Assembly: GCA_024648695.1 (NCBI GenBank)
Contig: JACAVV010000006.1
Location: 62,001 to 126,000 of the forward strand
Length of the DNA stretch: 64,000 nt
Source: Nitrospina sp.
GTDB lineage: Bacteria > Nitrospinota > Nitrospinia > Nitrospinales > JACRGP01
Direction: 5' to 3'
A program made the position numbers and the translations under genes. Within the stretch, counting starts at the first letter, position 1; the number at the start of each line of letters is the position of its first letter. The notes below the pieces were generated by a model. That model was not told the origin of the DNA. It did no database searches and saw only the letters and a list, made by a program, of their open reading frames with translations. Below are positions 1 through 64,000 of the stretch, in pieces.

Positions 1-162
1 CAAGCAATCCGAATTAACACTAACGCCTCTTGACCCTTGCAAAGGACCTTCCACAGTGGCCGCTAAAGTGACCTTGGCACCTGACCTTCTTAAAATGTCA
101 ACAACTCCAATAGACTCAATTTCTTCGAATCCTGGGGCCAAAATCAGCAACACTTTTCTCAC
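1..162 (-). CDS. DJ-1/PfpI family protein, N-terminal part (gene runs off the left edge)
   Basis: The first 54 residues can be read on the minus strand from a GTG at 162, preceded by a GGGAG ribosome site at 172-176. The start VRKVLLILAPGFEEIES followed by GVVDILRRSGAKVTLA is the typical first strand and Glu-bearing helix of the DJ-1/ThiJ/PfpI superfamily (class I glutamine amidotransferase-like fold). Members include deglycase-like proteins, chaperones and proteases; the catalytic cysteine region lies outside the window, so the subfamily cannot be decided. The conserved Glu of the early GFEE motif is present. It is divergently oriented to ubiE. Confidence 0.8.
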   Translation of the reverse strand, partial: MRKVLLILAPGFEEIESIGVVDILRRSGAKVTLAATVEGPLQGSRGVSVNSDCL

Positions 163-411
163 AAGCCCAATCTCCCATAGAATTTATAGTACTTAATTTA
201 AGGTATGTGGGTTTAACTGTCAACTTCCAGATATCCATGCGTTTTCATTTATTAAATATATAAAATTAAAGCCCTTTGGCTTGTTCATAAAGAAAATCAA
301 TGTTAATATAAGGGCAATATCCAAAAACTTTTTAAAATTATTAATTCTGCCGGATTTGTAGTTTTGGCAGAAGTTCATTGCAATTTCACGGCTTTAAACG
401 TTTTTTTATTG

Positions 412-1128
412 ATGTCAAAAGAATCCGAATTCTCCAAACAGATTCAGAGCATGTTTAATGCAATTGCTCCAAAATATGATTTCTTGAATCATTTTTTAAG
501 TTTAAATCAGGACAGGTATTGGAGAAAAAAGGCGGTCCGATTTCTTGATCCAGTTTCTGGAAAACGAGTTTTGGATATTGCTACAGGAACTGGAGACGTG
601 GCTTTGGAAATAGTGGAACAAAACCCAAACCAAGTTAAAGTATTTGGTATTGATTTTTGCCATAACATGTTGAAAATTGGTAAAAATAAGATTGATAAAA
701 AAAACCTGAACCAATCGGTATCTTTCCAGTTCGGCGCCGCCGAAGCCCTCCCCTTTCTGGATAAAAGTTTCTACGGTGTCATTACCGCGTTTGGAGTCCG
801 TAATTTTTCCAATCGTGAAAAAGGGCTCGCTGAAATGTGGAGAGTCCTGGCAGAAAAAGGAAGGGTCGTTATTCTTGAATTTTCGTTTCCCGAGTTTCCA
901 GTCTTGAGTTGGGTCTATCGAAATTACTTTGATACTATTTTACCGAGAATAGGTAGGTTTTTTTCAGGTCATACCTCAGCTTATAGTTACCTGCCCTCTT
1001 CGGTGAGCGACTTCCCCTCCCCAGGGGATTTTGTAAGGAGCATGAATCTTGTCGGGTTTTCAAATATCAGGATAAAACCGCTAACATTTGGCATCGCCAC
1101 CATCTATTATGGTGAAAAAAATGTATGA
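412..1128 (+). CDS. ubiE: Ubiquinone/menaquinone biosynthesis C-methyltransferase UbiE/MenG
   Basis: SAM-dependent methyltransferase acting on the quinone ring precursor in menaquinone or ubiquinone synthesis, in the cytoplasm at the membrane face. The 238-residue protein has the glycine-rich SAM motif VLDIATGTGDVALEI, the family signature GVRNFSNREKGLAEM, the LEFSFP motif, and the C-terminal LTFGIATIYYGEK typical of UbiE/MenG. I chose the ATG at 412; the frame is open up to a TTG at 364, but that adds 16 residues unlike the family. No strong ribosome site is visible. The stop overlaps the start of the following protease gene, suggesting translational coupling. Confidence 0.93.
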   Translation: MSKESEFSKQIQSMFNAIAPKYDFLNHFLSLNQDRYWRKKAVRFLDPVSGKRVLDIATGTGDVALEIVEQNPNQVKVFGIDFCHNMLKIGKNKIDKKNLNQSVSFQFGAAEALPFLDKSFYGVITAFGVRNFSNREKGLAEMWRVLAEKGRVVILEFSFPEFPVLSWVYRNYFDTILPRIGRFFSGHTSAYSYLPSSVSDFPSPGDFVRSMNLVGFSNIRIKPLTFGIATIYYGEKNV

Positions 1129-2308
1129 ACCAAAGGCAAGCGGTGGGTTTAAAAATAAGTATTTAAAAGCTGGCTTTTTGATTCTGTTAGCATTCCTGGG
1201 AGCCTATTTCGTGTTTCTTCAGGATTCTACCCGAGTGACCAGTAAAAAGGTCTACTCAGAAAACCAAAATCATCCCTTTTCCCATCTGAAGGGATATCAA
1301 CAAATCCTGTATCTACAGGAATCCTTTGTAAGAAATGCAAAATCCATCAAACCTTCAGTGGTCAGCATTAACAAGTTGATCAAAATCGATTCCCCCGAGT
1401 TTACAGATCACTCTATCGCCCCCTCCAATTCATGGCTTTCGAAATTTAAACACTGGTTTAGTGAATTGGGAAGATCCACGTACCGCATGGAGGGATTGGG
1501 CTCCGGAGTGGTTTTGGACAATCATGGCCATATCATCACCAATCACCATGTGATAGAAAACGTTGAAAAACTTTTGATCCGCTTTGGAGACGGCCGTGAA
1601 TTCACTGCAAAAATAGTAGGCACGGATCCCAAAACGGATCTGGCCGTATTAAAGATATTTTCACTAAAAAGTTTTCCGGTTCCGGTTTTTGGCCAATCCG
1701 ACGATTTAAAGGTGGGTGAATGGGTGATGGCCATTGGCAATCCCTATGGGCTGGACGGAACCGTCACCGTTGGGGTGATAAGCGGAAAAGGACGGACGGA
1801 TCTGGGAATAACCTTATTTGAAAACTTCCTGCAAACCGATGCATCCATCAACCCCGGAAACAGCGGGGGTCCGCTAATCAATTTGCAGGGGAAAATTGTA
1901 GGTATTAATACCGCTGTGGCCGCTATCGGTGCCGGAGTAGGATTTGCCATTCCCATCGAAATGGCCGTAAACATCACCCAACAGCTAATCGATACCGGCA
2001 GTGTGGAAAGAGGTTGGCTGGGAATAGGGATTCAATCACTGACCCCTGAACTGGCGCAATCTTTTAAAATAGGTCCTGGTAAAACGGGTGTGCTGGTGAA
2101 TAATGTCGACCTGGAAACCCCGGCAAACAAAGGGGGTATTGAACGAGGGGATATCATTATTCAATATGATGGCAAGTCCATTTCAAGTGCCAAATCTCTA
2201 CAATACCTGGTAGCCGATACCCGGGTTGGCAAAACCGTGGCGATAAAAGTCATTCGAAAAGGCGAGGAAAAGACCCTGAAAATAAAAATTGGTCGTATGG
2301 AATCCTGA
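1121..2308 (+). CDS. HtrA/DegP-family periplasmic serine protease with one PDZ domain
   Basis: Envelope quality-control protease (DegP/DegQ/DegS family), 395 residues from the ATG at 1121, which overlaps the ubiE stop and follows a GGTGA site. A single N-terminal hydrophobic segment (about residues 14-32, YLKAGFLILLAFLGAYFVF) acts as signal anchor. The chymotrypsin-type domain carries the full triad: His143 in TNHHVIEN, Asp173 in KTDLAVLKI and Ser248 in GNSGGPL. One PDZ domain follows (about 295-390). One PDZ and a retained anchor resemble DegS or HhoA-type members more than soluble two-PDZ DegP. Two in-frame ATG/TTG codons upstream (1088, 1109) are alternatives. Confidence 0.93.
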   Translation: MYEPKASGGFKNKYLKAGFLILLAFLGAYFVFLQDSTRVTSKKVYSENQNHPFSHLKGYQQILYLQESFVRNAKSIKPSVVSINKLIKIDSPEFTDHSIAPSNSWLSKFKHWFSELGRSTYRMEGLGSGVVLDNHGHIITNHHVIENVEKLLIRFGDGREFTAKIVGTDPKTDLAVLKIFSLKSFPVPVFGQSDDLKVGEWVMAIGNPYGLDGTVTVGVISGKGRTDLGITLFENFLQTDASINPGNSGGPLINLQGKIVGINTAVAAIGAGVGFAIPIEMAVNITQQLIDTGSVERGWLGIGIQSLTPELAQSFKIGPGKTGVLVNNVDLETPANKGGIERGDIIIQYDGKSISSAKSLQYLVADTRVGKTVAIKVIRKGEEKTLKIKIGRMES

Positions 2309-2326
2309 ATATTACCAATACCAATC

Positions 2327-2533
2327 TTATGCCACATCAAACCCCACCTCTTTAATTTTGCTGGATACCGTTGAAACGTCCGTTTGAGCGGGATCATAAT
2401 CCACCGTCACTTTTTTCTCTTCGAGATGAACCGAAACCTTATCAATACCTTGCAGGGAACTCACTGCATTGGTAATGGTCTCTACGCAATGATTGCAACT
2501 CATACCTTTTACATTCAAAACTTCAGTAGCCAT
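2327..2533 (-). CDS. Heavy-metal-associated (HMA) domain protein, CopZ-like metallochaperone
   Basis: A 68-residue single HMA domain with the metal-binding motif GMSCNHCVETI near residue 10 and the ferredoxin-like beta-alpha-beta pattern ending EVGFDVA. Such stand-alone domains carry Cu(I) to P-type ATPases or repressors. A clear AGGAG site stands 6 bases upstream of the ATG at 2533. No copper ATPase or CueR/CsoR gene lies nearby, so the partner is unknown; it is convergent with the HtrA gene. Confidence 0.92.
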   Translation of the reverse strand: MATEVLNVKGMSCNHCVETITNAVSSLQGIDKVSVHLEEKKVTVDYDPAQTDVSTVSSKIKEVGFDVA

Positions 2534-2771
2534 TTGGTTTCTCCTAAAATATTAAATAAATTATTTTAACTAATTGATTTTATTTGAATTATTTAAATTT
2601 ATTAAACTTTTTTCTCAAGTTTGAATTATCCTCCAAAATTTCATCCCAAAAATTAGAACGCCTAATAACATCAAAAAACTCAAGAATTTTGATCAAATGC
2701 CGTAAGGGAATTACAGCATGGGCAGGATGCCAGTGCAAAGCAAAATGTCAGGTCATGGAGGATAGAATACA

Positions 2772-3215
2772 ATGGATACCCTGTTTTCTAATGAAATTAT
2801 AAGTTCGAATCTTGCAAATAAAGGTGTTCCCCTGCCTTTGAAAACTCCCAACAAGCACCCTAATGGTGTTCCTGAACCGGAATTGAAGGCGACGGAACCT
2901 ATAGCAGATTCCCTTCAGAAAAGTAATTTTTTTAGAAAAACCCAATCTGTCAATTTAGAGACGTTTTCAAATAAAATTTTCAAGATTGATGAAACTCAAT
3001 CAGCTATACAAACTGGAATTAATCAGGTTCCAGATCAATTTAATGAAAAACTGATTCCCCTGGAGAACCAAATTCTCGATCAGGAACTATTCCTTCAGGA
3101 AGGTGGACAGGATTTAGCTGAAACAGCAAGAAACCAAATTGTTAATGAACCGGAAAACGCTGTACAAGTTCAGTCCAACCTGTTTCCTGAAGAAGTTTTT
3201 CAACTGATACAATAA
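2772..3215 (+). CDS. Small protein with a flagellin C-terminus-like tail, upstream of flgM
   Basis: A 147-residue protein with a GGAGG ribosome site about 11 bases before the ATG. No known domain spans it. Its start (EIISSNLANKG) recalls the N-terminal motif of flagellar rod proteins. Its last 32 residues (about 116-147, from LAETARNQI to FPEEVFQLIQ) line up with the D0 helix at the C-terminus of flagellin: RNQI, a central Ala/Gln, Q-S/A-N, then a hydrophobic-Pro-x-x-V-x-x-L ending. The middle is polar and probably disordered. It lies 21 bases before flgM, so a role in flagellar assembly or late-gene timing is inferred. The similarity is by eye only. Confidence 0.6.
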   Translation: MDTLFSNEIISSNLANKGVPLPLKTPNKHPNGVPEPELKATEPIADSLQKSNFFRKTQSVNLETFSNKIFKIDETQSAIQTGINQVPDQFNEKLIPLENQILDQELFLQEGGQDLAETARNQIVNEPENAVQVQSNLFPEEVFQLIQ

Positions 3216-3236
3216 ATTAAGTGAAATAACCAGATT

Positions 3237-3554
3237 ATGAATGAACTGAACCCATCATCTAAAGTTGACAGGAGTTCACCGATAAACCGGGTGAACCCAA
3301 AAGAGTCGAAGGTTGCTAAAAAAACATCAGACTCTTTAAGTGGTAGTGAAGCAGACCGGGTCAGCCTTTCCAAATCTTCTCTGGAAGCGGCCAAATTGGC
3401 TGAAGGAGCCCCTGCCTCTGAAATTCGTCAGGATTTGGTCAATAAATTCAAAAACTATCTGAACGAAGGGTCCTACGAGATCAAAGCAGACGAAATTGCA
3501 GACAAAATCGTTCAGAAAATTCGTGAGAGCAAGAACACCACCCTTTTATATTGA
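3237..3554 (+). CDS. flgM: Anti-sigma-28 factor FlgM
   Basis: 105-residue FlgM-type negative regulator of flagellin synthesis; it binds FliA (sigma28) until it is exported through the finished hook. The FlgM pattern is present: a disordered polar N-terminus, DRVSLSKSSLEAAKLAE near residue 40, then EIRQDLVNKFKNYLNEGSYE and IKADEIADKIVQKI, the conserved C-terminal helices that contact the sigma factor. It follows the flagellin-tail-like gene on the same strand with a 21-base gap and probably shares its transcript. No other structural flagellar gene is in the window. Confidence 0.85.
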   Translation: MNELNPSSKVDRSSPINRVNPKESKVAKKTSDSLSGSEADRVSLSKSSLEAAKLAEGAPASEIRQDLVNKFKNYLNEGSYEIKADEIADKIVQKIRESKNTTLLY

Positions 3555-3567
3555 TGTGCAGTTTAAT

Positions 3568-4065
3568 CTAACGCATTCTGACTTCTTTTAACCGATTGAA
3601 TCTGCCAGTTTTAACCAGTTTTTCCTGCCAATTCCCACCCAATTGATTGGTCCGTAAGTCCATAATTTCCAAAAATTGAAAATTTTCAGATTCAGCAACC
3701 GCCAGCATGCCATTGCGTGTGAGCCCGTTATTTCTCAAATCCATTACCTTTAAACTTTTAATAACCGGTGATCCTGCTAGCGCCTGCAAACCCTCATCCC
3801 CTATAGCGTTTTTCCTGAGATCGAGGAATTCCAGCTGACTTAAAGAAGGGTGCAAGCTGATATAAACGGCCTCTTCGGGAGTCACATTCATATTGGCCAT
3901 TTTCAGAGCCCTGGGATTCATCTCGATCCGGCTTTGTATATATTTATCGAATAAGGTGATTTTACGAGTAAGAATCCCCTTCAACTTTTCATCAATCGCG
4001 GCATTGATTTCGTCAAGATTTCCATCCGTGGAATAAAATAAATCCAGGATCAGTTCTTTGTTCAT
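3568..4065 (-). CDS. Leucine-rich-repeat protein (ribonuclease-inhibitor-like repeats)
   Basis: A 165-residue cytoplasmic protein. Residues about 75-150 hold at least three leucine-rich repeats of about 25 residues with the core pattern [36 protein letters not shown] and [13 protein letters not shown]. The N-terminal 70 residues are charged and helical. The start at 4065 has a GGGAG site six bases upstream; the frame is open 13 codons further. The repeats suggest protein binding; the partner and role are unknown. It is convergent with flgM. Confidence 0.75.
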
Positions 4066-4206
4066 CCTTTTCTCCCATGGAGCAATGAGAAGCATACTAT
4101 CCATAATAATAGTATCTCACAACTACATATTTTGTTGGTTTTTTTCATTATTTTGTTATACTCATTGCATCATTTTAACCTAAGAGATAAAAGTGAGGCT
4201 GTCGTT

Positions 4207-4482
4207 ATGATGGGAATTGGTTTTCCGGAACTGATGATCATTCTGGTCATCATTATGATTATTTTTGGAGCGGGCAAGCTTCCTGAAATTGGATCCGCAT
4301 TTGGATCGAGTATCAAAAATTTTAAAAAATCGATGAAGGAAGCCTCTGAGGAAGAAATACCCGAAGGTTCTGAAAATCAGCAAAACCTGGAAGGTGAGGA
4401 AGATGTTAAAGCCGTTGCTGAAAGTACCGAAACCGCTCTGGAAGAATCACCGGCGAATACGGAATCTGTAGAATCCAAATAA
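4207..4482 (+). CDS. tatA: Sec-independent translocase subunit TatA
   Basis: 91-residue TatA/TatE-family pore subunit of the twin-arginine pathway. One N-terminal membrane helix ([21 protein letters not shown]) is followed by the conserved Gly hinge, the amphipathic helix [20 protein letters not shown], and an acidic, Glu/Ala-rich tail. The Phe-Gly-x-x-K-L-P hinge motif ([10 protein letters not shown]) is intact. Two adjacent ATG codons (4207, 4210) are possible; a GAGG lies about 9 bases before the first. TatC is encoded separately at 25147; no TatB-like gene is seen here. Confidence 0.93.
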
Positions 4483-4586
4483 TTAAACCGATCAAAAACG
4501 GGTTCAGAGAATCCGCAAAAAATACTAAAGTCCATTTGGGCCTTTTTGCTAAACCATTCTCCCCTTCACCCTGAAGGAAGGCAACC

Positions 4587-4613
4587 ATGCTTCACCCTTC
4601 CGCTGGCACCTGA
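4587..4613 (+). other. Possible 8-codon leader mini-cistron before the DUF1538 operon
   Basis: A strong ribosome site (GAAGGAAGG, 4573-4581) precedes an ATG at 4587 that opens only eight codons (MLHPSAGT) and ends at a TGA at 4611-4613. The next gene starts five bases later at 4619 and has no convincing ribosome site of its own. This arrangement suggests ribosomes load on the short frame and re-initiate on the DUF1538 gene. It is an inference from spacing alone. Confidence 0.35.
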
Positions 4614-4618
4614 CTGGA

Positions 4619-5362
4619 ATGGTAAGATCACTAAAATATGTTTTTCAAAAACTGGGGAATGCATTCATGGATGTATTCCCTATTTTATTAGTGATCGTCT
4701 TTTTCCAAGTTTTCGTCATACAAAAATCCTTCCCCAACCTTGGCACCACTCTGGTTGGATTCGCACTGGTCGTTTTCGGCCTGTTCATTTTTATTCAGGG
4801 TCTGGAATCTGCGTTATTTCCACTGGGAGAACGCATGGCGCATCAGTTTGCCCAAAAGGGCGATATCCGATGGATTGTTTTTTTCGGGTTTGCACTGGGT
4901 TTTTCCACCACCATCGCCGAACCCGCTTTAACCGTAATTGCCAATAAGGCAGGAAAGCTGGCCGCCGATGCCGGAACTATTTCTGCCCAACCTGGTCCCA
5001 TTGCAGACTACGTGTTGGGATTGCGACTCACCGTTGCCTTTTCTGTGGGCCTCGCAGGGGCCATAGGGGTTATCCGGATCATCAAGGGATGGCCGTTAAT
5101 GTGGTTCGTCATGGCCGGATACGGTTTGATCATGGTTACCACGCTTTTTGCCCCTAAAGAAATCATTGGAATAGCTTATGACGCAGGAGGAATTACCACT
5201 TCCACCATCACGGTTCCTCTGGTAACGGCCCTTGGAGTTGGACTGGCTACATTTATCAGGGGACGAAATCCCATCATTGATGGATTTGGATTGATCGCTC
5301 TGGCTAGCTTGACTCCGATTCTATTCGTTATGGTTTTCGGTATCGTCGCGCAGGAGGTTTGA
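4619..5362 (+). CDS. DUF1538 membrane protein, first subunit (UmpA-like cation transporter component)
   Basis: A 247-residue integral membrane protein with about six hydrophobic segments. It carries the DUF1538 hallmarks: GFSTTIAEPAL near residue 100 and the AYDAGGITTSTITVPLV plus DGFGLIAL motifs near 190-225, which recur in the next gene. Paired DUF1538 proteins (UmpA/UmpB) have been reported as two-component Na+(Li+,K+)/H+ antiporters, a recollection I could not check. The two genes abut (stop at 5362, start at 5363) and lead into PII-like and CBS genes. The start depends on a weak site; see the mini-cistron upstream. Confidence 0.85.
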   Translation: MVRSLKYVFQKLGNAFMDVFPILLVIVFFQVFVIQKSFPNLGTTLVGFALVVFGLFIFIQGLESALFPLGERMAHQFAQKGDIRWIVFFGFALGFSTTIAEPALTVIANKAGKLAADAGTISAQPGPIADYVLGLRLTVAFSVGLAGAIGVIRIIKGWPLMWFVMAGYGLIMVTTLFAPKEIIGIAYDAGGITTSTITVPLVTALGVGLATFIRGRNPIIDGFGLIALASLTPILFVMVFGIVAQEV

Positions 5363-6187
5363 ATGGAATACGAATCCTCCTGGTGGCAATTGCTGAACCA
5401 TTCCCTCAAGGGAACCGCCCTGGACATCCTGCCGATAATTGGGGTACTGGTTTTCTTCCAATTGGTGGCAATTCGGAAAAAGCTTCCCCACTTTAAAAAA
5501 ATATGCACAGGTTTTATTCTAGTTATTGTCGGTCTGGGTATATTCATCGTTGGACTGGAGCAATGCATTTTCCCGTTGGGTACCGAAATGGCGAATCAGT
5601 TGACAGACGTGAAATTTTTGGTTGGAGAGGGTAAGAATAGCGCAGAAGTATTTTCCGGAGAGTCACCCCCTGCCCTCTTATATATTTGGACCTATATCTT
5701 TGCTTTTTTTATCGGGTTTTCAACCACCCTGGCGGAACCTTCATTGATCGCAGTAGCACTTAAGGCCAAAGAAATTTCCACCGGGGCCATTTCGGCCTGG
5801 GGACTTAGAATAGCGGTTGCCTTCGGGGTTGCCTTTGGAGTGGCATTAGGCACTTACCGAATTGTTACAGGAACGCCACTATACATTTATATTCTTTCAG
5901 GCTACATAATTTTACTCATTCAAACGATTTTCGCGCCGAAATTGATTATTCCTTTGGCCTATGATTCCGGAGGCGTCACCACGTCTACTGTTACAGTGCC
6001 CCTAGTAGCCGCGTTGGGAATTGGCCTGGCGTCCAACGTACCCGGTCGATCACCTCTTTTGGACGGATTTGGATTGATCGCTTTTGCCTCTCTTTTCCCT
6101 ATAATGGCGGTCCTGGCGTATGCTAAGATCACTGAAATATTGTCCCAGCGAAATCAAAACAACTATCATCATAGAGGTTCACAATGA
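5363..6187 (+). CDS. DUF1538 membrane protein, second subunit (UmpB-like)
   Basis: A 274-residue membrane paralogue of the preceding protein, sharing the motifs GFSTTLAEPSL (about residue 118), AYDSGGVTTSTVTVPLV (about 205) and DGFGLIAFASLFPIM. The two chains probably assemble as a heteromeric ion transporter in the inner membrane. The repeated DSGG-TTS-TVTVP signature in both chains suggests a pseudo-symmetric transport path (inference). It starts directly after the previous stop, with an AGGAGG site inside that gene's end (5351-5356), and its stop overlaps the PII-like gene by four bases (ATGA), indicating tight co-translation. Confidence 0.85.
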   Translation: MEYESSWWQLLNHSLKGTALDILPIIGVLVFFQLVAIRKKLPHFKKICTGFILVIVGLGIFIVGLEQCIFPLGTEMANQLTDVKFLVGEGKNSAEVFSGESPPALLYIWTYIFAFFIGFSTTLAEPSLIAVALKAKEISTGAISAWGLRIAVAFGVAFGVALGTYRIVTGTPLYIYILSGYIILLIQTIFAPKLIIPLAYDSGGVTTSTVTVPLVAALGIGLASNVPGRSPLLDGFGLIAFASLFPIMAVLAYAKITEILSQRNQNNYHHRGSQ

Positions 6188-6531
6188 GGTTTAAAGTTAT
6201 AATCGCATTAGTAAACGATGACGATCAGGATGAAGTGATTCAGGCGGCTAAAAACGCAGGTGCCACAGGAGTCACAATATTAAACGCTCGTGGCGAAGGA
6301 ATCCATCAGCAAAAATCTTTTTTTGGCCTGAATGTGGAAGGACAACGGGATTTATTATTATTTCTCGTTGAAGACTTTCTTTGCGATGAAATCATGCAAG
6401 CCATTTACGAAGCCGGACATTTTGACAAGCATGGAAACGGCATTGCCTTTTCCTGGACCGTGGATCGGGCAATTGGACTGGAAAGCCAGATTCCGATTCT
6501 GGAAAAAGACGCAAAACACCACTATTTCTAA
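6184..6531 (+). CDS. PII-like signalling protein associated with the DUF1538 transporter
   Basis: A 115-residue protein of the nitrogen regulatory PII (GlnB-like) fold: MRFKVIIALVNDDDQDEVIQAAKNAGATGVTIL is the first beta-alpha-beta unit, followed by the segment ARGEGIHQQKSFFGLNVEG in the T-loop position. It lacks the Tyr of the uridylylated GlnB T-loop, so covalent control by GlnD is unlikely. The C-terminal strand GNGIAFSWTVDRAIGL is typical of transporter-linked PII-like proteins. ATGA overlap with the transporter gene suggests it gates the DUF1538 complex in response to a nucleotide or other small molecule (inference). Confidence 0.82.
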   Translation: MRFKVIIALVNDDDQDEVIQAAKNAGATGVTILNARGEGIHQQKSFFGLNVEGQRDLLLFLVEDFLCDEIMQAIYEAGHFDKHGNGIAFSWTVDRAIGLESQIPILEKDAKHHYF

Positions 6532-6545
6532 TTGGAGAAATCGGG

Positions 6546-6941
6546 ATGGACAAAAAACGTTTTATACGAGATGTCATGATGACGGATTTTCAATGTATTG
6601 ATGGCGTGACAAAGGTTTCGGATGCACTGAAAATGATGAAAAGCAAACGAATTCATGCGGTTCTCATTGACCCTAGAGATGAGGACGATGTTTACGGGAT
6701 CATGACCTTAAAAGACATTGCTCGTAAAGTTATTGGACAACGTAGAAAGCTTTATGAAACACACGTCTATGAAATCATGTCAAAACCCGTCCTGTCAGTT
6801 CCCAGTAATATGCCCTTGCCTTATTCGGCACGTTTTCTTACAAATTTTAATGTATCCTATGCCATGGTCATGGAAAAAGATGAAGTGGTCGGGATGGTTT
6901 CACTCAATGGAATCGTTAATCAATGGGACTGGGACCAATAG
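6546..6941 (+). CDS. CBS-domain pair protein
   Basis: 131 residues forming a tandem CBS (Bateman) module: VRDVMMTDFQCIDGVTKVSDALKMM opens the first CBS motif with VLIDPRDEDDVYGIMTLKDIA; the second begins VYEIMSKPVLSVPSNMPL and ends VVGMVSLNGIV. Such modules bind adenine nucleotides and regulate attached enzymes or transporters. It starts 14 bases after the PII-like gene with a GGAG site and is the last gene of the operon, giving the transporter two probable nucleotide sensors. Confidence 0.88.
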   Translation: MDKKRFIRDVMMTDFQCIDGVTKVSDALKMMKSKRIHAVLIDPRDEDDVYGIMTLKDIARKVIGQRRKLYETHVYEIMSKPVLSVPSNMPLPYSARFLTNFNVSYAMVMEKDEVVGMVSLNGIVNQWDWDQ

Positions 6942-7060
6942 AAGATGTTTGAGCGCACGAATCAATAATCTTTTGCCGGTTAAAGAACAAAGTATCATTC
7001 CCATTGATGTGAGGAGATTCTCAGGATACAGAAAATTTTTTTAACTTTACTAAATTTACA

Positions 7061-7089
7061 TTGACAATCTTTTTATATTTATTTAAAAT
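7061..7089 (+). promoter_or_regulatory. Sigma70-type promoter for the chemoreceptor gene
   Basis: TTGACA at 7061-7066, a 17-base spacer, and TAAAAT at 7084-7089 match the sigma70 consensus closely. The predicted transcript starts near 7096, giving a leader of about 134 bases before the ATG at 7230. No sigma28-like sequence is seen, so this chemoreceptor does not look like a late flagellar gene. Confidence 0.7.
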
Positions 7090-7156
7090 TTCAGATAATC
7101 AATCAATTAAAATTTAAGATTTTTATATTTTTTAAATATTGCCGGGGGGTAAGGAC

Positions 7157-7207
7157 ATGACCGACAAAAAATTTAAAAATTACATTGCAACTTATTGTAG
7201 TATTTAG
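7157..7207 (+). other. Possible 16-codon upstream ORF in the chemoreceptor leader
   Basis: Within the leader, the sequence GGTAAGGAC stands just before an ATG at 7157 that opens a 16-residue frame (MTDKKFKNYIATYCSI) ending at TAG 7205-7207, 22 bases before the chemoreceptor start. It could be a regulatory uORF or chance; no hairpin with a T-tract follows. Confidence 0.25.
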
Positions 7208-7229
7208 AAACGAATTTTAGGGGTCTGTA

Positions 7230-9599
7230 ATGAAAAACTTATCAATCAAACAAAAGGTTTATGGTCTGCTATTCGTTCTTTTTGCTGTTTTAATTATTTC
7301 AGGTTGGGTCATTATCGACTCCCTGAATAAGGCAAAAGAAGACACTAACATCGTCAGCGCTATTGAGCGTCAATCCATGCTGAGTCAAGCCATGGGAAAA
7401 TCGGCTTTGGGTAGCGCCATGTCTAAAAGCCGAAAAAGAACCATTGAACAGCAAACGTTGTCTCTGGACCGGTACATTACCAAAATGCGGGGAACCTACG
7501 CGAAAATGGTTGTGGGTCCTGCCAAAAAATCAGAATTAGCAATCAGTATGGATCCAGCCAGTGAAAAACATCCTGCGGTCCCTTTTCCTGCCACAATAAC
7601 TCGAATCGTGAATGAGAAGTTTGGTAAAGGAAAAGACTTTTCGATTGACATTGTTTCAGAACTCCCAGTCAACAAAAAGCAAATACTGAAGTCGTCCATG
7701 GACAAAGAAGCCAACAGTTTTCTAAAGCAATATTCCGATAAGGTATTCACAAAGGTTTTTGAGGAAAATGATAAACTTTTTATGGCTGTTTATACAGCAG
7801 ACATTGCTACGGTCCAAGTCTGCGCCACGTGTCATACCGCCTTGATGGGGAAAACCTTTAAGGTTGGCGATATGTTGGGTATCCGAAAATATAAATTAAA
7901 ATTCTCGGATGATATCACTCTTGGAAGGTCTGAGTTAAGTGCCAAAATGGACGAATATGAAAATGGAAAGGAAATTTTTGCGCAAACTATAAAGGCCATT
8001 CAGGGCGGCGGAAAATACCCTGTTAATTTGCAAAAAACCAAATTTAATACAATTTCCGCGATTAATGATTCAAAAGTTCAAACGCAAAGTAAAAAAATCC
8101 AGGCAATTTTTGGTGATTTTAAAGGTTCTATCGCTCAACTTATGAACTCTGAAGTCAACTCCCTTCCTTACCGCAAAGCCCAAAGCCAGATAATCTCCGA
8201 AGCAAACAAACTTAGGGAGGCCAATGACGAGTTAGCGCATATCTATTCTGACATTGCCAAAAAGAACCAGGAAAATATTCGCAGGACAATTTTCATTTCG
8301 GGTTTCATTATTTTTGCACTTCTTATAGGAGTTGGAATCTTTTTGACAAAAATAGTTATTAAACCCATCATCCGTATTTCCGGTGTATTGACAGAAACTG
8401 CGGAAGGTAATTTGAAAGGTGAAAAACTACCGGTCACATCTTCCGATGAAATGGGAACCTTATGTTCATCATTCAACCAATTGATGGATGGACTCAGAGG
8501 ATTTATGGGACATTCTCAGGAAATCCTTAATGGTAAGGTGGATCAAAAGGATTTTGGATTGAAGGGAGAATTCCAGAATGCTCTAGATCAAATGCTCACC
8601 CAGGCCAAGGAAAGGAAAGAGCTGGCTGACCGTGAACGGGAAGCTACTGAAGACCTGAAAAACAGGGTCAACAGTATGCTGGATACCGTTAACAGAGCCG
8701 CTGAAGGTGATTTAACTCAAGCGGTAACCACCAATGGCAACGATGCTCTTAGTCAGATGGGAAGCGGTTTGACAACTTTCATCAGCAAACTGCGCAATAG
8801 TATTTCAACGATTGGAAATAATGCCAATGGATTGTCTACCTCTTCTGAACAATTGACAGGTGTCAGTCAACAGATGGCAGGAAATGCTGAAGAAACTGCG
8901 GCTCAGGCCAATGTTGTTTCGATGGCATCACAAGAAGTCGGAAGAAGCGTTCAATCCGTTGCAACGGGCGCTGAAGAAATGCGTGCCAGCATTCAGGAAA
9001 TTTCTAAAAATGCTACCGAGGCGGCTCAAATTGCGGCAGACGCTGTGAAAATGGCTCATACCGCAGATGCCACAGTTTCCACTCTCGGTGAAAGCTCTGA
9101 TGAAATCGGGCAAGTGATCAAAGTCATCAACTCCATAGCAGAACAAACCAATCTGTTAGCTCTTAACGCCACCATCGAAGCGGCCAGGGCCGGGGATGCG
9201 GGAAAAGGGTTCGCGGTTGTTGCAAATGAAGTTAAGGATCTGGCAAAGGAAACTGCCAAAGCCACTGAAGACATCAGTAAGAAGATTGAAACGATTCAGG
9301 GAAACACGCATAATGCTGTTGATGCAATTGGAAAGATAACCACGGTTATCAACCAGATCAATGACATTTCCAGCACTATCGCCAGCGCCGTCGAGGAACA
9401 AACGGCCACCACAGCCGAAATCGCAAGAAGCATTACAGAAGCGACTCGTGGCACGGACGAAATTTCCAACAACATTTCCGGTGTTGCCGACGCGGCCAAA
9501 AGTACGACCACAGGGGCTTCGGAAACGCAACGTGCGGCTTCTGAGTTGTCCCAGATGGCCGGCCAGTTACAAACACTGGTCCAACAGTTCAAATACTAA
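7230..9599 (+). CDS. Methyl-accepting chemotaxis protein with heme c-type (DUF3365-like) sensor
   Basis: A 789-residue inner-membrane chemoreceptor. Membrane segment one is at about residues 8-28 and segment two at about 353-375, enclosing a large periplasmic domain. That domain holds a CxxCH heme attachment motif (CATCH, residues 198-202) in the context of DUF3365/Tll0287-like sensors, so it may sense redox or a gas. A HAMP segment follows, then the cytoplasmic coiled coil with the conserved hairpin tip [20 protein letters not shown]. No C-terminal CheR-tethering pentapeptide is present. A good AGGGG site precedes the ATG. The promoter and terminator flanking it suggest a single-gene transcript. 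Confidence 0.92.
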
Positions 9600-9640
9600 G
9601 CGTGATCGTTTAGTTGTTGTCCTGGTAGCTTCAAAAAGAA

Positions 9641-9686
9641 AGCCCGGAAGAGCCTGTGAAAGGTTCTCCCGGGCTTTTGCTTTTTA
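9641..9686 (+). terminator. Intrinsic terminator after the chemoreceptor gene
   Basis: An inverted repeat of about 15 bases per arm (AGCCCGGAAGAGCCT against AGGTTCTCCCGGGCT, with two mismatches) and a short loop is followed by TTTTGCTTTTTAT. It lies 41 bases after the chemoreceptor stop and also between it and the convergent gene at 9710. Confidence 0.85.
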
Positions 9687-9709
9687 TTGGAAATCGTTCT
9701 TCTTCTCCC

Positions 9710-10324
9710 CTACCCCTTTTTTAAGGAGCTACCTGACTTTCCATCCCAATACACTTTGTCAGGACTGTTCACATGCTGGGCGCTTGCAGACCAGCCCTGC
9801 GGACTGGTCTTAAGCTCCAGAATCCGAATGCACTTGTCCACACCATGAGCACCGGCAAGGTGAGAATATAATTTATTCAAATCTTTAAGATAAAATCCAT
9901 GCTCGGATTTATAGCGTTCCTGTCCCTCGGCGATATTAGCAAGGGCCGCTTCCGTTCGAACATTGTAGGCAAATATGGTCTGATTGATTTCTTCATAATC
10001 CACAGCGAAATTCACATAACCCCAAAGGGCAATTGGAACCACGGCAAAACTCCAGGAAATAATCTTCACCTCCTTTTTGTCAATCAGGATACCAACAAGA
10101 ACAAGCGCCACTCCAACAATCACAGAATAAAAGGAAATGCTGTCATAAAAATCCACCGAAGGCAAAGGTGTCCCACAATCCGGAGTTCCGGATTGGCCCA
10201 TAAAAAAGGGACTCAAAGTCAGCATGCCGGATAACAACGTTCCCTTAGCCAATGCTGTAGTAGAAACGGAAACAGCAGATGAAGCTATTGCGATAAAACC
10301 CGCTAATTTTAAAAATTTATTCAA
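9710..10324 (-). CDS. Membrane protein with a pilin-like C-terminal region, function unknown
   Basis: 204 residues. The N-terminus looks like a signal peptide (FIAIASSAVSVSTTALA), followed by two membrane segments (about 65-83 and 90-108). The region from about 125 (AALANIAEGQERYKSEHGFYLKDLNKL) matches the post-helix pattern of type IV/type II pseudopilins, where alternating residues precede an aromatic-rich 'YKSEHGFY' stretch. It lacks the prepilin-peptidase site and Glu5 of true pilins, so it is not an exported pilin of the usual kind. The product is unassigned; a fused pilin-like periplasmic domain is the best guess. Confidence 0.6.
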   Translation of the reverse strand: MNKFLKLAGFIAIASSAVSVSTTALAKGTLLSGMLTLSPFFMGQSGTPDCGTPLPSVDFYDSISFYSVIVGVALVLVGILIDKKEVKIISWSFAVVPIALWGYVNFAVDYEEINQTIFAYNVRTEAALANIAEGQERYKSEHGFYLKDLNKLYSHLAGAHGVDKCIRILELKTSPQGWSASAQHVNSPDKVYWDGKSGSSLKKG

Positions 10325-10360
10325 AACCTATTGTCCTTTCCTTTTGAAACAAACTTAACC

Positions 10361-10594
10361 CTAGCTACGTTCTTTTGTTCGATAAAGGTGATCCCCTTTT
10401 CTCATCCTCTTGTTTCGAATTTTTATCAGTTTGGCATACCAGTCTTTATTCATATCCATTTCCCGAATGAATTTGAATCGATCGGATTTCTCACATTTTG
10501 GGCAATTGTATCCGTAATAATCACCAAAAGTTTTTTCTAGAGAATGTTTGATTTCATGTTTGCAATTCAAACATTCAAATATATAAAGAGGCAT
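10361..10594 (-). CDS. Small zinc-ribbon protein (FmdB-like)
   Basis: A 77-residue protein opening MPLYIFECLNCKHEIKHSL and carrying a second knuckle CPKC about 24 residues later, the pattern of FmdB/CxxC_CxxC_SSSS zinc ribbons. The C-terminal half is basic. These proteins are widespread and mostly of unknown function, with FmdB suggested as a regulator of formamidase genes. It lies upstream of the membrane protein at 9710 on the same strand with a 36-base gap. Confidence 0.7.
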   Translation of the reverse strand: MPLYIFECLNCKHEIKHSLEKTFGDYYGYNCPKCEKSDRFKFIREMDMNKDWYAKLIKIRNKRMRKGDHLYRTKERS

Positions 10595-10996
10595 TGGGCA
10601 TCCCTGTTACAGATCACCAAACTGAAAATGCAAGAAGAATTAAGTAAAATACAAGCCGAACAATTTATTTGGAAAACATTAAAGGGAAGACTTTTCTGGA
10701 ATGGTAATTTTTATCAAATTCCTGACTTTATTACCACACTTCTCTTTATAATTTCTGAAAAAATTTGGAAAAAATATCAAATTTTAGCTTCACATGGGCT
10801 TAAGGCTGAGCTACCCTTTTTATTTCTGTTTCTGCAGGGAACAACCCGGATTTGTTTCCAGCGCAGAACTGTGTTTTTATCCCATCAGGGGGTTTAATTC
10901 CCCGTGGCTAGCCACGTGGTTTCAATGTTTGTTTTTAGGATCCCCAGCCGCTTGCGGCGGGATCGTTCATTGTTCAGAATTTGATAGGAAATATGT
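10595..10996. other. Intergenic region with two strong inverted repeats
   Basis: About 400 bases without a convincing gene (a frame at 10544-10897 overlaps the zinc-ribbon gene antisense and is not coding-like). Two structures stand out: a perfect 14-base palindrome CGTGGCTAGCCACG at 10903-10916, and a hairpin at 10939-10964 with arms GATCCC/GGGATC and GCCGC/GCGGC. Both lie within 95 bases of the DUF1566 gene start and would be in its leader or promoter. Neither has a T-tract. Confidence 0.55.
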
Positions 10997-11419
10997 ATGT
11001 CAGAACAACAGAATTTTGTCGATAATGGAGACGGTACGGTTTTGGATAAGAAAACCGGACTGGTCTGGGCTCAAAAGGACTCCTTTCAAATACTTCAGGA
11101 CTGGTTGACCTTTCAGGAAGCCTTGCAATTTATAGATGATATGAACAAAAAAGATTATCTGGGCTTTCACGATTGGCGAATGCCTGAAAAGGAAGAAGCC
11201 GAAGGACTTCATACTCCTGAAACCAGTATCAAAGCCCGTTCAAATCTGGATATTTTTATTGCTTCCGCATTTTCTCCGGGCGGCGGAACCGGATCCTGGA
11301 GCCTTCCCTTTGACCAACAGGCGGCGTTTTATTTTTCTTATCAAAGTGGGATTTCCCAAACCTTTGATCAGGATTTCAGCCAGGGGGTGGTCCGTATGGT
11401 TCGTTTGTTTCCGGATTGA
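10997..11419 (+). CDS. DUF1566 (Lcl C-terminal-like) domain protein
   Basis: A 140-residue protein without signal peptide. FVDNGDGTVLDKKTGLVWAQ at residues 6-25 is the hallmark opening of DUF1566, and GFHDWRMP near 54 is the second conserved block; it ends SQGVVRMVRLFPD, as in that family. The fold is C-type-lectin/FGE-like. A paralogue lies at 46950. An AGGA site precedes the ATG. The biochemical role is unknown; related domains occur in carbohydrate-binding or surface proteins. Confidence 0.8.
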   Translation: MSEQQNFVDNGDGTVLDKKTGLVWAQKDSFQILQDWLTFQEALQFIDDMNKKDYLGFHDWRMPEKEEAEGLHTPETSIKARSNLDIFIASAFSPGGGTGSWSLPFDQQAAFYFSYQSGISQTFDQDFSQGVVRMVRLFPD

Positions 11420-11423
11420 TCCC

Positions 11424-11837
11424 TTAATGGGAAACGCGTGTGATACAGGCCTTGACGGGAGGCATATTGCCGGGCTTCAAAATATTTTGTCGTATCTCCA
11501 CACCTTTCCCACCATACTCTATGGAAGCGATTTGAAAACGATCCAACCTGGACGGATCCTCTTTGCCGGAATATATAGTGAGCGCGGCCCTGATGGCTTC
11601 CCATTCCATAAAGAAAAAAAACTGCTGGTCAGGGTCCTCAAGGTTCAAAGCATACAAAGTTGTATCGAATTCCAGTTCCAGGACTTCTTCCACCGTTTTC
11701 CCGAGGCAATATTCCTTAAAACCGGTTTCGCCTGAAATTTCTTTGCCGCAGGTCATCTTAAAAAAATCAAAGGAATGCAAACGGTTGTTAAAGTCCAGGT
11801 TTATCACAATTCTTGAGGTGGTATCATTGCAGGGCAT
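11424..11837 (-). CDS. Divergent IscU/NifU-N-like iron-sulfur scaffold protein
   Basis: 137 residues. By eye the ligands of the IscU fold are all present: Cys3 and Asp5 (PCND), Cys30 in FFKMTCGKEI (IscU: FKTYGCGSAI), the GKTVEEVLEL helix (IscU: GKSLDEA), and Cys131 in MPPVKACITRV (IscU: LPPVKIHCSIL). A longer stretch separates the second and third ligand regions than in IscU. It lies 11 bases downstream of nadC on the same strand, so it is probably co-transcribed with NAD synthesis genes, whose quinolinate synthase needs a 4Fe-4S cluster. Function is inferred from motif placement only. Confidence 0.6.
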   Translation of the reverse strand: MPCNDTTSRIVINLDFNNRLHSFDFFKMTCGKEISGETGFKEYCLGKTVEEVLELEFDTTLYALNLEDPDQQFFFFMEWEAIRAALTIYSGKEDPSRLDRFQIASIEYGGKGVEIRQNILKPGNMPPVKACITRVSH

Positions 11838-11848
11838 AATTATATAAT

Positions 11849-12688
11849 TTAGTCCAAAAAGTTCATGCTGATATCTACAGCTTTAACGGAATGGGTCAGT
11901 GCTCCGACCGAAACATAATCGATTCCTGTTTGGGAAAGGTCAGTCAGGCGGTCCAGAGTCATATTTCCGGAAACCTCCACCTTTACCTTTCCTGCAATCA
12001 TTGTAACGGCTTTTCGTGTCTGTTCCAAATCCATATTGTCCAGCATGATGATATCGACCGGATTTGCCAATGCCTCCCGAACCTCGTCCATGTTTGTGGT
12101 TTCCACCTCCACAGAAATATTTTCGGGAACATTGGCCAGAACACGTTTAACTGCTTCAGTAATGGACCCTGCTACTTTAATGTGGTTGTCCTTGATCAGT
12201 ACTGCGTCAAATAGACCAAATCGATGATTCTTTCCACCTCCGCAAACGACCGCATATTTTTCAAATGCCCTCAGGCCAGGAGTCGTTTTACGCGTGTCTA
12301 AAATAGTTACCGGCCCTGCTTGATCGACGAACTTTCTGGTCTTTGTAGCAATCCCGCTCATACGCTGTAAAATATTTAATGCGGAACGTTCCCCTTTCAA
12401 TAGGACCCCTGATTCTGCCCTGATTTTTAAAATCGGGCTTCCCGAGGGAACCTTATCGCCATCCACAAAAGCCTGGTCGATAAATTTCGATTTTGAATCC
12501 AGGTACAAAAACACTTTTTTAAACACTTGGATTCCACTCAAGACCAATGCTTCTTTAGCGATAATTTCAGCGGTACTTGTTTCAGGAACCTTAATAATGG
12601 AATCGGTAGTGAGGTCCCCGGAACCAAGATCCTCTTCAATCGCCATTTTTATAAAATTCTGAATAATACTCTCTTTAAGGTTCTGCAA
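11849..12688 (-). CDS. nadC: Nicotinate-nucleotide diphosphorylase (carboxylating), NadC
   Basis: 279-residue quinolinate phosphoribosyltransferase: converts quinolinate and PRPP to nicotinate mononucleotide in de novo NAD synthesis. Family motifs are intact: EEDLGSGDLTTDSI near the N-terminus, ILDTRKTTPGLRAFEKYAV, CGGGKNHRFGLFDAVLIKDNHI, and the C-terminal VSVGALTHSVKAVDISMNF. The start is a TTG at 12688 with an AGGAAG site five bases upstream; no nearer ATG is in frame. It forms an apparent operon with the IscU-like gene. Confidence 0.95.
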   Translation of the reverse strand: MQNLKESIIQNFIKMAIEEDLGSGDLTTDSIIKVPETSTAEIIAKEALVLSGIQVFKKVFLYLDSKSKFIDQAFVDGDKVPSGSPILKIRAESGVLLKGERSALNILQRMSGIATKTRKFVDQAGPVTILDTRKTTPGLRAFEKYAVVCGGGKNHRFGLFDAVLIKDNHIKVAGSITEAVKRVLANVPENISVEVETTNMDEVREALANPVDIIMLDNMDLEQTRKAVTMIAGKVKVEVSGNMTLDRLTDLSQTGIDYVSVGALTHSVKAVDISMNFLD

Positions 12689-12855
12689 GTCAACTTCCTG
12701 TTAAAGTCTAAAAATGGGAACTTATGTATTTTGAAGTTTATCATATGGCTTCCTACCTCCTTATACAACAGCAGGAAATACAATAATATAATTTCACATG
12801 AATAAAGACGATAAACTTTAAATTTTCATATAAACGATTACTGGGAGGCAAAAAA

Positions 12856-13510
12856 ATGACTTCAAAAAATGGATCTTAATTGTTTTGCTGAGTTCATTGA
12901 TCAATTTCAGATTCACTTAAAATAAGGCCCGGGCCACCCATGAAGGGATCAATCTCCTGATAGTCAACAGACTTTCGTTTACGCCCTTCAAGGCTTCGAA
13001 ATTCACAAAGGATTAAGGAATCCAGGGGCTTACCTCCTGATCCTGAATTCCACCGTTCGATTATACAGGCGAACCCTTATTCTGGGAACTGATGACAAAG
13101 AAGAATTCGAGAGATCTTTTGAAAACACCTTCCTTTTCCTGTTTTTTGACTTCGAAGAATTTTTAAACTATGTTCCTGTAAAAATGGTGTTGGATGATTT
13201 AATAAAATAACTGGAAAAGATTTTATTTATCAAGGAGGGCGATGAGCCTCCGGAGAACACTATTCCTGTTGAGGTTAAAACCATTCAGACTGAGAAGGGT
13301 TTGGATTATGATGGCGACGGCGATCTGGATTTATTCCTGGACAATGCTCCTGGTGGAGCCAACGCCAGCAGTCCTTCGGTCTTGTTTCCTGTTCTTTTCG
13401 ATTTCGATGATGACGGGGATTTTGATTTGAAGGCAACCAATGTGTCTGAGATAATTCCCGTTACGTTGCTGATACCTGCTTTCAAACACCCCCAAACTAA
13501 AGTCCACTAA
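12856..13510 (+). pseudogene. Decayed gene for a secreted protein with Asp-rich calcium-binding-like repeats
   Basis: A strong GGGAGG site precedes an ATG at 12856. After a one-base shift in the A-run the frame reads a signal-peptide-like WILIVLLSSLINF, then a TAA near 12918. A further shift near 12970 gives a long readable stretch (DSQQTFVYALQGFEIHKG to MVLDDLIK) that hits an in-frame TAA at 13208-13210. The same frame then continues with LDYDGDGDLDLFLDN and FDFDDDGDFDL, typical of VCBS/FG-GAP or EF-hand-like calcium loops, to a TAA at 13508. It looks like one secreted-protein gene broken by two frameshifts and two stops. Its last stop overlaps the dehydrogenase start (TAATG). Confidence 0.6.
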
Positions 13511-14781
13511 TGGGAATTTACCTCACATTACCAAAACGATTGAACGCTGAGATCCTTCAGCAAGATCCATCGAATGACCGGTTTTCGGCAGGAACGGAAT
13601 CTTCCCCGGAATCCCTGATTCAATTGGTGGATCCTGAAACTGGAAAAATTTGGGGATTTGTCGTCATCGATAATTCTTCATTAGGCCCGGGGTTGGGTGG
13701 CATCCGTATGGTACCGGATTTATCTTTGTGGGAAGTCCATCGGTTGGCTAAAACCATGACTCTGAAAAATGCCATTTCCTGTATTCCTTACGGTGGTGGA
13801 AAATCCGGCCTGATCCTGGACCCGTTCCAATTCATAGGCAAACCGGAAAAAAAAGCCCAGTTGATGTCAGCTTTTGCCCAGGCCATTTTTCCTCTGGATC
13901 GATACATTCCCGCTCCGGACATGGGAACAGATGAGAAAGACATTCAAACCATTCACGAAGTTTTTGAGGAACTCAGAGATCCTCAATCCCTCCCACGGGG
14001 TGTTGGCAGTCGTCCACCGGAAATGGGAGGCATTCCAATCGACCAGTGGGGCCTGACCGCTCATGGTTTGCTAGCGGCCGCTGAAGCGCTTCAACAACAC
14101 CAGCCAAAGTTTTCTTTAAAAAACTCTGATATCATCATTCAGGGTTTTGGCAATGTGGGCGCACCTGCCGCTTCAAAATTTGCAGAAAAGGGAGCTCGGA
14201 TTGTTGGTGTTTCTGATATCAATTGTGGGCTGTGGAACCCTGAAGGACTTGATATTGAAGAATTGCTGAGCGTAAGAAGCCTACCCAATGGCCTCGCCAA
14301 TTACAAAGGAATAACGGAGAAGTTATTTGTCGGCAGGAAACTGGACTGGCTTCTGGAAGCGCCGTGCGACCTGTTGATTCCGGCCGCGCGCCCCGATGCG
14401 ATTACCTCCAAAAACTCCGAACGTCTTCAATGTCGATTCATCCTGCAGGGCGCGAACACACCGAGCAATAAAATGACCGAGTATTTTCTTTACCACAGAC
14501 GTAATATTTTATCCTTGTCAGACTTTGTAGTGAATGTGGGCGGAGTTATTGGTTGTGCCGTGGAATTGCAAATGGAAAAAGACCCAGAGTACGAACAGAA
14601 GGTTAGAGCTCATAATGCAAAGGGATATCTTGAAAAACTTATTTTTAACACCGTTTCAAGAAATACCCTTGAGTTACTGGAACGCCTGAATGGATCAACG
14701 GACGATAAGATATTTCGCGAACTCGCAGTCGAACTCGCAGAAGAAAGGCTGTTCAACCCTGGGCCGGAAATCTGGCTTTAA
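13510..14781 (+). CDS. Glu/Leu/Phe/Val dehydrogenase family amino-acid dehydrogenase
   Basis: A 423-residue oxidoreductase interconverting an amino acid and its 2-oxo acid. The substrate domain shows the Lys-bearing GGGKSGLILDP and PAPDMGTDEKDI motifs; the Rossmann domain has GFGNVGAPAASKFAEKGA and a downstream VGVSD acidic residue that suggests NAD over NADP. FILQGANTPSNKMTEYFL and DFVVNVGGVIGCAVE are typical of the family. The substrate cannot be fixed by eye; glutamate or branched-chain amino acids are both possible. Translation probably relied on the frame now decayed upstream, since no ribosome site is seen and the start overlaps that stop. Confidence 0.9.
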   Translation: MGIYLTLPKRLNAEILQQDPSNDRFSAGTESSPESLIQLVDPETGKIWGFVVIDNSSLGPGLGGIRMVPDLSLWEVHRLAKTMTLKNAISCIPYGGGKSGLILDPFQFIGKPEKKAQLMSAFAQAIFPLDRYIPAPDMGTDEKDIQTIHEVFEELRDPQSLPRGVGSRPPEMGGIPIDQWGLTAHGLLAAAEALQQHQPKFSLKNSDIIIQGFGNVGAPAASKFAEKGARIVGVSDINCGLWNPEGLDIEELLSVRSLPNGLANYKGITEKLFVGRKLDWLLEAPCDLLIPAARPDAITSKNSERLQCRFILQGANTPSNKMTEYFLYHRRNILSLSDFVVNVGGVIGCAVELQMEKDPEYEQKVRAHNAKGYLEKLIFNTVSRNTLELLERLNGSTDDKIFRELAVELAEERLFNPGPEIWL

Positions 14782-14790
14782 ATTTATCTT

Positions 14791-15438
14791 ATGAAAAACA
14801 CACTCACTTTGGCCACATTGGCAACGGCCATTTTCTTCCTCTGGGAGTACCCGCTACTTTATCCCTTAAAGATTCTTGTCGTTTTTTTTCACGAATCCTC
14901 CCACGCCCTCATGGCACTTGTTACCGGAGGCGAAGTTAAGGAACTGGTTATCTCCCCGCAACAGGGAGGCCATGTCTTGTCACGGGGAGGTTCCCGTTTC
15001 CTGATTCTAAGCGCGGGATACCTTGGTTCCATGGCCTGGGGCGCTTTGATCTTTTTGCTCGCTGTGAAAACACGATGGGATCAATGGGTCATGATACTGT
15101 TAGGCATAATGATATTGACTATAGCAGTTTTGTTTGCCCGCAATATTTTCGGATTGGGATTCAGTCTGGCGGCGGGAACACTAATGATTTTTTCAGGTAT
15201 TAAACTTTCTGAAGCTATCAATGATTTCCTGTTAAAACTCATTGGCTTGACCAGCATGATCTATGTTCCCCAGGACATTTACGGCGATACCATAGCAAGA
15301 TCCTATTTAAGATCGGACGCCTATATGCTGGCAGAAGAAACCTTCGGCACCGCCTTTATGTGGGGGTGTGTTTGGATACTGGCAAGCATCCTCCTGATTA
15401 TTTTTTGTTTAAGTTTAAGCATAAATAAAAAAGCCTAA
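14791..15438 (+). CDS. M50B-like membrane metallopeptidase family protein
   Basis: 215 residues with at least five membrane segments. The HExxH zinc motif (HESSH, about residue 33) lies inside the first segment (ILVVFFHESSHALMALVTGG) as in peptidase M50B-like proteins, and ISPQQGGHVLSRGGSRFLILSAGYLGS is the conserved next block with the G-G-x-x-H pattern. Members are putative intramembrane proteases of unknown substrate. It follows the dehydrogenase by nine bases, suggesting co-transcription. Confidence 0.8.
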   Translation: MKNTLTLATLATAIFFLWEYPLLYPLKILVVFFHESSHALMALVTGGEVKELVISPQQGGHVLSRGGSRFLILSAGYLGSMAWGALIFLLAVKTRWDQWVMILLGIMILTIAVLFARNIFGLGFSLAAGTLMIFSGIKLSEAINDFLLKLIGLTSMIYVPQDIYGDTIARSYLRSDAYMLAEETFGTAFMWGCVWILASILLIIFCLSLSINKKA

Positions 15439-15702
15439 TCCCAAATTAAAAGCACTTCATTTTACAATTTACCCACTTTAAAACTGGTGTCATATCTGGA
15501 ATCCTGTTTATTTTGGGTTATTTATTTATCTATTTGTAAACATTAAGCTTCCTGATAATTAAATTACCTTTTCTCTCTGAGTAAAAAATATTGTCCAAAC
15601 CATCAAAAATTACTTGCAATATCAAAGTTAGTCTTTTAAAATCAATCTATTAGGAGCAAAAGCTAATCCGCAAATTAACTTAATAATTTTCTGCGATGAT
15701 TG

Positions 15703-15718
15703 TGGCATGGTAATTGCT
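15703..15718 (+). promoter_or_regulatory. Sigma54 (RpoN) promoter
   Basis: TGGCATG, GTAA, TTGCT fit the -24/-12 consensus with exactly ten bases between the invariant GG (15704-15705) and GC (15716-15717). It lies in a non-coding region, in the sense of the downstream genes. Transcription would start near 15729. The upstream activator site is not identifiable by eye. Confidence 0.7.
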
Positions 15719-15728
15719 CTTAATGAGA

Positions 15729-15792
15729 TGTGCTTTTTCATTTACATAGTTTCCTCCCTTAGGCCCCCGGGCGACCGGGGGCCCCTCCTTTT
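15729..15792 (+). ncRNA. Candidate sigma54-dependent small RNA
   Basis: From the predicted sigma54 start site the transcript would run about 33 bases, then form a nine-base perfect stem GGCCCCCGG/CCGGGGGCC with a GCGA (GNRA) loop at 15762-15783, followed by CCTCCTTTT. It contains two C-rich, ribosome-site-complementary stretches (TTCCTCCC at 15750-15757 and CCCCTCC near 15782-15788), the kind of motif with which some small RNAs block translation. The T-tract is short and five bases from the stem, so termination may be partial and the element may instead be a leader of the protease gene. Confidence 0.4.
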
Positions 15793-15876
15793 GCAAGTCC
15801 TTAAACTTCAAAAATCATTCTGTTAATTTGTTATAATGCAGTTCCTTATAATCATTCATTTCCTTTAGGATAGAAA

Positions 15877-17658
15877 ATGCCCTATTCCAGAAATCTGTCT
15901 TATCCCATATTGATTTTTTCTATATTCTTTATTTTTAATTTAATTGTATCCCCTGCATTTGGTTCAGAACAACCCAAGCCCAGGAGAATTTTTCTGGAAT
16001 CTAGCAATCCATCCAGTCAGACTGATTCTTTTCAGACTAATACACTTTGGCAATTGAAGAGTCGAAATGTACAGGTTGACTTTGATCATCTATCCCATTT
16101 AGCTTCTTATGATACTCTTTCTCTGAATCTGTTCCCTGATGTGGTTTTGAAAGCAAAAAAGGATCGCGTGTTCAATAACACATCCGGTAGCCAGTCCTGG
16201 GTCGGACATATTGCGGACCAACCTCTGAGCACCGTTTCCCTGGTTTTGAGCAATGATATTTTGGTTGGTAATATTGTTTCCCCAGAGTTTAGTTATCAGA
16301 TTAGAAAAAATCTCGAAGGTGGACATATCGTTCATCAGATCAACCCTGGACAATTTCCTCCCGGTGCAGACCCCATTCCGGTTAACCTTTCAGACCAGAG
16401 GGGCTCAAGTTTATCCCTGAATCCTCTGCATGATGATGGTTCGGTTGTGGATGTTCTGGTGATCTACTCCGATGATGCCCGTGATGCGGCTGGTGGTACA
16501 GCCACCATTGAGACCCTGATCGATCTTGCAGAAACGGAGACAAATACATCCTACACCAATAGCGGAATCAACCACACGATTCGCATTGTTCATCGCGAGG
16601 AAATCTCCTATGACGAATCAGGATTTACCTTTCAAAAGGCACTTGATGATGTAACAGACGGCGTCGAAATTCCTCAGGCGCAAACCCTTCGTGAACAACA
16701 TGGGGCCGACCTGGTCTCATTTTGGGTTGCGGGCGATAATACCTTTTGCGGATTGGCCTGGTTGATGACATCGGTTTCTTCTACTTTCGCTCCTAATGGC
16801 TATTCCGTAGTGGCCCAGACTTGTGCCACAGGGAATTTTTCCTTTGGGCATGAAATCGGACATAACAGCGGAGCCCGTCATGACCGGGCAAGTGATCCTA
16901 CCGACGGGGCTCCTTTTGACTTCAATCATGGGTTTGTCGACAGTCCTAATAATTTTAAGACAATCATGGGCATTGGAAGCGAAACAAGAGTTCAGTTTTA
17001 TTCCAACCCGGAAGTCAATTTCAGCGGAAACCCAACAGGGGTTGCGGAAGGACAGACCAATGCGGCGGACAACAGAAAAACCCTGAATCAAACGGCTTTA
17101 ACGGTTGCCCAATTTCGTGATTCGGTAGCCTCGGTGGGTTCTTCTGAGCCTATTTTTGAAGTCCCAAGTTCAGAGAGTATATTCTCGCCCTTTTGGCAAT
17201 CAGATTTGTTAGCCTATTCCTTTATTTCCGTTTCACACCCCTCCCTCTCTGCCATGAATTCCCAAATTGGGATGGTGGTAAAGGCAATAGATAATGATGG
17301 CAATTCTCTTTATGGAAGCACTGAATTTACAATTCAATCCTCACAAACGGAGCGCATATTCATTGTAGCCACGAATAATTTATTTATAAATCCAACCGTT
17401 GTACCCAATGGCCATTTCATAACTGGAACTCAATCCAGTAGACATGGGCAACTATTGATTCTTCCCAAAGCCAGCCATCCTAAATTACTTGCCGGCAATT
17501 CAAATAGCAAAGGTAGAGGTTTTCCGGATATCACCATGTTACATTTTTGGGGGGCGATAGTGGTTCAAGCCACTAGTACCGGGTTCGCTATGGAGTTTAT
17601 TGGCGATAATCACGATTCAAATGCGCTAATCAATTCCCGGTTTTCAGGAGTAAATTAG
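15877..17658 (+). CDS. Secreted reprolysin-like zinc metalloprotease
   Basis: 593 residues with an N-terminal signal peptide (YPILIFSIFFIFNLIVSPAFG). The catalytic site HEIGHNSGARH (residues 325-335) is the HExxHxxGxxH zinc motif of metzincins such as the reprolysin/M12B-like group; NFSFGHEIGH and the downstream MGIG Met-turn stretch support this. A propeptide-like region of about 200 residues precedes it. The last 140 residues (from SPFWQSDLLAYSFISVSHPS) form a domain shared with the next protein, ending FIGDNHDSN. An AGGA site precedes the ATG. The role is probably extracellular proteolysis; the substrate is unknown. Confidence 0.85.
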   Translation: MPYSRNLSYPILIFSIFFIFNLIVSPAFGSEQPKPRRIFLESSNPSSQTDSFQTNTLWQLKSRNVQVDFDHLSHLASYDTLSLNLFPDVVLKAKKDRVFNNTSGSQSWVGHIADQPLSTVSLVLSNDILVGNIVSPEFSYQIRKNLEGGHIVHQINPGQFPPGADPIPVNLSDQRGSSLSLNPLHDDGSVVDVLVIYSDDARDAAGGTATIETLIDLAETETNTSYTNSGINHTIRIVHREEISYDESGFTFQKALDDVTDGVEIPQAQTLREQHGADLVSFWVAGDNTFCGLAWLMTSVSSTFAPNGYSVVAQTCATGNFSFGHEIGHNSGARHDRASDPTDGAPFDFNHGFVDSPNNFKTIMGIGSETRVQFYSNPEVNFSGNPTGVAEGQTNAADNRKTLNQTALTVAQFRDSVASVGSSEPIFEVPSSESIFSPFWQSDLLAYSFISVSHPSLSAMNSQIGMVVKAIDNDGNSLYGSTEFTIQSSQTERIFIVATNNLFINPTVVPNGHFITGTQSSRHGQLLILPKASHPKLLAGNSNSKGRGFPDITMLHFWGAIVVQATSTGFAMEFIGDNHDSNALINSRFSGVN

Positions 17659-17740
17659 TAGTAGCCAATAAAACCATATTGAGGGATATAATTAATCATA
17701 TGGGACGCCGTTGGGTTCCATTATTTTCCAGGACAGGATT

Positions 17741-20482
17741 ATGAAATTGATGTCAGCTCAAAGCAAAACTCTAAAAATATTTGTTCTTTTTGGTTTATAT
17801 TTTCTTTTGCTAACAGCCTATCCTCAATTTGCAGAGGGGAATTTGCCATCACCCTTATTCCTGGAGACATCGACTCAAGTAGACCCTCCTAAAGCCACAG
17901 ATCCGTCTGTCATCAGAAGTCGCGTTGTTGATATTAATTTCAATAATGTGATTCAAGCCGATTCCTTACCAAATCAGGGACGGCCTCAGGGAAACCCTAA
18001 AATCCTGTTAAACCTGTTTTCGGACGTCCAGTTGACAGCTGTTCTCGACCAGATTAAGAAAAACTCTTCCGGAAGTTTATCCTGGGTCGGGCATATCCTG
18101 GATGAAAAGTTTTCCTCGGTTTCTCTAGTAGTTAATGGAGACTTATTGATCGGCAATATCCATCGTTTGGGACAATCCTTTCAAATCAGAAATATTGGTG
18201 GCGATAACCATGTGATTCGTGAAATGGACTTGTCCCATTTACCGCCAGGAGGGGAACCCCTGTCGGTAAGAAACATCATGGGAGACGTTCAGCCCGATTT
18301 CCGGCCGCAAGTGGATGACGGATCGCAAGTGGACGTTTTGGTTTTGTATACTGCCGATGCACGAAATGCGGCTGGGGGTACGGCAAGTATTGAAGCTTTG
18401 ATTGACTTGGCTGAGACAGAAACCAACACGTCTTATTCCAATAGCGGCATCAACCATGTCATTAGCATCGTTCACAGGGAAGAGGTGGTTTACAATGAAG
18501 GAAATAATTCATTTCAGACAATACTGGAGGACCTTACTCCGGCAGATTCTTTTGGGAATGGGAATATACCGGTAGCCCAAACCTTGAGAGACACTCACGG
18601 AGCAGATCTGGTTTCACTTTGGATCGAAGGTAATGGGTCCATATGCGGATTGGCCTGGCTGATGGATTCCCTGGGTGGTTTTGAAAGTTTCGGATACTCC
18701 ATAGTTGCTCAGGATTGCGCCACAGGAAACTTTTCTTTCGGTCACGAATTGGGACATAACAGCGGCCTTCGCCATAACCGGGAAAGTGACAACCTGGATG
18801 GCCCTTTCACCTACAATCACGGTTTACTGGATAATGCTAATAGCTTTCGAACGATCATGGCCATTGGTGCCAATCAACGGATTCAGTATTATTCCAATCC
18901 CGACGTTAATTTCAACGGCAACCCCACCGGAATAGCTATCACTGAATCCGATTCCGCGCACAACGCCATGGCCCTCAACGAAACGGTAAACGATGTGGCA
19001 AATTTCCGCGAATCGGTGAACAATGGAGGGAGCAACACCGTTACCGGCTTATGGGAAGGGACCGGTTCGGATGGTTCAGCTCTAACATTTTCCCTCGTGC
19101 AATCCGGTACCTCCTTTACAGGTACGGGAAGCACGGTATTTCAAAATATTTCTGGCAATTTTTCCATTTCGGGGACTATCACCGGAACCTCTTTTTCAGG
19201 GACTGTCACTGGAACCAGCAGTAATTGTTCTGCTCTCAATTTAACGGTTTCAGGTACCTTTAATGCCACGACTATGTCCGGTAGCCTGAACGGAACCGAA
19301 TGTTCTGGGCAGGCAGACAACATTACCTTTAACGCAACTAAAGATGACACCGGAAGCACGACCCTCAGCATTGTCTCAGCACCCTCAGGAACACCGAATC
19401 CGGCCGAATCGGAACAAGTCGTCAATTTAAGTGTGGAAGCCTTCGATACGGGAGGAGGAACCATCACCTATGCCTGGGACGCTACATGTCAAACTTTGGG
19501 TTCCAATGGAGTTTTTAATAGCAAAACGGTACAAAATCCCATCTGGACAGCCCCGACAAATATAACGGGAAACCAGCAGTCCTGTACCATATCCATCACT
19601 GTGACCAACACCAATACAGGTTCTGCATCAGATTCATTTTCCCAGATGGTCAATGCCGTGGAGGACGAAACGGTATTCACTTCACCCCCTGCATCCAATA
19701 AAAGTTTCCTTAATCCCGGCGAAGCGGTGAATCTTACTTCCACGGCCACGCATTCTACTAACGCAACATTAAGTTACGCATGGACCTCTACCTGCCCAAA
19801 TCTCAGTTCCAATGGGTCCTTTGGAAATGCCAGTTCTCCCAACACCACCTGGCAGGCCCCAAGTCACAATACCGGATTCACGCAGGCCTGCGACCTGAAG
19901 TTAACCGTAAGCGCCACTGATACCGACGATCTGGTGGGAACTGTTTCTCAGTTCGTAAAATCAAGTGCCGATGGTGTGTTTACCAGAGAAGGGTTTGGAT
20001 TCATTGTGTCACCCTTTTGGCAGGCGGATGACTCCACCTATACCTTCATGTCAATTTCTCACCCTTCCCAATCAGGAATGAATTCCGAAATTGGACTCAT
20101 CATCAACGCCGTGCTCAACGACAATGAAACTCTGTTTGGCTCCACCGAATTCACTATACGATCGTCAAGCACTCAAAGAGTCTTTATTGTTGGAACCAAT
20201 AATCCCATACTCAACCCAACAACCCTGCCAGATTTTAAATTCGTCGCAGGGACAACCGGAGGCGCTCACGGTCAATTGCTGATCAAACCCAAAGCCAGCA
20301 ATCCGGAACAGTTAGCAGGCAACGCTAGCAGTCCCGGACGCGGCTATCCCGACATCACCCAATTGAACGTTTGGGGAGCCATCGTCGTGCAATCCACCAG
20401 CACCGGTTTCGCCATGGAATTCATAGGGGACAACCAGGATTCCCGCGCCGTTAATACGCCTAATGTTTCGGGAACAAATTAA
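17741..20482 (+). CDS. Secreted reprolysin-like zinc metalloprotease with Ig-like inserts (paralogue)
   Basis: 913 residues from the ATG at 17741 (AGGA sites at 17729 and 17735), with signal peptide (IFVLFGLYFLLLTAYPQFAEG). It parallels the previous protein: pro-region, zinc motif HELGHNSGLRH (residues 335-345), then the shared C-terminal domain SPFWQADDSTYTFMSISHPS to FIGDNQDSR. Between them sits about 300 extra residues: a Ser/Thr/Gly-rich beta domain (TGLWEGTGSDGS..., with FSGTVTGTSSNCSALNL) and two Ig/PKD-like modules containing paired Cys (TYAWDATCQTL, SYAWTSTCPNL). The pair is a tandem duplication followed by domain insertion or loss. Confidence 0.85.
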   Translation: MKLMSAQSKTLKIFVLFGLYFLLLTAYPQFAEGNLPSPLFLETSTQVDPPKATDPSVIRSRVVDINFNNVIQADSLPNQGRPQGNPKILLNLFSDVQLTAVLDQIKKNSSGSLSWVGHILDEKFSSVSLVVNGDLLIGNIHRLGQSFQIRNIGGDNHVIREMDLSHLPPGGEPLSVRNIMGDVQPDFRPQVDDGSQVDVLVLYTADARNAAGGTASIEALIDLAETETNTSYSNSGINHVISIVHREEVVYNEGNNSFQTILEDLTPADSFGNGNIPVAQTLRDTHGADLVSLWIEGNGSICGLAWLMDSLGGFESFGYSIVAQDCATGNFSFGHELGHNSGLRHNRESDNLDGPFTYNHGLLDNANSFRTIMAIGANQRIQYYSNPDVNFNGNPTGIAITESDSAHNAMALNETVNDVANFRESVNNGGSNTVTGLWEGTGSDGSALTFSLVQSGTSFTGTGSTVFQNISGNFSISGTITGTSFSGTVTGTSSNCSALNLTVSGTFNATTMSGSLNGTECSGQADNITFNATKDDTGSTTLSIVSAPSGTPNPAESEQVVNLSVEAFDTGGGTITYAWDATCQTLGSNGVFNSKTVQNPIWTAPTNITGNQQSCTISITVTNTNTGSASDSFSQMVNAVEDETVFTSPPASNKSFLNPGEAVNLTSTATHSTNATLSYAWTSTCPNLSSNGSFGNASSPNTTWQAPSHNTGFTQACDLKLTVSATDTDDLVGTVSQFVKSSADGVFTREGFGFIVSPFWQADDSTYTFMSISHPSQSGMNSEIGLIINAVLNDNETLFGSTEFTIRSSSTQRVFIVGTNNPILNPTTLPDFKFVAGTTGGAHGQLLIKPKASNPEQLAGNASSPGRGYPDITQLNVWGAIVVQSTSTGFAMEFIGDNQDSRAVNTPNVSGTN

Positions 20483-20684
20483 GAAGCACCCAGCCTTTGT
20501 TGAAAAACCGGGGAAATAAGGAACCCGTGTTATGGATAAGAAATCAACAAACCCCAAAAAGGTAGGCCTTCTTCCCCATAATTCACTCTCACCTTAAATA
20601 CTTTCCCTCTAAAGGAAAGGGTGACTCCTATCTATTCCATAACTCGGGTTAAGATTTGTCGCAAATTTGAAACTGTTTATCCTT

Positions 20685-20939
20685 TTAAACAAACAATTCC
20701 CATTTCCGACGTTTCTTTTTTTTTAGGAATTTTCTAATTTTCTTGAGAAGTTCTTTGTCTTTTTTGGGGACAGGTAATTTTTCCGGAATCAATGCCTTTT
20801 TTTTAGTTTCACCCATTTGCATGGAAGGCAATGCGCTTATCAATGTATCCGGATTTGCTAATAAAGCGGGGGGACAAATTACAGCAAAAAACCATAATAA
20901 GAGAAAGGTGGAAACGGTGCGTTTAATAGAAATTTTCAT
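20685..20939 (-). CDS. Small basic secreted protein, unknown
   Basis: 84 residues: an N-terminal signal peptide (about residues 8-28, ending PPALLA) followed by a short linker and a very Lys-rich C-terminus (KKDKELLKKIRKFLKKKKRRK). No family is recognised. It could bind nucleic acid or envelope anionic polymers, but that is only suggested by charge. No ribosome site is obvious near the ATG at 20939. Confidence 0.5.
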   Translation of the reverse strand: MKISIKRTVSTFLLLWFFAVICPPALLANPDTLISALPSMQMGETKKKALIPEKLPVPKKDKELLKKIRKFLKKKKRRKWELFV

Positions 20940-21127
20940 TGCAACAACTATAAGTTAAAATTCTTCCCTCTCCAGTGTACATACCCATTTATGTATTTTG
21001 GAGTTATGAAGGAGATTAGGTTAACAATTGTAGCAACATATTCAATCTATTTGGTTTGAATTTAGTTAGGATTTAATTATTAATTAATCAACAATTCTAC
21101 CGGCGAAAAAGAGATGCCTAGAATTTT

Positions 21128-21158
21128 CAGACCCGGGAGATTCAACCTCCCGGGTCTG
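21128..21158. repeat. Perfect 12-base inverted repeat
   Basis: CAGACCCGGGAG and CTCCCGGGTCTG flank a seven-base loop (21140-21146). Neither strand has a T-tract next to it, so it is not a classic terminator. It stands in a 320-base gap (20940-21259) between two minus-strand genes where nothing else is seen. Confidence 0.7.
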
Positions 21159-21259
21159 ACCAGGGTTTAAACAAAGCTTTTATGGCGAAAGTGTCTATAG
21201 AGTCTGACTTTTATACAAAAATTATTAAAGGGTTTAAAAAATGCTTTTTCAGCAACCTG

Positions 21260-21445
21260 TTAGTCATAATTTGGGTAGTCCCCACTAAAACCATAACCAT
21301 CCATTGCAACTATTTCTTCTTTTGCCTTGTTACCTTGAGAATTTTGGGAAACCGTATCCGGTTTTGGGGTCATGCCACTGCACCCAGAAAACAAAAAAGC
21401 CGCAAAAATAAACCCAACTAAATAAAATCGAGTTAGCTTAATCAT
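21260..21445 (-). CDS. Small lipoprotein
   Basis: 61 residues from the ATG at 21445, which has a clean GGAGG site seven bases upstream; eleven further in-frame codons are probably untranslated. The lipoprotein signal FIFAAFLFSGC ends in a lipobox (LFSGC), followed by a short mature chain of about 40 residues (SGMTPKPDTVSQNSQGNK...GFSGDYPNYD). No known domain. It is divergent from the Fur-controlled BFD gene. Confidence 0.75.
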   Translation of the reverse strand: MIKLTRFYLVGFIFAAFLFSGCSGMTPKPDTVSQNSQGNKAKEEIVAMDGYGFSGDYPNYD

Positions 21446-21591
21446 GATAACACCTCCAAAAATTATCCTTCGAAGCATTTCAATAATTACAATAATCTAA
21501 TTCTACTCTAACTAAAAACTAATAGTTTTACAAATTAAGTTTAAATTATGCCTTGGTATAATCAGGTAAAGTTGATAATTTCAACTAAAGT

Positions 21592-21634
21592 TTGACAAAA
21601 AGAGTTCACTTTTTTAAAATGATAATTATTATCA
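21592..21634 (+). promoter_or_regulatory. Sigma70 promoter with overlapping Fur box
   Basis: TTGACA (21592-21597), a 17-base spacer and TAAAAT (21615-21620) form a near-consensus promoter. A perfect 7-1-7 Fur palindrome TGATAAT-T-ATTATCA occupies 21620-21634, covering the end of the -10 box and the predicted start of transcription (about 21627). Iron-bound Fur would block this promoter, so the downstream gene should be expressed in low iron. Confidence 0.85.
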
Positions 21635-21642
21635 ATTGAAAG

Positions 21643-21966
21643 ATGGCATCCTTTCTTTTCCTTAGGCTTTGTTACACCGTGTCCAACGACGAAATTATTT
21701 GCCAGTGTTTTCAGGTTTCTGAAAGGACTATTCGGGCGAATATTAAACATAAAAATCTGAAGGACATCGAACAAGTCACCGAAGCGTGTGAGGCTGGTGG
21801 TGGATGTCACTCCTGCCACATTCTCATTCAACTTTTTATTGATGAGTATCAAAACCAGAATCGACCCGCGAAAGACCTTGTGGTTGATCATGCGTCTAAA
21901 GTCAGCAAACGTGGAATCCTGAGCCGGTTTTTCTCTAAATTCAAACCAAAAACCAGCCCAGTCTGA
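21643..21966 (+). CDS. BFD-like [2Fe-2S] ferredoxin domain protein
   Basis: A 107-residue protein whose residues 18-70 form a bacterioferritin-associated ferredoxin (BFD)/NifU central domain with four Cys ligands: Cys20 and Cys22 (ICQCFQVSE), Cys55 and Cys58 (GGGCHSCH). Bfd reduces bacterioferritin iron for release. The last 35 residues are basic (KRGILSRFFSKFKPK), unlike the short classical Bfd. The upstream Fur box fits this role. The start is uncertain: ATG at 21643 lies only about 16 bases after the predicted transcript start; a GTG at 21679 (VSNDEIICQC) would give the length usual for the family. Confidence 0.82.
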   Translation: MASFLFLRLCYTVSNDEIICQCFQVSERTIRANIKHKNLKDIEQVTEACEAGGGCHSCHILIQLFIDEYQNQNRPAKDLVVDHASKVSKRGILSRFFSKFKPKTSPV

Positions 21967-22100
21967 GTTTATCCTCTCCTCTTTTCTGACTGATATTTTA
22001 GGACTTGTATCCATTCCTCTCTTGTCTTATCCCTTTCAAATACGTTATCATCCTTGCAGAATATTTTTCGAACAACTATTAATTTTACAAGTGGATCGCG

Positions 22101-22646
22101 ATGAAAACTAAAGACTGTATTTTATTCAGCGGCGGAGCCAAGGGCACTGAAGAAGCATTTGGTGCGCAAGCGGAAAAGATAGGTGTTGAGGAGGTCAATT
22201 TTTCCTTTGAGGGTCATCAGACACAAAGGACGCGTGGTATCCGTTTTCTCACAAACGAGGAACTGGCCAAGGGGGATGTCAGCCTGGTATATATTTCTAA
22301 ATTGATGAACCGCAAATACAACAATGCGCCCCTTTTTCGAAAAGTCCTGCAAAGCATCTGGCATATTATTAATAACGCGCAGGAAGTGTTTGTGGTCGGT
22401 AAAATCCTTGAGGACAACACCGTAAAGGGAGGAACCGGCTGGGGCGCGGAATTTGCCAAGATTTGCAACAAGACCTTGTTCGTGTTCGATCAGGAAAAGG
22501 AAGAATGGTTTCAGTGGACCGGTAGTGCCTGGAAGCAAGACGATCCTAAAATAAGACAACAACATTTTGCCGGCACCGGAACGCGATTTCTGAATAGCGC
22601 CGGCGAAAAAGCCATTCAGGATTTGTTCGAACGTTCCTTTCAATAA
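22101..22646 (+). CDS. Conserved protein with a SLOG/LOG-like Rossmann fold, unknown
   Basis: 181 residues. The opening KDCILFSGGAKGTEEAFGAQAEKIG with the GGAKG loop and a later GGTGWGAEFAK (about residue 111) recall nucleotide-binding loops of the SLOG/LOG superfamily, as does the closing FAGTGTRFLNSAGEKAIQDLF. I cannot name a substrate. It lies 11 bases upstream of larC on the same strand, so the two are probably co-transcribed. Confidence 0.55.
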   Translation: MKTKDCILFSGGAKGTEEAFGAQAEKIGVEEVNFSFEGHQTQRTRGIRFLTNEELAKGDVSLVYISKLMNRKYNNAPLFRKVLQSIWHIINNAQEVFVVGKILEDNTVKGGTGWGAEFAKICNKTLFVFDQEKEEWFQWTGSAWKQDDPKIRQQHFAGTGTRFLNSAGEKAIQDLFERSFQ

Positions 22647-22657
22647 TAATCCCCTAA

Positions 22658-23845
22658 ATGAAAATCGCCTATTTTGATTGTTCGTCCGGAATCAGCGGAG
22701 ATATGATTCTGGGAAGTTTGGTCGATTTGGGCGTTTCCGTTAAAGAGATTCAGCGGCAATTGAGTTCTCTGGACTTGAAGGGTTACCGTCTCAGGTCCCG
22801 GCGCGAAAAACGTGGCAGTATTGTAGGCACCAAGGTGGATGTGCAGATTGACAAATCACCAAAGGTCAAACCACCCTCCCGTTATTTTTCCAAAATTTCA
22901 AATTTGATCGAATCATCCAACCTTTCGGAAGCGGTAAAAAAACACTCCATTGCCGTTTTCAAACGCCTCGCAAAAGCCGAAGCTAAGGTGCACCGGACGA
23001 CTATTCAAAAAATCCATTTTCACGAGGTGGGTGCCATTGATTCCATTGTCGATATTGTGGGAGGCGTGGTTGCTCTTGATTTATTGGGTGTTGACCGCAT
23101 TCATTGTTCATCATTAAACACTGGAGAAGGACAAGTCGTTTGCGAACACGGCACCCTACCCGTTCCCGCCCCTGCTACCCTGGAATTATTACAAGGGATT
23201 CCTTGCTATTCCAGTGGCATTAAGAAAGAACTCACAACACCCACCGGTGCAGCCATGATCGGTCATTTTGTCGATGAATTCGGTTCCCTCCCTCCGCTCA
23301 AAATAATAAAAACGGGATATGGTGCAGGCGGTCACAGGATACCGGAACTGCCAAATTTCCTTCGTGTCATTTTGGGCGAGTCAGTAGATGTTGAAACTCC
23401 TACCTCCCTGGAAATAATTGAAACCAATATCGACGATATGAACCCTGAGTTTTATGAACTGATTATGGACAGGTTATTCGAAGCGGGGGCTGTGGATGTT
23501 TACCTGACGCCCATCCAGATGAAGAAAAACCGCCCTGCTACCAAACTTAGCGTCCTGGTCCACGCATTAAAAAGGGATGAAGTCATTCAGATATTACTAA
23601 AGGAAACGTCTACTTTCGGCGTTCGATATTTTTCTGCCAAGCGACAGGTCTTGGATCGTTCCATCAAACGAATGAAATCGCCCTGGGGAATGGTCAGGGT
23701 AAAGCTGGGTCAATGGGAGCAAAAAGCTATGCGGGTATCACCGGAGTATGACGATTGCAGGATCATCGCCCAAAAAGAAAACCTGCCAATTAAGAAAGTT
23801 TATGAAGAAGTCTTGAAACTGGCGAAGGAAAAATACAAAATCTAA
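22658..23845 (+). CDS. larC: Nickel-pincer cofactor biosynthesis protein LarC (DUF111)
   Basis: 395 residues matching LarC, the CTP-dependent cyclometallase that inserts nickel into the pyridinium bis-thiocarboxylate precursor to form the nickel-pincer cofactor of lactate racemase and relatives. The start MKIAYFDCSSGISGDMILGSLVDLG, the IHFHEVGAIDSIVDIVGG block and the LTTPTGAAMIGHFV segment are diagnostic; the C-terminal half (IETNIDDMNPEFYELIMDRLFEAGAVDVYLTPIQMKKNRPA) is fused in one frame, unlike lactobacilli where translation uses a frameshift. LarA, LarB and LarE are not in the window, so the target enzyme is elsewhere. Confidence 0.92.
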   Translation: MKIAYFDCSSGISGDMILGSLVDLGVSVKEIQRQLSSLDLKGYRLRSRREKRGSIVGTKVDVQIDKSPKVKPPSRYFSKISNLIESSNLSEAVKKHSIAVFKRLAKAEAKVHRTTIQKIHFHEVGAIDSIVDIVGGVVALDLLGVDRIHCSSLNTGEGQVVCEHGTLPVPAPATLELLQGIPCYSSGIKKELTTPTGAAMIGHFVDEFGSLPPLKIIKTGYGAGGHRIPELPNFLRVILGESVDVETPTSLEIIETNIDDMNPEFYELIMDRLFEAGAVDVYLTPIQMKKNRPATKLSVLVHALKRDEVIQILLKETSTFGVRYFSAKRQVLDRSIKRMKSPWGMVRVKLGQWEQKAMRVSPEYDDCRIIAQKENLPIKKVYEEVLKLAKEKYKI

Positions 23846-23864
23846 TGCACAATTTTCCAAAAAA

Positions 23865-24140
23865 CTACAACCCGTGTTTCCCCATAAACTCGCGGTAGTG
23901 CTTCTGGTAGAGAACATCCCATTCTTCGGTGCCTTCGCGAATATTGCGGGAATACGATTCCAGAGTTTTTCTTACTTCCGTGTCCGCTTCATCCTCGACC
24001 TTTAACTCTTCAGTCATAACACGGGTGATATCGAGACGAATGTCGTTGAGGTCGGCTTTATAATCCAGTTCGTCACGCTTTTCAAAATCCTTGACAATCA
24101 ATTTGCTGATGTAATTAATTTTTTCTCTGCTTATTTTCAT
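23865..24140 (-). CDS. DUF507 family protein (downstream copy)
   Basis: 91 residues with the DUF507 opening MKISREKINYISKLIVKDFE and the acidic helix IRLDITRVMTEELKVEDE; the C-terminus ends WDVLYQKHYREFMGKHGL. The family is small, all-helical and of unknown function, common in Deltaproteobacteria and Nitrospinota. It is paired with another DUF507 gene 13 bases upstream. Confidence 0.85.
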   Translation of the reverse strand: MKISREKINYISKLIVKDFEKRDELDYKADLNDIRLDITRVMTEELKVEDEADTEVRKTLESYSRNIREGTEEWDVLYQKHYREFMGKHGL

Positions 24141-24153
24141 TGAGTCCTGTTAA

Positions 24154-24435
24154 TTATAAAATCAATCCCCGTTCACGAACCAGCCTGGACTTAACCAGTT
24201 GGAACGCTCGACCATAATCCATCATTTCGCGCTCATAAGACTGGGTGCGCGTCTCCAGCAGGGTTTTCACTTCCTCATTCAACTGGTCTTCGACCATGAG
24301 GTCCTCTGTAATAATGTGATTGATAATCGTTTCTAATTTTTCAGGTGGTTCGTCCCAGATCAGGAAATCATTTTCCAACAGGGAGCGTACTATTTTCTTT
24401 GAAATCCTCTCTATCAATTCCTTGCTAAGTCTCAT
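24154..24435 (-). CDS. DUF507 family protein (upstream copy)
   Basis: 93 residues from the ATG at 24435 (MRLSKELIERISKKIVRSLLE), the usual DUF507 beginning; the frame is open a further 20 codons into the tRNA region and I do not take those as coding. The ILEDLMVEDQLNEEVKTLLE-type block (IITEDLMVEDQLNEEV) matches its neighbour's TEELKVEDEADTEV, so the two are ancient duplicates. They are transcribed together, just 3' of the tRNA-Gly gene on the same strand. Confidence 0.83.
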   Translation of the reverse strand: MRLSKELIERISKKIVRSLLENDFLIWDEPPEKLETIINHIITEDLMVEDQLNEEVKTLLETRTQSYEREMMDYGRAFQLVKSRLVRERGLIL

Positions 24436-24465
24436 GTATTCCAAAATATCTAAATTGTTATCATA

Positions 24466-24540
24466 AGCGAGCGACGGGATTTTAACCCGCGACATTCAGC
24501 TTGGGAAGCTGACACTCTACCAACTGAGCTATACACCCGC
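24466..24540 (-). tRNA. tRNA-Gly(CCC), abnormal
   Basis: Read on the minus strand: acceptor GCGGGTG pairs with CGCTCGC (two G-U pairs), D-arm GCTC-AGTTGGTA-GAGT, anticodon stem TCAGC/GCTGA with loop TTCCCAA (anticodon CCC), T-arm GCGGG/CCCGT. Two departures are clear: two extra bases (TATA instead of TA) join the acceptor and D stems, and the T-loop is TTAAAAT instead of TTCAAAT, losing the nearly universal C56. No CCA is encoded. It may be a decaying or minor tRNA. Confidence 0.75.
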
Positions 24541-24558
24541 AAGCCTTCCTAAAAACTA

Positions 24559-24759
24559 CTAGCCGCGAACAGTAGTAGCCTCACCTTCACCGATAAAAAA
24601 GAACATATTATCACCAGTGGTCTGGATCTCCAATATGGCTTTGCCTTGCTGGTTGATCTCTAAAATAACCTTATTGACCATTTTTTCAATAGCTTCTGCA
24701 TTTTCCTCAAAGATATTGATTACTTTCACACCTTGTACTTTATCATTATTCAGAGTCAT
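24559..24759 (-). CDS. Small conserved-looking protein, unknown
   Basis: 66 residues from the ATG at 24759, preceded by GGAAG; a GTG at 24795 would add 12 residues. The sequence (VKVINIFEENAEAIEKMVNKVILEINQQGKAILEIQTTGDNMFFFIGEG) suggests one long helix followed by beta strands. No family is recognised. It lies 18 bases upstream of the tRNA on the same strand. Confidence 0.5.
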   Translation of the reverse strand: MTLNNDKVQGVKVINIFEENAEAIEKMVNKVILEINQQGKAILEIQTTGDNMFFFIGEGEATTVRG

Positions 24760-25146
24760 GGGCACATCTTCCAGAGAAAAGAATAGGGATTCCACGGCTA
24801 CCGCGAATCGCTAATATTTAACATAGGAAATAAAGGTGATGCTATTATGCCTTTTTTCTCTACAGGTTTCAATTATTTTGATTTTAGTGGCCCTGAAATA
24901 CCTATACTTGCCTTTTAGGGTTCAGGTTCAATTTTCGGATGAGAACAAAAGATTGAGGGGGTTTCCATCCCGGTCTAAAATTCCGTTCCAAAACCTTATT
25001 GTAATCAGCTATTTCTTAAAGTAAGATAACTGTAATTCAACTATACTGGCTGGAATTATGGCATTGTGGCCCTGGAATATTTGGGTCACGGGACATATTG
25101 TGTCAATGTAGCCTTCTTGAAAACCTCTATGATGAGTATTTAATTC
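24760..25146. other. Intergenic region before tatC, no clear gene
   Basis: About 390 bases. A 62-codon frame (24836-25024, GTG start after AAAGG) begins with a hydrophobic stretch (LCLFSLQVSIILILVALKYLYL) and could encode a small membrane protein, but nothing else supports it. No terminator, tRNA or repeat is visible. Confidence 0.4.
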
Positions 25147-25998
25147 GTGGTCAAATCAGTCAAATTCACAGACAAAGTATCCCTTTCAGGGCATTTGATA
25201 GAGCTTAAGGACCGATTGATCATCGTTGGTTTGACGGTGATAGGTTTTTTCGGCCTTTGTTTTTATTTTCGGGAGATCCTTTTACTTTGGCTGGAAGATC
25301 CTCTCCCACCGCAGTTTAGCCACCTCACTTTTATCTCACCGACAGAACCGTTCTTCACAGCGATGAAAGTGTGTTTCATGGGATCTTTATTTATTTCGAT
25401 GCCTCTGATTTTGTACCATATCTGGGAATTCGTAGCGCCGGGCCTTAAAGTCAAGGAAAGAAAAGTCACAATGCTGTTTGTATTTTTCGGGACGATTTTC
25501 TTTCTGTTTGGAGGCATATTTTGCTATTTTCTAGTTTTGCCTTTGGGCCTAAAGTTTTTACTCATTTTTGGCTCCAATTACTGGAAGATGGAAGTCACTA
25601 TCGGCTTGTATCTGTCCTTTGTGGTGAAGCTGATTCTGGCCTTTGCCTTTGCCTTCCAAACCCCGCTCATTATGATATTATTGACCAAGTTCGGAGTGGT
25701 CAATACCATCAAAATGAGGATTTACCGAAAATGGGCGTTTCTGGCCTGTTTTGCTCTTTCAGCTGTGTTGACGCCACCGGATATCATCACCCAGCTCTTG
25801 CTGGGATTTCCCTTGTTCGGTTTGTATGAGTTTGGAGTATTGGTATCCAGGGCTTTTGAAGATCCGAAAAACCGCGAAGCCGCGTTGAGACAAATCCTGG
25901 CAGACCGGGAAGCCAAGCGCGCCCGACAGGAAGCCGCCGCCGCGGCTACTGAAAAAGCCAAAAAGAAGAAACCGGCTAAAAAGAAAACCCCTGCCTGA
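25147..25998 (+). CDS. tatC: Sec-independent translocase subunit TatC
   Basis: 283-residue multispanning receptor of the twin-arginine pathway; with TatA it exports folded proteins bearing RR signal peptides. The family landmarks are present: LSGHLIELKDRLIIVG at the cytoplasmic N-terminus, TEPFFTAMKVCFMGS, the periplasmic LYHIWEFVAPGLKVKERK, and FAFQTPLIMILLTKFG. Six membrane segments are recognisable. The C-terminus is extended by about 45 residues rich in Ala, Lys and Arg, ending in KKKKPAKKKTPA, which is longer than E. coli TatC. The start is a GTG at 25147. Unlike E. coli, it is 21 kb from tatA. Confidence 0.95.
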   Translation: MVKSVKFTDKVSLSGHLIELKDRLIIVGLTVIGFFGLCFYFREILLLWLEDPLPPQFSHLTFISPTEPFFTAMKVCFMGSLFISMPLILYHIWEFVAPGLKVKERKVTMLFVFFGTIFFLFGGIFCYFLVLPLGLKFLLIFGSNYWKMEVTIGLYLSFVVKLILAFAFAFQTPLIMILLTKFGVVNTIKMRIYRKWAFLACFALSAVLTPPDIITQLLLGFPLFGLYEFGVLVSRAFEDPKNREAALRQILADREAKRARQEAAAAATEKAKKKKPAKKKTPA

Positions 25999-26003
25999 AT
26001 GTC

Positions 26004-26816
26004 TTAAAAAAGGAAAATGATCAATGGTGCCAGGCGTGGATAGCTTTGTGTAAACAGCATCCACGCCAGCACTGATGATATATGGAAAATAAGCGCGGGT
26101 ACCAAATGCCGCGCCTTTATCCATAAACCGCACGAAACGGCTCCCAAACCCAGGGTTCCGATGTCTAGGTCAAATTGGCCCACTGCAAAAACCAGAGTCC
26201 CGAGATAAACTGCCGTTAAGGTTTTCATTCGAACCAGAAACGAGCGAAATACAAAGCCTGTAAAAAATGTTTGGATCAGACAGGGAATAAAAAGGGTCTC
26301 GCAAAAAATTCTAAACAGGTTTCGAGGTGGGTGTCTTTCCATCAATGCCTGATTCACTGAATCCAGAAAAAATTCCTTTTGATTCAGTCCGGTTGCCCGA
26401 ATTCCCCAATCCATTATCGGCACGATCAAAATCACCAGGATTCCTGCCAGGATGCCCATCGCAAGGTCACCTATTCGCAATCGTCTCTCGCCCATAAAAG
26501 TTTTGAATCTATTAGGGTTATGAACCAACAACACGCTTAGAGTGATAACGAAGAACACCTCATCCGCTATCTGGCGAAATTCCCTCAATTCTCTGAAAAC
26601 CACATGAATGCAGGGTGAATAAATACAAAAGTATATGGCCAAAGAAATCCATACCCATTTAAAAGGCCAGGGAAGATTCGGTTGTATGGAAGGGCTTTTC
26701 ATAAAATCATATACAGGAAAAGTTATTTTATAACGGATCATTCTATGAGGGTTGTTGGTGAGGATCAACCCGAGTTGCGAAAAAGAAGGATATTGGGTTG
26801 ACAAGGGCCGGGGCAT
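26004..26816 (-). CDS. CPBP-like intramembrane protein
   Basis: 270 residues with about six membrane segments. The arrangement (LFRIFCETLFIPCLIQTFFTGFVFRSFL, then LGTLVFAVGQFD, then PALIFHISSVLAW) resembles the CPBP/CAAX-protease-like family. The usual EExxxR motif is not intact (only CET...FR is seen) and the second His motif reads FAVGQFD rather than FxxxH, so it may not be catalytic. The start is uncertain; ATGs at 26741 and 26702 are equally possible. It is convergent with tatC. Confidence 0.55.
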   Translation of the reverse strand: MPRPLSTQYPSFSQLGLILTNNPHRMIRYKITFPVYDFMKSPSIQPNLPWPFKWVWISLAIYFCIYSPCIHVVFRELREFRQIADEVFFVITLSVLLVHNPNRFKTFMGERRLRIGDLAMGILAGILVILIVPIMDWGIRATGLNQKEFFLDSVNQALMERHPPRNLFRIFCETLFIPCLIQTFFTGFVFRSFLVRMKTLTAVYLGTLVFAVGQFDLDIGTLGLGAVSCGLWIKARHLVPALIFHISSVLAWMLFTQSYPRLAPLIIFLF

Positions 26817-26963
26817 TTCATACTATCCGTTTTGAGAGAAAATCATAAAAACTCTTACCTGTATTTTTACATCGCTAATCAGATCTGTTCCGTTCTATAA
26901 TGGTTTAAGATAACGATATTTATCTGATATTTCCTCAACCTCATTTTTGGAATTCTGGTTTTA

Positions 26964-27425
26964 ATGAAAAAACTTGTCATCGCTTCGGACCACGCAGGTT
27001 TCGAACTGAAACAATGCGTCATCGAAAGTTTGAGTCAAGATGGAATACTTGTGGAAGATCTGGGTCCCAAAAGCACCAACTCGGTGGATTATCCGGATTA
27101 TGGAATCAAGGTGGCCCAGTCTATTATCAATAAAGAAGTCGAGCGTGGAATCGTCATTTGTGGAACCGGAATAGGAATGTCTATTGTGGTCAACCGGTTT
27201 CCAGGTGTTCGCGGAACCCTCTGCGGAGATGTTTACACGGCCAAAATGTGCAGAGAACACAACGATTCCAATTTACTCATCATGGGTGGTCGCGTGGTTG
27301 GCAAAGGTCTTGCCCTTGAAATCGTGAATACCTGGTTGGCCACCTCTTTTGAAGGTGGCAGGCACCAGCGCCGTCTCGACAAAATCAATCAAATCGATAG
27401 CATACTTATTGAAGGAGAAAAGTAA
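26964..27425 (+). CDS. rpiB: Ribose 5-phosphate isomerase B
   Basis: 153-residue RpiB, interconverting ribose 5-phosphate and ribulose 5-phosphate in the pentose phosphate pathway. Signature regions are intact: [13 protein letters not shown] (substrate binding), VDYPDYG, the catalytic-Cys loop [15 protein letters not shown], and [19 protein letters not shown]. It is the first gene of an rpiB-glyA-nrdR run, an arrangement common in many bacteria. Confidence 0.96.
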
Positions 27426-27426
27426 A

Positions 27427-28680
27427 TTGTCTCTATTATCGGAATTCGATCCGGAAATTGCTAAGGCCATTCAAGGCGAATTTGAAAGGGAAGCATTTAC
27501 CCTTGAGATGATCGCCTCGGAAAATTTTGTCAGCCCTCAGGTTCTGGAAGCTCTGGGTTCGGTCATGACCAACAAATACGCCGAAGGGTATCCCGGGAAA
27601 CGTTACTACGGAGGTTGTGGTTATGTGGACGTTGCCGAAAATCTTGCCATCGACCGTGTGAAGCAATTGTTTGGAGCCGAACATGCCAATGTTCAGCCCC
27701 ACTCCGGTTCCCAGGCAAACATGGCGGTATATCATACAGTGTTGAAACCCGGAGACACGATATTAGGGATGAACCTCTCTCATGGTGGTCACCTTACTCA
27801 CGGCAGTCCGGTGAATTTTTCAGGGTACACTTACAATGTCGTTGCTTATGGAGTCAAGGAAGAAACCCAATTGATCGATTACGACGAAGTGGCCAGGTTG
27901 GCGCGGGAACATAAACCGCAAATGATCGTTGTTGGAGCCAGCGCCTATCCGCGTGTGATTGATGCCGTTAAATTTCGCGAGATTGCGGATGAAGTTGGTG
28001 CCAAGATAATGACAGATATTGCGCATCCTGCTGGACTGGTAGCCGCTAAGATTTATCCTTCCCCGGTGCCCTATTCCGATTTCGTGACATCGACCACACA
28101 CAAAACTTTACGCGGCCCGCGCGGTGGTCTCATCCTGTGCAAAGAGGAATACGCTAAGGAAGTGAACAAGAGGATTTTCCCCGGAATTCAAGGTGGCCCG
28201 CTGATGCATGTGATCGCCGCAAAAGCCGTGGCTTTTAAGGAAGCTCTTGAACCAGGATTTGTTGATTATCAAAAACAAGTCGTGGCCAATGCCAAAGCGT
28301 TGGGAGAAGCTTTAATAGGACATGGTTACAATATCACCAGTGGCGGCACGGACACCCATCTGATTTTGGTGGATCTCCGCAAACAAGACATCACTGGCAA
28401 GGCCGCCGAGCATGCTCTCGATCTGGCGGGTATCACTGTAAATAAAAACACGGTCCCTTTTGAAACCCGCAGTCCGTTTGTCACCTCAGGAGTACGTATA
28501 GGTACTCCCGCCCTGACCACCCGCGGCATGAAAGAGACCGAAATGAAAACCGTCGCTGACTGGATTCATGACACATTGTCCCATTTGGAAGACGAAGAAT
28601 ATCACAAGAAAACCGCCTCGGCTGTGCGGGAATTATGCGAACAGTTTCCCATGGACGCAGAATTACTCCTGAAAACCTGA
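27427..28680 (+). CDS. glyA: Serine hydroxymethyltransferase
   Basis: 417-residue PLP enzyme converting serine and tetrahydrofolate to glycine and methylene-THF. The start is a TTG at 27427, just after the rpiB stop, with GGAG ten bases upstream; this gives the usual family length and N-terminus ([23 protein letters not shown]). [24 protein letters not shown] and the PLP-lysine motif [12 protein letters not shown] (Lys226) are intact. An ORF extended upstream to 27349 would overlap rpiB and is rejected. Confidence 0.96.
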
Positions 28681-28686
28681 TCTTTC

Positions 28687-29154
28687 ATGAAATGTCCCAA
28701 ATGTTTCAACATGGAAAACAAGGTGGTCGACTCTCGGATCAACAAGGACGGCGACATCACACGCAGGCGAAGGGAGTGCCTGCAGTGTGGGGAACGATTC
28801 ACCACTTACGAGCGCATTGAACAAAATCTGCCCTTCGTGATCAAGCGCGATGGCAGACGCGAAGAATTTACCCGTGACAAGATTTATCAGGGTATTAAAA
28901 AAGCCTGCGAAAAACGTCCCATCAGCATCGATCAAATTGAAACCCTGTTAGACAACGTAGAGCGGCACTTTCAGGAATCGGGAGAAAAAGAAGTTTCCGC
29001 TGTCAGTATAGGCGAAAAAGTGGTGAAGGAGCTATATCTTCTGGATGAAGTGGCCTACGTTCGTTTTGCGTCGGTCTACCGCTCCTTTAAGGATGTCAAT
29101 GAGTTCATGAGTGAACTCAAGGATATTCTAAAAAATAAAGACGCACCTTCCTAA
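28687..29154 (+). CDS. nrdR: Transcriptional repressor NrdR
   Basis: 155-residue ATP-cone and zinc-ribbon repressor of ribonucleotide reductase genes. [17 protein letters not shown] and [19 protein letters not shown] supply the four zinc Cys; the ATP-cone starts at [19 protein letters not shown]. It follows glyA by six bases and probably shares its transcript. No ribonucleotide reductase gene is in the window. Confidence 0.97.
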
Positions 29155-29275
29155 ATACCCCATCATCAAACCCTATTCTCCGCGCCAAAAAATTTTGTTA
29201 TGAGTATTGTATCCGGTGGCTTTAAAAAGTTATAATTTCTTGTCATTGGCAACCCTGTACTTCTGTTCCTTCCAG

Positions 29276-29303
29276 GTTTCAACGAGTTTCAACGAGTTTT
29301 AAC
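29276..29303 (+). repeat. Short tandem repeat of a 10-base unit
   Basis: GTTTCAACGA is repeated twice in tandem followed by a partial third (GTTTTAAC), just before the Bat-like TPR gene at 29320. It may be a regulator-binding direct repeat or replication slippage; a TATAAT box lies 45 bases upstream (29231-29236). Confidence 0.5.
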
Positions 29304-29319
29304 AATTCAACCACATGGT

Positions 29320-30156
29320 ATGCTTCAACAAAAGATTTCTATAATTTTCTTATGCGTGGTTTGGGCATTGCTTTTTTCGGCAAACACAGAAAGTGCTTCT
29401 TTCAATTCCATGATGCGAAATGGAGTCGAATACTACCGCAACCAGGATTATGAGGGCGCTATCAAAAGTTTTGAAGAAGCTCAAAGCGAAAAACCCAGGG
29501 ATCCGGAAGTGCTCTATAATAAAGGCAACAGTGAGTTTCGGCTTGGAAATTATGAAAAAGCCCTCGACTCCTTCTCGCAAACTCTGGAGAGTGAAGCCAG
29601 CCACAGTCTGAAGCAAAAAGCTCTTTTCAATAAAGGCAACACTTTTTTCCGGATGGGAAAACTGCAAGAAGCTGAGGCTACCTACAAGAAGGTACTGGAA
29701 CTGGATCCTAATGAAATGGATGCCAAATTCAATCTGGAATTTGTCCGTAAAAAGCTAAATCAACAGATGCAACAGCAACAACAAAAGAATAATAAGGATA
29801 ATAATTCCGAAAACAAAAAACAGGATTCGCAAGGCAAAAAGGGCCAGCAGAATCAAGACTCAAATGGTGATAAGGATTCAAAAGATAAAGAAGATCAACC
29901 CTCTTCTAACACTCAAATGGAAAACGAAAAAATGGCTCAGAATTCACAAGGCCAGTCCCAAAAGGAGGGTAGCCGGGACCAGGAAAAGCTACCTGGTGAA
30001 AAGGAGCCTCACCAAGTGGCTCCTGCGGAAGACATGACACCTGAAGAGGCAGAACAATGGTTGCGTTCTCTCGAAGAGGATCCCAAAACCATTAAGAAGA
30101 AACAGGCGATTGAAGACCTTTGGAAAGAACCCAAATATACAGGAAACGATTGGTAA
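29320..30156 (+). CDS. TPR-repeat secreted protein (BatC-like)
   Basis: 278 residues. A signal peptide (IIFLCVVWALLFSANTESA) is followed by three TPR motifs at about 32-130 (GVEYYRNQDYEGAIKSFEEA, LYNKGNSEFRLGNYEKALDSF, KALFNKGNTFFRMGKLQEAE). After that comes a long Gln/Lys/Asn/Asp-rich low-complexity region (QQMQQQQQKNNKD...), and a C-terminal PEEAEQWLRSLEEDPKTIKKKQA helix. This is the layout of BatC-type (or BatE/BatB C-tail) proteins of the aerotolerance Bat operons. It precedes BatD- and BatE-like genes on the same strand. Confidence 0.8.
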   Translation: MLQQKISIIFLCVVWALLFSANTESASFNSMMRNGVEYYRNQDYEGAIKSFEEAQSEKPRDPEVLYNKGNSEFRLGNYEKALDSFSQTLESEASHSLKQKALFNKGNTFFRMGKLQEAEATYKKVLELDPNEMDAKFNLEFVRKKLNQQMQQQQQKNNKDNNSENKKQDSQGKKGQQNQDSNGDKDSKDKEDQPSSNTQMENEKMAQNSQGQSQKEGSRDQEKLPGEKEPHQVAPAEDMTPEEAEQWLRSLEEDPKTIKKKQAIEDLWKEPKYTGNDW

Positions 30157-30169
30157 TATAATTAGGTAC

Positions 30170-31960
30170 ATGATAAGAATCTATTCGCACCTGGAACAGT
30201 TTATTTTCGCATTGGTATTCCTGACGTTAACCGGGGTCTTTTCCCTCGCACACGCAGAGGAAATCTCTGTTTTGGCTTCAGTTGATAAAACCGAAGCTAC
30301 TCTGGAAGATTCCATTCAGCTTTCCATTAAAGTAACGGGAACTCAAAACACACCACCTCCAAAAATTCCCAAAATGGATGGAATGCAGATTCAGTCTAGG
30401 GGAACCTCTACCTCTTTCCAGATAATAAATTCGCAAACCACGTCTTCTATCACCTACAGCTACCTGTTGCAACCGGAAAAAACAGGAACCTATAAAGTAG
30501 GACCTGTGGAATTGACTCTGGATGACAAGGTTTACTCATCCAACTCAATAGAATTAAAAATTGTCAAGCCGGCAGAACGGTCTGCACAAAATCCCCTACC
30601 AATTTTTGCCGAAGCGGAGGTTTCAAAACCCACAGCTTTTGTAAATGAACAATTGGTCTTCACCTATCGTTTATATAGAAGAGTCGAGGCACGAAATTTT
30701 CAATTAAATATGAATCTGGACGATTTTCGCTTTTACGATTTGGGTGAGGAAAGGGACTATCAAAAAGTCGTGGATGGCATTCAATACCAGGTGCATGAAA
30801 TCAACAAAGCCCTGTTTTCAACCAAAGCAGGAACCTTTGAAATCCCACCAGTCACTCTGGACCTGGACATCCTTTTACGGTCCCAACCCAGCAACCGGGA
30901 TCCGTTTAACTTTTTCTTCAATTCCAATACCCGGACTCAGCATAAGACCATCAGAACACAGCCAGTAAAATTGGATATCTTGCCACTTCCTCAAGAGGGC
31001 AAACCTGAGAACTTTAGCAATCTGGTGGGCAAATTCCATATCAGCACCAGCCTGGGTAAGAAAGAAATAGAGTTTGGCGACACCACCACATTGACCCTCT
31101 CGGTTTCCGGCAAAGGCAATGTGGAAGATATCCCTGCCCCGGACCCCGACTTCAAGGACAGCTTCAAAGTTTATCCGGATAAACCAGAATACAAGCATTG
31201 GGTCGATGGAACAGATCTGGCCGGATTGAAAACCTTCAAATTTGCCTTAATTCCTTTGAACGAAACGGTAAACGAGATTCCTTCAATCCCCTTTTCATAT
31301 TTTGATCCGGTACAAAAAAAATATGTGGTTCTAAAAACCAAAGCGCTCAAGTTGAAAGTTCTACCCTCCAAAGAAAAGGAAACGCTGAACGCTGTCAGTT
31401 CAGAAAATGTGCAGACATTGAAAGCAGGGGATAATGTAAAAATACTGGGCAAGGACCTTTTACCCATCCATACCGCGCTATCCGACTTTGAAGACCAGAC
31501 CGTTAAAGCCAGGGACACCTTGCTCTATTTTTTAGGATTTTCTTTACCTGTTTTTGTTTATATCGCCTTTGCCTACCGTATCAACATGCGGTTACGCCTG
31601 AAACACGATGTAGCCTTTTACAGAAGCCGAAATGCGCATAGAGTTGCGAAACATCAATTGGAAGAGCTTTCAAAACAGGCAGGCCCGGATAATAGGGAAT
31701 TCGGGAAAGAGGTTTCAAAAATATTGCGGGAGTATATTGGCAATAAGTTAAATCTGCAGGGAACCGCCTTTACTCCAGCGGAAGTCGAGAATAAATTGAA
31801 TGAGAGGAATTACAACCAAAAGCAAGTTGAAATCACCTGCCATTTGCTACAAAAATGTGAGGCCTTGCAATACATGAATTCAAATGACACCCAATCCAGC
31901 AATCAAAACCTGATAAATGAATCCATAGACGTATTGGACCAATTGGAGAAGGCTTCATAA
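30170..31960 (+). CDS. batD: BatD-like protein (oxygen tolerance operon)
   Basis: 596 residues from the ATG at 30170 (AGG four bases upstream), which overlaps nothing; the open frame extends back into the TPR gene. A signal peptide (FIFALVFLTLTGVFSLAHA) leads a periplasmic beta-rich region with repeated Ig-like segments (ISVLASVDKTEATLEDSIQLSIKVTG, PTAFVNEQLVFTYRLYRR, GDTTTLTLSVSGKGNVED), then one membrane segment (about 475-493, FLGFSLPVFVYIAFAY) and a cytoplasmic helical tail. This matches BatD. BatA/BatB (von Willebrand) and MoxR, usual partners, are absent from the window. Confidence 0.85.
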   Translation: MIRIYSHLEQFIFALVFLTLTGVFSLAHAEEISVLASVDKTEATLEDSIQLSIKVTGTQNTPPPKIPKMDGMQIQSRGTSTSFQIINSQTTSSITYSYLLQPEKTGTYKVGPVELTLDDKVYSSNSIELKIVKPAERSAQNPLPIFAEAEVSKPTAFVNEQLVFTYRLYRRVEARNFQLNMNLDDFRFYDLGEERDYQKVVDGIQYQVHEINKALFSTKAGTFEIPPVTLDLDILLRSQPSNRDPFNFFFNSNTRTQHKTIRTQPVKLDILPLPQEGKPENFSNLVGKFHISTSLGKKEIEFGDTTTLTLSVSGKGNVEDIPAPDPDFKDSFKVYPDKPEYKHWVDGTDLAGLKTFKFALIPLNETVNEIPSIPFSYFDPVQKKYVVLKTKALKLKVLPSKEKETLNAVSSENVQTLKAGDNVKILGKDLLPIHTALSDFEDQTVKARDTLLYFLGFSLPVFVYIAFAYRINMRLRLKHDVAFYRSRNAHRVAKHQLEELSKQAGPDNREFGKEVSKILREYIGNKLNLQGTAFTPAEVENKLNERNYNQKQVEITCHLLQKCEALQYMNSNDTQSSNQNLINESIDVLDQLEKAS

Positions 31961-32712
31961 TGAATAAAATTCTTCAAGGTTTGACAGTTGTTTTTCTCCT
32001 TGCAAGCGCCCTTCCCTGCTTCGCTGATTCCGTTGATCCTCTTGCGAACATTGCTGTGGCCAACAAATTTTATGAGGAAAAACGCTATCAGGAAGCCATC
32101 GATGCGTATGAATCCCTGATCCATCAGGGCCTGCAAAACGGCCATTTATATTACAATTTAGGAAATGCGTATATACGTTTAAATCAATTGGGACCCGGTA
32201 TTTTAAATTACGTACGGGCGCAAAAATTAATTCCCCGCAACGAAGACCTCATGGCCAATTTGAAATACGCCCTCAAGGAAACGGAAGACCAATTGTTGTG
32301 GCAAGCCCATTCACCCCTTAGCGGAGTATTTTTCTGGACAAAAGGAGTTACGGCAAGAGAGTTTTTGGTTTTAACTATGATCTTAAATCTCGTATTCTGG
32401 AGTGTGGCTTTGACGTATTTGATTCAACGAACACCTTTTTGGGCTCAAATGAGAAAATTATCCCTAGGCCTATTGATCTTTTCACTGGTCTCACTTTCAG
32501 CCAGCTATTACTCAGAAAATTCTCAAAGGTATTGTGTTGTATTAGCCAAAACAGTGGATGTGAAATCGGGGATGGGAAGGGATACGGTCACCTTGTTCAA
32601 ATTGCATGAAGGCACCATATTGACACTTCATGAGAAGAATAAGGAGTGGCTTAAAATTTCTTTGTCGGCGGACAAGGAAGGCTGGGTTCCTCAAAACGCC
32701 ATTGGAATTTAG
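31960..32712 (+). CDS. batE: BatE-like protein: TPR plus SH3-like domain
   Basis: 250 residues: signal peptide, a TPR region (ANKFYEEKRYQEAIDAYESLI, LYYNLGNAYIRLNQ), two membrane segments (about 126-145 and 161-180), and a C-terminal SH3-like domain (CVVLAKTVDVKSGMGRDTVTLFKLHEGTILTLHEK...WVPQNAIGI). This is the BatE layout. Its ATG overlaps the batD stop (TAATG), so the two are translationally coupled. With the TPR gene upstream it forms a C-D-E run. Not yet assigned a molecular function in any organism. Confidence 0.85.
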   Translation: MNKILQGLTVVFLLASALPCFADSVDPLANIAVANKFYEEKRYQEAIDAYESLIHQGLQNGHLYYNLGNAYIRLNQLGPGILNYVRAQKLIPRNEDLMANLKYALKETEDQLLWQAHSPLSGVFFWTKGVTAREFLVLTMILNLVFWSVALTYLIQRTPFWAQMRKLSLGLLIFSLVSLSASYYSENSQRYCVVLAKTVDVKSGMGRDTVTLFKLHEGTILTLHEKNKEWLKISLSADKEGWVPQNAIGI

Positions 32713-32747
32713 GAAATCCCTTTACCATTCCTTGTCATTTTTCTGCC

Positions 32748-33053
32748 TTACACGTAAACGATATGAAGGCGATTAAGATAATCTTCCAACGACCGGATCA
32801 ACATACAAATTCGCTCCGCATTTTTTCCTTCAGCGGCGCTTTCCAGTCCTTGGCCTATATAGGAAATGACATCAAATCCAAATATTGAACCCGATCCGTT
32901 AAGATTATCTGCCAGATACCGAACCTTTGTTAAATCTCCAATTGCGAGAGCGCATTTTAAGGAGCGCACATGGTTCCTTTTGTTTTCCAGATAACCCGGA
33001 ATAAGTTGCCTGACATCGGACTCCACGTGAACTGTGATCTTGCGATTATCCAT
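32748..33053 (-). CDS. HPt-like four-helix protein lacking the phosphorylatable histidine
   Basis: 101 residues from the ATG at 33053. The C-terminal half follows the histidine-phosphotransfer (HPt) pattern LADNLNGSGSIFGFDVISYIGQGLE, where HPt domains usually have a-H-x-L-K-G-S-G-x-x-(F/Y)-G-F. Asp49 stands where the phosphorylated His should be, and the following Lys is Asn. So it is probably an HPt fold that cannot accept phosphate. It lies opposite the batE gene. Confidence 0.7.
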   Translation of the reverse strand: MDNRKITVHVESDVRQLIPGYLENKRNHVRSLKCALAIGDLTKVRYLADNLNGSGSIFGFDVISYIGQGLESAAEGKNAERICMLIRSLEDYLNRLHIVYV

Positions 33054-33258
33054 TTTTCTGAGTTTCAAAATTTACCTCATTTATTAGAAAAGAATTCAGG
33101 CAGAACGCCACTCTGCCATCTATCATTGAATTTTTAGAACAAATCGCCCCTTGGATACAGAGCTTATTATCAGGGCTAATCCATATCAAAAAGCCTTTAA
33201 CAATAGGACTGAAACCACCTGTTCCGTGAAAACCAAAAGAACCCCTTGAATTTTTCAT
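33046..33258 (-). CDS. Possible small protein upstream of the HPt-like gene
   Basis: A 70-residue frame (MKNSRGSFGFHGTGGFSPIVKGFLIW...) that ends inside the start of the HPt-like gene, an overlap typical of coupled genes. It has no ribosome site, no recognisable family, and unremarkable composition. It may be spurious. Confidence 0.3.
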   Translation of the reverse strand: MKNSRGSFGFHGTGGFSPIVKGFLIWISPDNKLCIQGAICSKNSMIDGRVAFCLNSFLINEVNFETQKNG

Positions 33259-33308
33259 GTGACTTTATGGATTTTCAGTTTTCAGGCAACTATTAAAGCA
33301 AGGCCTCT

Positions 33309-33788
33309 CTAATTTTCATTTGCAAGTGCGTTCATAAAATTTGCTTTCACATGGAAATCTTTTTCCACCACACCAAACTGGTAGATCCGGATCAACCATT
33401 CGATCAAATCCTTCAAATCCTTATTTTTGACTAATTGGGAGCACTCTTCGGAGTCGGACCAGCGGTCCAAAGAATTCAGCACCGTTTTTTCCATAGCACC
33501 GTGTCCGGTCAGCAACCAGCAGATATTCAGGTTGGTACATTGGCATAAATTGGTCAAGGTTACGGCTGAAGGGAGCGCTTTTCCGTTTTCCAACTCGGAA
33601 AGAGTGCTCTGTGAAACATGAATTTTTTTAGACAATTGCATTAAGGTCAAACAAGCCTGTTTTCTCCAGGTCTTGAGACGCTTGCCGACTCCGGATTCCA
33701 TCCCATTGGTTTTAACCTTTCTCGGTTTAGGATTCTCTGGACTTTCTTCCTGGTAATTCATTGTCCTTTTCACACGCAAGGGTTTCAT
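33309..33788 (-). CDS. XRE-family transcriptional regulator
   Basis: 159 residues. A helix-turn-helix of the Cro/C1 type spans about residues 36-90 (GKRLKTWRKQACLTLMQLSKKIHVSQSTLSELENGKALPSA), with the recognition helix STLSELENG. The C-terminal 65 residues have no recognised sensor domain. An AGAGG site seven bases upstream supports the ATG at 33788. Its target is unknown; the neighbouring HPt-like and small gene run the same way. Confidence 0.88.
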   Translation of the reverse strand: MKPLRVKRTMNYQEESPENPKPRKVKTNGMESGVGKRLKTWRKQACLTLMQLSKKIHVSQSTLSELENGKALPSAVTLTNLCQCTNLNICWLLTGHGAMEKTVLNSLDRWSDSEECSQLVKNKDLKDLIEWLIRIYQFGVVEKDFHVKANFMNALANEN

Positions 33789-33976
33789 AACATATCCTCT
33801 AATTTAATCCTGAAACTTCCCTCTCGGGAATTGATCACAGAATAAGGCGTACGAATGGCGATCCGGTTAAGGCTATGTCAGGGCTTCCTAAAGAACGAGT
33901 TACAGAATTGTTACAATAAAAAGGGAAAATGTTTTTACAGAGGAAAGAAAGGCAGGCGGGTGGGTTGGGTTGTTAC

Positions 33977-34669
33977 TTATTTTTTTGAAGGAAGTTGAAA
34001 CCTGTATCCAACACCCCGGATGGTTTCGATATATTTGCCGGCTTCCTTTAATTTGGATCGCAATCTTTGAATATGCGTGTCGATGGTCCGGGAATAAACG
34101 CCATCGCCATACTCCCAAATATTTTCCAGCAATAAATCGCGGGACTTCACCTGCCCAGGACGCTCAATCAGGCTTGATAACAGTTTGAATTCGGTGAGCG
34201 TCAATTGCACCGGTTTATCTTTTACCCGAACTTCGTGGTCATTAAAGTTGATCGACAAAACACCTATATTTTTTTGCTCAGCAGGTTCGGCGACAGGCTG
34301 GGTGCGTTTCAAAAGACCCTTAATGCGCAATATCAGTTCCCGGGTGCTAAAAGGCTTAGTGACGTAATCATCTGCCCCGAACTCCAAACCCAGGACCCGG
34401 TCGATCTCATCACCCTTGGCAGTCAGCATTATGATTGGAATACTCTTGGTTGAATCATCCATACGCAGGTTTTTGCAAACATCAAGACCATTCATTTCGG
34501 GCATATTGACATCAAGGATCACCAGGTCGGGATCTTTCTTTTTAACCAACTCCAGTCCTTTTTCACCATTGGTGGCGGTAAAAACCTTAAAGTTTTCCTT
34601 ACCCAATTTCAATTCCAGCAAAGCCAGTAAATCGGTATCATCGTCAACAACAAGGACGGAATGTTTCAT
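33977..34669 (-). CDS. OmpR/PhoB-family response regulator (orphan)
   Basis: 230 residues. Receiver domain with the acidic pocket (VVDDDTD), phospho-acceptor Asp53 (LVILDVNMPEM), Thr/Lys pair (IIMLTAKGD, VTKPFST). A winged-helix DNA-binding domain follows (about 130-228; LTLTEFKLLSSLIERPGQVKSRDLLLENIW ... YSRTIDTHIQRLRSKL). No histidine kinase gene adjoins it, so its partner is encoded elsewhere. Confidence 0.96.
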   Translation of the reverse strand: MKHSVLVVDDDTDLLALLELKLGKENFKVFTATNGEKGLELVKKKDPDLVILDVNMPEMNGLDVCKNLRMDDSTKSIPIIMLTAKGDEIDRVLGLEFGADDYVTKPFSTRELILRIKGLLKRTQPVAEPAEQKNIGVLSINFNDHEVRVKDKPVQLTLTEFKLLSSLIERPGQVKSRDLLLENIWEYGDGVYSRTIDTHIQRLRSKLKEAGKYIETIRGVGYRFQLPSKK

Positions 34670-34719
34670 GATGTGATTCCAAAAAAAGGATCAAGTAAAT
34701 TATATTTTGCTTTCAAACT

Positions 34720-35280
34720 CTACTTCAAACCATTTTGCTCTTCAATGCAAAGGGTGTAGACCTCTCCCCATTTTTTCAAAAATTCCCTGGTGCTTTGGGT
34801 TTTCCCGGAGTCTTCAAATTGCAAATTATTCAGAAACTTTTTCCATTTACTGAGCATGGGTTTTCTGCGCTCAGAACCAAGCTCTCGAGAAGATATAATA
34901 TTATCTTCAATATCGCACACCTTTATTTTTCTGGATTCGAACGACCAGGATTGCATGGTTGAAGCAAATTCACTGGAAGACATGAGAGGCGGTTTGGACA
35001 GATCATTCACCAAAACAGCCACTTCTTTACCAAACAAATCAGTCAAATCCTCTAGGGTCACAAAAGTATCTTCGACCAAATCATGACAAATGGAGGCAAT
35101 CACTCCGGCACCCGTTTTATATTGATACTTTAAATATGCCTTGCACACCCGTTTTGGATGGTTGACGTAAGCCTCCTGCGAAGCCCCTTTGCGATACTGC
35201 CCTTCATGGGCGGTGGTTGCAAGTGATAAGGCTTTTTTCAACCGGGCGAAATCGGACTTGGGTCCTTTGGACCCACTCAT
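34720..35280 (-). CDS. HD-domain hydrolase, small alarmone hydrolase-like
   Basis: 186 residues with an HD phosphohydrolase core: His25 (TTAHEGQYRKG), His41 (AYVNHPKRV), the His66-Asp67 pair with the following Glu-Asp (ICHDLVEDT). The sequence A-H-x-G-Q-x-R-K and H-P matches the hydrolase half of RelA/SpoT proteins and the single-domain Mesh1-type ppGpp hydrolases. No synthetase domain is present. The C-terminal third is specific to this protein. It overlaps the upstream esterase stop by four bases, so it is co-translated. Confidence 0.8.
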   Translation of the reverse strand: MSGSKGPKSDFARLKKALSLATTAHEGQYRKGASQEAYVNHPKRVCKAYLKYQYKTGAGVIASICHDLVEDTFVTLEDLTDLFGKEVAVLVNDLSKPPLMSSSEFASTMQSWSFESRKIKVCDIEDNIISSRELGSERRKPMLSKWKKFLNNLQFEDSGKTQSTREFLKKWGEVYTLCIEEQNGLK

Positions 35281-35927
35281 GCATTGACTCCATTAAAATT
35301 AAAGAAACTCAAGCAGTCCCCAACAATCCAGTCAAGGTGGGAAAGGAGGCTGTGGTCGGATTCCAATTCAACAAGTTCACACCAGGATCTGTTTTTTACA
35401 AAATCTCGTGATTCCCGAATATCAACAGTCTCATCAAATTTACCGTGAACTATTCGCGTCGGAACAACCCGGTCCAAAGAAATCTGCTCCCATTTTTTTG
35501 CGTCTTCGAATAAAAATGTATCCAAAAATTCGTCTCTATTGTAACGGTAATGAAATACCCGGATCAAGTGAGGAATTGCGTCCTGATCAGAGGCGTCCAT
35601 TTTTAATTTTTTCAACCATCGATTCAAAAAGTTTAACCCCGGACACATTAAATAAAGAGCTGTAATTTTAGGGTTTATTTGCCCTGCCAATAACCCCAGA
35701 TACCCTCCCATACTGCTTCCAATTAATGAAAATTGATGAGACGAGTGTTCAGCAATCAAATTTCCGATCAAATCCATTTGCCTCGAAATGGTTAAATTGC
35801 GAAAATCACCGCCATCCAGATCGGGCACCAGCAATTCCTTTCCTCTCTTTTCAAACTCCCTTTTAAAACGCTGGGCTTTTTGGGATCCCGGGCTGGAGGC
35901 AAACCCATGTAAATAAATGTATTTCAT
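35277..35927 (-). CDS. YqiA-like alpha/beta hydrolase (putative esterase)
   Basis: 216 residues. MKYIYLHGFASSPGSQKAQRF is the family opening; the nucleophile elbow GSSMGG has Ser72; Asp lies in VHGKFDETVDI and His in ELESDHSLL, completing the triad. This matches the UPF0227/YqiA esterase group. Substrate unknown. It overlaps both neighbours by four bases, forming an ampG-like/yqiA/HD operon. Confidence 0.85.
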   Translation of the reverse strand: MKYIYLHGFASSPGSQKAQRFKREFEKRGKELLVPDLDGGDFRNLTISRQMDLIGNLIAEHSSHQFSLIGSSMGGYLGLLAGQINPKITALYLMCPGLNFLNRWLKKLKMDASDQDAIPHLIRVFHYRYNRDEFLDTFLFEDAKKWEQISLDRVVPTRIVHGKFDETVDIRESRDFVKNRSWCELVELESDHSLLSHLDWIVGDCLSFFNFNGVNA

Positions 35928-37216
35928 TGCTTCTCTTCAACTCGAGATAACTCGGTATCTAATGTCTGAACGGTATTTTTCATCCAGGCCAATAACAGCA
36001 AGCCCGGAAGGGCCACCAGGAACGTCATCAAAAAGAAGGTAACCCAGCCAAAATGTTCTACCAGGTAACCCGAAGGAGGTCCTACAAAGACTCTTCCCAA
36101 AGAGGCAAATGCAGAGAGTAAGGCGAACTGTGTTGCGGTGTATCTGTGGTTGCAAAGGGCCATCAAAAACGCCACGAAAGCGGCTGTTCCCATTCCTCCT
36201 GAAAGATTTTCAAAGGCTATTGCGAATACCATCAAGGCATAGTTTTTTCCCACCATAGCCAACACCATAAAGGTCAAATTGGAAACTGCCTGAAAGATCC
36301 CATAAACCATGAGAGATCGAAACAGTCCCATCCGGGCCATCAAAGTTCCCCCACACAAGGCTCCTAAAAGGGTGGCGCCGAGACCCATGCCCTTGTTGAT
36401 CACACCCACTTCTGCCACAGAAAACTCAGCTCCCCGGATTAAAAACGCGGTGGTGAGGCTCCCCGCAAAAGCATCTCCCAATTTATACAAAATGATAAGC
36501 ACCAGCATCCATACCATTGCCAGGCGGGGTCCGTTAACCGGACGGGTAAAAAACTCCTTGAATGGTTCCTTAATGGCGGCCTGCAGATCAGTTGGAGGTT
36601 TGGCAATCTCCTGCGGTTCTTTACTAATGAGAGTCGCTAGAATACCAACACCCATGAACATTGCCATAATCAAATAGGTGGCCCTCCAACCCAAACTTGT
36701 GGATATCACCAGGGCAAAGGCACCAGAAACCAGCATGGCGATTCGGTACCCCGTTACGGACACGGCGGCACCCAAACCGCGTTCATGGGAGGCCAAAATA
36801 TCGGTTCTGTAAGCGTCGAAAACAATGTCTTGGGAAGCTGAAAACAAAGCGAGCGAAAGCGCCAGAATTGCAACAAACAAGGGTAAAGATGCGGGGGAAG
36901 ACGAACTGAGTCCAAGGATCAAGCCCAAAATCCCCAGTTGAGTGATCAAAAGCCAACCTCGTCTTCGTCCCAAAAAAGGCGGAACAAAGCGGTCCATGAA
37001 AGGAGACCAGAAAAACTTGAGTGTATAGGGAATCCCTACTAAAGAAAACAGACCAATGGTTTCTATATCGACGTTTTCAACAGTCAACCAAGCCTGTAAA
37101 GTTCCCCCGGTTAGGGCCAAGGGCAGGCCCGAGGAAAAGCCCATCAAAAAAATAATCCCGATTCGTTTTAATGAAGGACTGTCAAATTTTGAAAAAAGAT
37201 TTGAATATAGAGACAA
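35924..37216 (-). CDS. AmpG-like muropeptide permease (MFS)
   Basis: 430-residue major facilitator with about 12-14 membrane segments. GFSSGLPLALTGGTLQAWLT and YTLKFFWSPFMDRFVPPFLGRRRGW are the AmpG family signatures. AmpG imports GlcNAc-anhydroMurNAc peptides during cell-wall recycling and signals beta-lactamase induction where ampR is present. It leads the operon with the esterase and HD gene. No ampR or beta-lactamase lies nearby. Confidence 0.88.
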   Translation of the reverse strand: MSLYSNLFSKFDSPSLKRIGIIFLMGFSSGLPLALTGGTLQAWLTVENVDIETIGLFSLVGIPYTLKFFWSPFMDRFVPPFLGRRRGWLLITQLGILGLILGLSSSSPASLPLFVAILALSLALFSASQDIVFDAYRTDILASHERGLGAAVSVTGYRIAMLVSGAFALVISTSLGWRATYLIMAMFMGVGILATLISKEPQEIAKPPTDLQAAIKEPFKEFFTRPVNGPRLAMVWMLVLIILYKLGDAFAGSLTTAFLIRGAEFSVAEVGVINKGMGLGATLLGALCGGTLMARMGLFRSLMVYGIFQAVSNLTFMVLAMVGKNYALMVFAIAFENLSGGMGTAAFVAFLMALCNHRYTATQFALLSAFASLGRVFVGPPSGYLVEHFGWVTFFLMTFLVALPGLLLLAWMKNTVQTLDTELSRVEEKQ

Positions 37217-37258
37217 TCTATAATTGTTCCTTATAAAGTGTAGAGCTTCACTGCGGCA

Positions 37259-37287
37259 TTGACAAAATCAAAGGCAGGCTAAATAAT
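37259..37287 (+). promoter_or_regulatory. Promoter of the motB-like operon
   Basis: TTGACA (37259-37264), a 17-base spacer, and AATAAT (37282-37287) fit a sigma70 promoter; the transcript would begin near 37294, about 109 bases before the MotB-like start. No sigma28-type sequence is seen, so the operon does not look like a flagellar late operon. Confidence 0.6.
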
Positions 37288-37402
37288 AACCAATAATGGG
37301 TGTGGGGTCACATAAATTTTTGTTTTAAAAATACTTATAGCATTATTCAATAAACCTTTTCCTTCATTTTCCCGATAGATTAATAAACCTCAGGATCGCA
37401 CC

Positions 37403-38995
37403 ATGTTTAATACAGATTCCATACAATTAATAAAAGAACAGTTAAGAATAAAAACTCGGGAACTGGAAAAACAGAAAAAGGAACGCGAACAGTTTTCGAA
37501 AAAAATTAAAAGTATTATGTCGTCCAATAAACGGGAATTGGGCGAGTTGAGATCAATATTGAATATCAAGGAAGCCGAGGTCAAACAACATCAACAAGCC
37601 GCCTGGGCGGCACGTTCGGCTAGCCATCTGGGTCTTTTACAAAAACTGGAGTCGGGTGATACAGGTTTTATGCCCGAAATGCCTTCTCTTCAGGAAGAGC
37701 TTCCGATTCCAAAACTGGAAGACCAGAAAAGGATTCTAGAAGAACTTGAAGAATTGAGGAAAAAGGATGAGGATCTAACGGCCCGCATCGAAGAGGAGGC
37801 CCAGAAAAGTGACAAATACAATCGTGAAAAAAATGTCTTGTTAAAAGAATTGCGTCGGCTGAGACAAGAAACCGGTCACGCGGATAAATTGAAGGACCGT
37901 ATAGAAGAGTTAAAAGAAAAAATCCGGGAAATCAAGAGTCGTTCTGAGCATTCCAATGTCAATTACGAAAAGCTGATCCAGGAAAAGGATGAGGTCATTC
38001 AGTCCTACGAAAAAATGCTTTATGGAAACATCGATCCCGGCCAGGAAGGGATGCTCCCTTCGGAAATCATTCAGGAATTAAGGGATGACCTGGAAAGTCT
38101 GGATGAGGAAAGGAACCGCTTGCTTGCCGAAAGGGAGCGGCTTCTTGAAAGCAAATCCGAAATGGAAATGAAAATCGCTCTGTCTGAAGAGAAGGAGTCC
38201 ACTGACCGCATTGAGTCACGTATGAATGTCGAAAGCCGGGGAAGTCAGACTGCCGAGTTTTCATCAGGATTAGAAAGCTTTCTGCTCACCTACTCGGATA
38301 TGATCACACTGCTATTGGTTATTTTTGTTTTGCTCTACACCATATCCAACATTGATGATAATAAATTCGCTGAGGCCCTGTCATCCTATCAGGAAAAGAC
38401 GGTTCGGCTGGATGTAAAAAATATTCGCCTGTCCCGGGAAGAGTTTGCCATGCTGGACAGAGTTCGAGAATTGGTAAAAGACAATGTCGACCCTGAAAGC
38501 CTGGTCCGCAGTGATGTAAAAACCATACTGTTTCGATTGAAAAGCGCCGACCTGTTTGCGCCGGGTAATGCAAACTTACTGAGTGGAGCCGATAAGCTTA
38601 TTATCGAAGCCATAAAGGAAGAAATGAAAGAGGGTGTCAAACAGGTTCTAGTGGATGGCCATACAGACAATGTTCCCATATCCAATGCGAGTTTTCCTTC
38701 GAATTGGGAATTGTCTTCTGCCCGTGCGGCCAGAGTGGCTCGGGTGATCATCGAACAACTCAATTTTCCTGCCGACCGCCTTGTTGTGTCGGGTTACGGC
38801 GAATTCAGGCCTCTGAAGCCCAATGACAGCGATTTTAACAGGGCTATAAATAGACGGGTCGATATCAAGATTCAAAAGGATATCAAGGTGCTTGAGGAAC
38901 AACAGGTTCAGGAAGACCAGCCTGCCAGCCTGGGTTCGAGTCTGAACATTCCGGCTCAGCAATCGCCATCCACTCAAACTGGTACGCAACAATGA
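37403..38995 (+). CDS. MotB/OmpA-family stator protein with a long N-terminal coiled coil
   Basis: 530 residues. About 285 residues precede the membrane: strongly charged heptad-rich coiled coils (KEQLRIKTRELEKQKKERE to LLAERERLLESK). The membrane helix at about 292-315 carries the ion-binding Asp299 in TYSDMITLLLVIFVLLYTIS, as in MotB. An OmpA-like peptidoglycan-binding domain follows (about 370-500, VLVDGHTDNVPISNASFPSNWELSSARA). Standard MotB has only about 25 residues before the helix, so this is markedly different. The downstream neighbours are an adenylate cyclase and MotA. It may anchor a proton-driven complex to peptidoglycan while its coiled coil reaches into the cytoplasm. Confidence 0.85.
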   Translation: MFNTDSIQLIKEQLRIKTRELEKQKKEREQFSKKIKSIMSSNKRELGELRSILNIKEAEVKQHQQAAWAARSASHLGLLQKLESGDTGFMPEMPSLQEELPIPKLEDQKRILEELEELRKKDEDLTARIEEEAQKSDKYNREKNVLLKELRRLRQETGHADKLKDRIEELKEKIREIKSRSEHSNVNYEKLIQEKDEVIQSYEKMLYGNIDPGQEGMLPSEIIQELRDDLESLDEERNRLLAERERLLESKSEMEMKIALSEEKESTDRIESRMNVESRGSQTAEFSSGLESFLLTYSDMITLLLVIFVLLYTISNIDDNKFAEALSSYQEKTVRLDVKNIRLSREEFAMLDRVRELVKDNVDPESLVRSDVKTILFRLKSADLFAPGNANLLSGADKLIIEAIKEEMKEGVKQVLVDGHTDNVPISNASFPSNWELSSARAARVARVIIEQLNFPADRLVVSGYGEFRPLKPNDSDFNRAINRRVDIKIQKDIKVLEEQQVQEDQPASLGSSLNIPAQQSPSTQTGTQQ

Positions 38996-39055
38996 TCGCT
39001 TCTCGAAACATCCAAATTCATGTTCTACCTTTTTCAATGGATGGGAGGATCCATC

Positions 39056-41107
39056 ATGGATAAACCCCGGAATGAATCACTTGAAAACCTTCTAAAGAAC
39101 AGGCAGTCCTTTTACCGGTTCAATGAATTCAAGATCAGCCGGACCCTGAAGTTTTTCTCCCCAATCAGGCGGCACGTTTTTAATATTGTTCCTCGCCTGC
39201 TACATGTTCATCAAGAAGGCCTTCCAGGATATGTCGAGGGAGATGTTCCTTGTGGAATTCATAATTTCAATTTAAACAAGGAAATCCAGGTTTCTTCGGA
39301 GACCTTGTTCCCCAATACGGTCATACGCCGACCCCAAGTCCTGAAACCCTTTATCCGTACGGTCCTGATAATGGGAAGCATGGGTACCATTGCCCAAAAC
39401 TTGCTGTCCGATCTGGACTACACTATTTTAATTTCCAAAAAAGATGCCTCCCCTGAACAATTGGAATTATTTAAAAAGAAACTTGCATTGATCGAACAAT
39501 GGGTCTGGAAAATTCATGGAATTGAAACACATTTTTTTATCAATGACGAGGACGAGGTTCGTAACAACGTTTTTGGTGAAAGTGATAGTGAGAGCACCGG
39601 TTCCGCCCTGGCAAAATTATTAAAAGAGGAAATTTATCGGACGGGAATCATTATTTCCGGGAAAGTTCCTTTTTGGATGGTGGTCCCTGTGGAAACCGAT
39701 GACGCCAAGTACCAGAATTTGTATAATTCGGTTCAATCGGGCAGGACCCTGCTGGATCCGGCGGAATTCATCGACATTGGAAACGTGGACGATATTTCAC
39801 GGGGTGAATTTTTCGGTGGCTCTATCTGGACATTGATCAAATCCTTCAAATCCCCATTCAAAACCTTGATCAAAATGGGACTGCTGGAAAATTATATGTT
39901 CAACAAAACCAAATCCAATCTCCTATGCCACGAGGTTAAAAAAAGAGTTTTTGAAAACGGGCCCAGCCTGTATATTGACCCCTATATCATTTTGTTTGAA
40001 AGGGTGGAACGTTTCTTCCAAACCGCGAAATCAGAGAATGAAGTGGATGCTCTACGCACAGGATTCTATTTGAAAATTGGCACCAAAGTCACTCCAGAAG
40101 AACTGGAACGGGGTGCTTCGGATCCTTTGAAAAATTTACTGGTGCGCAAGATTAAACTCTGGAATTGGACACCAGCTAAAGTTGACCAGCTTAATAATTA
40201 CCTGAACTGGCAAATGATGCAAAAGGTTAACCTGGGTGCGCGAGTGAATAAAATTTTGATGAACTCCTACAAACTCATTTCAGAACATAATAAAACCCTG
40301 AGCCAGGAAGAAAGCCTCATCACCGAAAAGGACACGCATTTATTAGGCCGGAAACTGTTCAGTTTTTATCGCAAAGTACCGCATAAGGTGGAAAACCTGT
40401 TCGTATTCGTCGATGGTAAAAACTCGGAGCAGGCCTTGACCTTTCTCCATCAACAGGACAACCCAAAAGATAAAGGCGACTGGTATCTCATTCGGGGAAA
40501 GAACCTTTCCTATATAGAACAAATTCATCCGGAAGACATTATTAAAAAGTCCAATTCCCTGGAGTTTCTTGTAGCCTTCGCCAGCTTTAATCGCTTGTAC
40601 GACAAAAACACGCGTGTACTTCTGCGTGCAGAGAACCAGAGTTTTCGGGAATACGATTTGCATATCATGCTTCATCAGATTTCCCAATTCATGGCACCCA
40701 TCAACATTGCCAGCATTGCCAACCAGGATTTGCTTCGGGAAGCTCACATAAAACAGGTGTACTTTATTGTTGATTTTGGCAATCCGATTCCGCGGGATAT
40801 TTTGATAGGGAATATTCAGGAATGCAAAACAGACCAGGAAGTGAGAAACTTCATTCATAAGCGATTGGAAAGGGTAATCGGTATGACCTCCGTCTACCTG
40901 ACGTCCTGGGGAGAATTGTTTTGCAAAAATTTCAGGGGTATTCAAAGTTTCAAAAAATGCACCTGGGACTTGATACCCAATGTTTCCCAGCAAAACCTGG
41001 GTCACCCGGATTTCCTGAGGGTATACATCCCCTCAAGTCGTAAAAAGGAGATTCATTTGCACTGGTTGAACCAGGTTATTTACAAAACACTGCAAAGCAA
41101 ACGATAA
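39056..41107 (+). CDS. Class I adenylate cyclase (CyaA-type)
   Basis: 683 residues from the ATG at 39056 with a GGGAGG site eight bases upstream. It aligns by eye with E. coli CyaA throughout: FSPIRRHVFNIVPRLLHVHQEGLPGYV (E. coli has VYSLLPTLLHYHHPLMPGYL), the nucleotidyltransferase motif MGSMGTIAQNLLSDLDYTI with catalytic Asp119/Asp121 (E. coli MGSTSSVGQSCSSDLDIWV), FFINDEDEVRNN, and the later WYLIRGKNLSYIEQI. It is shorter than CyaA (848) mainly at the C-terminus, where glucose-linked regulation resides. Class I cyclases are typical of Gammaproteobacteria. Here it sits between MotB- and MotA-like genes in one operon. No CRP-family gene is in the window. Confidence 0.85.
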   Translation: MDKPRNESLENLLKNRQSFYRFNEFKISRTLKFFSPIRRHVFNIVPRLLHVHQEGLPGYVEGDVPCGIHNFNLNKEIQVSSETLFPNTVIRRPQVLKPFIRTVLIMGSMGTIAQNLLSDLDYTILISKKDASPEQLELFKKKLALIEQWVWKIHGIETHFFINDEDEVRNNVFGESDSESTGSALAKLLKEEIYRTGIIISGKVPFWMVVPVETDDAKYQNLYNSVQSGRTLLDPAEFIDIGNVDDISRGEFFGGSIWTLIKSFKSPFKTLIKMGLLENYMFNKTKSNLLCHEVKKRVFENGPSLYIDPYIILFERVERFFQTAKSENEVDALRTGFYLKIGTKVTPEELERGASDPLKNLLVRKIKLWNWTPAKVDQLNNYLNWQMMQKVNLGARVNKILMNSYKLISEHNKTLSQEESLITEKDTHLLGRKLFSFYRKVPHKVENLFVFVDGKNSEQALTFLHQQDNPKDKGDWYLIRGKNLSYIEQIHPEDIIKKSNSLEFLVAFASFNRLYDKNTRVLLRAENQSFREYDLHIMLHQISQFMAPINIASIANQDLLREAHIKQVYFIVDFGNPIPRDILIGNIQECKTDQEVRNFIHKRLERVIGMTSVYLTSWGELFCKNFRGIQSFKKCTWDLIPNVSQQNLGHPDFLRVYIPSSRKKEIHLHWLNQVIYKTLQSKR

Positions 41108-41126
41108 CCCGAACTGCTATAATCTT

Positions 41127-41954
41127 ATGGTTACAGTCGTCGACGAATCAGAACTGAATCAAAACCTGACCCTGGACGATATTGGGCAAACAGAACCCCG
41201 TATCGATATCGGAACGGTTTTAGGAACCTTGTCGGGAATCATCCTGATCGCATTGGCTATTATTCGTGGTGGCGATCCGGACACTTTTTTGAATTTGAAC
41301 AGCGCCTTGATTGTGTTTGGCGGCACAATGGCCACCTCTTTTATCGCATTTCCTTCCAAAAAGATTTTGCTGATGATTCCCGTCGTCATCAACGCCTTCA
41401 AACCAGACGTCCACCAACCGGCCGATTACGTGGACGAGATCATGACCCTTGCCACCAAATACCGAACCGGGGGAATGAAAAAGCTGGAATCGGAGGAGCA
41501 GTTCCTCGACAACCGTCATTTAAAAAATGGGGTCATGATGATTGTGGACGGGTATAACGCGCGTGAGATTCAGGAAATCATGGAGCGGGAACTCAATTCA
41601 GTAGTAGAACGGCACAATGCGGGACAAAAGATTCTCAGGTTCATGGCCGTGCAAGCCCCCGTATTTGGTATGGCTGGAACCCTGATCGGTCTTATTCAGA
41701 TGTTGATGAACCTGGATGATCCTACCAAAATTGGCCCTTCGCTTGCCACCGCGCTCATCACCACATTTTACGGGTTATTGTTAGCCAATCTTATTATAAC
41801 GCCCATTGTGGCTAAACTGAATAGCCGAACAGAAAGTGAAGCCACATTGCTGAAGGCCATTCGGGTGGGAGTCCTTGGAATTCATGAGAGAATCAATCCC
41901 CTCAAGATTCAACGCAATATGAACTCACTCCTGCCACCTGATCAACAGAGATAA
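41127..41954 (+). CDS. motA: MotA/PomA-type proton- or sodium-driven stator protein
   Basis: 275-residue partner of the MotB-like protein. Four membrane segments are present, with GTVLGTLSGIILIALAII at the start, the long cytoplasmic loop (AREIQEIMERELNSVVERHN), and the conserved channel region APVFGMAGTLIGLIQMLMNL...IGPSLATALITTFYGLLLAN. It is close to flagellar MotA (LafT/PomA-like) in length and order. It starts 19 bases after the cyclase. The residues needed to separate H+ from Na+ use cannot be settled by eye. Confidence 0.93.
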   Translation: MVTVVDESELNQNLTLDDIGQTEPRIDIGTVLGTLSGIILIALAIIRGGDPDTFLNLNSALIVFGGTMATSFIAFPSKKILLMIPVVINAFKPDVHQPADYVDEIMTLATKYRTGGMKKLESEEQFLDNRHLKNGVMMIVDGYNAREIQEIMERELNSVVERHNAGQKILRFMAVQAPVFGMAGTLIGLIQMLMNLDDPTKIGPSLATALITTFYGLLLANLIITPIVAKLNSRTESEATLLKAIRVGVLGIHERINPLKIQRNMNSLLPPDQQR

Positions 41955-41959
41955 ACGCC

Positions 41960-42811
41960 ATGTCCCAAATCGATGAAGTCATCTCACTGGTAATGAAAAA
42001 CCCGTCGCAGGGTGGAATCGACCTTAGCGAATACGATTTAAAAGGTATCAGTATCAACGGGGCTTCGTTTAAAAACGGAATCTTCAACGAAGCCATGATG
42101 GACGATTCCGAATTGATCCAGGTGGACTTCTCTCAAGTGAGCATGCAATGCGCCACTTTTAAAAAGAGCAAGATCAAAGAGGTTGACTTCACCAATGCTA
42201 AGTTACAAGAGGCTGATTTCGATGGCGCCACGCTGGTGAAATGTAAATTTCACAACGCCAACCTGGAAAATGCGGATTTCAGCAACACACGACTAGATCA
42301 CTGCGATTTTAAAGGGGCAAACCTGAATTTTTCAAAAATGTATTCTGCCAACCTGGAGGAATCGGATTTTTCTTTTTCGCATTTGATGTACGCTTATTGC
42401 AAACAAATTGTGATCAACAATTCCAACTTTGGCGGGTCCAACGCAAGAGGATCCGATTTCAGCTTTTCAAGAATTTCTAACTCGAATTTCAAGGCGTCTG
42501 TTTTCAAGTACTCGGATTTGAATTCCTGTACCATTAAAAACACCGACCTTTCGCACAGCACTTTAATCGGTATCGAAATGAAAGACGGGTTTTGCAGGAA
42601 TACTCGCCTGGAGCAATCTAATCTGGAGGGAGCCGACCTCACCTACGCTGACCTGGAAGGGGTTCAAATGGAGAATGCGTTTTTACTGGAAGCTAACCTG
42701 CACGGTGTCAATTTCACAAACGCCAACCTAAAAGACGCCTACCTGGTAGACGCCAACATCGTAAAAACCATCACCAAAGGCGCTAACCTAGAAAATACTT
42801 TGATGTTTTAA
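41960..42811 (+). CDS. Pentapeptide-repeat protein
   Basis: 283 residues composed, from about residue 25, of pentapeptide repeats A(D/N)LXX with Cys/Phe variants (ADFDGATLVKCKFHNANLENADFSNTRLDH...), which would form a right-handed quadrilateral beta-helix of about 45 repeats. It has no Qnr-type loop. It starts five bases after motA and ends the operon. Such proteins scaffold or inhibit other proteins; its place beside the stator genes suggests a structural or regulatory partner. Confidence 0.85.
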   Translation: MSQIDEVISLVMKNPSQGGIDLSEYDLKGISINGASFKNGIFNEAMMDDSELIQVDFSQVSMQCATFKKSKIKEVDFTNAKLQEADFDGATLVKCKFHNANLENADFSNTRLDHCDFKGANLNFSKMYSANLEESDFSFSHLMYAYCKQIVINNSNFGGSNARGSDFSFSRISNSNFKASVFKYSDLNSCTIKNTDLSHSTLIGIEMKDGFCRNTRLEQSNLEGADLTYADLEGVQMENAFLLEANLHGVNFTNANLKDAYLVDANIVKTITKGANLENTLMF

Positions 42812-42867
42812 CTTTCCAAAAAAACAGTAAATTTATAATTACTAATTTATTGGGAAAGAAATCCACA

Positions 42868-43899
42868 ATGCCACTCGAAGAAAAAATTTTAGAATTGATT
42901 AGTAATAAAAGAGAAGGAGATTATTGGGATTTCAAAGCTAAGCATCATGAAAAGGCCGGAAATTTAATCAAGGACATCCTTTGTCTTGCAAATTCAGTTA
43001 GACATAATGGTGACAGGTACATTATATTCGGCGTTGAAAACGACACGTGCAAAATTAAAGGCGTTCCAAGTGAAGACCGTCAAACACAAGCTGACATAAT
43101 CAACACACTTGGAAATGCCGGTTTTGCCGGTAACTTGTACCCGGATGTTTTTTTGCGCGAGATTGAGTTAAATGGAAAAACTCTTGACGTATTAATAATT
43201 AAAGACAAACCAGAAAAACCTTATTATTTGCAAAGGGATTATAATATTAAGGGCGTTCGAATTAATCCCGGTACTATTTACACTCGTGTAAGAGATGCGA
43301 ATACACCAACTGATCAGGTAGCCTCAACATCCGATATTGAGAAAATGTGGCGGGAACGTTTTGGTCTTGATAATAATCCATTTGAAAGACTCCAAATCTA
43401 TCTTCTCGATTTTCATAATTGGGAAGAGGTTGAAGAAAATAATTGGTACTACAAGCCATTTCCTGAGTTCACTATTCAACAAACGGATGAAGACCCTAAA
43501 AAAGTTGAGGGAGTTGATGCATGGGTTCGCGCAGCAATTAATCCCAATTCCTTCATTACAGGGTTCCTTTGCAAATATCATCAAACAATATTGAAAAATA
43601 CTTCGGGAATCTATTTCGATGAAATGAGAAATTTGATACCTTACCCGAATATAAAGATTTACGGGACTCGAGGCGACTATTCGTATTTTCATTCTTTTTC
43701 CGCTGGTACCTTCGACTTCATTTTGCTCCAATTTTTAACCAAAAAAAACTCCGATGTATACTTAAATTCAGATCAACCCTTTAAAACTAGATCCTACCAC
43801 GTACCTATTATTGTTTTCCAAGATGAGAACCAGGAAAATCAATTTTTAGATTATTTCATTAGTGTCCGGGGAAAATCAAAATATTCTTTGAAAACGTGA
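42868..43899 (+). CDS. AlbA_2 (Schlafen-type) domain protein
   Basis: 343 residues. The first 160 hold an AlbA_2/Schlafen-like fold: LISNKREGDYWDFKAKHHEK, DILCLANSVRHNGDRYIIFGVEND, then a DVLIIKDKPEKPYYLQRDY stretch. The C-terminal half is unassigned. Base composition is more AT-rich than the flanking genes, and the end of the frame merges into an IS-like repeat (43863-43876), which suggests recent transfer or truncation. Such proteins are often ATP-binding and associated with defence or transcription control. ATG at 42868 is chosen; a TTG at 42850 is possible. Confidence 0.7.
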   Translation: MPLEEKILELISNKREGDYWDFKAKHHEKAGNLIKDILCLANSVRHNGDRYIIFGVENDTCKIKGVPSEDRQTQADIINTLGNAGFAGNLYPDVFLREIELNGKTLDVLIIKDKPEKPYYLQRDYNIKGVRINPGTIYTRVRDANTPTDQVASTSDIEKMWRERFGLDNNPFERLQIYLLDFHNWEEVEENNWYYKPFPEFTIQQTDEDPKKVEGVDAWVRAAINPNSFITGFLCKYHQTILKNTSGIYFDEMRNLIPYPNIKIYGTRGDYSYFHSFSAGTFDFILLQFLTKKNSDVYLNSDQPFKTRSYHVPIIVFQDENQENQFLDYFISVRGKSKYSLKT

Positions 43900-44133
43900 G
43901 GCTTAATTGGGCTGTTTTTTAACCGGACAGCACGAATAAGCTCCTAAAATGGCTGTAAATGCCTGTTCCCACACTGATAAGGATTTTCAGCGATCTCAGA
44001 AAACTCTTTCAGGGGATGTAGATTCAGGTTTTCCCGGACAGCATGGATCGAAAACAGGTAACTCCTTAAAAAACAATGAAATATTTTTTAATACTGGACT
44101 ATCAACCCAATGTTAAAAATTTCCCCGGACAGT
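43863..44133. mobile_element. IS-like inverted repeats around 270 bases, no transposase
   Basis: The motif TGTCCGGGGAAA (43863-43874) occurs once in plus sense; its inverse appears as TTTCCCCGGACAG at 44120-44132, with shorter copies of TTCCCGGACAGCA (44031-44043) and AACCGGACAGCA (43921-43932). The outer pair (43863 and 44132) bounds about 270 bases. No transposase fits inside. It looks like a decayed IS or a MITE-like element, possibly nested. The first copy overlaps the C-terminal codons of the AlbA_2 gene. Confidence 0.5.
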
Positions 44134-44189
44134 AGTGAGATTATTTAAAAAGCAATAATAGTATTCTTGATTCCGCAGAATACAATACC

Positions 44190-44306
44190 ATGTGTGATAA
44201 TCCAGATAATTATAAAGGGGTTTCATTACAAGAGGTAGAAAAGCTAAAAGTTTTATTTAAAATTGAAAACGTCTTCCTTGAATGGAGGAAAAAACGGAAA
44301 AATTAA
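44190..44306 (+). CDS. Very small ORF (38 codons), uncertain
   Basis: Starts MCDNPDNYKGVSLQEVEKLK and ends in a basic ELRK-like tail (WRKKRKN). No ribosome site is seen. It lies just outside the inverted repeats and may be a remnant of a larger protein. The rest of the 43900-44336 gap holds only the repeats. Confidence 0.25.
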   Translation: MCDNPDNYKGVSLQEVEKLKVLFKIENVFLEWRKKRKN

Positions 44307-44336
44307 GTTAATAATTTTTCTCTTACCTATAAACTA

Positions 44337-45212
44337 TTAACTTAACAAAGGTTTAATTTCTACCTCCAATACACACCGAAACCCAACGTTTTCAAAATAT
44401 TGATCCGGAGCCACCTCGGTTCTATGAATCAGGTAACGATAGGCTTCCAGAAAATAATGGCCTGCTTTCTGAAAAGCATTGCCGCGAAGAACTTTAAAAT
44501 TGGTGCCGAAACGGGCATGCTTGTAATCATTCCCTGGATACGGCATATACCAGTTCAAAGTCCATTCCATGACATTACCCGACATATCATAAGCCCGGAA
44601 GGGGCTGACATCTTGGGGATAACTTCCCACTTTGGCAGTTTTCCGATCTCCTTCAATGCCAATATTTGCGTTGCCTTTTTGATACTCGTTGCCCCAGGGA
44701 TACAATCGGCCATCGGTTCCACGGGCGGCTTTTTCCCATTGCGCTTCAGTGGGAAGATTTTTGCCAGCCCATAGGGCATAGGCTAAAGCTTCGGTCCAGG
44801 TGACGTTAGTCACAGGATGATCGCCCTTCCCTTCTGGAAAACTTCCTTCATTCCAGTGTGCAGGATCTTCTATGTATTGGGTCGCTTCCAGAAACCGTTT
44901 GTATTCTTTATTGGTGACTTCATACTTATCGATATAATATGCGTCCAGATAGATTTCCTTTTGCGGGTGCTGGTCCAGAAACAAAGGTTTGACCGTACCA
45001 ATGGTGCGGTGGGTGTTGTCGGGATCGACTTTATCGGTTCCCATTATGAACATGCCCGAAGGAACCAGAACCATCTCTTTTTGGTCTCGCTCGGAAGTCA
45101 AATGGGCCGAAATTTTAGCCTGCTTCTTTCCACAAGCCTGCGTCATCAACAACACAGTCATTAGAAAAAGACAGGAAATAGTGATTCGTGTATAGTTTGT
45201 TGGTATTATCAT
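44337..45212 (-). CDS. Formylglycine-generating-enzyme (SUMF1)-like lipoprotein
   Basis: 291 residues with a lipoprotein-type signal (CLFLMTVLLMTQAC, Cys at 26). The rest is an FGE-sulfatase domain: MVLVPSGMFIMGTDK, IDKYEVTNKEYKRFLEAT, HPVTNVTWTEALAYALWAGKNLPTEAQWEKAARG, YPWGNEY, YDMSGNVMEWTLNWY and a final VGFRC. True FGEs need a Cys pair for copper; that pair is not evident, so this may be a structural relative (as in many bacteria) rather than an active oxidase. It sits opposite the propeller protein gene. Confidence 0.88.
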   Translation of the reverse strand: MIIPTNYTRITISCLFLMTVLLMTQACGKKQAKISAHLTSERDQKEMVLVPSGMFIMGTDKVDPDNTHRTIGTVKPLFLDQHPQKEIYLDAYYIDKYEVTNKEYKRFLEATQYIEDPAHWNEGSFPEGKGDHPVTNVTWTEALAYALWAGKNLPTEAQWEKAARGTDGRLYPWGNEYQKGNANIGIEGDRKTAKVGSYPQDVSPFRAYDMSGNVMEWTLNWYMPYPGNDYKHARFGTNFKVLRGNAFQKAGHYFLEAYRYLIHRTEVAPDQYFENVGFRCVLEVEIKPLLS

Positions 45213-45256
45213 AAATTAAATTTCGATCCTTTAAAGATTAACAAGCGATTAATTCC

Positions 45257-46441
45257 ATGATCCTCCAGAACACCCACTTCGCGAGATGTCTCCCGGCTTT
45301 TATCATATTAATGTTGGCCGGTCTATCTTTTCCCGAAGCCTCATATTCATTTGAACTTTCCAAACCTGGAAAAACTAAAGGGGAACTATTCCCGCATATC
45401 CTGAAAGCGGAAACCTATACCTTGAATACCCGAAACGTAAAATCCCTGACCCGCCAGGGCCATGACCTTTGGGTAGGAACCACTTCCGGTCTGATCCGGT
45501 ACAACACGTTTACAGACGACGACTATCAAATCTTCGATAACCAAAGCGGTTTGTTAAGCAATAGCGTATTCACCGTCCACTTCGACAAAAAAAATTTCCC
45601 CTGGGTCGGAACGTATGGAGGCGGTCTCAGTTATTTTAATGCCGGACAATGGGAGAACATCAATACCCCGCAAGGTTTATCCGATGCATTCGTTTACGAT
45701 GTGGAATTCCATAATAACGATATATGGATCGCCACCTGGAGCGGAGCAAATATGGTATCCGGCGATCCCTCGTTGAGGTCTTCATGGACCGAGTTCACCA
45801 TTGAAAACACTGAGGGCGGTCTCATCGATAACTGGGTGTATGCTATCGAAATTGCCCAGGACGGAACCGTTTGGTTCGGAACGGAATCGGGTGTCTCAAG
45901 GCTCAAGGGCAACCAATGGAAAAACTGGAACCACACGGCAGGGCTTGGTGCCCCGTTAAGGCTGGTGGAACGTGACAATGAAGGAATCATGGGATCTTTT
46001 AAAGGTTCGCATCACGCTCCCCCTTCTCCGGACATACCCAATCCAACCAACTCGGCATTCCGGCCCAACTATGTCGTATCCATGCTTCTAGACGAAAAAA
46101 CCGGTTTGTGGATCGGCACCTGGGGCGGTGGATTGAGTTTGCTCGACATACATACATCCAAAATTCGCAACTTCACTGTCAAAGACGGTTTACCAGGAAA
46201 CTATATTCTGGCACTAAAAAAAGGGCCCCAAGGAAATCTGTGGATCGGCACCAATAATGGTCTCAGTCGATTCAACGGCACCACCTTCGAAAACTTCGCA
46301 AAACTCAATGGATTGGTGAGTGATTTTATTTTCAGTATCGAATTCGGACCCACAAACTACGTCTGGCTGGGCGGCCACTACGGCATGAACCGACTGGAAA
46401 TCGAACCAAAAACCGGAACCTTGAAAAAAACGGGATTTTAA
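45257..46441 (+). CDS. Secreted two-component-regulator-type beta-propeller protein
   Basis: 394 residues with a signal peptide (FIILMLAGLSFPEASYS). Repeated motifs LWVGTTSGLIRYN, FPWVGTYGGGLSYFN, IWIATWSGANM, TVWFGTESGVSRL, LWIGTWGGGLSLLD, LWIGTNNGLSRFN and VWLGGHYGMNRL are Reg_prop/Y_Y_Y-type sensor-propeller blades (at least seven). No kinase or membrane segment follows, so unlike the hybrid sensors with such propellers this is a free periplasmic protein, perhaps a ligand binder. Confidence 0.88.
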   Translation: MILQNTHFARCLPAFIILMLAGLSFPEASYSFELSKPGKTKGELFPHILKAETYTLNTRNVKSLTRQGHDLWVGTTSGLIRYNTFTDDDYQIFDNQSGLLSNSVFTVHFDKKNFPWVGTYGGGLSYFNAGQWENINTPQGLSDAFVYDVEFHNNDIWIATWSGANMVSGDPSLRSSWTEFTIENTEGGLIDNWVYAIEIAQDGTVWFGTESGVSRLKGNQWKNWNHTAGLGAPLRLVERDNEGIMGSFKGSHHAPPSPDIPNPTNSAFRPNYVVSMLLDEKTGLWIGTWGGGLSLLDIHTSKIRNFTVKDGLPGNYILALKKGPQGNLWIGTNNGLSRFNGTTFENFAKLNGLVSDFIFSIEFGPTNYVWLGGHYGMNRLEIEPKTGTLKKTGF

Positions 46442-46447
46442 TCCTTT

Positions 46448-46738
46448 TTAATCATCGTCGTCATCGTCATCATCGTCGTCGTCCCGCATGGCCTCTTCCA
46501 CTTCAGCTTGCTCGGCGGCGGTGATCATATCCTGAATTTGCTGAAATCCGCTGGCTAACTTTTGCACGTTCATCAAAAAATTAATAAGTTGATCGTTGGG
46601 ACTTTCCTGAATTCCCGCAACCAGAGCCCCTCTTTCGTCATCAGGATACTTTTCATCCCATTGGTCAAAGTTTGAGAGGATTTTATCTTTACAGTGAATC
46701 AGATCATAAAAAAAAGTTTTAACTTCTATTTGGGTCAT
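46448..46738 (-). CDS. Small protein ending in a poly-aspartate run
   Basis: 96 residues; mostly helical (IEVKTFFYDLIHCKDKILSNFDQWDEKY...). The last 11 residues are all Asp, encoded by GAC/GAT codons that form a trinucleotide microsatellite at about 46450-46483. An AAGG site precedes the ATG. No family is recognised. The tail length may vary by slippage. Confidence 0.7.
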   Translation of the reverse strand: MTQIEVKTFFYDLIHCKDKILSNFDQWDEKYPDDERGALVAGIQESPNDQLINFLMNVQKLASGFQQIQDMITAAEQAEVEEAMRDDDDDDDDDDD

Positions 46739-46949
46739 AACAAGCCTTTGGGATCTATAGGAAATTAATGGAAACTTATCAATGGAAGCTGGTTATTCGG
46801 CCAGGGTATACTAATGCAATTATGTGGACCAAATTCCATTTAAGGGTTGAACTTACAAAACCAATATTATTATTATATTTTTTAGTTGTCACTCGAATTC
46901 AAGAGAGAACGTTTCAAAAAATTTTTTTCCTTTTGCAGGATTATAATAA

Positions 46950-47435
46950 ATGTCTGATGATGGCGAACGATTTCAAGATAATGATGACGGTACTTTGACT
47001 GATACGAAGTACCAATTGATGTGGCTCAAGGAAGACAGTTACCAGATAAAGGGCAAGTGGTGCACCTGGAAAGGCGCCAAAAAATTTGTCGATAAGTTAA
47101 ACGAAGAGAAATTTGCCGGGTTCAGTGACTGGAAACTGCCCAGTAGTCAGGATTGCAGGAACCTGTACGACCATGACAGTAAAAACACTGATTTTAATGG
47201 CGACATTGTCCATATAGATTACATGTTCCCTGAAGGTTGTGGCTTCACCTATTGGTGCGAAGAAGAAAACGGTTTCAATGCCATGGCTTATAATTTTTAC
47301 AGTGACCGGGGTTATCTGGTCCGAAAAAAAACCAAGGACGAATCTTTTATGTCATGTCGCCCAATGCGCAAAACGGGTGTAGCGGTAAAAAAAATGCGGC
47401 GGCTATCTAATACTGGCAGAACACGTCGCGAATAA
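46950..47435 (+). CDS. DUF1566 domain protein (second copy)
   Basis: 161 residues, a paralogue of the protein at 10997: FQDNDDGTLTDTKYQLMWLKED matches its opening, and FAGFSDWKLPSSQDCRNLYD the second block. It ends in a basic tail (KKMRRLSNTGRTRRE). No signal peptide. The role is unknown. It precedes alr by 48 bases on the same strand. Confidence 0.82.
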   Translation: MSDDGERFQDNDDGTLTDTKYQLMWLKEDSYQIKGKWCTWKGAKKFVDKLNEEKFAGFSDWKLPSSQDCRNLYDHDSKNTDFNGDIVHIDYMFPEGCGFTYWCEEENGFNAMAYNFYSDRGYLVRKKTKDESFMSCRPMRKTGVAVKKMRRLSNTGRTRRE

Positions 47436-47483
47436 ACGCTCAGCCGTCGGACCCTTTATATCCAACCTCCAGCCCAGGGCTTC

Positions 47484-48617
47484 ATGTCCATCCATCGCGC
47501 CACCTTTGTCCAAATCAATCTGGACCTCTTTAAAAACAATTTAAAAGCCATTAATGCTTTAACGGACCCTGATGTAAAATTACTTGCCGTTGTGAAAGCA
47601 GATGCATATGGTCATGGTGCACTACCCTGCGCTCAGGCCGCTTTGGAGGCTGGCGCAGACTGGTTAGGCGTTGGCATCATAGAGGAGGGTATTGAGCTTA
47701 GAAATGAGGGCGTCACAGCCCCCCTATTGATTTTAACTGGTGTCTTGCCGGATGAAATCGATGATTTGATTCAGCAACGACTTTCTACAGTCGTTTTTAC
47801 TCCAGCGATAGTAGAAACCCTTGCCCAACGAGCCCGGCTTCGTGATACCTCTGTAGGGGTTCATGTAAAAGTCGATACCGGAATGGGACGCCTGGGGGTT
47901 TTGCCAAAAGATTTTCTCCCTTTGCTGAAAAGCATTCAAAAGCATAAATCCCTACGGCTGGAAGGGATAACCACCCATTTTTCATCTGCTGACGAACCCG
48001 ACCCTGAATACACGCAATTCCAAATTAAACGCTTTAAAATGCTTTTGAGCGAATCGAATCTATCCGTCAATCCACGACCGCTTGTTCACTGCGCCAACAG
48101 TTCTGCTATAATCAGGTTTAAGGATTCAGTGTTCGACATGGTTCGCCCAGGACTTATCCTGTACGGGGCTCTGCCCTCACCTCACCTGAAACCATTTCTC
48201 GCACCCGGGTTCAACCTTTCGCCTGTCATGCAGTGGAAAACCCGAATCATTCAAATCAACCGCCTTCCTGAAGGATCCTCCATCAGCTACGGGAGAAGGT
48301 ACATGACTTCACAGGAAAGCCTCATTGCAACATTACCTTTGGGATACGCTGACGGCTTGTCGCGGAAATTATCGAACAGGATGAAAGTACTGGTGGGGGG
48401 ACAATTGGTTCCACAGGTGGGAACCATTTGCATGGATATGTGTTTAGTCGATATATCGTCGGTGCCCACTGCCAGGGTGGGGGATGAAGTGATTCTGCTG
48501 GGGAAACAAGGGGATCAGGAGATATTGTCTGAAAACATGGCCGAATGGGCCGAAACGATACCCTACGAAATTTTTTGCGGCATAAGCAAAAGAGTGCCTA
48601 GGGTTTATTGTGATTAG
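47484..48617 (+). CDS. alr: Alanine racemase
   Basis: 377-residue PLP enzyme that makes D-alanine for peptidoglycan. The PLP Lys38 lies in AVVKADAYGHGA; the catalytic Tyr is in the C-terminal domain (SISYGRRY), and the ending YEIFCGISKRVPRVY is typical. VHVKVDTGMGRLGV, HCANSSAIIRF and ATLPLGYADGLSR are conserved family blocks. Length fits the family. Confidence 0.95.
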   Translation: MSIHRATFVQINLDLFKNNLKAINALTDPDVKLLAVVKADAYGHGALPCAQAALEAGADWLGVGIIEEGIELRNEGVTAPLLILTGVLPDEIDDLIQQRLSTVVFTPAIVETLAQRARLRDTSVGVHVKVDTGMGRLGVLPKDFLPLLKSIQKHKSLRLEGITTHFSSADEPDPEYTQFQIKRFKMLLSESNLSVNPRPLVHCANSSAIIRFKDSVFDMVRPGLILYGALPSPHLKPFLAPGFNLSPVMQWKTRIIQINRLPEGSSISYGRRYMTSQESLIATLPLGYADGLSRKLSNRMKVLVGGQLVPQVGTICMDMCLVDISSVPTARVGDEVILLGKQGDQEILSENMAEWAETIPYEIFCGISKRVPRVYCD

Positions 48618-48647
48618 ACCTTTAGAACCTGGCAAATTTTTAAGACT

Positions 48648-49574
48648 TTATAACAAGTTCAATTCATCCAGTTTGGATATTCTTTCCTTTTCACAATAAT
48701 TTCGAATTCCTCGAACAATTTTTACAGTCGCCGCCGGATCAATAAAGTTAGCTGTTCCCACTTGAACCAGTTTGGCACCGGCCATTAAAAATTCCACAGC
48801 ATCCTGCCAGGAGCTGATACCCCCAATTCCTATAACGGGAATATCCACTGCCCTTGATGTCTGAAATACCTGGGCCAAGGCAATCGGTTTAATTGCAGGT
48901 CCAGAGAGTCCTCCCGTCTTATTAGCCAAATAGGGTTTTCTGGTTTCAATATCGATAAACATCCCGACATGCGTATTCGCCACGGAAAGAGCATCTGCCC
49001 CCGCCGCTTCAGCCGCTTTTGCGTTGTCAGAAATACTAGTCACATTTGGAGACAATTTGACGACCAACAACTTATTTGTCACTTTCCTAACGCGGCTTAC
49101 TACTTCCTCGATTCGGTCGGGATACGAACCAAAATGCAATCCATCGGAGACGTTTGGACAGGATATATTCATTTCCAGAGCATCCACTCTCTCTACTTCC
49201 GATAGGGATTGGGCCGCTTCCACATATTCGTTCACGGATTCACCGAAAAAGTTAGCCAGAACCCTGGTGTCATAGTTAGCCAGTCTAGGAACTTTTTCGT
49301 GAATAAATGCTTCAATACCAATATTCTCCAGGCCGATGGCATTCAACATGCCCGAAGACGTCTCAATCATTCGCGGACCCGGATTCCCTATTCTAGGTTT
49401 TAACGAGAGCCCTTTGGTAGAGAATCCACCAAGTTCGTTCAGGTCGATAAAGGACGTGTACTCAAGTCCGTATCCAAAAGTTCCAGAAGCCGCGAGCACC
49501 GGATTCCTGAACCGCAAGTGCTTTAGATTTACCGATAAATCAACACTTTCATTTTTCCCGGGAGGTATTTCCAT
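48648..49574 (-). CDS. pyrD: Dihydroorotate dehydrogenase, class 1B catalytic subunit
   Basis: 308 residues. The class 1B signature NISCPNVSDG carries the catalytic Cys; FMN-binding elements AASGTFGYGLEY, ANTHVGMFIDIETRK and VIGIGGISSWQDAVEFLMAGA are present. PyrDB needs the electron-transfer subunit PyrK, which is not in the window. It is separated from the pyr operon at 57 kb and oriented oppositely. Start ATG at 49574; a GTG at 49583 is possible. Confidence 0.93.
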   Translation of the reverse strand: MEIPPGKNESVDLSVNLKHLRFRNPVLAASGTFGYGLEYTSFIDLNELGGFSTKGLSLKPRIGNPGPRMIETSSGMLNAIGLENIGIEAFIHEKVPRLANYDTRVLANFFGESVNEYVEAAQSLSEVERVDALEMNISCPNVSDGLHFGSYPDRIEEVVSRVRKVTNKLLVVKLSPNVTSISDNAKAAEAAGADALSVANTHVGMFIDIETRKPYLANKTGGLSGPAIKPIALAQVFQTSRAVDIPVIGIGGISSWQDAVEFLMAGAKLVQVGTANFIDPAATVKIVRGIRNYCEKERISKLDELNLL

Positions 49575-49633
49575 AGTAGGCACAAACCATTGATTTTTAA
49601 GTAAAAATTCTTTTATTTAAACCCTTGTTTCGC

Positions 49634-49662
49634 TTGACACCATTATACGAGGTCGATATACT
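49634..49662 (+). promoter_or_regulatory. Strong sigma70 promoter for the SPOR protein gene
   Basis: TTGACA at 49634-49639, a 17-base spacer, and TATACT at 49657-49662. The transcript would start near 49669, leaving a 170-base leader before 49842. Confidence 0.65.
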
Positions 49663-49841
49663 AAACTAAAATTTGGCTGGGTTAAACCTGTTAATGATGG
49701 ATTAATCAGCGAGAATTTTTCAACAAACGAATCTTCCGGAACCTGGATTATCCACCCAGCCCAAACCAACCCGCATTTAAGGGGTAATCACCGGTTTATT
49801 AGCCTCGAATTTATCTCCAAACCTCAAACCACCAAAAAGCC

Positions 49842-50636
49842 ATGCCACTCGAAACCATTGAAGAAAAAAGTAAATACAATAAGCGCATCGAAGAAATCAT
49901 GGAAGATGCTGAGATCGAAGCGGAATTGGAAGCCGAGAAAAAGATACGATCGAAAAATACCAAAATGCTTCTGATAACACTTGTTGGGGTTTCCCTTGTG
50001 ATGGCGCTTTATTTTGGAATAAAAAGTGTTTCCACAGCAACGAGTAAAAATGAGTCGGCTGAACAAGCAAAGACCTCGGTTCCCGGTTCACCGGAACTTC
50101 AACCTGTTCCTATTTTACCCAAAAATAAAAATGCGCCCTTACCTCCTATTAGAAATGGCAATAAACCTCCAGCATCAAACGATAAAGCTGTTCCACCAAA
50201 ATCACCTGTACGGAAATCCGCTTCCAGCATACTTTCACAAAATCCGGTTAAAAGAAACAGCAAAGAAAGCTTATCCCGAAATCCGATCCTGTCCACACCA
50301 CAACCTGCAAAAAGAGCTCCAACAAAACCCCCGAGACAGGTTCTGCCTCCAACCACACCTATCAAAAAATCGGGACCACCAATTTTAAATTCTTCGGGCA
50401 AATACGTGATCCAATTAGGCGCTTTTAATAATAAAGAAAATGCCCAGAAATTATATAACCGGGTCAAGGCAAGTGGATTCCCCGTAAAACTGGCCACACG
50501 TTCCAGGGGAGGCAATTCTTCTCGAACTTATTTGGTGCAGGTAGGAAATTTTGCTACAAAGGAAAACGCCAGCGAAACCCAGCGATCCTTGAGTAAAAAA
50601 GGATTTTATAATTCCTTTGTGAAAAAAACCGGTTAA
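49842..50636 (+). CDS. SPOR-domain membrane protein
   Basis: 264 residues. A cytoplasmic N-terminus of about 43 residues precedes one membrane segment (about 44-62, MLLITLVGVSLVMALYFGI), then a Pro-rich linker (PLPPIRNGNKPPASNDK...), and a C-terminal SPOR domain (KYVIQLGAFNNKENAQKL ... YLVQVGNFATKENASETQ). SPOR domains bind denuded septal peptidoglycan, so this is probably a cell-division or cell-wall protein like FtsN/DamX. Confidence 0.88.
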   Translation: MPLETIEEKSKYNKRIEEIMEDAEIEAELEAEKKIRSKNTKMLLITLVGVSLVMALYFGIKSVSTATSKNESAEQAKTSVPGSPELQPVPILPKNKNAPLPPIRNGNKPPASNDKAVPPKSPVRKSASSILSQNPVKRNSKESLSRNPILSTPQPAKRAPTKPPRQVLPPTTPIKKSGPPILNSSGKYVIQLGAFNNKENAQKLYNRVKASGFPVKLATRSRGGNSSRTYLVQVGNFATKENASETQRSLSKKGFYNSFVKKTG

Positions 50637-50766
50637 ATACCCCCCCTAAGTCAGCACATTTCATTTTTTCTTTTCCAAAGACGCTCATCAATCTATATAA
50701 TGGGACTTCACAGATTTTTGTGAGGGGAATTGAATTGATAAAATTGTTGAATAGGAGATTGTGTTG

Positions 50767-51108
50767 ATGAAAAAGTTATCGGCCTTTGTGATTTTTGCAG
50801 TTTTTGCTTTGATTTCCTTGCCGGTCCAATCCTTCGCCGACCCCGGTCACAGTAAAATGGAAGAAGGTAGTGGTGGAGATATGCAAAAAAATGACAGACA
50901 TTATGACGAAGGAAGCGGATCAGATTCCATGCATAAGTCAAGTTCCAGCGACCATGGAGAATATGAAAAAAAACATGGTTCCAAAGGTGACCACGGGTAT
51001 TCCGATGCTGATCACCATGGCAAGAAAGAAGGTAGCGGTGGCGAACATGAGAAACCCATGAAAAGTGACCACCATAAAGAAGAAGGAAGTGGCGGTTCCA
51101 TGCATTAA
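50767..51108 (+). CDS. Small secreted His/Ser/Gly-rich protein
   Basis: 113 residues with a signal peptide (AFVIFAVFALISLPVQSFA). The mature part repeats an acidic-Gly-Ser unit (EEGSGGDM, DEGSGSDSM, KEGSGGEHE, EEGSGGSMH), separated by His- and Lys-rich stretches (KSDHHK, DADHHGKK). The repeats and high His content suggest metal binding, but no family is recognised. An AGGAG site is seven bases before a TTG and ten before this ATG. It precedes a TonB receptor with a terminator between them. Confidence 0.7.
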   Translation: MKKLSAFVIFAVFALISLPVQSFADPGHSKMEEGSGGDMQKNDRHYDEGSGSDSMHKSSSSDHGEYEKKHGSKGDHGYSDADHHGKKEGSGGEHEKPMKSDHHKEEGSGGSMH

Positions 51109-51136
51109 ATCGTAGGCCATTGAGTAAATATTTAAC

Positions 51137-51180
51137 AGGGGCTTTTCAGGGCATGACAACCCTCAAAAGCCCTTTTTTTT
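51137..51180 (+). terminator. Intrinsic terminator between the His-rich and TonB-receptor genes
   Basis: GGGCTTTT (51139-51146) pairs with AAAAGCCC (51165-51172), with inner GGG/CCC, then eight T (51173-51180). It leaves only 20 bases before the receptor start, which has no room for its own promoter, so receptor transcription must be by read-through or from within this gene. Confidence 0.88.
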
Positions 51181-51199
51181 CATTTAAAGGATTTCTTGG

Positions 51200-53293
51200 A
51201 TGGAACTTGTTTTTTTATTTGGAAATAATATTGAAAACGGTTACAGGAAAAGTTTATTTCCTTTTTTTTTATTGGGACTCCTGACCCTCCACTTATCAGT
51301 CCCAGGCAAAGCGGTTTCTCAACCCCAACCTGCAGGATCGGAAAACATTTCTTTGGGAGAGCTGGACTCTCTGTCTCTTGAAGAATTGGTAAATATTAAA
51401 GTAACCTCCGTATCCAAAAAAAAAGAAGATCTTTGGGGAGCGTCCTCAGCAATTTATGTGATCACTCAAGAGGATATTAGGCGATCCGGCGCAACAAATA
51501 TACCCGAAAGTCTACGGATAGTTCCTGGTTTACATGTGGCGCATCTTGACTCTAATACCTGGGCGGTGACTTCCCGGGGTTTTAACTCCAGGTTTGCAAA
51601 TAAGTTATTGGTTTTGATTGATGGCCGGACCATATATTCCTCTGTATTCTCCGGAGTATTTTGGGACGCACATGATACGGTTCTGGAAGATATTGATCGA
51701 ATAGAAGTCATTCGGGGACCAGGTGCAACCATTTGGGGCGCTAATGCTGTAAACGGCGTTATCAATATCATCACGAAAAAAGCTCAAGACACAGAAGGTT
51801 TGCTCGTTTCTTCAGGAGCGGGAACCGAAGAACGCGGATTTGGAACATTTCGATATGGAGGCAAGATAAGAAAAAAAGGCAACTTCCGTGTATTTGGAAA
51901 ATATTACAATCGGGACGAATTTGTAGGGTTTGAGGGTGAGAGAGCCGCAGATGAATCGGAGGCGGCACGAGGTGGTTTTCGAATGGACCTCGACCTTTCA
52001 GAAAAAGATACTTTAACCGCACAGGGAAACATTTATTCCGGAGAAAGTGGTAACCGTATCAAGGACAACCTGCTTTTACCCAACCCTCCATTTGCTACAA
52101 GTTTTGATGATGAAACGCTTGTTACCGGAGGCCATTTTTTAACAAAATGGGAAAGAACTCTTTCCAATGACTCCAACCTTTCACTCCAGCTTTACTTTGA
52201 TCGGGAAAGCCGTGATTTTCAAGGGAACGGGCTTGAGTTCACACTAGATACTTATGATGCAGAATTCCAGCATCGCTTTCACTGGGGAAAACGTCAAGAA
52301 ATTACCTGGGGCCTAAATCATCGATATATCGTCGACTCCTTTGAAAACAGTGGCAACATCATTTTCACTCCCGATGATCGTCTGAATTACAACACCGCAT
52401 TTTTCGTGCAGGATGCCATTCAGATTATTCCTGAAAAATTACGATTGACCCTGGGCTCGAAGTTTTCAGCCAATAATTACACAGGGTTTGAATATCAACC
52501 CAGTGCAAAATTAGCCTGGACTCCTAATACCAAACATACCCTTTGGGGTTCTGTATCACGTGCCGTTCGAACACCATCAAGGGTGACAGATTCAGTTAAA
52601 GTAAATAACCGGACGGTGAACATTGCCGGTTTCAACACGGTAATACAAAATACAGGAAGCCTGGACTACGATTCAGAAGACCTGCTGGCTTTTGAATCGG
52701 GTTACCGTATCAAGGTAACTGAGAAATTGTCCTTTGATATCGCTTCCTTTTTCAATATTTATAACGAAATCCTGACAGCTGAACAGGAATCCTTTGGTTT
52801 TGACCGGGTTGGCCGCACCCTGGTTCCTGTTGTTCCTTTGTCCTTTGATAATAAAGGCTCTGGAGAGTCCTATGGTATTGAATGGATGGCGCAGTGGCAA
52901 CCCTTCGAATGGTGGCGCCTTACCGGAGGCTTTACCTGGTTTCAACTAGATTTAAACAAGGATGCAACCAGTTTGGATACAACCTTCGAGGATGATGAAG
53001 ACAAAGACCCTGAGTTTCAATACAATTTTCGTTCGTATTTAAGTCTACCTCATAATTTTGAATTCGACACTATTGTCTATTTTGTCGATTCTCTTGAGTC
53101 AATGGACGTTTCACATTACGTTCGTTTAGATTTGCGCATAGGTTGGAAACCAATTCCAGAATTGGAGTTAAGTCTGGTGGGTCAAAATTTACAAGATTCA
53201 AAGCATTTGGAATTTGGAAACGAAAGGTTTCAGTTCCAGGCAAGGACACAAGTTGAACGCTCGATTTATGGAAAAGTTACATGGAGATATTGA
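51200..53293 (+). CDS. TonB-dependent outer-membrane receptor
   Basis: 697 residues. Signal region (FPFFLLGLLTLHLSVPGKAVS) then LDSLSLEELVNIKVTSVSKKKED, which is a frequent opening of this receptor class. The plug domain holds YVITQEDIRRSGATNIPESLRIVPGLHVA, RGFNSRF, LVLIDGR and RIEVIRGPGATIWGANAVNGVINIITK. A 22-strand barrel follows, ending in an aromatic Tyr (VTWRY) as expected. Siderophore or vitamin B12 uptake is possible; the substrate is not evident. No Fur box is seen upstream. Confidence 0.93.
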   Translation: MELVFLFGNNIENGYRKSLFPFFLLGLLTLHLSVPGKAVSQPQPAGSENISLGELDSLSLEELVNIKVTSVSKKKEDLWGASSAIYVITQEDIRRSGATNIPESLRIVPGLHVAHLDSNTWAVTSRGFNSRFANKLLVLIDGRTIYSSVFSGVFWDAHDTVLEDIDRIEVIRGPGATIWGANAVNGVINIITKKAQDTEGLLVSSGAGTEERGFGTFRYGGKIRKKGNFRVFGKYYNRDEFVGFEGERAADESEAARGGFRMDLDLSEKDTLTAQGNIYSGESGNRIKDNLLLPNPPFATSFDDETLVTGGHFLTKWERTLSNDSNLSLQLYFDRESRDFQGNGLEFTLDTYDAEFQHRFHWGKRQEITWGLNHRYIVDSFENSGNIIFTPDDRLNYNTAFFVQDAIQIIPEKLRLTLGSKFSANNYTGFEYQPSAKLAWTPNTKHTLWGSVSRAVRTPSRVTDSVKVNNRTVNIAGFNTVIQNTGSLDYDSEDLLAFESGYRIKVTEKLSFDIASFFNIYNEILTAEQESFGFDRVGRTLVPVVPLSFDNKGSGESYGIEWMAQWQPFEWWRLTGGFTWFQLDLNKDATSLDTTFEDDEDKDPEFQYNFRSYLSLPHNFEFDTIVYFVDSLESMDVSHYVRLDLRIGWKPIPELELSLVGQNLQDSKHLEFGNERFQFQARTQVERSIYGKVTWRY

Positions 53294-53339
53294 AGGTACT
53301 TATTGATAATCAACTGTGCAGGAGTGCCTCCAAACTACC

Positions 53340-53906
53340 ATGCACTTAATATTAAGGAACATAAGGAAGATATCCTGTCACTGGCCCAAGGTACTTTTGC
53401 TAGTGTTATTTCTGGCCGGCCTTCCCAACCCTGGTTGGGGAGTTTCTCTGGAAGACAAGGTTAAGGCGATCCTTATCAAAAAAATCATGGGATACGTTGA
53501 ATGGCCCCACTTAAACTCAGCTTCCAGTAAGGAAATAAATATTCTGGTACTTGGAAACAAAGACATGTACCAAGTTCTAAAAGCTGTGGAAGGACTGATG
53601 ATTAAAGGCAAATCTCTTAAAATCAATTATGATTCCAGACCACAAGATTTAAAGGGTAACCAAGTTTTATTTATTTCCCAATCACTCAAATCCAAACTTT
53701 CGAATATATTCAAAGAATCGCGTTCGCACTCCATCTTAACCGTCAGCGATATGAACAACTTTGGATCCAGTGGAGGAATGATCCATTTTGTTAAACGAGA
53801 CGGTAAAATAAAATTTGAAATAAACCTTAACGAAACTAAAAGGGCAGGAATAAAAATTCGCTCACCTTTGCTTCAGATTGGTACGATTGTGGAAACCGAA
53901 AAATGA
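53340..53906 (+). CDS. YfiR-like periplasmic protein (DUF4154)
   Basis: 188 residues from the ATG at 53340 (a GTG at 53316 is in frame). A signal peptide (KVLLLVLFLAGLPNPGWG) is followed by the YfiR pattern: KAILIKKIMGYVEWP, INILVLGNKDMYQVL, VLFISQSLKSKLSNIF, HSILTVSDMNNFGSSGGMIHFVKRDGKIKFEINL. YfiR controls the diguanylate cyclase YfiN in Pseudomonas; no YfiN- or YfiB-like gene is here. It follows the TonB gene closely and is probably in its operon. Confidence 0.85.
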   Translation: MHLILRNIRKISCHWPKVLLLVLFLAGLPNPGWGVSLEDKVKAILIKKIMGYVEWPHLNSASSKEINILVLGNKDMYQVLKAVEGLMIKGKSLKINYDSRPQDLKGNQVLFISQSLKSKLSNIFKESRSHSILTVSDMNNFGSSGGMIHFVKRDGKIKFEINLNETKRAGIKIRSPLLQIGTIVETEK

Positions 53907-53928
53907 TGGCTCAACGGAGCCCAAAATT

Positions 53929-55272
53929 TTAAAACTTTTCTGAATTGATGAATTTCTTAAGAAACGGAAACATTGCGCCACGCTTTGTGATCATCTCTTC
54001 CCGCGATTGACGCATGATGGCTTCATCAACTTCATTGAAACCTTTTTCGCGAGCAAACTTCTCGACACCCTTCACCACCATACCACGGGCAAATGACGGA
54101 ATACGCTCCAGCCTCTGCTCTGCTTCCGGTGTCCAGGGAAGCTCATACACCACTTCAAGCCCCAATGTGTCTTCTACCTTCAGAGTGATCTCTTTACCAC
54201 CATGCTGACCCGGTTCGTAATCGCAGGACGGGTCTTCCGCCATATAGTTACCGGTTTCAGCAAAGGCACGGGCACGGCATCCAGAACACATGGCTGAGAA
54301 TTCACAAGTACCGCACCGGCCTTCGAGCTTGTCGCGATCACGCAAATCTTTCATTAGGGGCGCGTTGTACCACAGATCCTTGAAGGTGTTTTCTTTTAAA
54401 TTTCCCACTGATTCAGTGATGAACGGACAAGGCGTCAGGTTGCCTTCGGGAGAAATACGGCTGTAATGCGTCGCCGCGGGACACCCGCCGGAATAGGTCC
54501 GCGTGTAAACAGAATCGGGCTCGTTCTCGTACACCACCCGCTTGTATTGTGGTGCACATTTCGAATTGATCATCAATCGGCCCTTGTACTGCATTTGCTG
54601 ATCGTACAGAAGCTTCAAGGCCTGTTCATAGGCTTCATTGGAAATGTCGGTATTGCCCTGCCCTCGCCCCGTGCAGACCAGAAAATATAAATTGAAAGCC
54701 ACCGCTCCCATTTTTTCAGCGTAGGCCACCACGTCCGGGATTTCCGTGTAATTCATGTCCGAAACCGACATCTGGATCAAAAAGTCAACGCCCACCTCAT
54801 TCAATATTTCGAGGGCTTTTGTGGTATTCTCCCAGGCATTCGTCATGCCGCGAAACTGGTTGTGCTTGATCGGATCCATCGAATCGATACTGATTCCCAC
54901 TCCGTGCGCACCGGCTTCTTTAATCTTTTTCGCGTTGGCGTGATTGATGAGTGTGCCATTCGTTCCCAAAACTACCATAAATTTTCTGTCGGCCGCATAA
55001 CGGACGATATCATAGATATCCGGCCTCAACAGCGGTTCGCCGCCAGTGAGAATCAGGAACGCGTTCGGGTTGACCTCGGCGATCTGATCGATCACATTGA
55101 AACATTCCTCGGTGGAAAGCTCGTCCGTGCGAAAGCCGCCGCGGAAATCGGCATCGAGGTAGCAGTGGTCGCAATTCAGGTTGCAACGCTTGGTCAGATT
55201 CCAGGAAATCGAATACGCGCGGGTATCCTTATTGCTGGCAGGATTCGTAATGTCTAAAGTTGTGTTTTCCAT
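53929..55272 (-). CDS. Radical SAM/SPASM protein with C-terminal PCP_red domain
   Basis: 447 residues. Cys30, Cys34 and Cys37 (CNLNCDHC) form the radical SAM cluster site; LILTGGEPLLRPDIYD and GVGISIDSMDP are core motifs. A SPASM-type region with further Cys follows (SGGCPAATHYSRI, CPF, CGTCEFSAMCSGCRA). From about 378 a domain WTPEAEQRLERIPSFARGMVVKGVEKFAREKG resembles the PCP_red domain of protochlorophyllide reductase. This combination occurs in NirJ/AhbC/AhbD-like heme-synthesis enzymes; which reaction this one does is unknown. Flanked by a YfiR gene and a heme c protein. Confidence 0.85.
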   Translation of the reverse strand: MENTTLDITNPASNKDTRAYSISWNLTKRCNLNCDHCYLDADFRGGFRTDELSTEECFNVIDQIAEVNPNAFLILTGGEPLLRPDIYDIVRYAADRKFMVVLGTNGTLINHANAKKIKEAGAHGVGISIDSMDPIKHNQFRGMTNAWENTTKALEILNEVGVDFLIQMSVSDMNYTEIPDVVAYAEKMGAVAFNLYFLVCTGRGQGNTDISNEAYEQALKLLYDQQMQYKGRLMINSKCAPQYKRVVYENEPDSVYTRTYSGGCPAATHYSRISPEGNLTPCPFITESVGNLKENTFKDLWYNAPLMKDLRDRDKLEGRCGTCEFSAMCSGCRARAFAETGNYMAEDPSCDYEPGQHGGKEITLKVEDTLGLEVVYELPWTPEAEQRLERIPSFARGMVVKGVEKFAREKGFNEVDEAIMRQSREEMITKRGAMFPFLKKFINSEKF

Positions 55273-55415
55273 GATAAACTTTGTATTAATAGATTATAAA
55301 GGACGGCCAAGCGTGCTGTTCGGAAGGAGGCTTGCCTCGGTTAATAGTGTCAAATTCCTTTAAATTGTAAATAATTAACTATTTTAGCATATTTTAAATA
55401 GGCCCCAACGGCAAT

Positions 55416-56222
55416 ATGAACATCTACCAAACAAAGCTCAAATATTTATTCCAGGGACTTTTGATTTGTTTGTCGCTTTTGAACGGCCAGGTCCATGCAG
55501 AAACGGATAAGGTTTTCGAAATTATTGACACCTATGGCAAAACAGAGACCTTCACTCTGGATCAATTTATGGTTTTCGGTACCCAAACAATTCGCAGTGC
55601 TTACTTCGACCGCGCAATGGATTACCGCAATTCAAAACTGACCGTTATCTCGCTTCAGAACCTTGCAGAAAGATTCGATCCCGAATACGCTTCCGACGCC
55701 CTATTGCTAAACTGTTTCGATGACTACCAGGGCATCGTGTCGATGAAGGATGTACACAGGTACAAACTAAAGCTGGCGACCCAAATAGCTATCGGCCCCG
55801 AATATAAAAAACCGTCCTGGCTCAATCCTCTCCTGATCGTAGTTCCCAATGGCGTGGAAGCTCCTTTTCAGGAACGCTTCCTGACCGCCAATATCCGCCA
55901 ACTCCAATTCGTCCGCCTGGATGATTACTATGCGCCACTCAAAATGGTGGAGAAGAAATACCCCAATATCAATGCAGGTGCCCAGTCGTTCAAAGACAAT
56001 TGCATCTTCTGCCATTCCCTGAAAGGTATCGGAGGGAATAAGGGGATCAATCTATTAAGGACCTATGACTTTTCCTCGAAAAAAGACCAAACCGTCTTCC
56101 AAAGGGATTTTCTAAAATTCCACAACAAGAACAATTCCGACAAACAAAACGTGGAGCAATTTCTCACCAAAAACCACTGGCCTAAATTAATTGAATTTCT
56201 TAAAGCTTTAGACTCAAACTGA
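55416..56222 (+). CDS. Secreted protein with one heme c motif and an N-terminal oxidoreductase-like region
   Basis: 268 residues. Signal peptide (FQGLLICLSLLNGQVHA) then about 130 residues resembling a molybdopterin-oxidoreductase-like fragment (ETFTLDQFMVFGTQTIRSAYFD, VSMKDVHRYKLKLATQIAIG). The C-terminal part has a single CxxCH (CIFCH, residues 196-200) with KDNCIFCHSLKGIGGNKG, a cytochrome c-like pattern. A distal Met ligand is not obvious. It is probably a periplasmic electron carrier; a partner is unknown. Confidence 0.7.
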   Translation: MNIYQTKLKYLFQGLLICLSLLNGQVHAETDKVFEIIDTYGKTETFTLDQFMVFGTQTIRSAYFDRAMDYRNSKLTVISLQNLAERFDPEYASDALLLNCFDDYQGIVSMKDVHRYKLKLATQIAIGPEYKKPSWLNPLLIVVPNGVEAPFQERFLTANIRQLQFVRLDDYYAPLKMVEKKYPNINAGAQSFKDNCIFCHSLKGIGGNKGINLLRTYDFSSKKDQTVFQRDFLKFHNKNNSDKQNVEQFLTKNHWPKLIEFLKALDSN

Positions 56223-56261
56223 GAAAAAAAATTTTTCCTTAAGGATCTTCCTGGAAGCCCC

Positions 56262-56885
56262 CTACTCCCGCCAGTCCCAATCGATGTTTTCGGACATGCC
56301 GGGTTCCCAGAGGAATTCTTTTTCGTTCAGTGTTGAGGCAACCCAGCGGCTGAAGACAAACAGGGCGTCGGACAGGCGGTTCACGTAGGTCAATATCAGT
56401 CCGCTAACCTGCTCTTCTTCCGGGATCAACAGAACTTGCCTTTCGGCCCTCCTGCACACAGTTCTGGCCTGATGCAAAAATGCGGTCACCTGGCTTCCTC
56501 CGGGTAGCACGAAACTGTTGAGCGGTTTTAACTCCTCATTCATCGCATCGATGATTGTTTCCAGCCATTCAACATTTTCTTCAGTCAATGGTGCTTTTGG
56601 TCCTCTTTTGGCTTGCGGCGGTGTGGCCAGTTCACTTCCTATATCGAACAACCTCTGCTGAATAAGATGCAGAATTGATTCAAATTTATCCCGCCGTTTG
56701 GAAGATTCCTTTTGCTGATTGTAGAAGCGGACCAAGCCTAATATACTATTAAGTTCGTCAATCGTTCCATAGGCTTCTACGCGAGGATGGTTTTTGGACA
56801 CTCGAATACCGCCTGCCAAAGAAGTCTGCCCCTTGTCCCCGGTTTTGGTATAGACCCTGTTGATTCTTACAATTTTTTTCTCCAA
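56262..56885 (-). CDS. PduO-type cob(I)alamin adenosyltransferase
   Basis: 207 residues. Transfers the adenosyl group of ATP to Co(I) of corrinoids. RVYTKTGDKGQTSLAGGIRVSK, YGTIDELNSILGLVR, FVLPGGSQVTAFLHQARTVCRRAER and YVNRLSDALFVFSRWVAS are the ATP- and cobalamin-binding blocks, matching PduO/MMAB. It is divergent from the pyr operon. No cobalamin riboswitch or other B12 genes are seen. Confidence 0.94.
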   Translation of the reverse strand: MEKKIVRINRVYTKTGDKGQTSLAGGIRVSKNHPRVEAYGTIDELNSILGLVRFYNQQKESSKRRDKFESILHLIQQRLFDIGSELATPPQAKRGPKAPLTEENVEWLETIIDAMNEELKPLNSFVLPGGSQVTAFLHQARTVCRRAERQVLLIPEEEQVSGLILTYVNRLSDALFVFSRWVASTLNEKEFLWEPGMSENIDWDWRE

Positions 56886-56939
56886 ACCACCCTCCGCAAA
56901 ATATTTTCAGTAAATGTCCCCGTTTTCAGAAATTAGAAC

Positions 56940-56968
56940 TTGACGAATCCTGTGACATTGCTGATAAT
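56940..56968 (+). promoter_or_regulatory. Promoter of the pyr operon
   Basis: TTGACG (56940-56945), a 17-base spacer, and GATAAT (56963-56968). The transcript would start near 56975, about 20 bases before the PyrR-binding hairpin. Confidence 0.6.
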
Positions 56969-56993
56969 TAATAAAATTATGTCTCTACTTTAA

Positions 56994-57013
56994 GACAATC
57001 CTGAGAGATTGTT
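56994..57013 (+). promoter_or_regulatory. PyrR-binding RNA hairpin (anti-antiterminator)
   Basis: GACAATC pairs with GATTGTT around a loop CTGAGA. The stretch AATCCTGAGAGATT (56997-57010) matches the PyrR binding consensus ARUCCNGNGAGGYU at 13 of 14 positions as I align it. In other bacteria UMP-bound PyrR holds this hairpin so that a downstream terminator can form. Its placement 20 bases after the predicted start and 40 before the terminator is as expected. Confidence 0.8.
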
Positions 57014-57052
57014 AAGGGAGTATTTCATTGAAACAAACAAAAGACCAGCATC

Positions 57053-57092
57053 AACTCCTCTGCGTGCCGTAAAAGGCGAGGAGTTTTTTTTT
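57053..57092 (+). terminator. Attenuator terminator of the pyr leader
   Basis: AACTCCTC (57053-57060) pairs with GAGGAGTT (57078-57085), with an inner GCC/GGC stem, followed by a run of nine T (57084-57092). GGAGT upstream (57017-57021) can pair with ACTCC of the terminator's 5' arm, giving a plausible antiterminator. This lies in the leader, before pyrR, and fits PyrR-controlled attenuation. Confidence 0.85.
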
Positions 57093-57119
57093 GCCCAATT
57101 TTCCCACTTGGCCCCTCAA

Positions 57120-57659
57120 ATGCTAAATAAAGTATTGAGTTCCAAAGACATAACTCGTGCCATCAGCAGAGTCGCGCACGAGATTCTGGAAAGAAACCGG
57201 GAAGCAGACTCGCTGGTTTTGGTCGGGATTCGCACTCGAGGCGTGTTTTTGGCTCAACGACTGAAGAAAAAAATTGAGGAAATAGACAAGGTGCAGGTGG
57301 AAATGGGCGTTTTGGACATCACTTTGTATCGGGATGACATTTTGAGCGGGAAGAACAATCCGGTGTTAAAGAAAACAGAAATCCCTTTCGCTCTTGATGG
57401 GAAAAAAGTCATTCTTTGCGATGACGTGCTCTACACGGGAAGAACCATTCGGGCCGCTATTGACGCCTTGATGGATTTCGGGAGGCCGTCGTGTGTTCAA
57501 CTGGCAGTCATGATCGACCGCGGTCATCGGGAATTGCCGATACGGCCGGATTTTGTTGGAAAGAATCTGCCAACGTCGAAAGATATGTTAGTCAAAGTTA
57601 AATTCAAGGAAGTGGATGAGGAGGACTTGGTGGTGATTCATACCGCCAATTCCAATTGA
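57120..57659 (+). CDS. pyrR: PyrR: pyr operon attenuator / uracil phosphoribosyltransferase
   Basis: 179 residues from the ATG at 57120 (MLNKVLSSKDITRAISRVAHEIL), the normal PyrR start and length. An upstream TTG at 57009 in the same frame would begin inside the regulatory leader and is rejected. The PRPP-binding motif VILCDDVLYTGRTIRAA and the region LVGIRTRGVFLAQRL are intact; ELPIRPDFVGKNLPT is the RNA-binding-side conserved block. It first controls, then leads, the pyrimidine operon. Confidence 0.95.
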   Translation: MLNKVLSSKDITRAISRVAHEILERNREADSLVLVGIRTRGVFLAQRLKKKIEEIDKVQVEMGVLDITLYRDDILSGKNNPVLKKTEIPFALDGKKVILCDDVLYTGRTIRAAIDALMDFGRPSCVQLAVMIDRGHRELPIRPDFVGKNLPTSKDMLVKVKFKEVDEEDLVVIHTANSN

Positions 57660-57663
57660 TGGT

Positions 57664-58599
57664 ATGAACCTGCAAGGAAAAAATATTCTCGGGACCCAGG
57701 GCTTGAGCAAAGATCAAATCTATGGAGTTCTCGAGGCGGCGGAATCGTTTAAAGAAATCTCCACACGCAAAATCAAAAAAGTACCCACCTTGAGAGGACG
57801 CACCATCATCAACTTGTTCCTGGAACCAAGCACCCGCACCCGTACTTCCTTCGAAATCGCAGGCAAACGTTTGAGCGCTGATGTCATAAACATCTCAGGT
57901 TCCAGTAGCAGTATCGTTAAAGGAGAAAATCTGATCGATACTGTCCGCAACCTGGAAGCGATGAAACCGGATATTCTGGTATTGCGTCATTCCTGTTCTG
58001 GCGCACCGCATTTGATTTCCAAATGGACGAACAGTTCCATCATTAATGCCGGTGACGGCACTCATGAGCACCCGACCCAGGCGTTTCTGGATTTGATGAC
58101 CATTAAGGAACATAAGCAGGAACTGGAAGGATTAAAAGTCGCAATCGTTGGGGATATCGCCCACAGCCGCGTTGCCCGTTCCAACATATATGCCATGAAA
58201 ACTCTCGGCATGGATATCACACTGGTGGGTCCTCCCACAATGATGCCGGTGGACATTGAGGCTCTGGACGTCAAGATCGTCTACGATATGGAGCAAGCGA
58301 TCAGGGATGTGGATGTCATATTGATGTTGAGGATCCAAATGGAGCGTCAAAACAAACTGCTCCTTACCAGCTTGAGGGAATATTCTACCTTGTTTGGTTT
58401 AAATCTGGAAAAACTGAAAAAAGCTAAAAAGGACGTACTGATCATTCATCCCGGTCCTGTCAATCAAGGTGTCGAATTATCACCTGAGGTCATGGAGAGC
58501 CCGCATTGTTTGATATTGGATCAGGTCACAAACGGAGTAGCGGTACGTATGGCCTTGATGTATTTACTTTTGGGAGGGGAAGATGAAGCTCTTAATTAA
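57664..58599 (+). CDS. pyrB: Aspartate carbamoyltransferase catalytic chain
   Basis: 311 residues: catalyses carbamoyl phosphate plus aspartate to carbamoyl aspartate. The carbamoyl-phosphate motif STRTRTSFE, the HPTQAFLDLMT motif, LRHSCSGAPHL and the aspartate-side LRIQMERQ are intact. No pyrI regulatory chain is present. It starts four bases after the pyrR stop and overlaps pyrC by 17 bases. Confidence 0.96.
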   Translation: MNLQGKNILGTQGLSKDQIYGVLEAAESFKEISTRKIKKVPTLRGRTIINLFLEPSTRTRTSFEIAGKRLSADVINISGSSSSIVKGENLIDTVRNLEAMKPDILVLRHSCSGAPHLISKWTNSSIINAGDGTHEHPTQAFLDLMTIKEHKQELEGLKVAIVGDIAHSRVARSNIYAMKTLGMDITLVGPPTMMPVDIEALDVKIVYDMEQAIRDVDVILMLRIQMERQNKLLLTSLREYSTLFGLNLEKLKKAKKDVLIIHPGPVNQGVELSPEVMESPHCLILDQVTNGVAVRMALMYLLLGGEDEALN

Positions 58600-59875
58600 A
58601 AACGGAAGAGTGATCGACCCTGCCAATGGTATCGACGGGCTGTACAATCTGTGGGTGGAAAAAGGTAAAATAAAATCCCTGAGCAAAAAGGGAGAGGATG
58701 TTGAATCTTCCGAAGGGTCTTTCAAAACCATTGATGCCGAAGGCATGATTGTCGCACCGGGATTTATCGACATGCACGTTCACTTTCGGGAACCCGGTTT
58801 TGAATATAAAGAAACGATTGAAACGGGATGCCAATCCGCCGCCGCTGGTGGTTTCACTTGTGTAGCAATGATGCCCAACACCAATCCGGTGAACGATACC
58901 CGGTCTGTTACTGAGTTGATGTATACGGTAGGCAAAGAAAAAGGAATCGTCAACGTGCTCGCCATCGGAGCAATTACTCAAGGACTCAAGGGCGAACAAC
59001 TTTCAGAAATGGGCGAGCTTCGCGATGCCGGTGCAGTAGCTTTTTCTGACGACGGGCGCCCGGTCATGAACAATGAATTGATGAGACGGGCTTTTGAATA
59101 CAGCAAAATGTTCAATTTACCGTTGGTTCAGCACAGCGAAATTCTGGATCTCACTGCGGGTGGGTGTATGAATGAGAGCCTTGTATCAACAGAATTGGGA
59201 TTGAAAGGAATGCCCTCAGAAGCGGAAGACATCATGGTCTATCGGGACATCGCTTTGCTGGAGCGTACTGGGGGAACATTGCATGTGGCGCATATCAGTA
59301 GTGGGGAATCGGTCAAACTAGTTCGAATGGCCAAGGCACGTGGACTTCCGGTAACCTGCGAAGTGGCTCCACATCATTTTTGCCTCACAGATGAAGCGGT
59401 CCGTGGCTACGATACCAATACTAAAATGAGCCCTCCTTTGAGATCGGCCCGCGACATTGATGAAATCAAAAAAGGGTTGAGCGACGACACCATCGATATC
59501 ATAGCAACAGACCACGCCCCTCACGATACCCTGGACAAGCAGGTGGAATACCACCACGCCTGTTTTGGCATTGTCGGACTGGAAACGGCTCTACCGCTCA
59601 CACTCGAACTGGTTGAAGAAGGGGTAATGACCCTTCCGCAAGCGATCACCAAACTGACTTCTAGACCTGCGGAAATTTTCAATCTTGATTGGGGAACACT
59701 GAGTCCGGGAAAGGACGCCGATATTGTTATTTTTGATCCGGAAAAAGAATGGACTGTGGAGGTTAAAAATTTCAAATCGAAAAGCAAAAATTCTCCTTTT
59801 GACGGTCGAGTCGTTAAAGGGCAAGTGATGTATACGCTGGTTCGTGGAAAAACCGTGTTTTCCAATGCAAACTAA
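58583..59875 (+). CDS. pyrC: Dihydroorotase
   Basis: 430-residue class I dihydroorotase (PyrC of the long type). The zinc ligands lie in [27 protein letters not shown]; the catalytic Asp in [11 protein letters not shown]. It closes carbamoyl aspartate to dihydroorotate. It overlaps pyrB's stop, so translation is coupled. Confidence 0.96.
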
Positions 59876-59901
59876 TTAATGAATCTTTAAACACAACAAC
59901 T

Positions 59902-61050
59902 ATGAAATCCGTTTTAGCACTTGAAGATGGCCGCCTGTTTTTTGGAGAATCCTTTGGCGCTCCCGTTGAGGAGGTAGGTGAAGTGGTATTCAATACCAGT
60001 ATGTCGGGATATCAGGAGGTAATCACAGACCCATCCTATTGCGGGCAGATTGTGGTGATGACTTATCCATTGATTGGCAACTATGGTATCAATCCCGAAG
60101 ATTTTGAATCGTCGAAAATTCATCTCAAAGGATTTGTGATCAAGGAATTGAGTGGAATCGCCAGCAACTGGAGGTCGCGCCAAACCCTCGACGAATTTTT
60201 AAAAGAACATGGGATCCCTGGAATCCAGGGAGTCGACACGCGCGCGCTCACCCGACACATTCGAGAAAAAGGAGCCCAGCAAGCGGTGATCTCTTCCCGC
60301 GTTTCCGAAGTTCAATCCTTGATCCAGATCGCCAAAAGCGCACCCGGCCTGGTCGGACAAGATATGGTCAAACAAGTGACCTGCTCTACTCCCTACGATT
60401 GGAAGGAAGGCAACTGGACACTGGAAAAGGGCTACAACCTGTATCCACAACAGGAAGACCCGTTTTTTGTGGTTGCCTACGACCTGGGAATAAAAACCAA
60501 CATATTAAGAATGCTGACCGAAGCCGGATGTAAGGTCCGCGTGGTTTCTGCAAACACTTCTGCGCAGGAAGTTTTGGCGATGGAACCCGATGGCATTTTC
60601 CTTTCCAACGGTCCCGGTGATCCTGAGGGCGTGCCCTATGTCGCGCAAACCGTTCGGGATTTATTGGGAAAGGTTCCTATTTTAGGGATCTGTCTGGGAC
60701 ACCAGATAATTACTCTTGCATTGGGTGGGGAAACTTATAAACTGAAATTCGGCCACCACGGTGGCAACCAACCAGTGCAGGATATGACAGGTGGCCGAGT
60801 TGAAATCACATCCCAAAATCACGGTTTTGCAGTGAATGCCAATAAAATTCCAAAAGATGTTGAGGTGCTTTCAATCAATTTGAATGACCGCACGGTAGAA
60901 GGCATCAGGCATAAGAAATATCCTCTGATTTCGGTTCAATATCACCCGGAAGCTTCACCCGGCCCACACGACTCTTCTTATGTCTTCGAGGAGTTCGTCA
61001 AAATGATGAAAGCCTGCAATGCTGAAAGAAAAACTGGATCGGCTCGTTGA
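59902..61050 (+). CDS. carA: Carbamoyl-phosphate synthase small subunit
   Basis: 382-residue glutaminase subunit. [16 protein letters not shown] and [17 protein letters not shown] mark the N-terminal domain; the amidotransferase triad includes Cys264 (GICLGHQ) and the His/Glu of [11 protein letters not shown]. It supplies ammonia to CarB. Its stop overlaps the unknown gene that follows by 32 bases. Confidence 0.97.
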
Positions 61051-61888
61051 TTATGTCGCCCAACCCGGTTTCGATTCTGAAACCCGCAAAGCGAAAAAAG
61101 AATATGAACAGTTGGCGGGAGAAATTTTTGAGGATGACAAATCCTTTGAAACGCGAACCCTCGGATTTCTGGAATGGTTTATTCTTGATCGCTGGTTGAG
61201 CGGTCAAACGGACACTCCCCTGGAGACCTTTATTCGGGACTCCTCAGCAAACCTGGAAGAAAGCGAGTTGGAAGAGTTTCGGTGTTTATTAACTTCGGTC
61301 CATTCACTGTTTCAGGTTAAAAAGGTCAAAACCAATCTAGTGACTGTAACAGAACTATTCGATGATAATAGATACGAAGTCAGCCATGAACGGGCGGATC
61401 TGTTGTTTAAAAAAAATGACCTTTTTGAAGGGCGTTTGTTTTATTACCAAAAGATGAATCAGTTTTCGGACTCATTTTGTTTTCATCCATTAGCAAGCCA
61501 AAAGTTTATTAAAGTGGAAATTGAAAGGCTGATAGAACACGAAAAGTCCATCGCCTTAGAAATTGAAAACCTCCACCAGCAAATTACAGACAATCAATCC
61601 AAAATCAATAAAACACAAACTCAAATTGACAAGTTTCGAAAGAAAATAGAAAAGGCCGATGATTCTCAAAGGCGCGAAATGGAAGATTCCGTTTTTCAAT
61701 ACGAAGTTTCAAACTCAAATACCCAGAGTGAAAATACCGATCTGGAGAAATTGATAGCCGATAAGAAACGTCTGCTCAAATTTGAGTGCCAACACAACCG
61801 CAAAACCCTAATCCTTAAACTATCCTACATGAACCTCAGATGGGAACGCTCCCGTTTGATCTCCCTGGAGGACATTTATACAAATTAA
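61019..61888 (+). CDS. Unknown helical protein encoded between carA and carB
   Basis: 289 residues, not recognised. The N-terminal part ([20 protein letters not shown]...TPLETFIRD) resembles a motif seen in SEC-C/YecA-linked helical proteins, and [31 protein letters not shown] follows. The C-terminal 130 residues are a strongly predicted coiled coil ([26 protein letters not shown]...). Its start overlaps carA by 32 bases and its stop overlaps the carB ATG (TAATG), so it is co-translated with both carbamoyl-phosphate synthase chains. A role in that complex or its regulation is inferred only from this. Confidence 0.8.
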
Positions 61889-64000
61889 TGCCTAAAAGAA
61901 CTGATATTAAAAAAATACTGCTGATTGGCTCCGGGCCCATCGTTATAGGCCAGGCTTGCGAATTCGATTACTCGGGGACCCAGGCTTGCAAAGCGCTAAT
62001 TGAAGAGGGTTATGAGGTGGTCCTGGTCAATAGCAACCCCGCCACCATCATGACCGATGCCGAATTTGCCACGCAAACCTATGTGGAACCGGTCACACCC
62101 GAAATTGTGGAAATGATCATCGCCAAGGACAGGCCCGATGCCTTGCTTCCCACCATGGGTGGCCAAACAGGACTGAACACCGCCTTGGCCCTGGCGGAAT
62201 CCGGTGTTTTGGATAAATATGGAGTCAAAATGATTGGGGCAGATGTGGCCGCGATCAAAAAGGCCGAGGACCGGAGTCAGTTTAAAGAGGCAATGATGGA
62301 TATCGGCCTGCAAGTGCCTCCCAGTGGATACGCTCAAACTTTACAGCAAGCTCGGGATGTGGTCGAGGAAACCGGGTTCCCCGCAATCATCAGGCCCTCA
62401 TTTACATTGGGTGGAATGGGTGGCAGTGTGGTGTACCATCCAGACGATTTTAATTCGCAGGTCTTATGGGGATTGAATGCCAGCCCTACGAATGAAATCT
62501 TGATCGAAAAGTCGCTCCTGGGATGGAAGGAATACGAGTTGGAGGTGATGCGCGACAACAAGGATAATGTCGTGATCGTGTGTTCCATCGAAAACCTGGA
62601 TCCGATGGGGATTCATACCGGCGACAGCATTACAGTCGCTCCCTCGCAAACGCTCACTGATAAGGAATATCAGATCATGCGCAATGCGGCCATCGATATC
62701 ATCCGGGAAATCGGTGTGGAAACCGGGGGGTCGAATATTCAGTTTGCCATCAGTCCGGACAACGGAGAAATGTTCATCATCGAGATGAATCCCCGCGTTT
62801 CGAGAAGCTCTGCCCTGGCATCAAAAGCTACCGGATTCCCCATCGCTAAAATTGCCGCCAAACTGGCCATTGGCTATACCCTGGACGAAATTCAAAACGA
62901 CATCACTCAAGTGACTCCCGTTTCTTTCGAACCCACCATTGATTATTGCGTCGTAAAAATCCCTCGCTTCACGTTTGAAAAATTTTTCAATACCCCTCCA
63001 CTGTTGAGCACCCAAATGAAATCCGTGGGCGAGGCCATGGCCATCGGACGCACCTTTAAGGAAGCGGTTCATAAGGCAGTACGTTCGCTGGAAATTGGGT
63101 CTTTTGGATTTGAGGACAAGCTGAAACCAGATAATGGTACCGGTGCGAATCTTTCGGATCAGCAGGTAGACAACCTGAGCGAAACCCTGAAGAAACCCTT
63201 ATCGGACCGGCTATGGACGGTGGTTTCATCTTTGCGCAGGGGGTTTACCATCGATACCGTTTATGAATTAACGGGAATTGATCGCTGGTTCCTTCAAAAT
63301 TTTAAGGAAATCATCGACCTTGAAAAGGAAATTCAAGGCGTTCCCGATTTAAATGCCCTGGCCAATGATCTATTGTTAAAAGCGAAAAGGTTCGGGTTTT
63401 CGGATGTAGTTTTATCCAAACTTTTGCACACGACAGAAAAGGAAGTGACCCAAAAACGCAAACTGGCCGGAATCAGGCCTGTGTTCAAACGGGTTGATAC
63501 CTGTGGCGCGGAATTTGAAGCGCACACGCCCTACTTGTACTCGACCTACGAAGAAGAATGCGAAGCAGAACCCACTTCCAAAGACAAGATAGTGATTCTG
63601 GGAGGAGGCCCCAATCGCATCGGCCAGGGAATTGAGTTTGATTACTGCTGTGTTCATGCTTCCTTCGCCTTGAAGGAAGATGGGTTTGAAACCATCATGG
63701 TCAATTGCAATCCGGAAACTGTAAGCACCGATTACGACACCTCCGACCGACTGTACTTTGAACCCCTGACCTTTGAAGATGTCATGCACATCATCGAAGT
63801 GGAAAAACCCAAAGGAGTGATCGTACAGTTTGGCGGACAAACGCCACTGCGTCTGGCGCTGGCACTGGAAGAAGCGGGAGTGCCCATTATCGGAACCAGT
63901 CCTGAGAACATCGACCGCGCTGAAGACCGCAAGCGGTTTCGGGAAGTCCTCGAAAAACTCGAATTGAAACAACCCCTCAATAAAACCGCTACCTCAACCG
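61888..64000 (+). CDS. carB: Carbamoyl-phosphate synthase large subunit (truncated by window end)
   Basis: The first 704 codons, from the ATG at 61888 overlapping the previous stop. The start [23 protein letters not shown], the ATP-grasp motif ...[20 protein letters not shown] and the segment [31 protein letters not shown] mark the first synthetase half; [21 protein letters not shown] begins the second half. No frameshift is visible. The C-terminus lies beyond 64000. Confidence 0.97.

Follow-up and report, generated by a model that had tools for sequence, protein, structure and literature searches.

A candidate sigma-54-driven, terminated small RNA with an anti-Shine-Dalgarno motif in a Nitrospina genome

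Does a compact G+C-rich element between two peptidase genes of a Nitrospina species specify a small RNA controlled by sigma-54, or is it the terminator of the operon that precedes it? The element lies in a 438-bp intergenic region (32% G+C) of the 64-kb stretch of DNA that was analysed, hereafter called the window. We consider the chances about even that it is a stand-alone gene for a small RNA of the anti-Shine-Dalgarno type, transcribed from a sigma-54 promoter, ended by a terminator and resembling MmgR in its action.

The element and its surroundings

The intergenic region is bounded upstream by a gene for an M50B-like peptidase (Peptidase_M50B; 14791-15438, plus strand), which is itself preceded by a Glu/Leu/Phe/Val dehydrogenase gene (13510-14781), and downstream by a gene for a reprolysin-like metalloprotease (15877-17658, plus strand). 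Positions 15750-15790 form an island of 73% G+C, compared with 27-29% in both flanks. A match to a sigma-54-type -24/-12 promoter, TGGCATGGTAATTGCT, is located at 15703-15718 on the plus strand and carries GG (15704-15705) and GC (15716-15717) separated by ten nucleotides, with one mismatch to TGGCACGNNNNTTGCW. After a spacer of 43 bases comes a perfect stem-loop (15762-15783, plus strand), whose arms GGCCCCCGG (15762-15770) and CCGGGGGCC (15775-15783) form nine G-C pairs closed by a GCGA loop of the GNRA type. Two CCTCC-type segments flank this stem. The first, TTTCCTCCC at 15750-15758, would be read in RNA as the anti-Shine-Dalgarno motif UUUCCUCCC, which is predicted to be 96-100% unpaired. 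The second, CCTCCTTTT at 15784-15792 (CCUCCUUUU in RNA), combines a short U tract with another CCUCC segment. An earlier, sequence-only reading of this locus had described the promoter-like site with its GG-N10-GC spacing, the nine-base stem with a GNRA loop and the two CCTCC-type segments, and all of these parts were recovered as described. It had also pointed out that no protein gene follows immediately, and indeed the nearest downstream gene, on the same strand, starts only at 15877, 93 bases beyond the hairpin.

The spacing rule for sigma-54 transcription starts would place the 5' end of an RNA at 15728-15730, 12 bases past the -12 element, and the terminator would define its 3' end, yielding a predicted small RNA of about 65 nucleotides (15728-15792, plus strand). 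When folded from this inferred start, the RNA is predicted to form a marginal 5' hairpin (AUGUG...UACAU, 15728-15747) in which five base pairs are possible at only -0.3 kcal/mol, followed by the exposed UUUCCUCCC and the terminator. No alternative fold was predicted.

The metalloprotease gene at 15877-17658 is adjacent to a related one at 17711-20482. Both encode reprolysin-like secreted proteins with a common N-terminal catalytic and a common C-terminal region, and the pair is probably the product of a tandem duplication.

Sigma-54 regulation and the strength of the individual parts

Sigma-54 regulation is real in the host genome, as it encodes RpoN and about 18 proteins with a strong sigma-54 activator domain, and carries 35 near-consensus sigma-54 sites compared with 17 for a reversed-pattern control. 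Many of these sites are intergenic and precede genes such as those for a pilin-like and a flagellar rod-like protein (names that reflect our reading of the translations). An NtrC-like protein scores 540 bits, just under the cut-off of 558.6. No convincing NtrC- or NifA-type activator site was found upstream of TGGCATGGTAATTGCT, and the nitrogen control proposed for the element in the earlier reading has only analogy behind it. No match to Hfq was detected in the host genome, which is 97% complete.

By contrast with this genome-wide signal, the promoter match in the window is not significant alone, since about 0.7 scores equal to or better than it are expected per random 64 kb. Likewise, a degenerate sigma-54 consensus with one mismatch was found twice in the window against an expectation of 1.88. 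We built a matrix from 14 sites of the host genome, which we had picked for their position ahead of genes or outside them and which range from 12.1 to 29.8 bits when each is left out in turn. The window site, at 14.1 bits, falls near the bottom of that range. Almost every credible sigma-54 site of the genome is stronger, and the window site has neither the T tract nor the CAC seen in the better ones.

The stem does stand out as exceptional, and an intrinsic terminator is its most natural reading. None of the shuffled versions of the window matched its 22-mer within three mismatches, and only two perfect 9-bp stems with at least seven G/C positions occur in the 64 kb, including the one at 15762-15783. 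The hairpin is the only terminator-like site in 15300-16000, and a terminator scan found none between the end of the M50B-like gene (15438) and 15762. Its fold energy is only moderately below that of shuffled sequences (z about -1.5 to -1.9). The anti-Shine-Dalgarno motif was picked after the element had been seen, and therefore the joint coincidence of promoter, motif and stem gives no clean probability.

Other sigma-54 sites of the host genome were noted along the way. Two of them (L018, G000:C1:238852-238867, minus strand; L044, G000:C34:183461-183476, plus strand) lie 160-255 bases ahead of genes for small secreted TPR-like proteins that look alike (MKKLIVTSVALVCLVFAQ..., MKKFQALVVATIFFLIP...). 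Two strong intergenic sites, TTTGGCACGGGGTTTGCT (L019 1500-1605, G000:C53 from 117511 on) and TTTTGGCACAGGACTTGCT (L045 1520-1412, minus strand, G000:C39 from 18274 down), are each followed by a near-identical RNA-like sequence, TGTCATTTTTTACCCCTGTTCCGTGGGAT.TTTGAGGARCCGGAA...TTCCGGTTCCTCA, with a terminator-like hairpin of 13-14 bp. These two sequences are paralogous and devoid of a long ORF. They have no Rfam match at an E-value of 1, and their 21-mer core was found in none of the 76 further genomes of the phylum (at most two mismatches allowed). They are stronger candidates for sigma-54-controlled small RNAs than the window element.

Small RNAs of this general design are known elsewhere. 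Qrr, GlmY/GlmZ and CrcZ/CrcY resemble the predicted window RNA in that a small RNA is located behind a -24/-12 promoter gated by an activator. We know of no sequence relation between them and the window RNA, and their targets and partner proteins differ. The sigma-54-type promoters of CrcZ/CrcY have been reviewed (PMC8401924). The rhizobial RNAs of the AbcR/NfeR1 type share with the window RNA an unpaired, CU-rich motif directed against ribosome-binding sites (PMC7143759), but they are longer, form several stem-loops and are listed mainly with RpoD promoters; NfeR1 is without a sigma-54 signature (PMC10746234).

Likeness to the MmgR/suhB RNAs

The closest comparison is with the MmgR/suhB RNAs of alphaproteobacteria (RF00519, alpha-r8 family). 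The window element aligns to this model over its full length (1-77) but scores 25 bits, below the threshold of 41, and for this reason we do not file it as a member of the family. Its E-value of 0.0015-0.0055 should not be taken at face value, because plain terminators score alike or higher: one elsewhere in the host genome reaches 31.2 bits, and several others exceed 20. What is specific to the likeness, at the level of sequence, is GUUUCCUCCCU at 15749-15759, an exact 11-nt match to the RF00519 consensus that is positioned as in the family, predicted to be 90-100% unpaired and followed directly on its 3' side by an intrinsic terminator with a short U tail.

The window element and the MmgR/suhB RNAs thus have in common the order of a sigma-54 site, an unpaired GUUUCCUCCCU and a GC-rich terminator, the sigma-54 site being a part of the family layout that we observed in the Methylobacterium loci described below. 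Neither is tied to neighbouring genes, and the marginal 5' hairpin predicted for the window RNA may correspond to the short 5' helix of the family. The suhB motif has been described as unstructured except for a short 5' helix and the terminator, with a promoter and a terminator flanking its conserved part and no link to adjacent genes (PMC1273637). In S. meliloti, NtrC activates MmgR, which has been tabulated under both RpoD and RpoN promoters (PMC7143759); another review places the MmgR regulatory dyad between the -35 and -10 boxes (PMC8401924). The window element differs in its shorter linker between motif and stem, its poor U tail and its lack of paralogues. In addition, the genome lies outside the alphaproteobacterial matches examined, and no Hfq was found in it, whereas MmgR is Hfq-dependent.

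As an independent test of the layout, about 85,000 genomes were scanned for a sigma-54 site with TTTCCTCCC 20-42 nt after it, which gave 76 loci. Nine of them are from Methylobacterium (L078, L087, L088, L090, L092, L100, L106, L139 and L141) and share an identical 50-base span and a GC-rich hairpin; a 13-nt segment, GGCGTTTCCTCCC, is conserved among them and the hairpin varies. The distance from the near-consensus sigma-54 site to the MmgR-family-like RNA behind it is constant, and five of the nine pass the RF00519 threshold. Judged by sequence, the layout of the window element is therefore one that is already known, in which Methylobacterium genes of the MmgR family appear directly behind sigma-54 sites. 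From these loci, a direct sigma-54 promoter would seem to be a regular component of such genes in Methylobacterium. Among the other loci of the scan, just a few have a stem of at least 8 bp directly after the motif.

With a second RNA model, built from the nine Methylobacterium sequences, the window element is the highest-scoring match in the host genome (19.6 bits, with 13.8 for the next match). This score is no proof of descent, because elsewhere in the phylum terminators and coding DNA reach equal or higher values. Two genomes of one genus (L152 1501-1556 and L149 1501-1557) each have a GC hairpin, with similar ...GGGGCC tails, beside sequence that contains AAAGGAGGTGATCC, the complement of the 16S rRNA 3' end; this hairpin has the look of a terminator conserved close to an rRNA operon.

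A BLAST search of 61 genomes with the 241-bp region matched only its own genome. In the order, the sigma-54 plus TTTCCTCCC pattern has four other matches, none of which is followed by a GC hairpin. The pattern TTTCCTCC...CCTCCTTT has other matches in the phylum that lack the layout (its control is uninformative, as the pattern reads the same backwards and the forward and control columns are identical). The element is not beside the M50B orthologues of two relatives, a query with the dehydrogenase in named genomes returned no relatives, and a plasmid collection gave only irrelevant short AT-rich matches. The test of conservation proposed in the sequence-only reading accordingly came out negative in 61-77 relatives, yet it is a weak test: the genus is represented by a single genome in the comparison set, and the two clear small-RNA-like paralogues of the host genome are just as unconserved, so absence in relatives says little.

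Alternative readings and the proposed small RNA

The main and simplest alternative is that the hairpin is the intrinsic terminator of the dehydrogenase-M50B operon and insulates the protease gene, in which case the -24/-12 match and UUUCCUCCC would be there by chance. This reading accounts for the hairpin being the sole terminator-like site between the two genes, for a promoter match at chance level, for other terminators of the genome and phylum performing as well on the RNA models, and for the lack of conservation. However, 324 bases after the last gene is a long distance for an operon terminator. Moreover, it is rare for a 9-nt anti-Shine-Dalgarno motif to adjoin such a stem and for a near-consensus sigma-54 site to be suitably spaced from them as well, and the identical conjunction marks real MmgR-family RNAs. 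We regard the operon terminator as a serious possibility, though a somewhat doubtful one.

The earlier reading had also offered a conditional leader of the metalloproteases, in which case a structured leader under sigma-54 control would regulate the gene at 15877. The common strand and the 93 bases between hairpin and start codon would suit such a leader, but transcription would end at a terminator-like hairpin with a U tail. The protease gene also has a TATAAT (15832-15837) and an AGGA ribosome site of its own, both 3' of the hairpin; the hairpin does not extend to that ribosome site, and no alternative fold was predicted. We therefore consider a leader very improbable. Least probable of all is a feature on the minus strand, where GGGAGGAAAC would be the ribosome site of a 37-codon peptide (MKKHISLRAITMPQSSQ...) or of a start-stop ATGTAA, the hairpin lying upstream. 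GGGAGG does precede ATGTAA and ATGAAA by 4-11 bases on that strand, but no minus-strand promoter-like site is close by, the 241-bp region has no homologue in relatives, and a stop directly follows the first ATG.

The small RNA suggested by the sequence-only reading is plausible, given the same layout in Methylobacterium MmgR-family genes and a host genome with RpoN and many activators, and its transcription is predicted. The sequence parts themselves, RpoN and the activators, the computed exposure of the motif and the matching order of parts in Methylobacterium are observed; transcription, sigma-54 dependence, an inducing signal and target pairing are inferred. Under the small-RNA model, transcription from 15703-15718 would need an activator, perhaps one of the roughly 18 in the genome, and the transcript would end at the GC hairpin. 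The motif UUUCCUCCC would be exposed between the weak 5' hairpin and the terminator, where it could pair in trans with GGGAGGAAA-type ribosome-binding sites of mRNAs and lower their translation. Repression by base pairing in trans would be the obvious mechanism for a motif that complements strong ribosome-binding sites. This is also the mode of action proposed for the MmgR/suhB-type RNAs of alphaproteobacteria. With no Hfq match in the genome, the RNA may use another chaperone or none.

A broader proposal is that the element represents an MmgR-type, sigma-54-gated anti-Shine-Dalgarno RNA outside the alphaproteobacteria that operates without Hfq, and that it belongs, together with the C53 and C39 paralogues, to several sigma-54-driven small RNAs that have gone unrecognised in this lineage. 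We consider this broader proposal unlikely as a whole. If the window RNA is transcribed, the sigma-54-gated anti-Shine-Dalgarno type of RNA would extend to a genome in which no Hfq was detected, and the MmgR layout would recur, by descent or by convergence, beyond its known loci.
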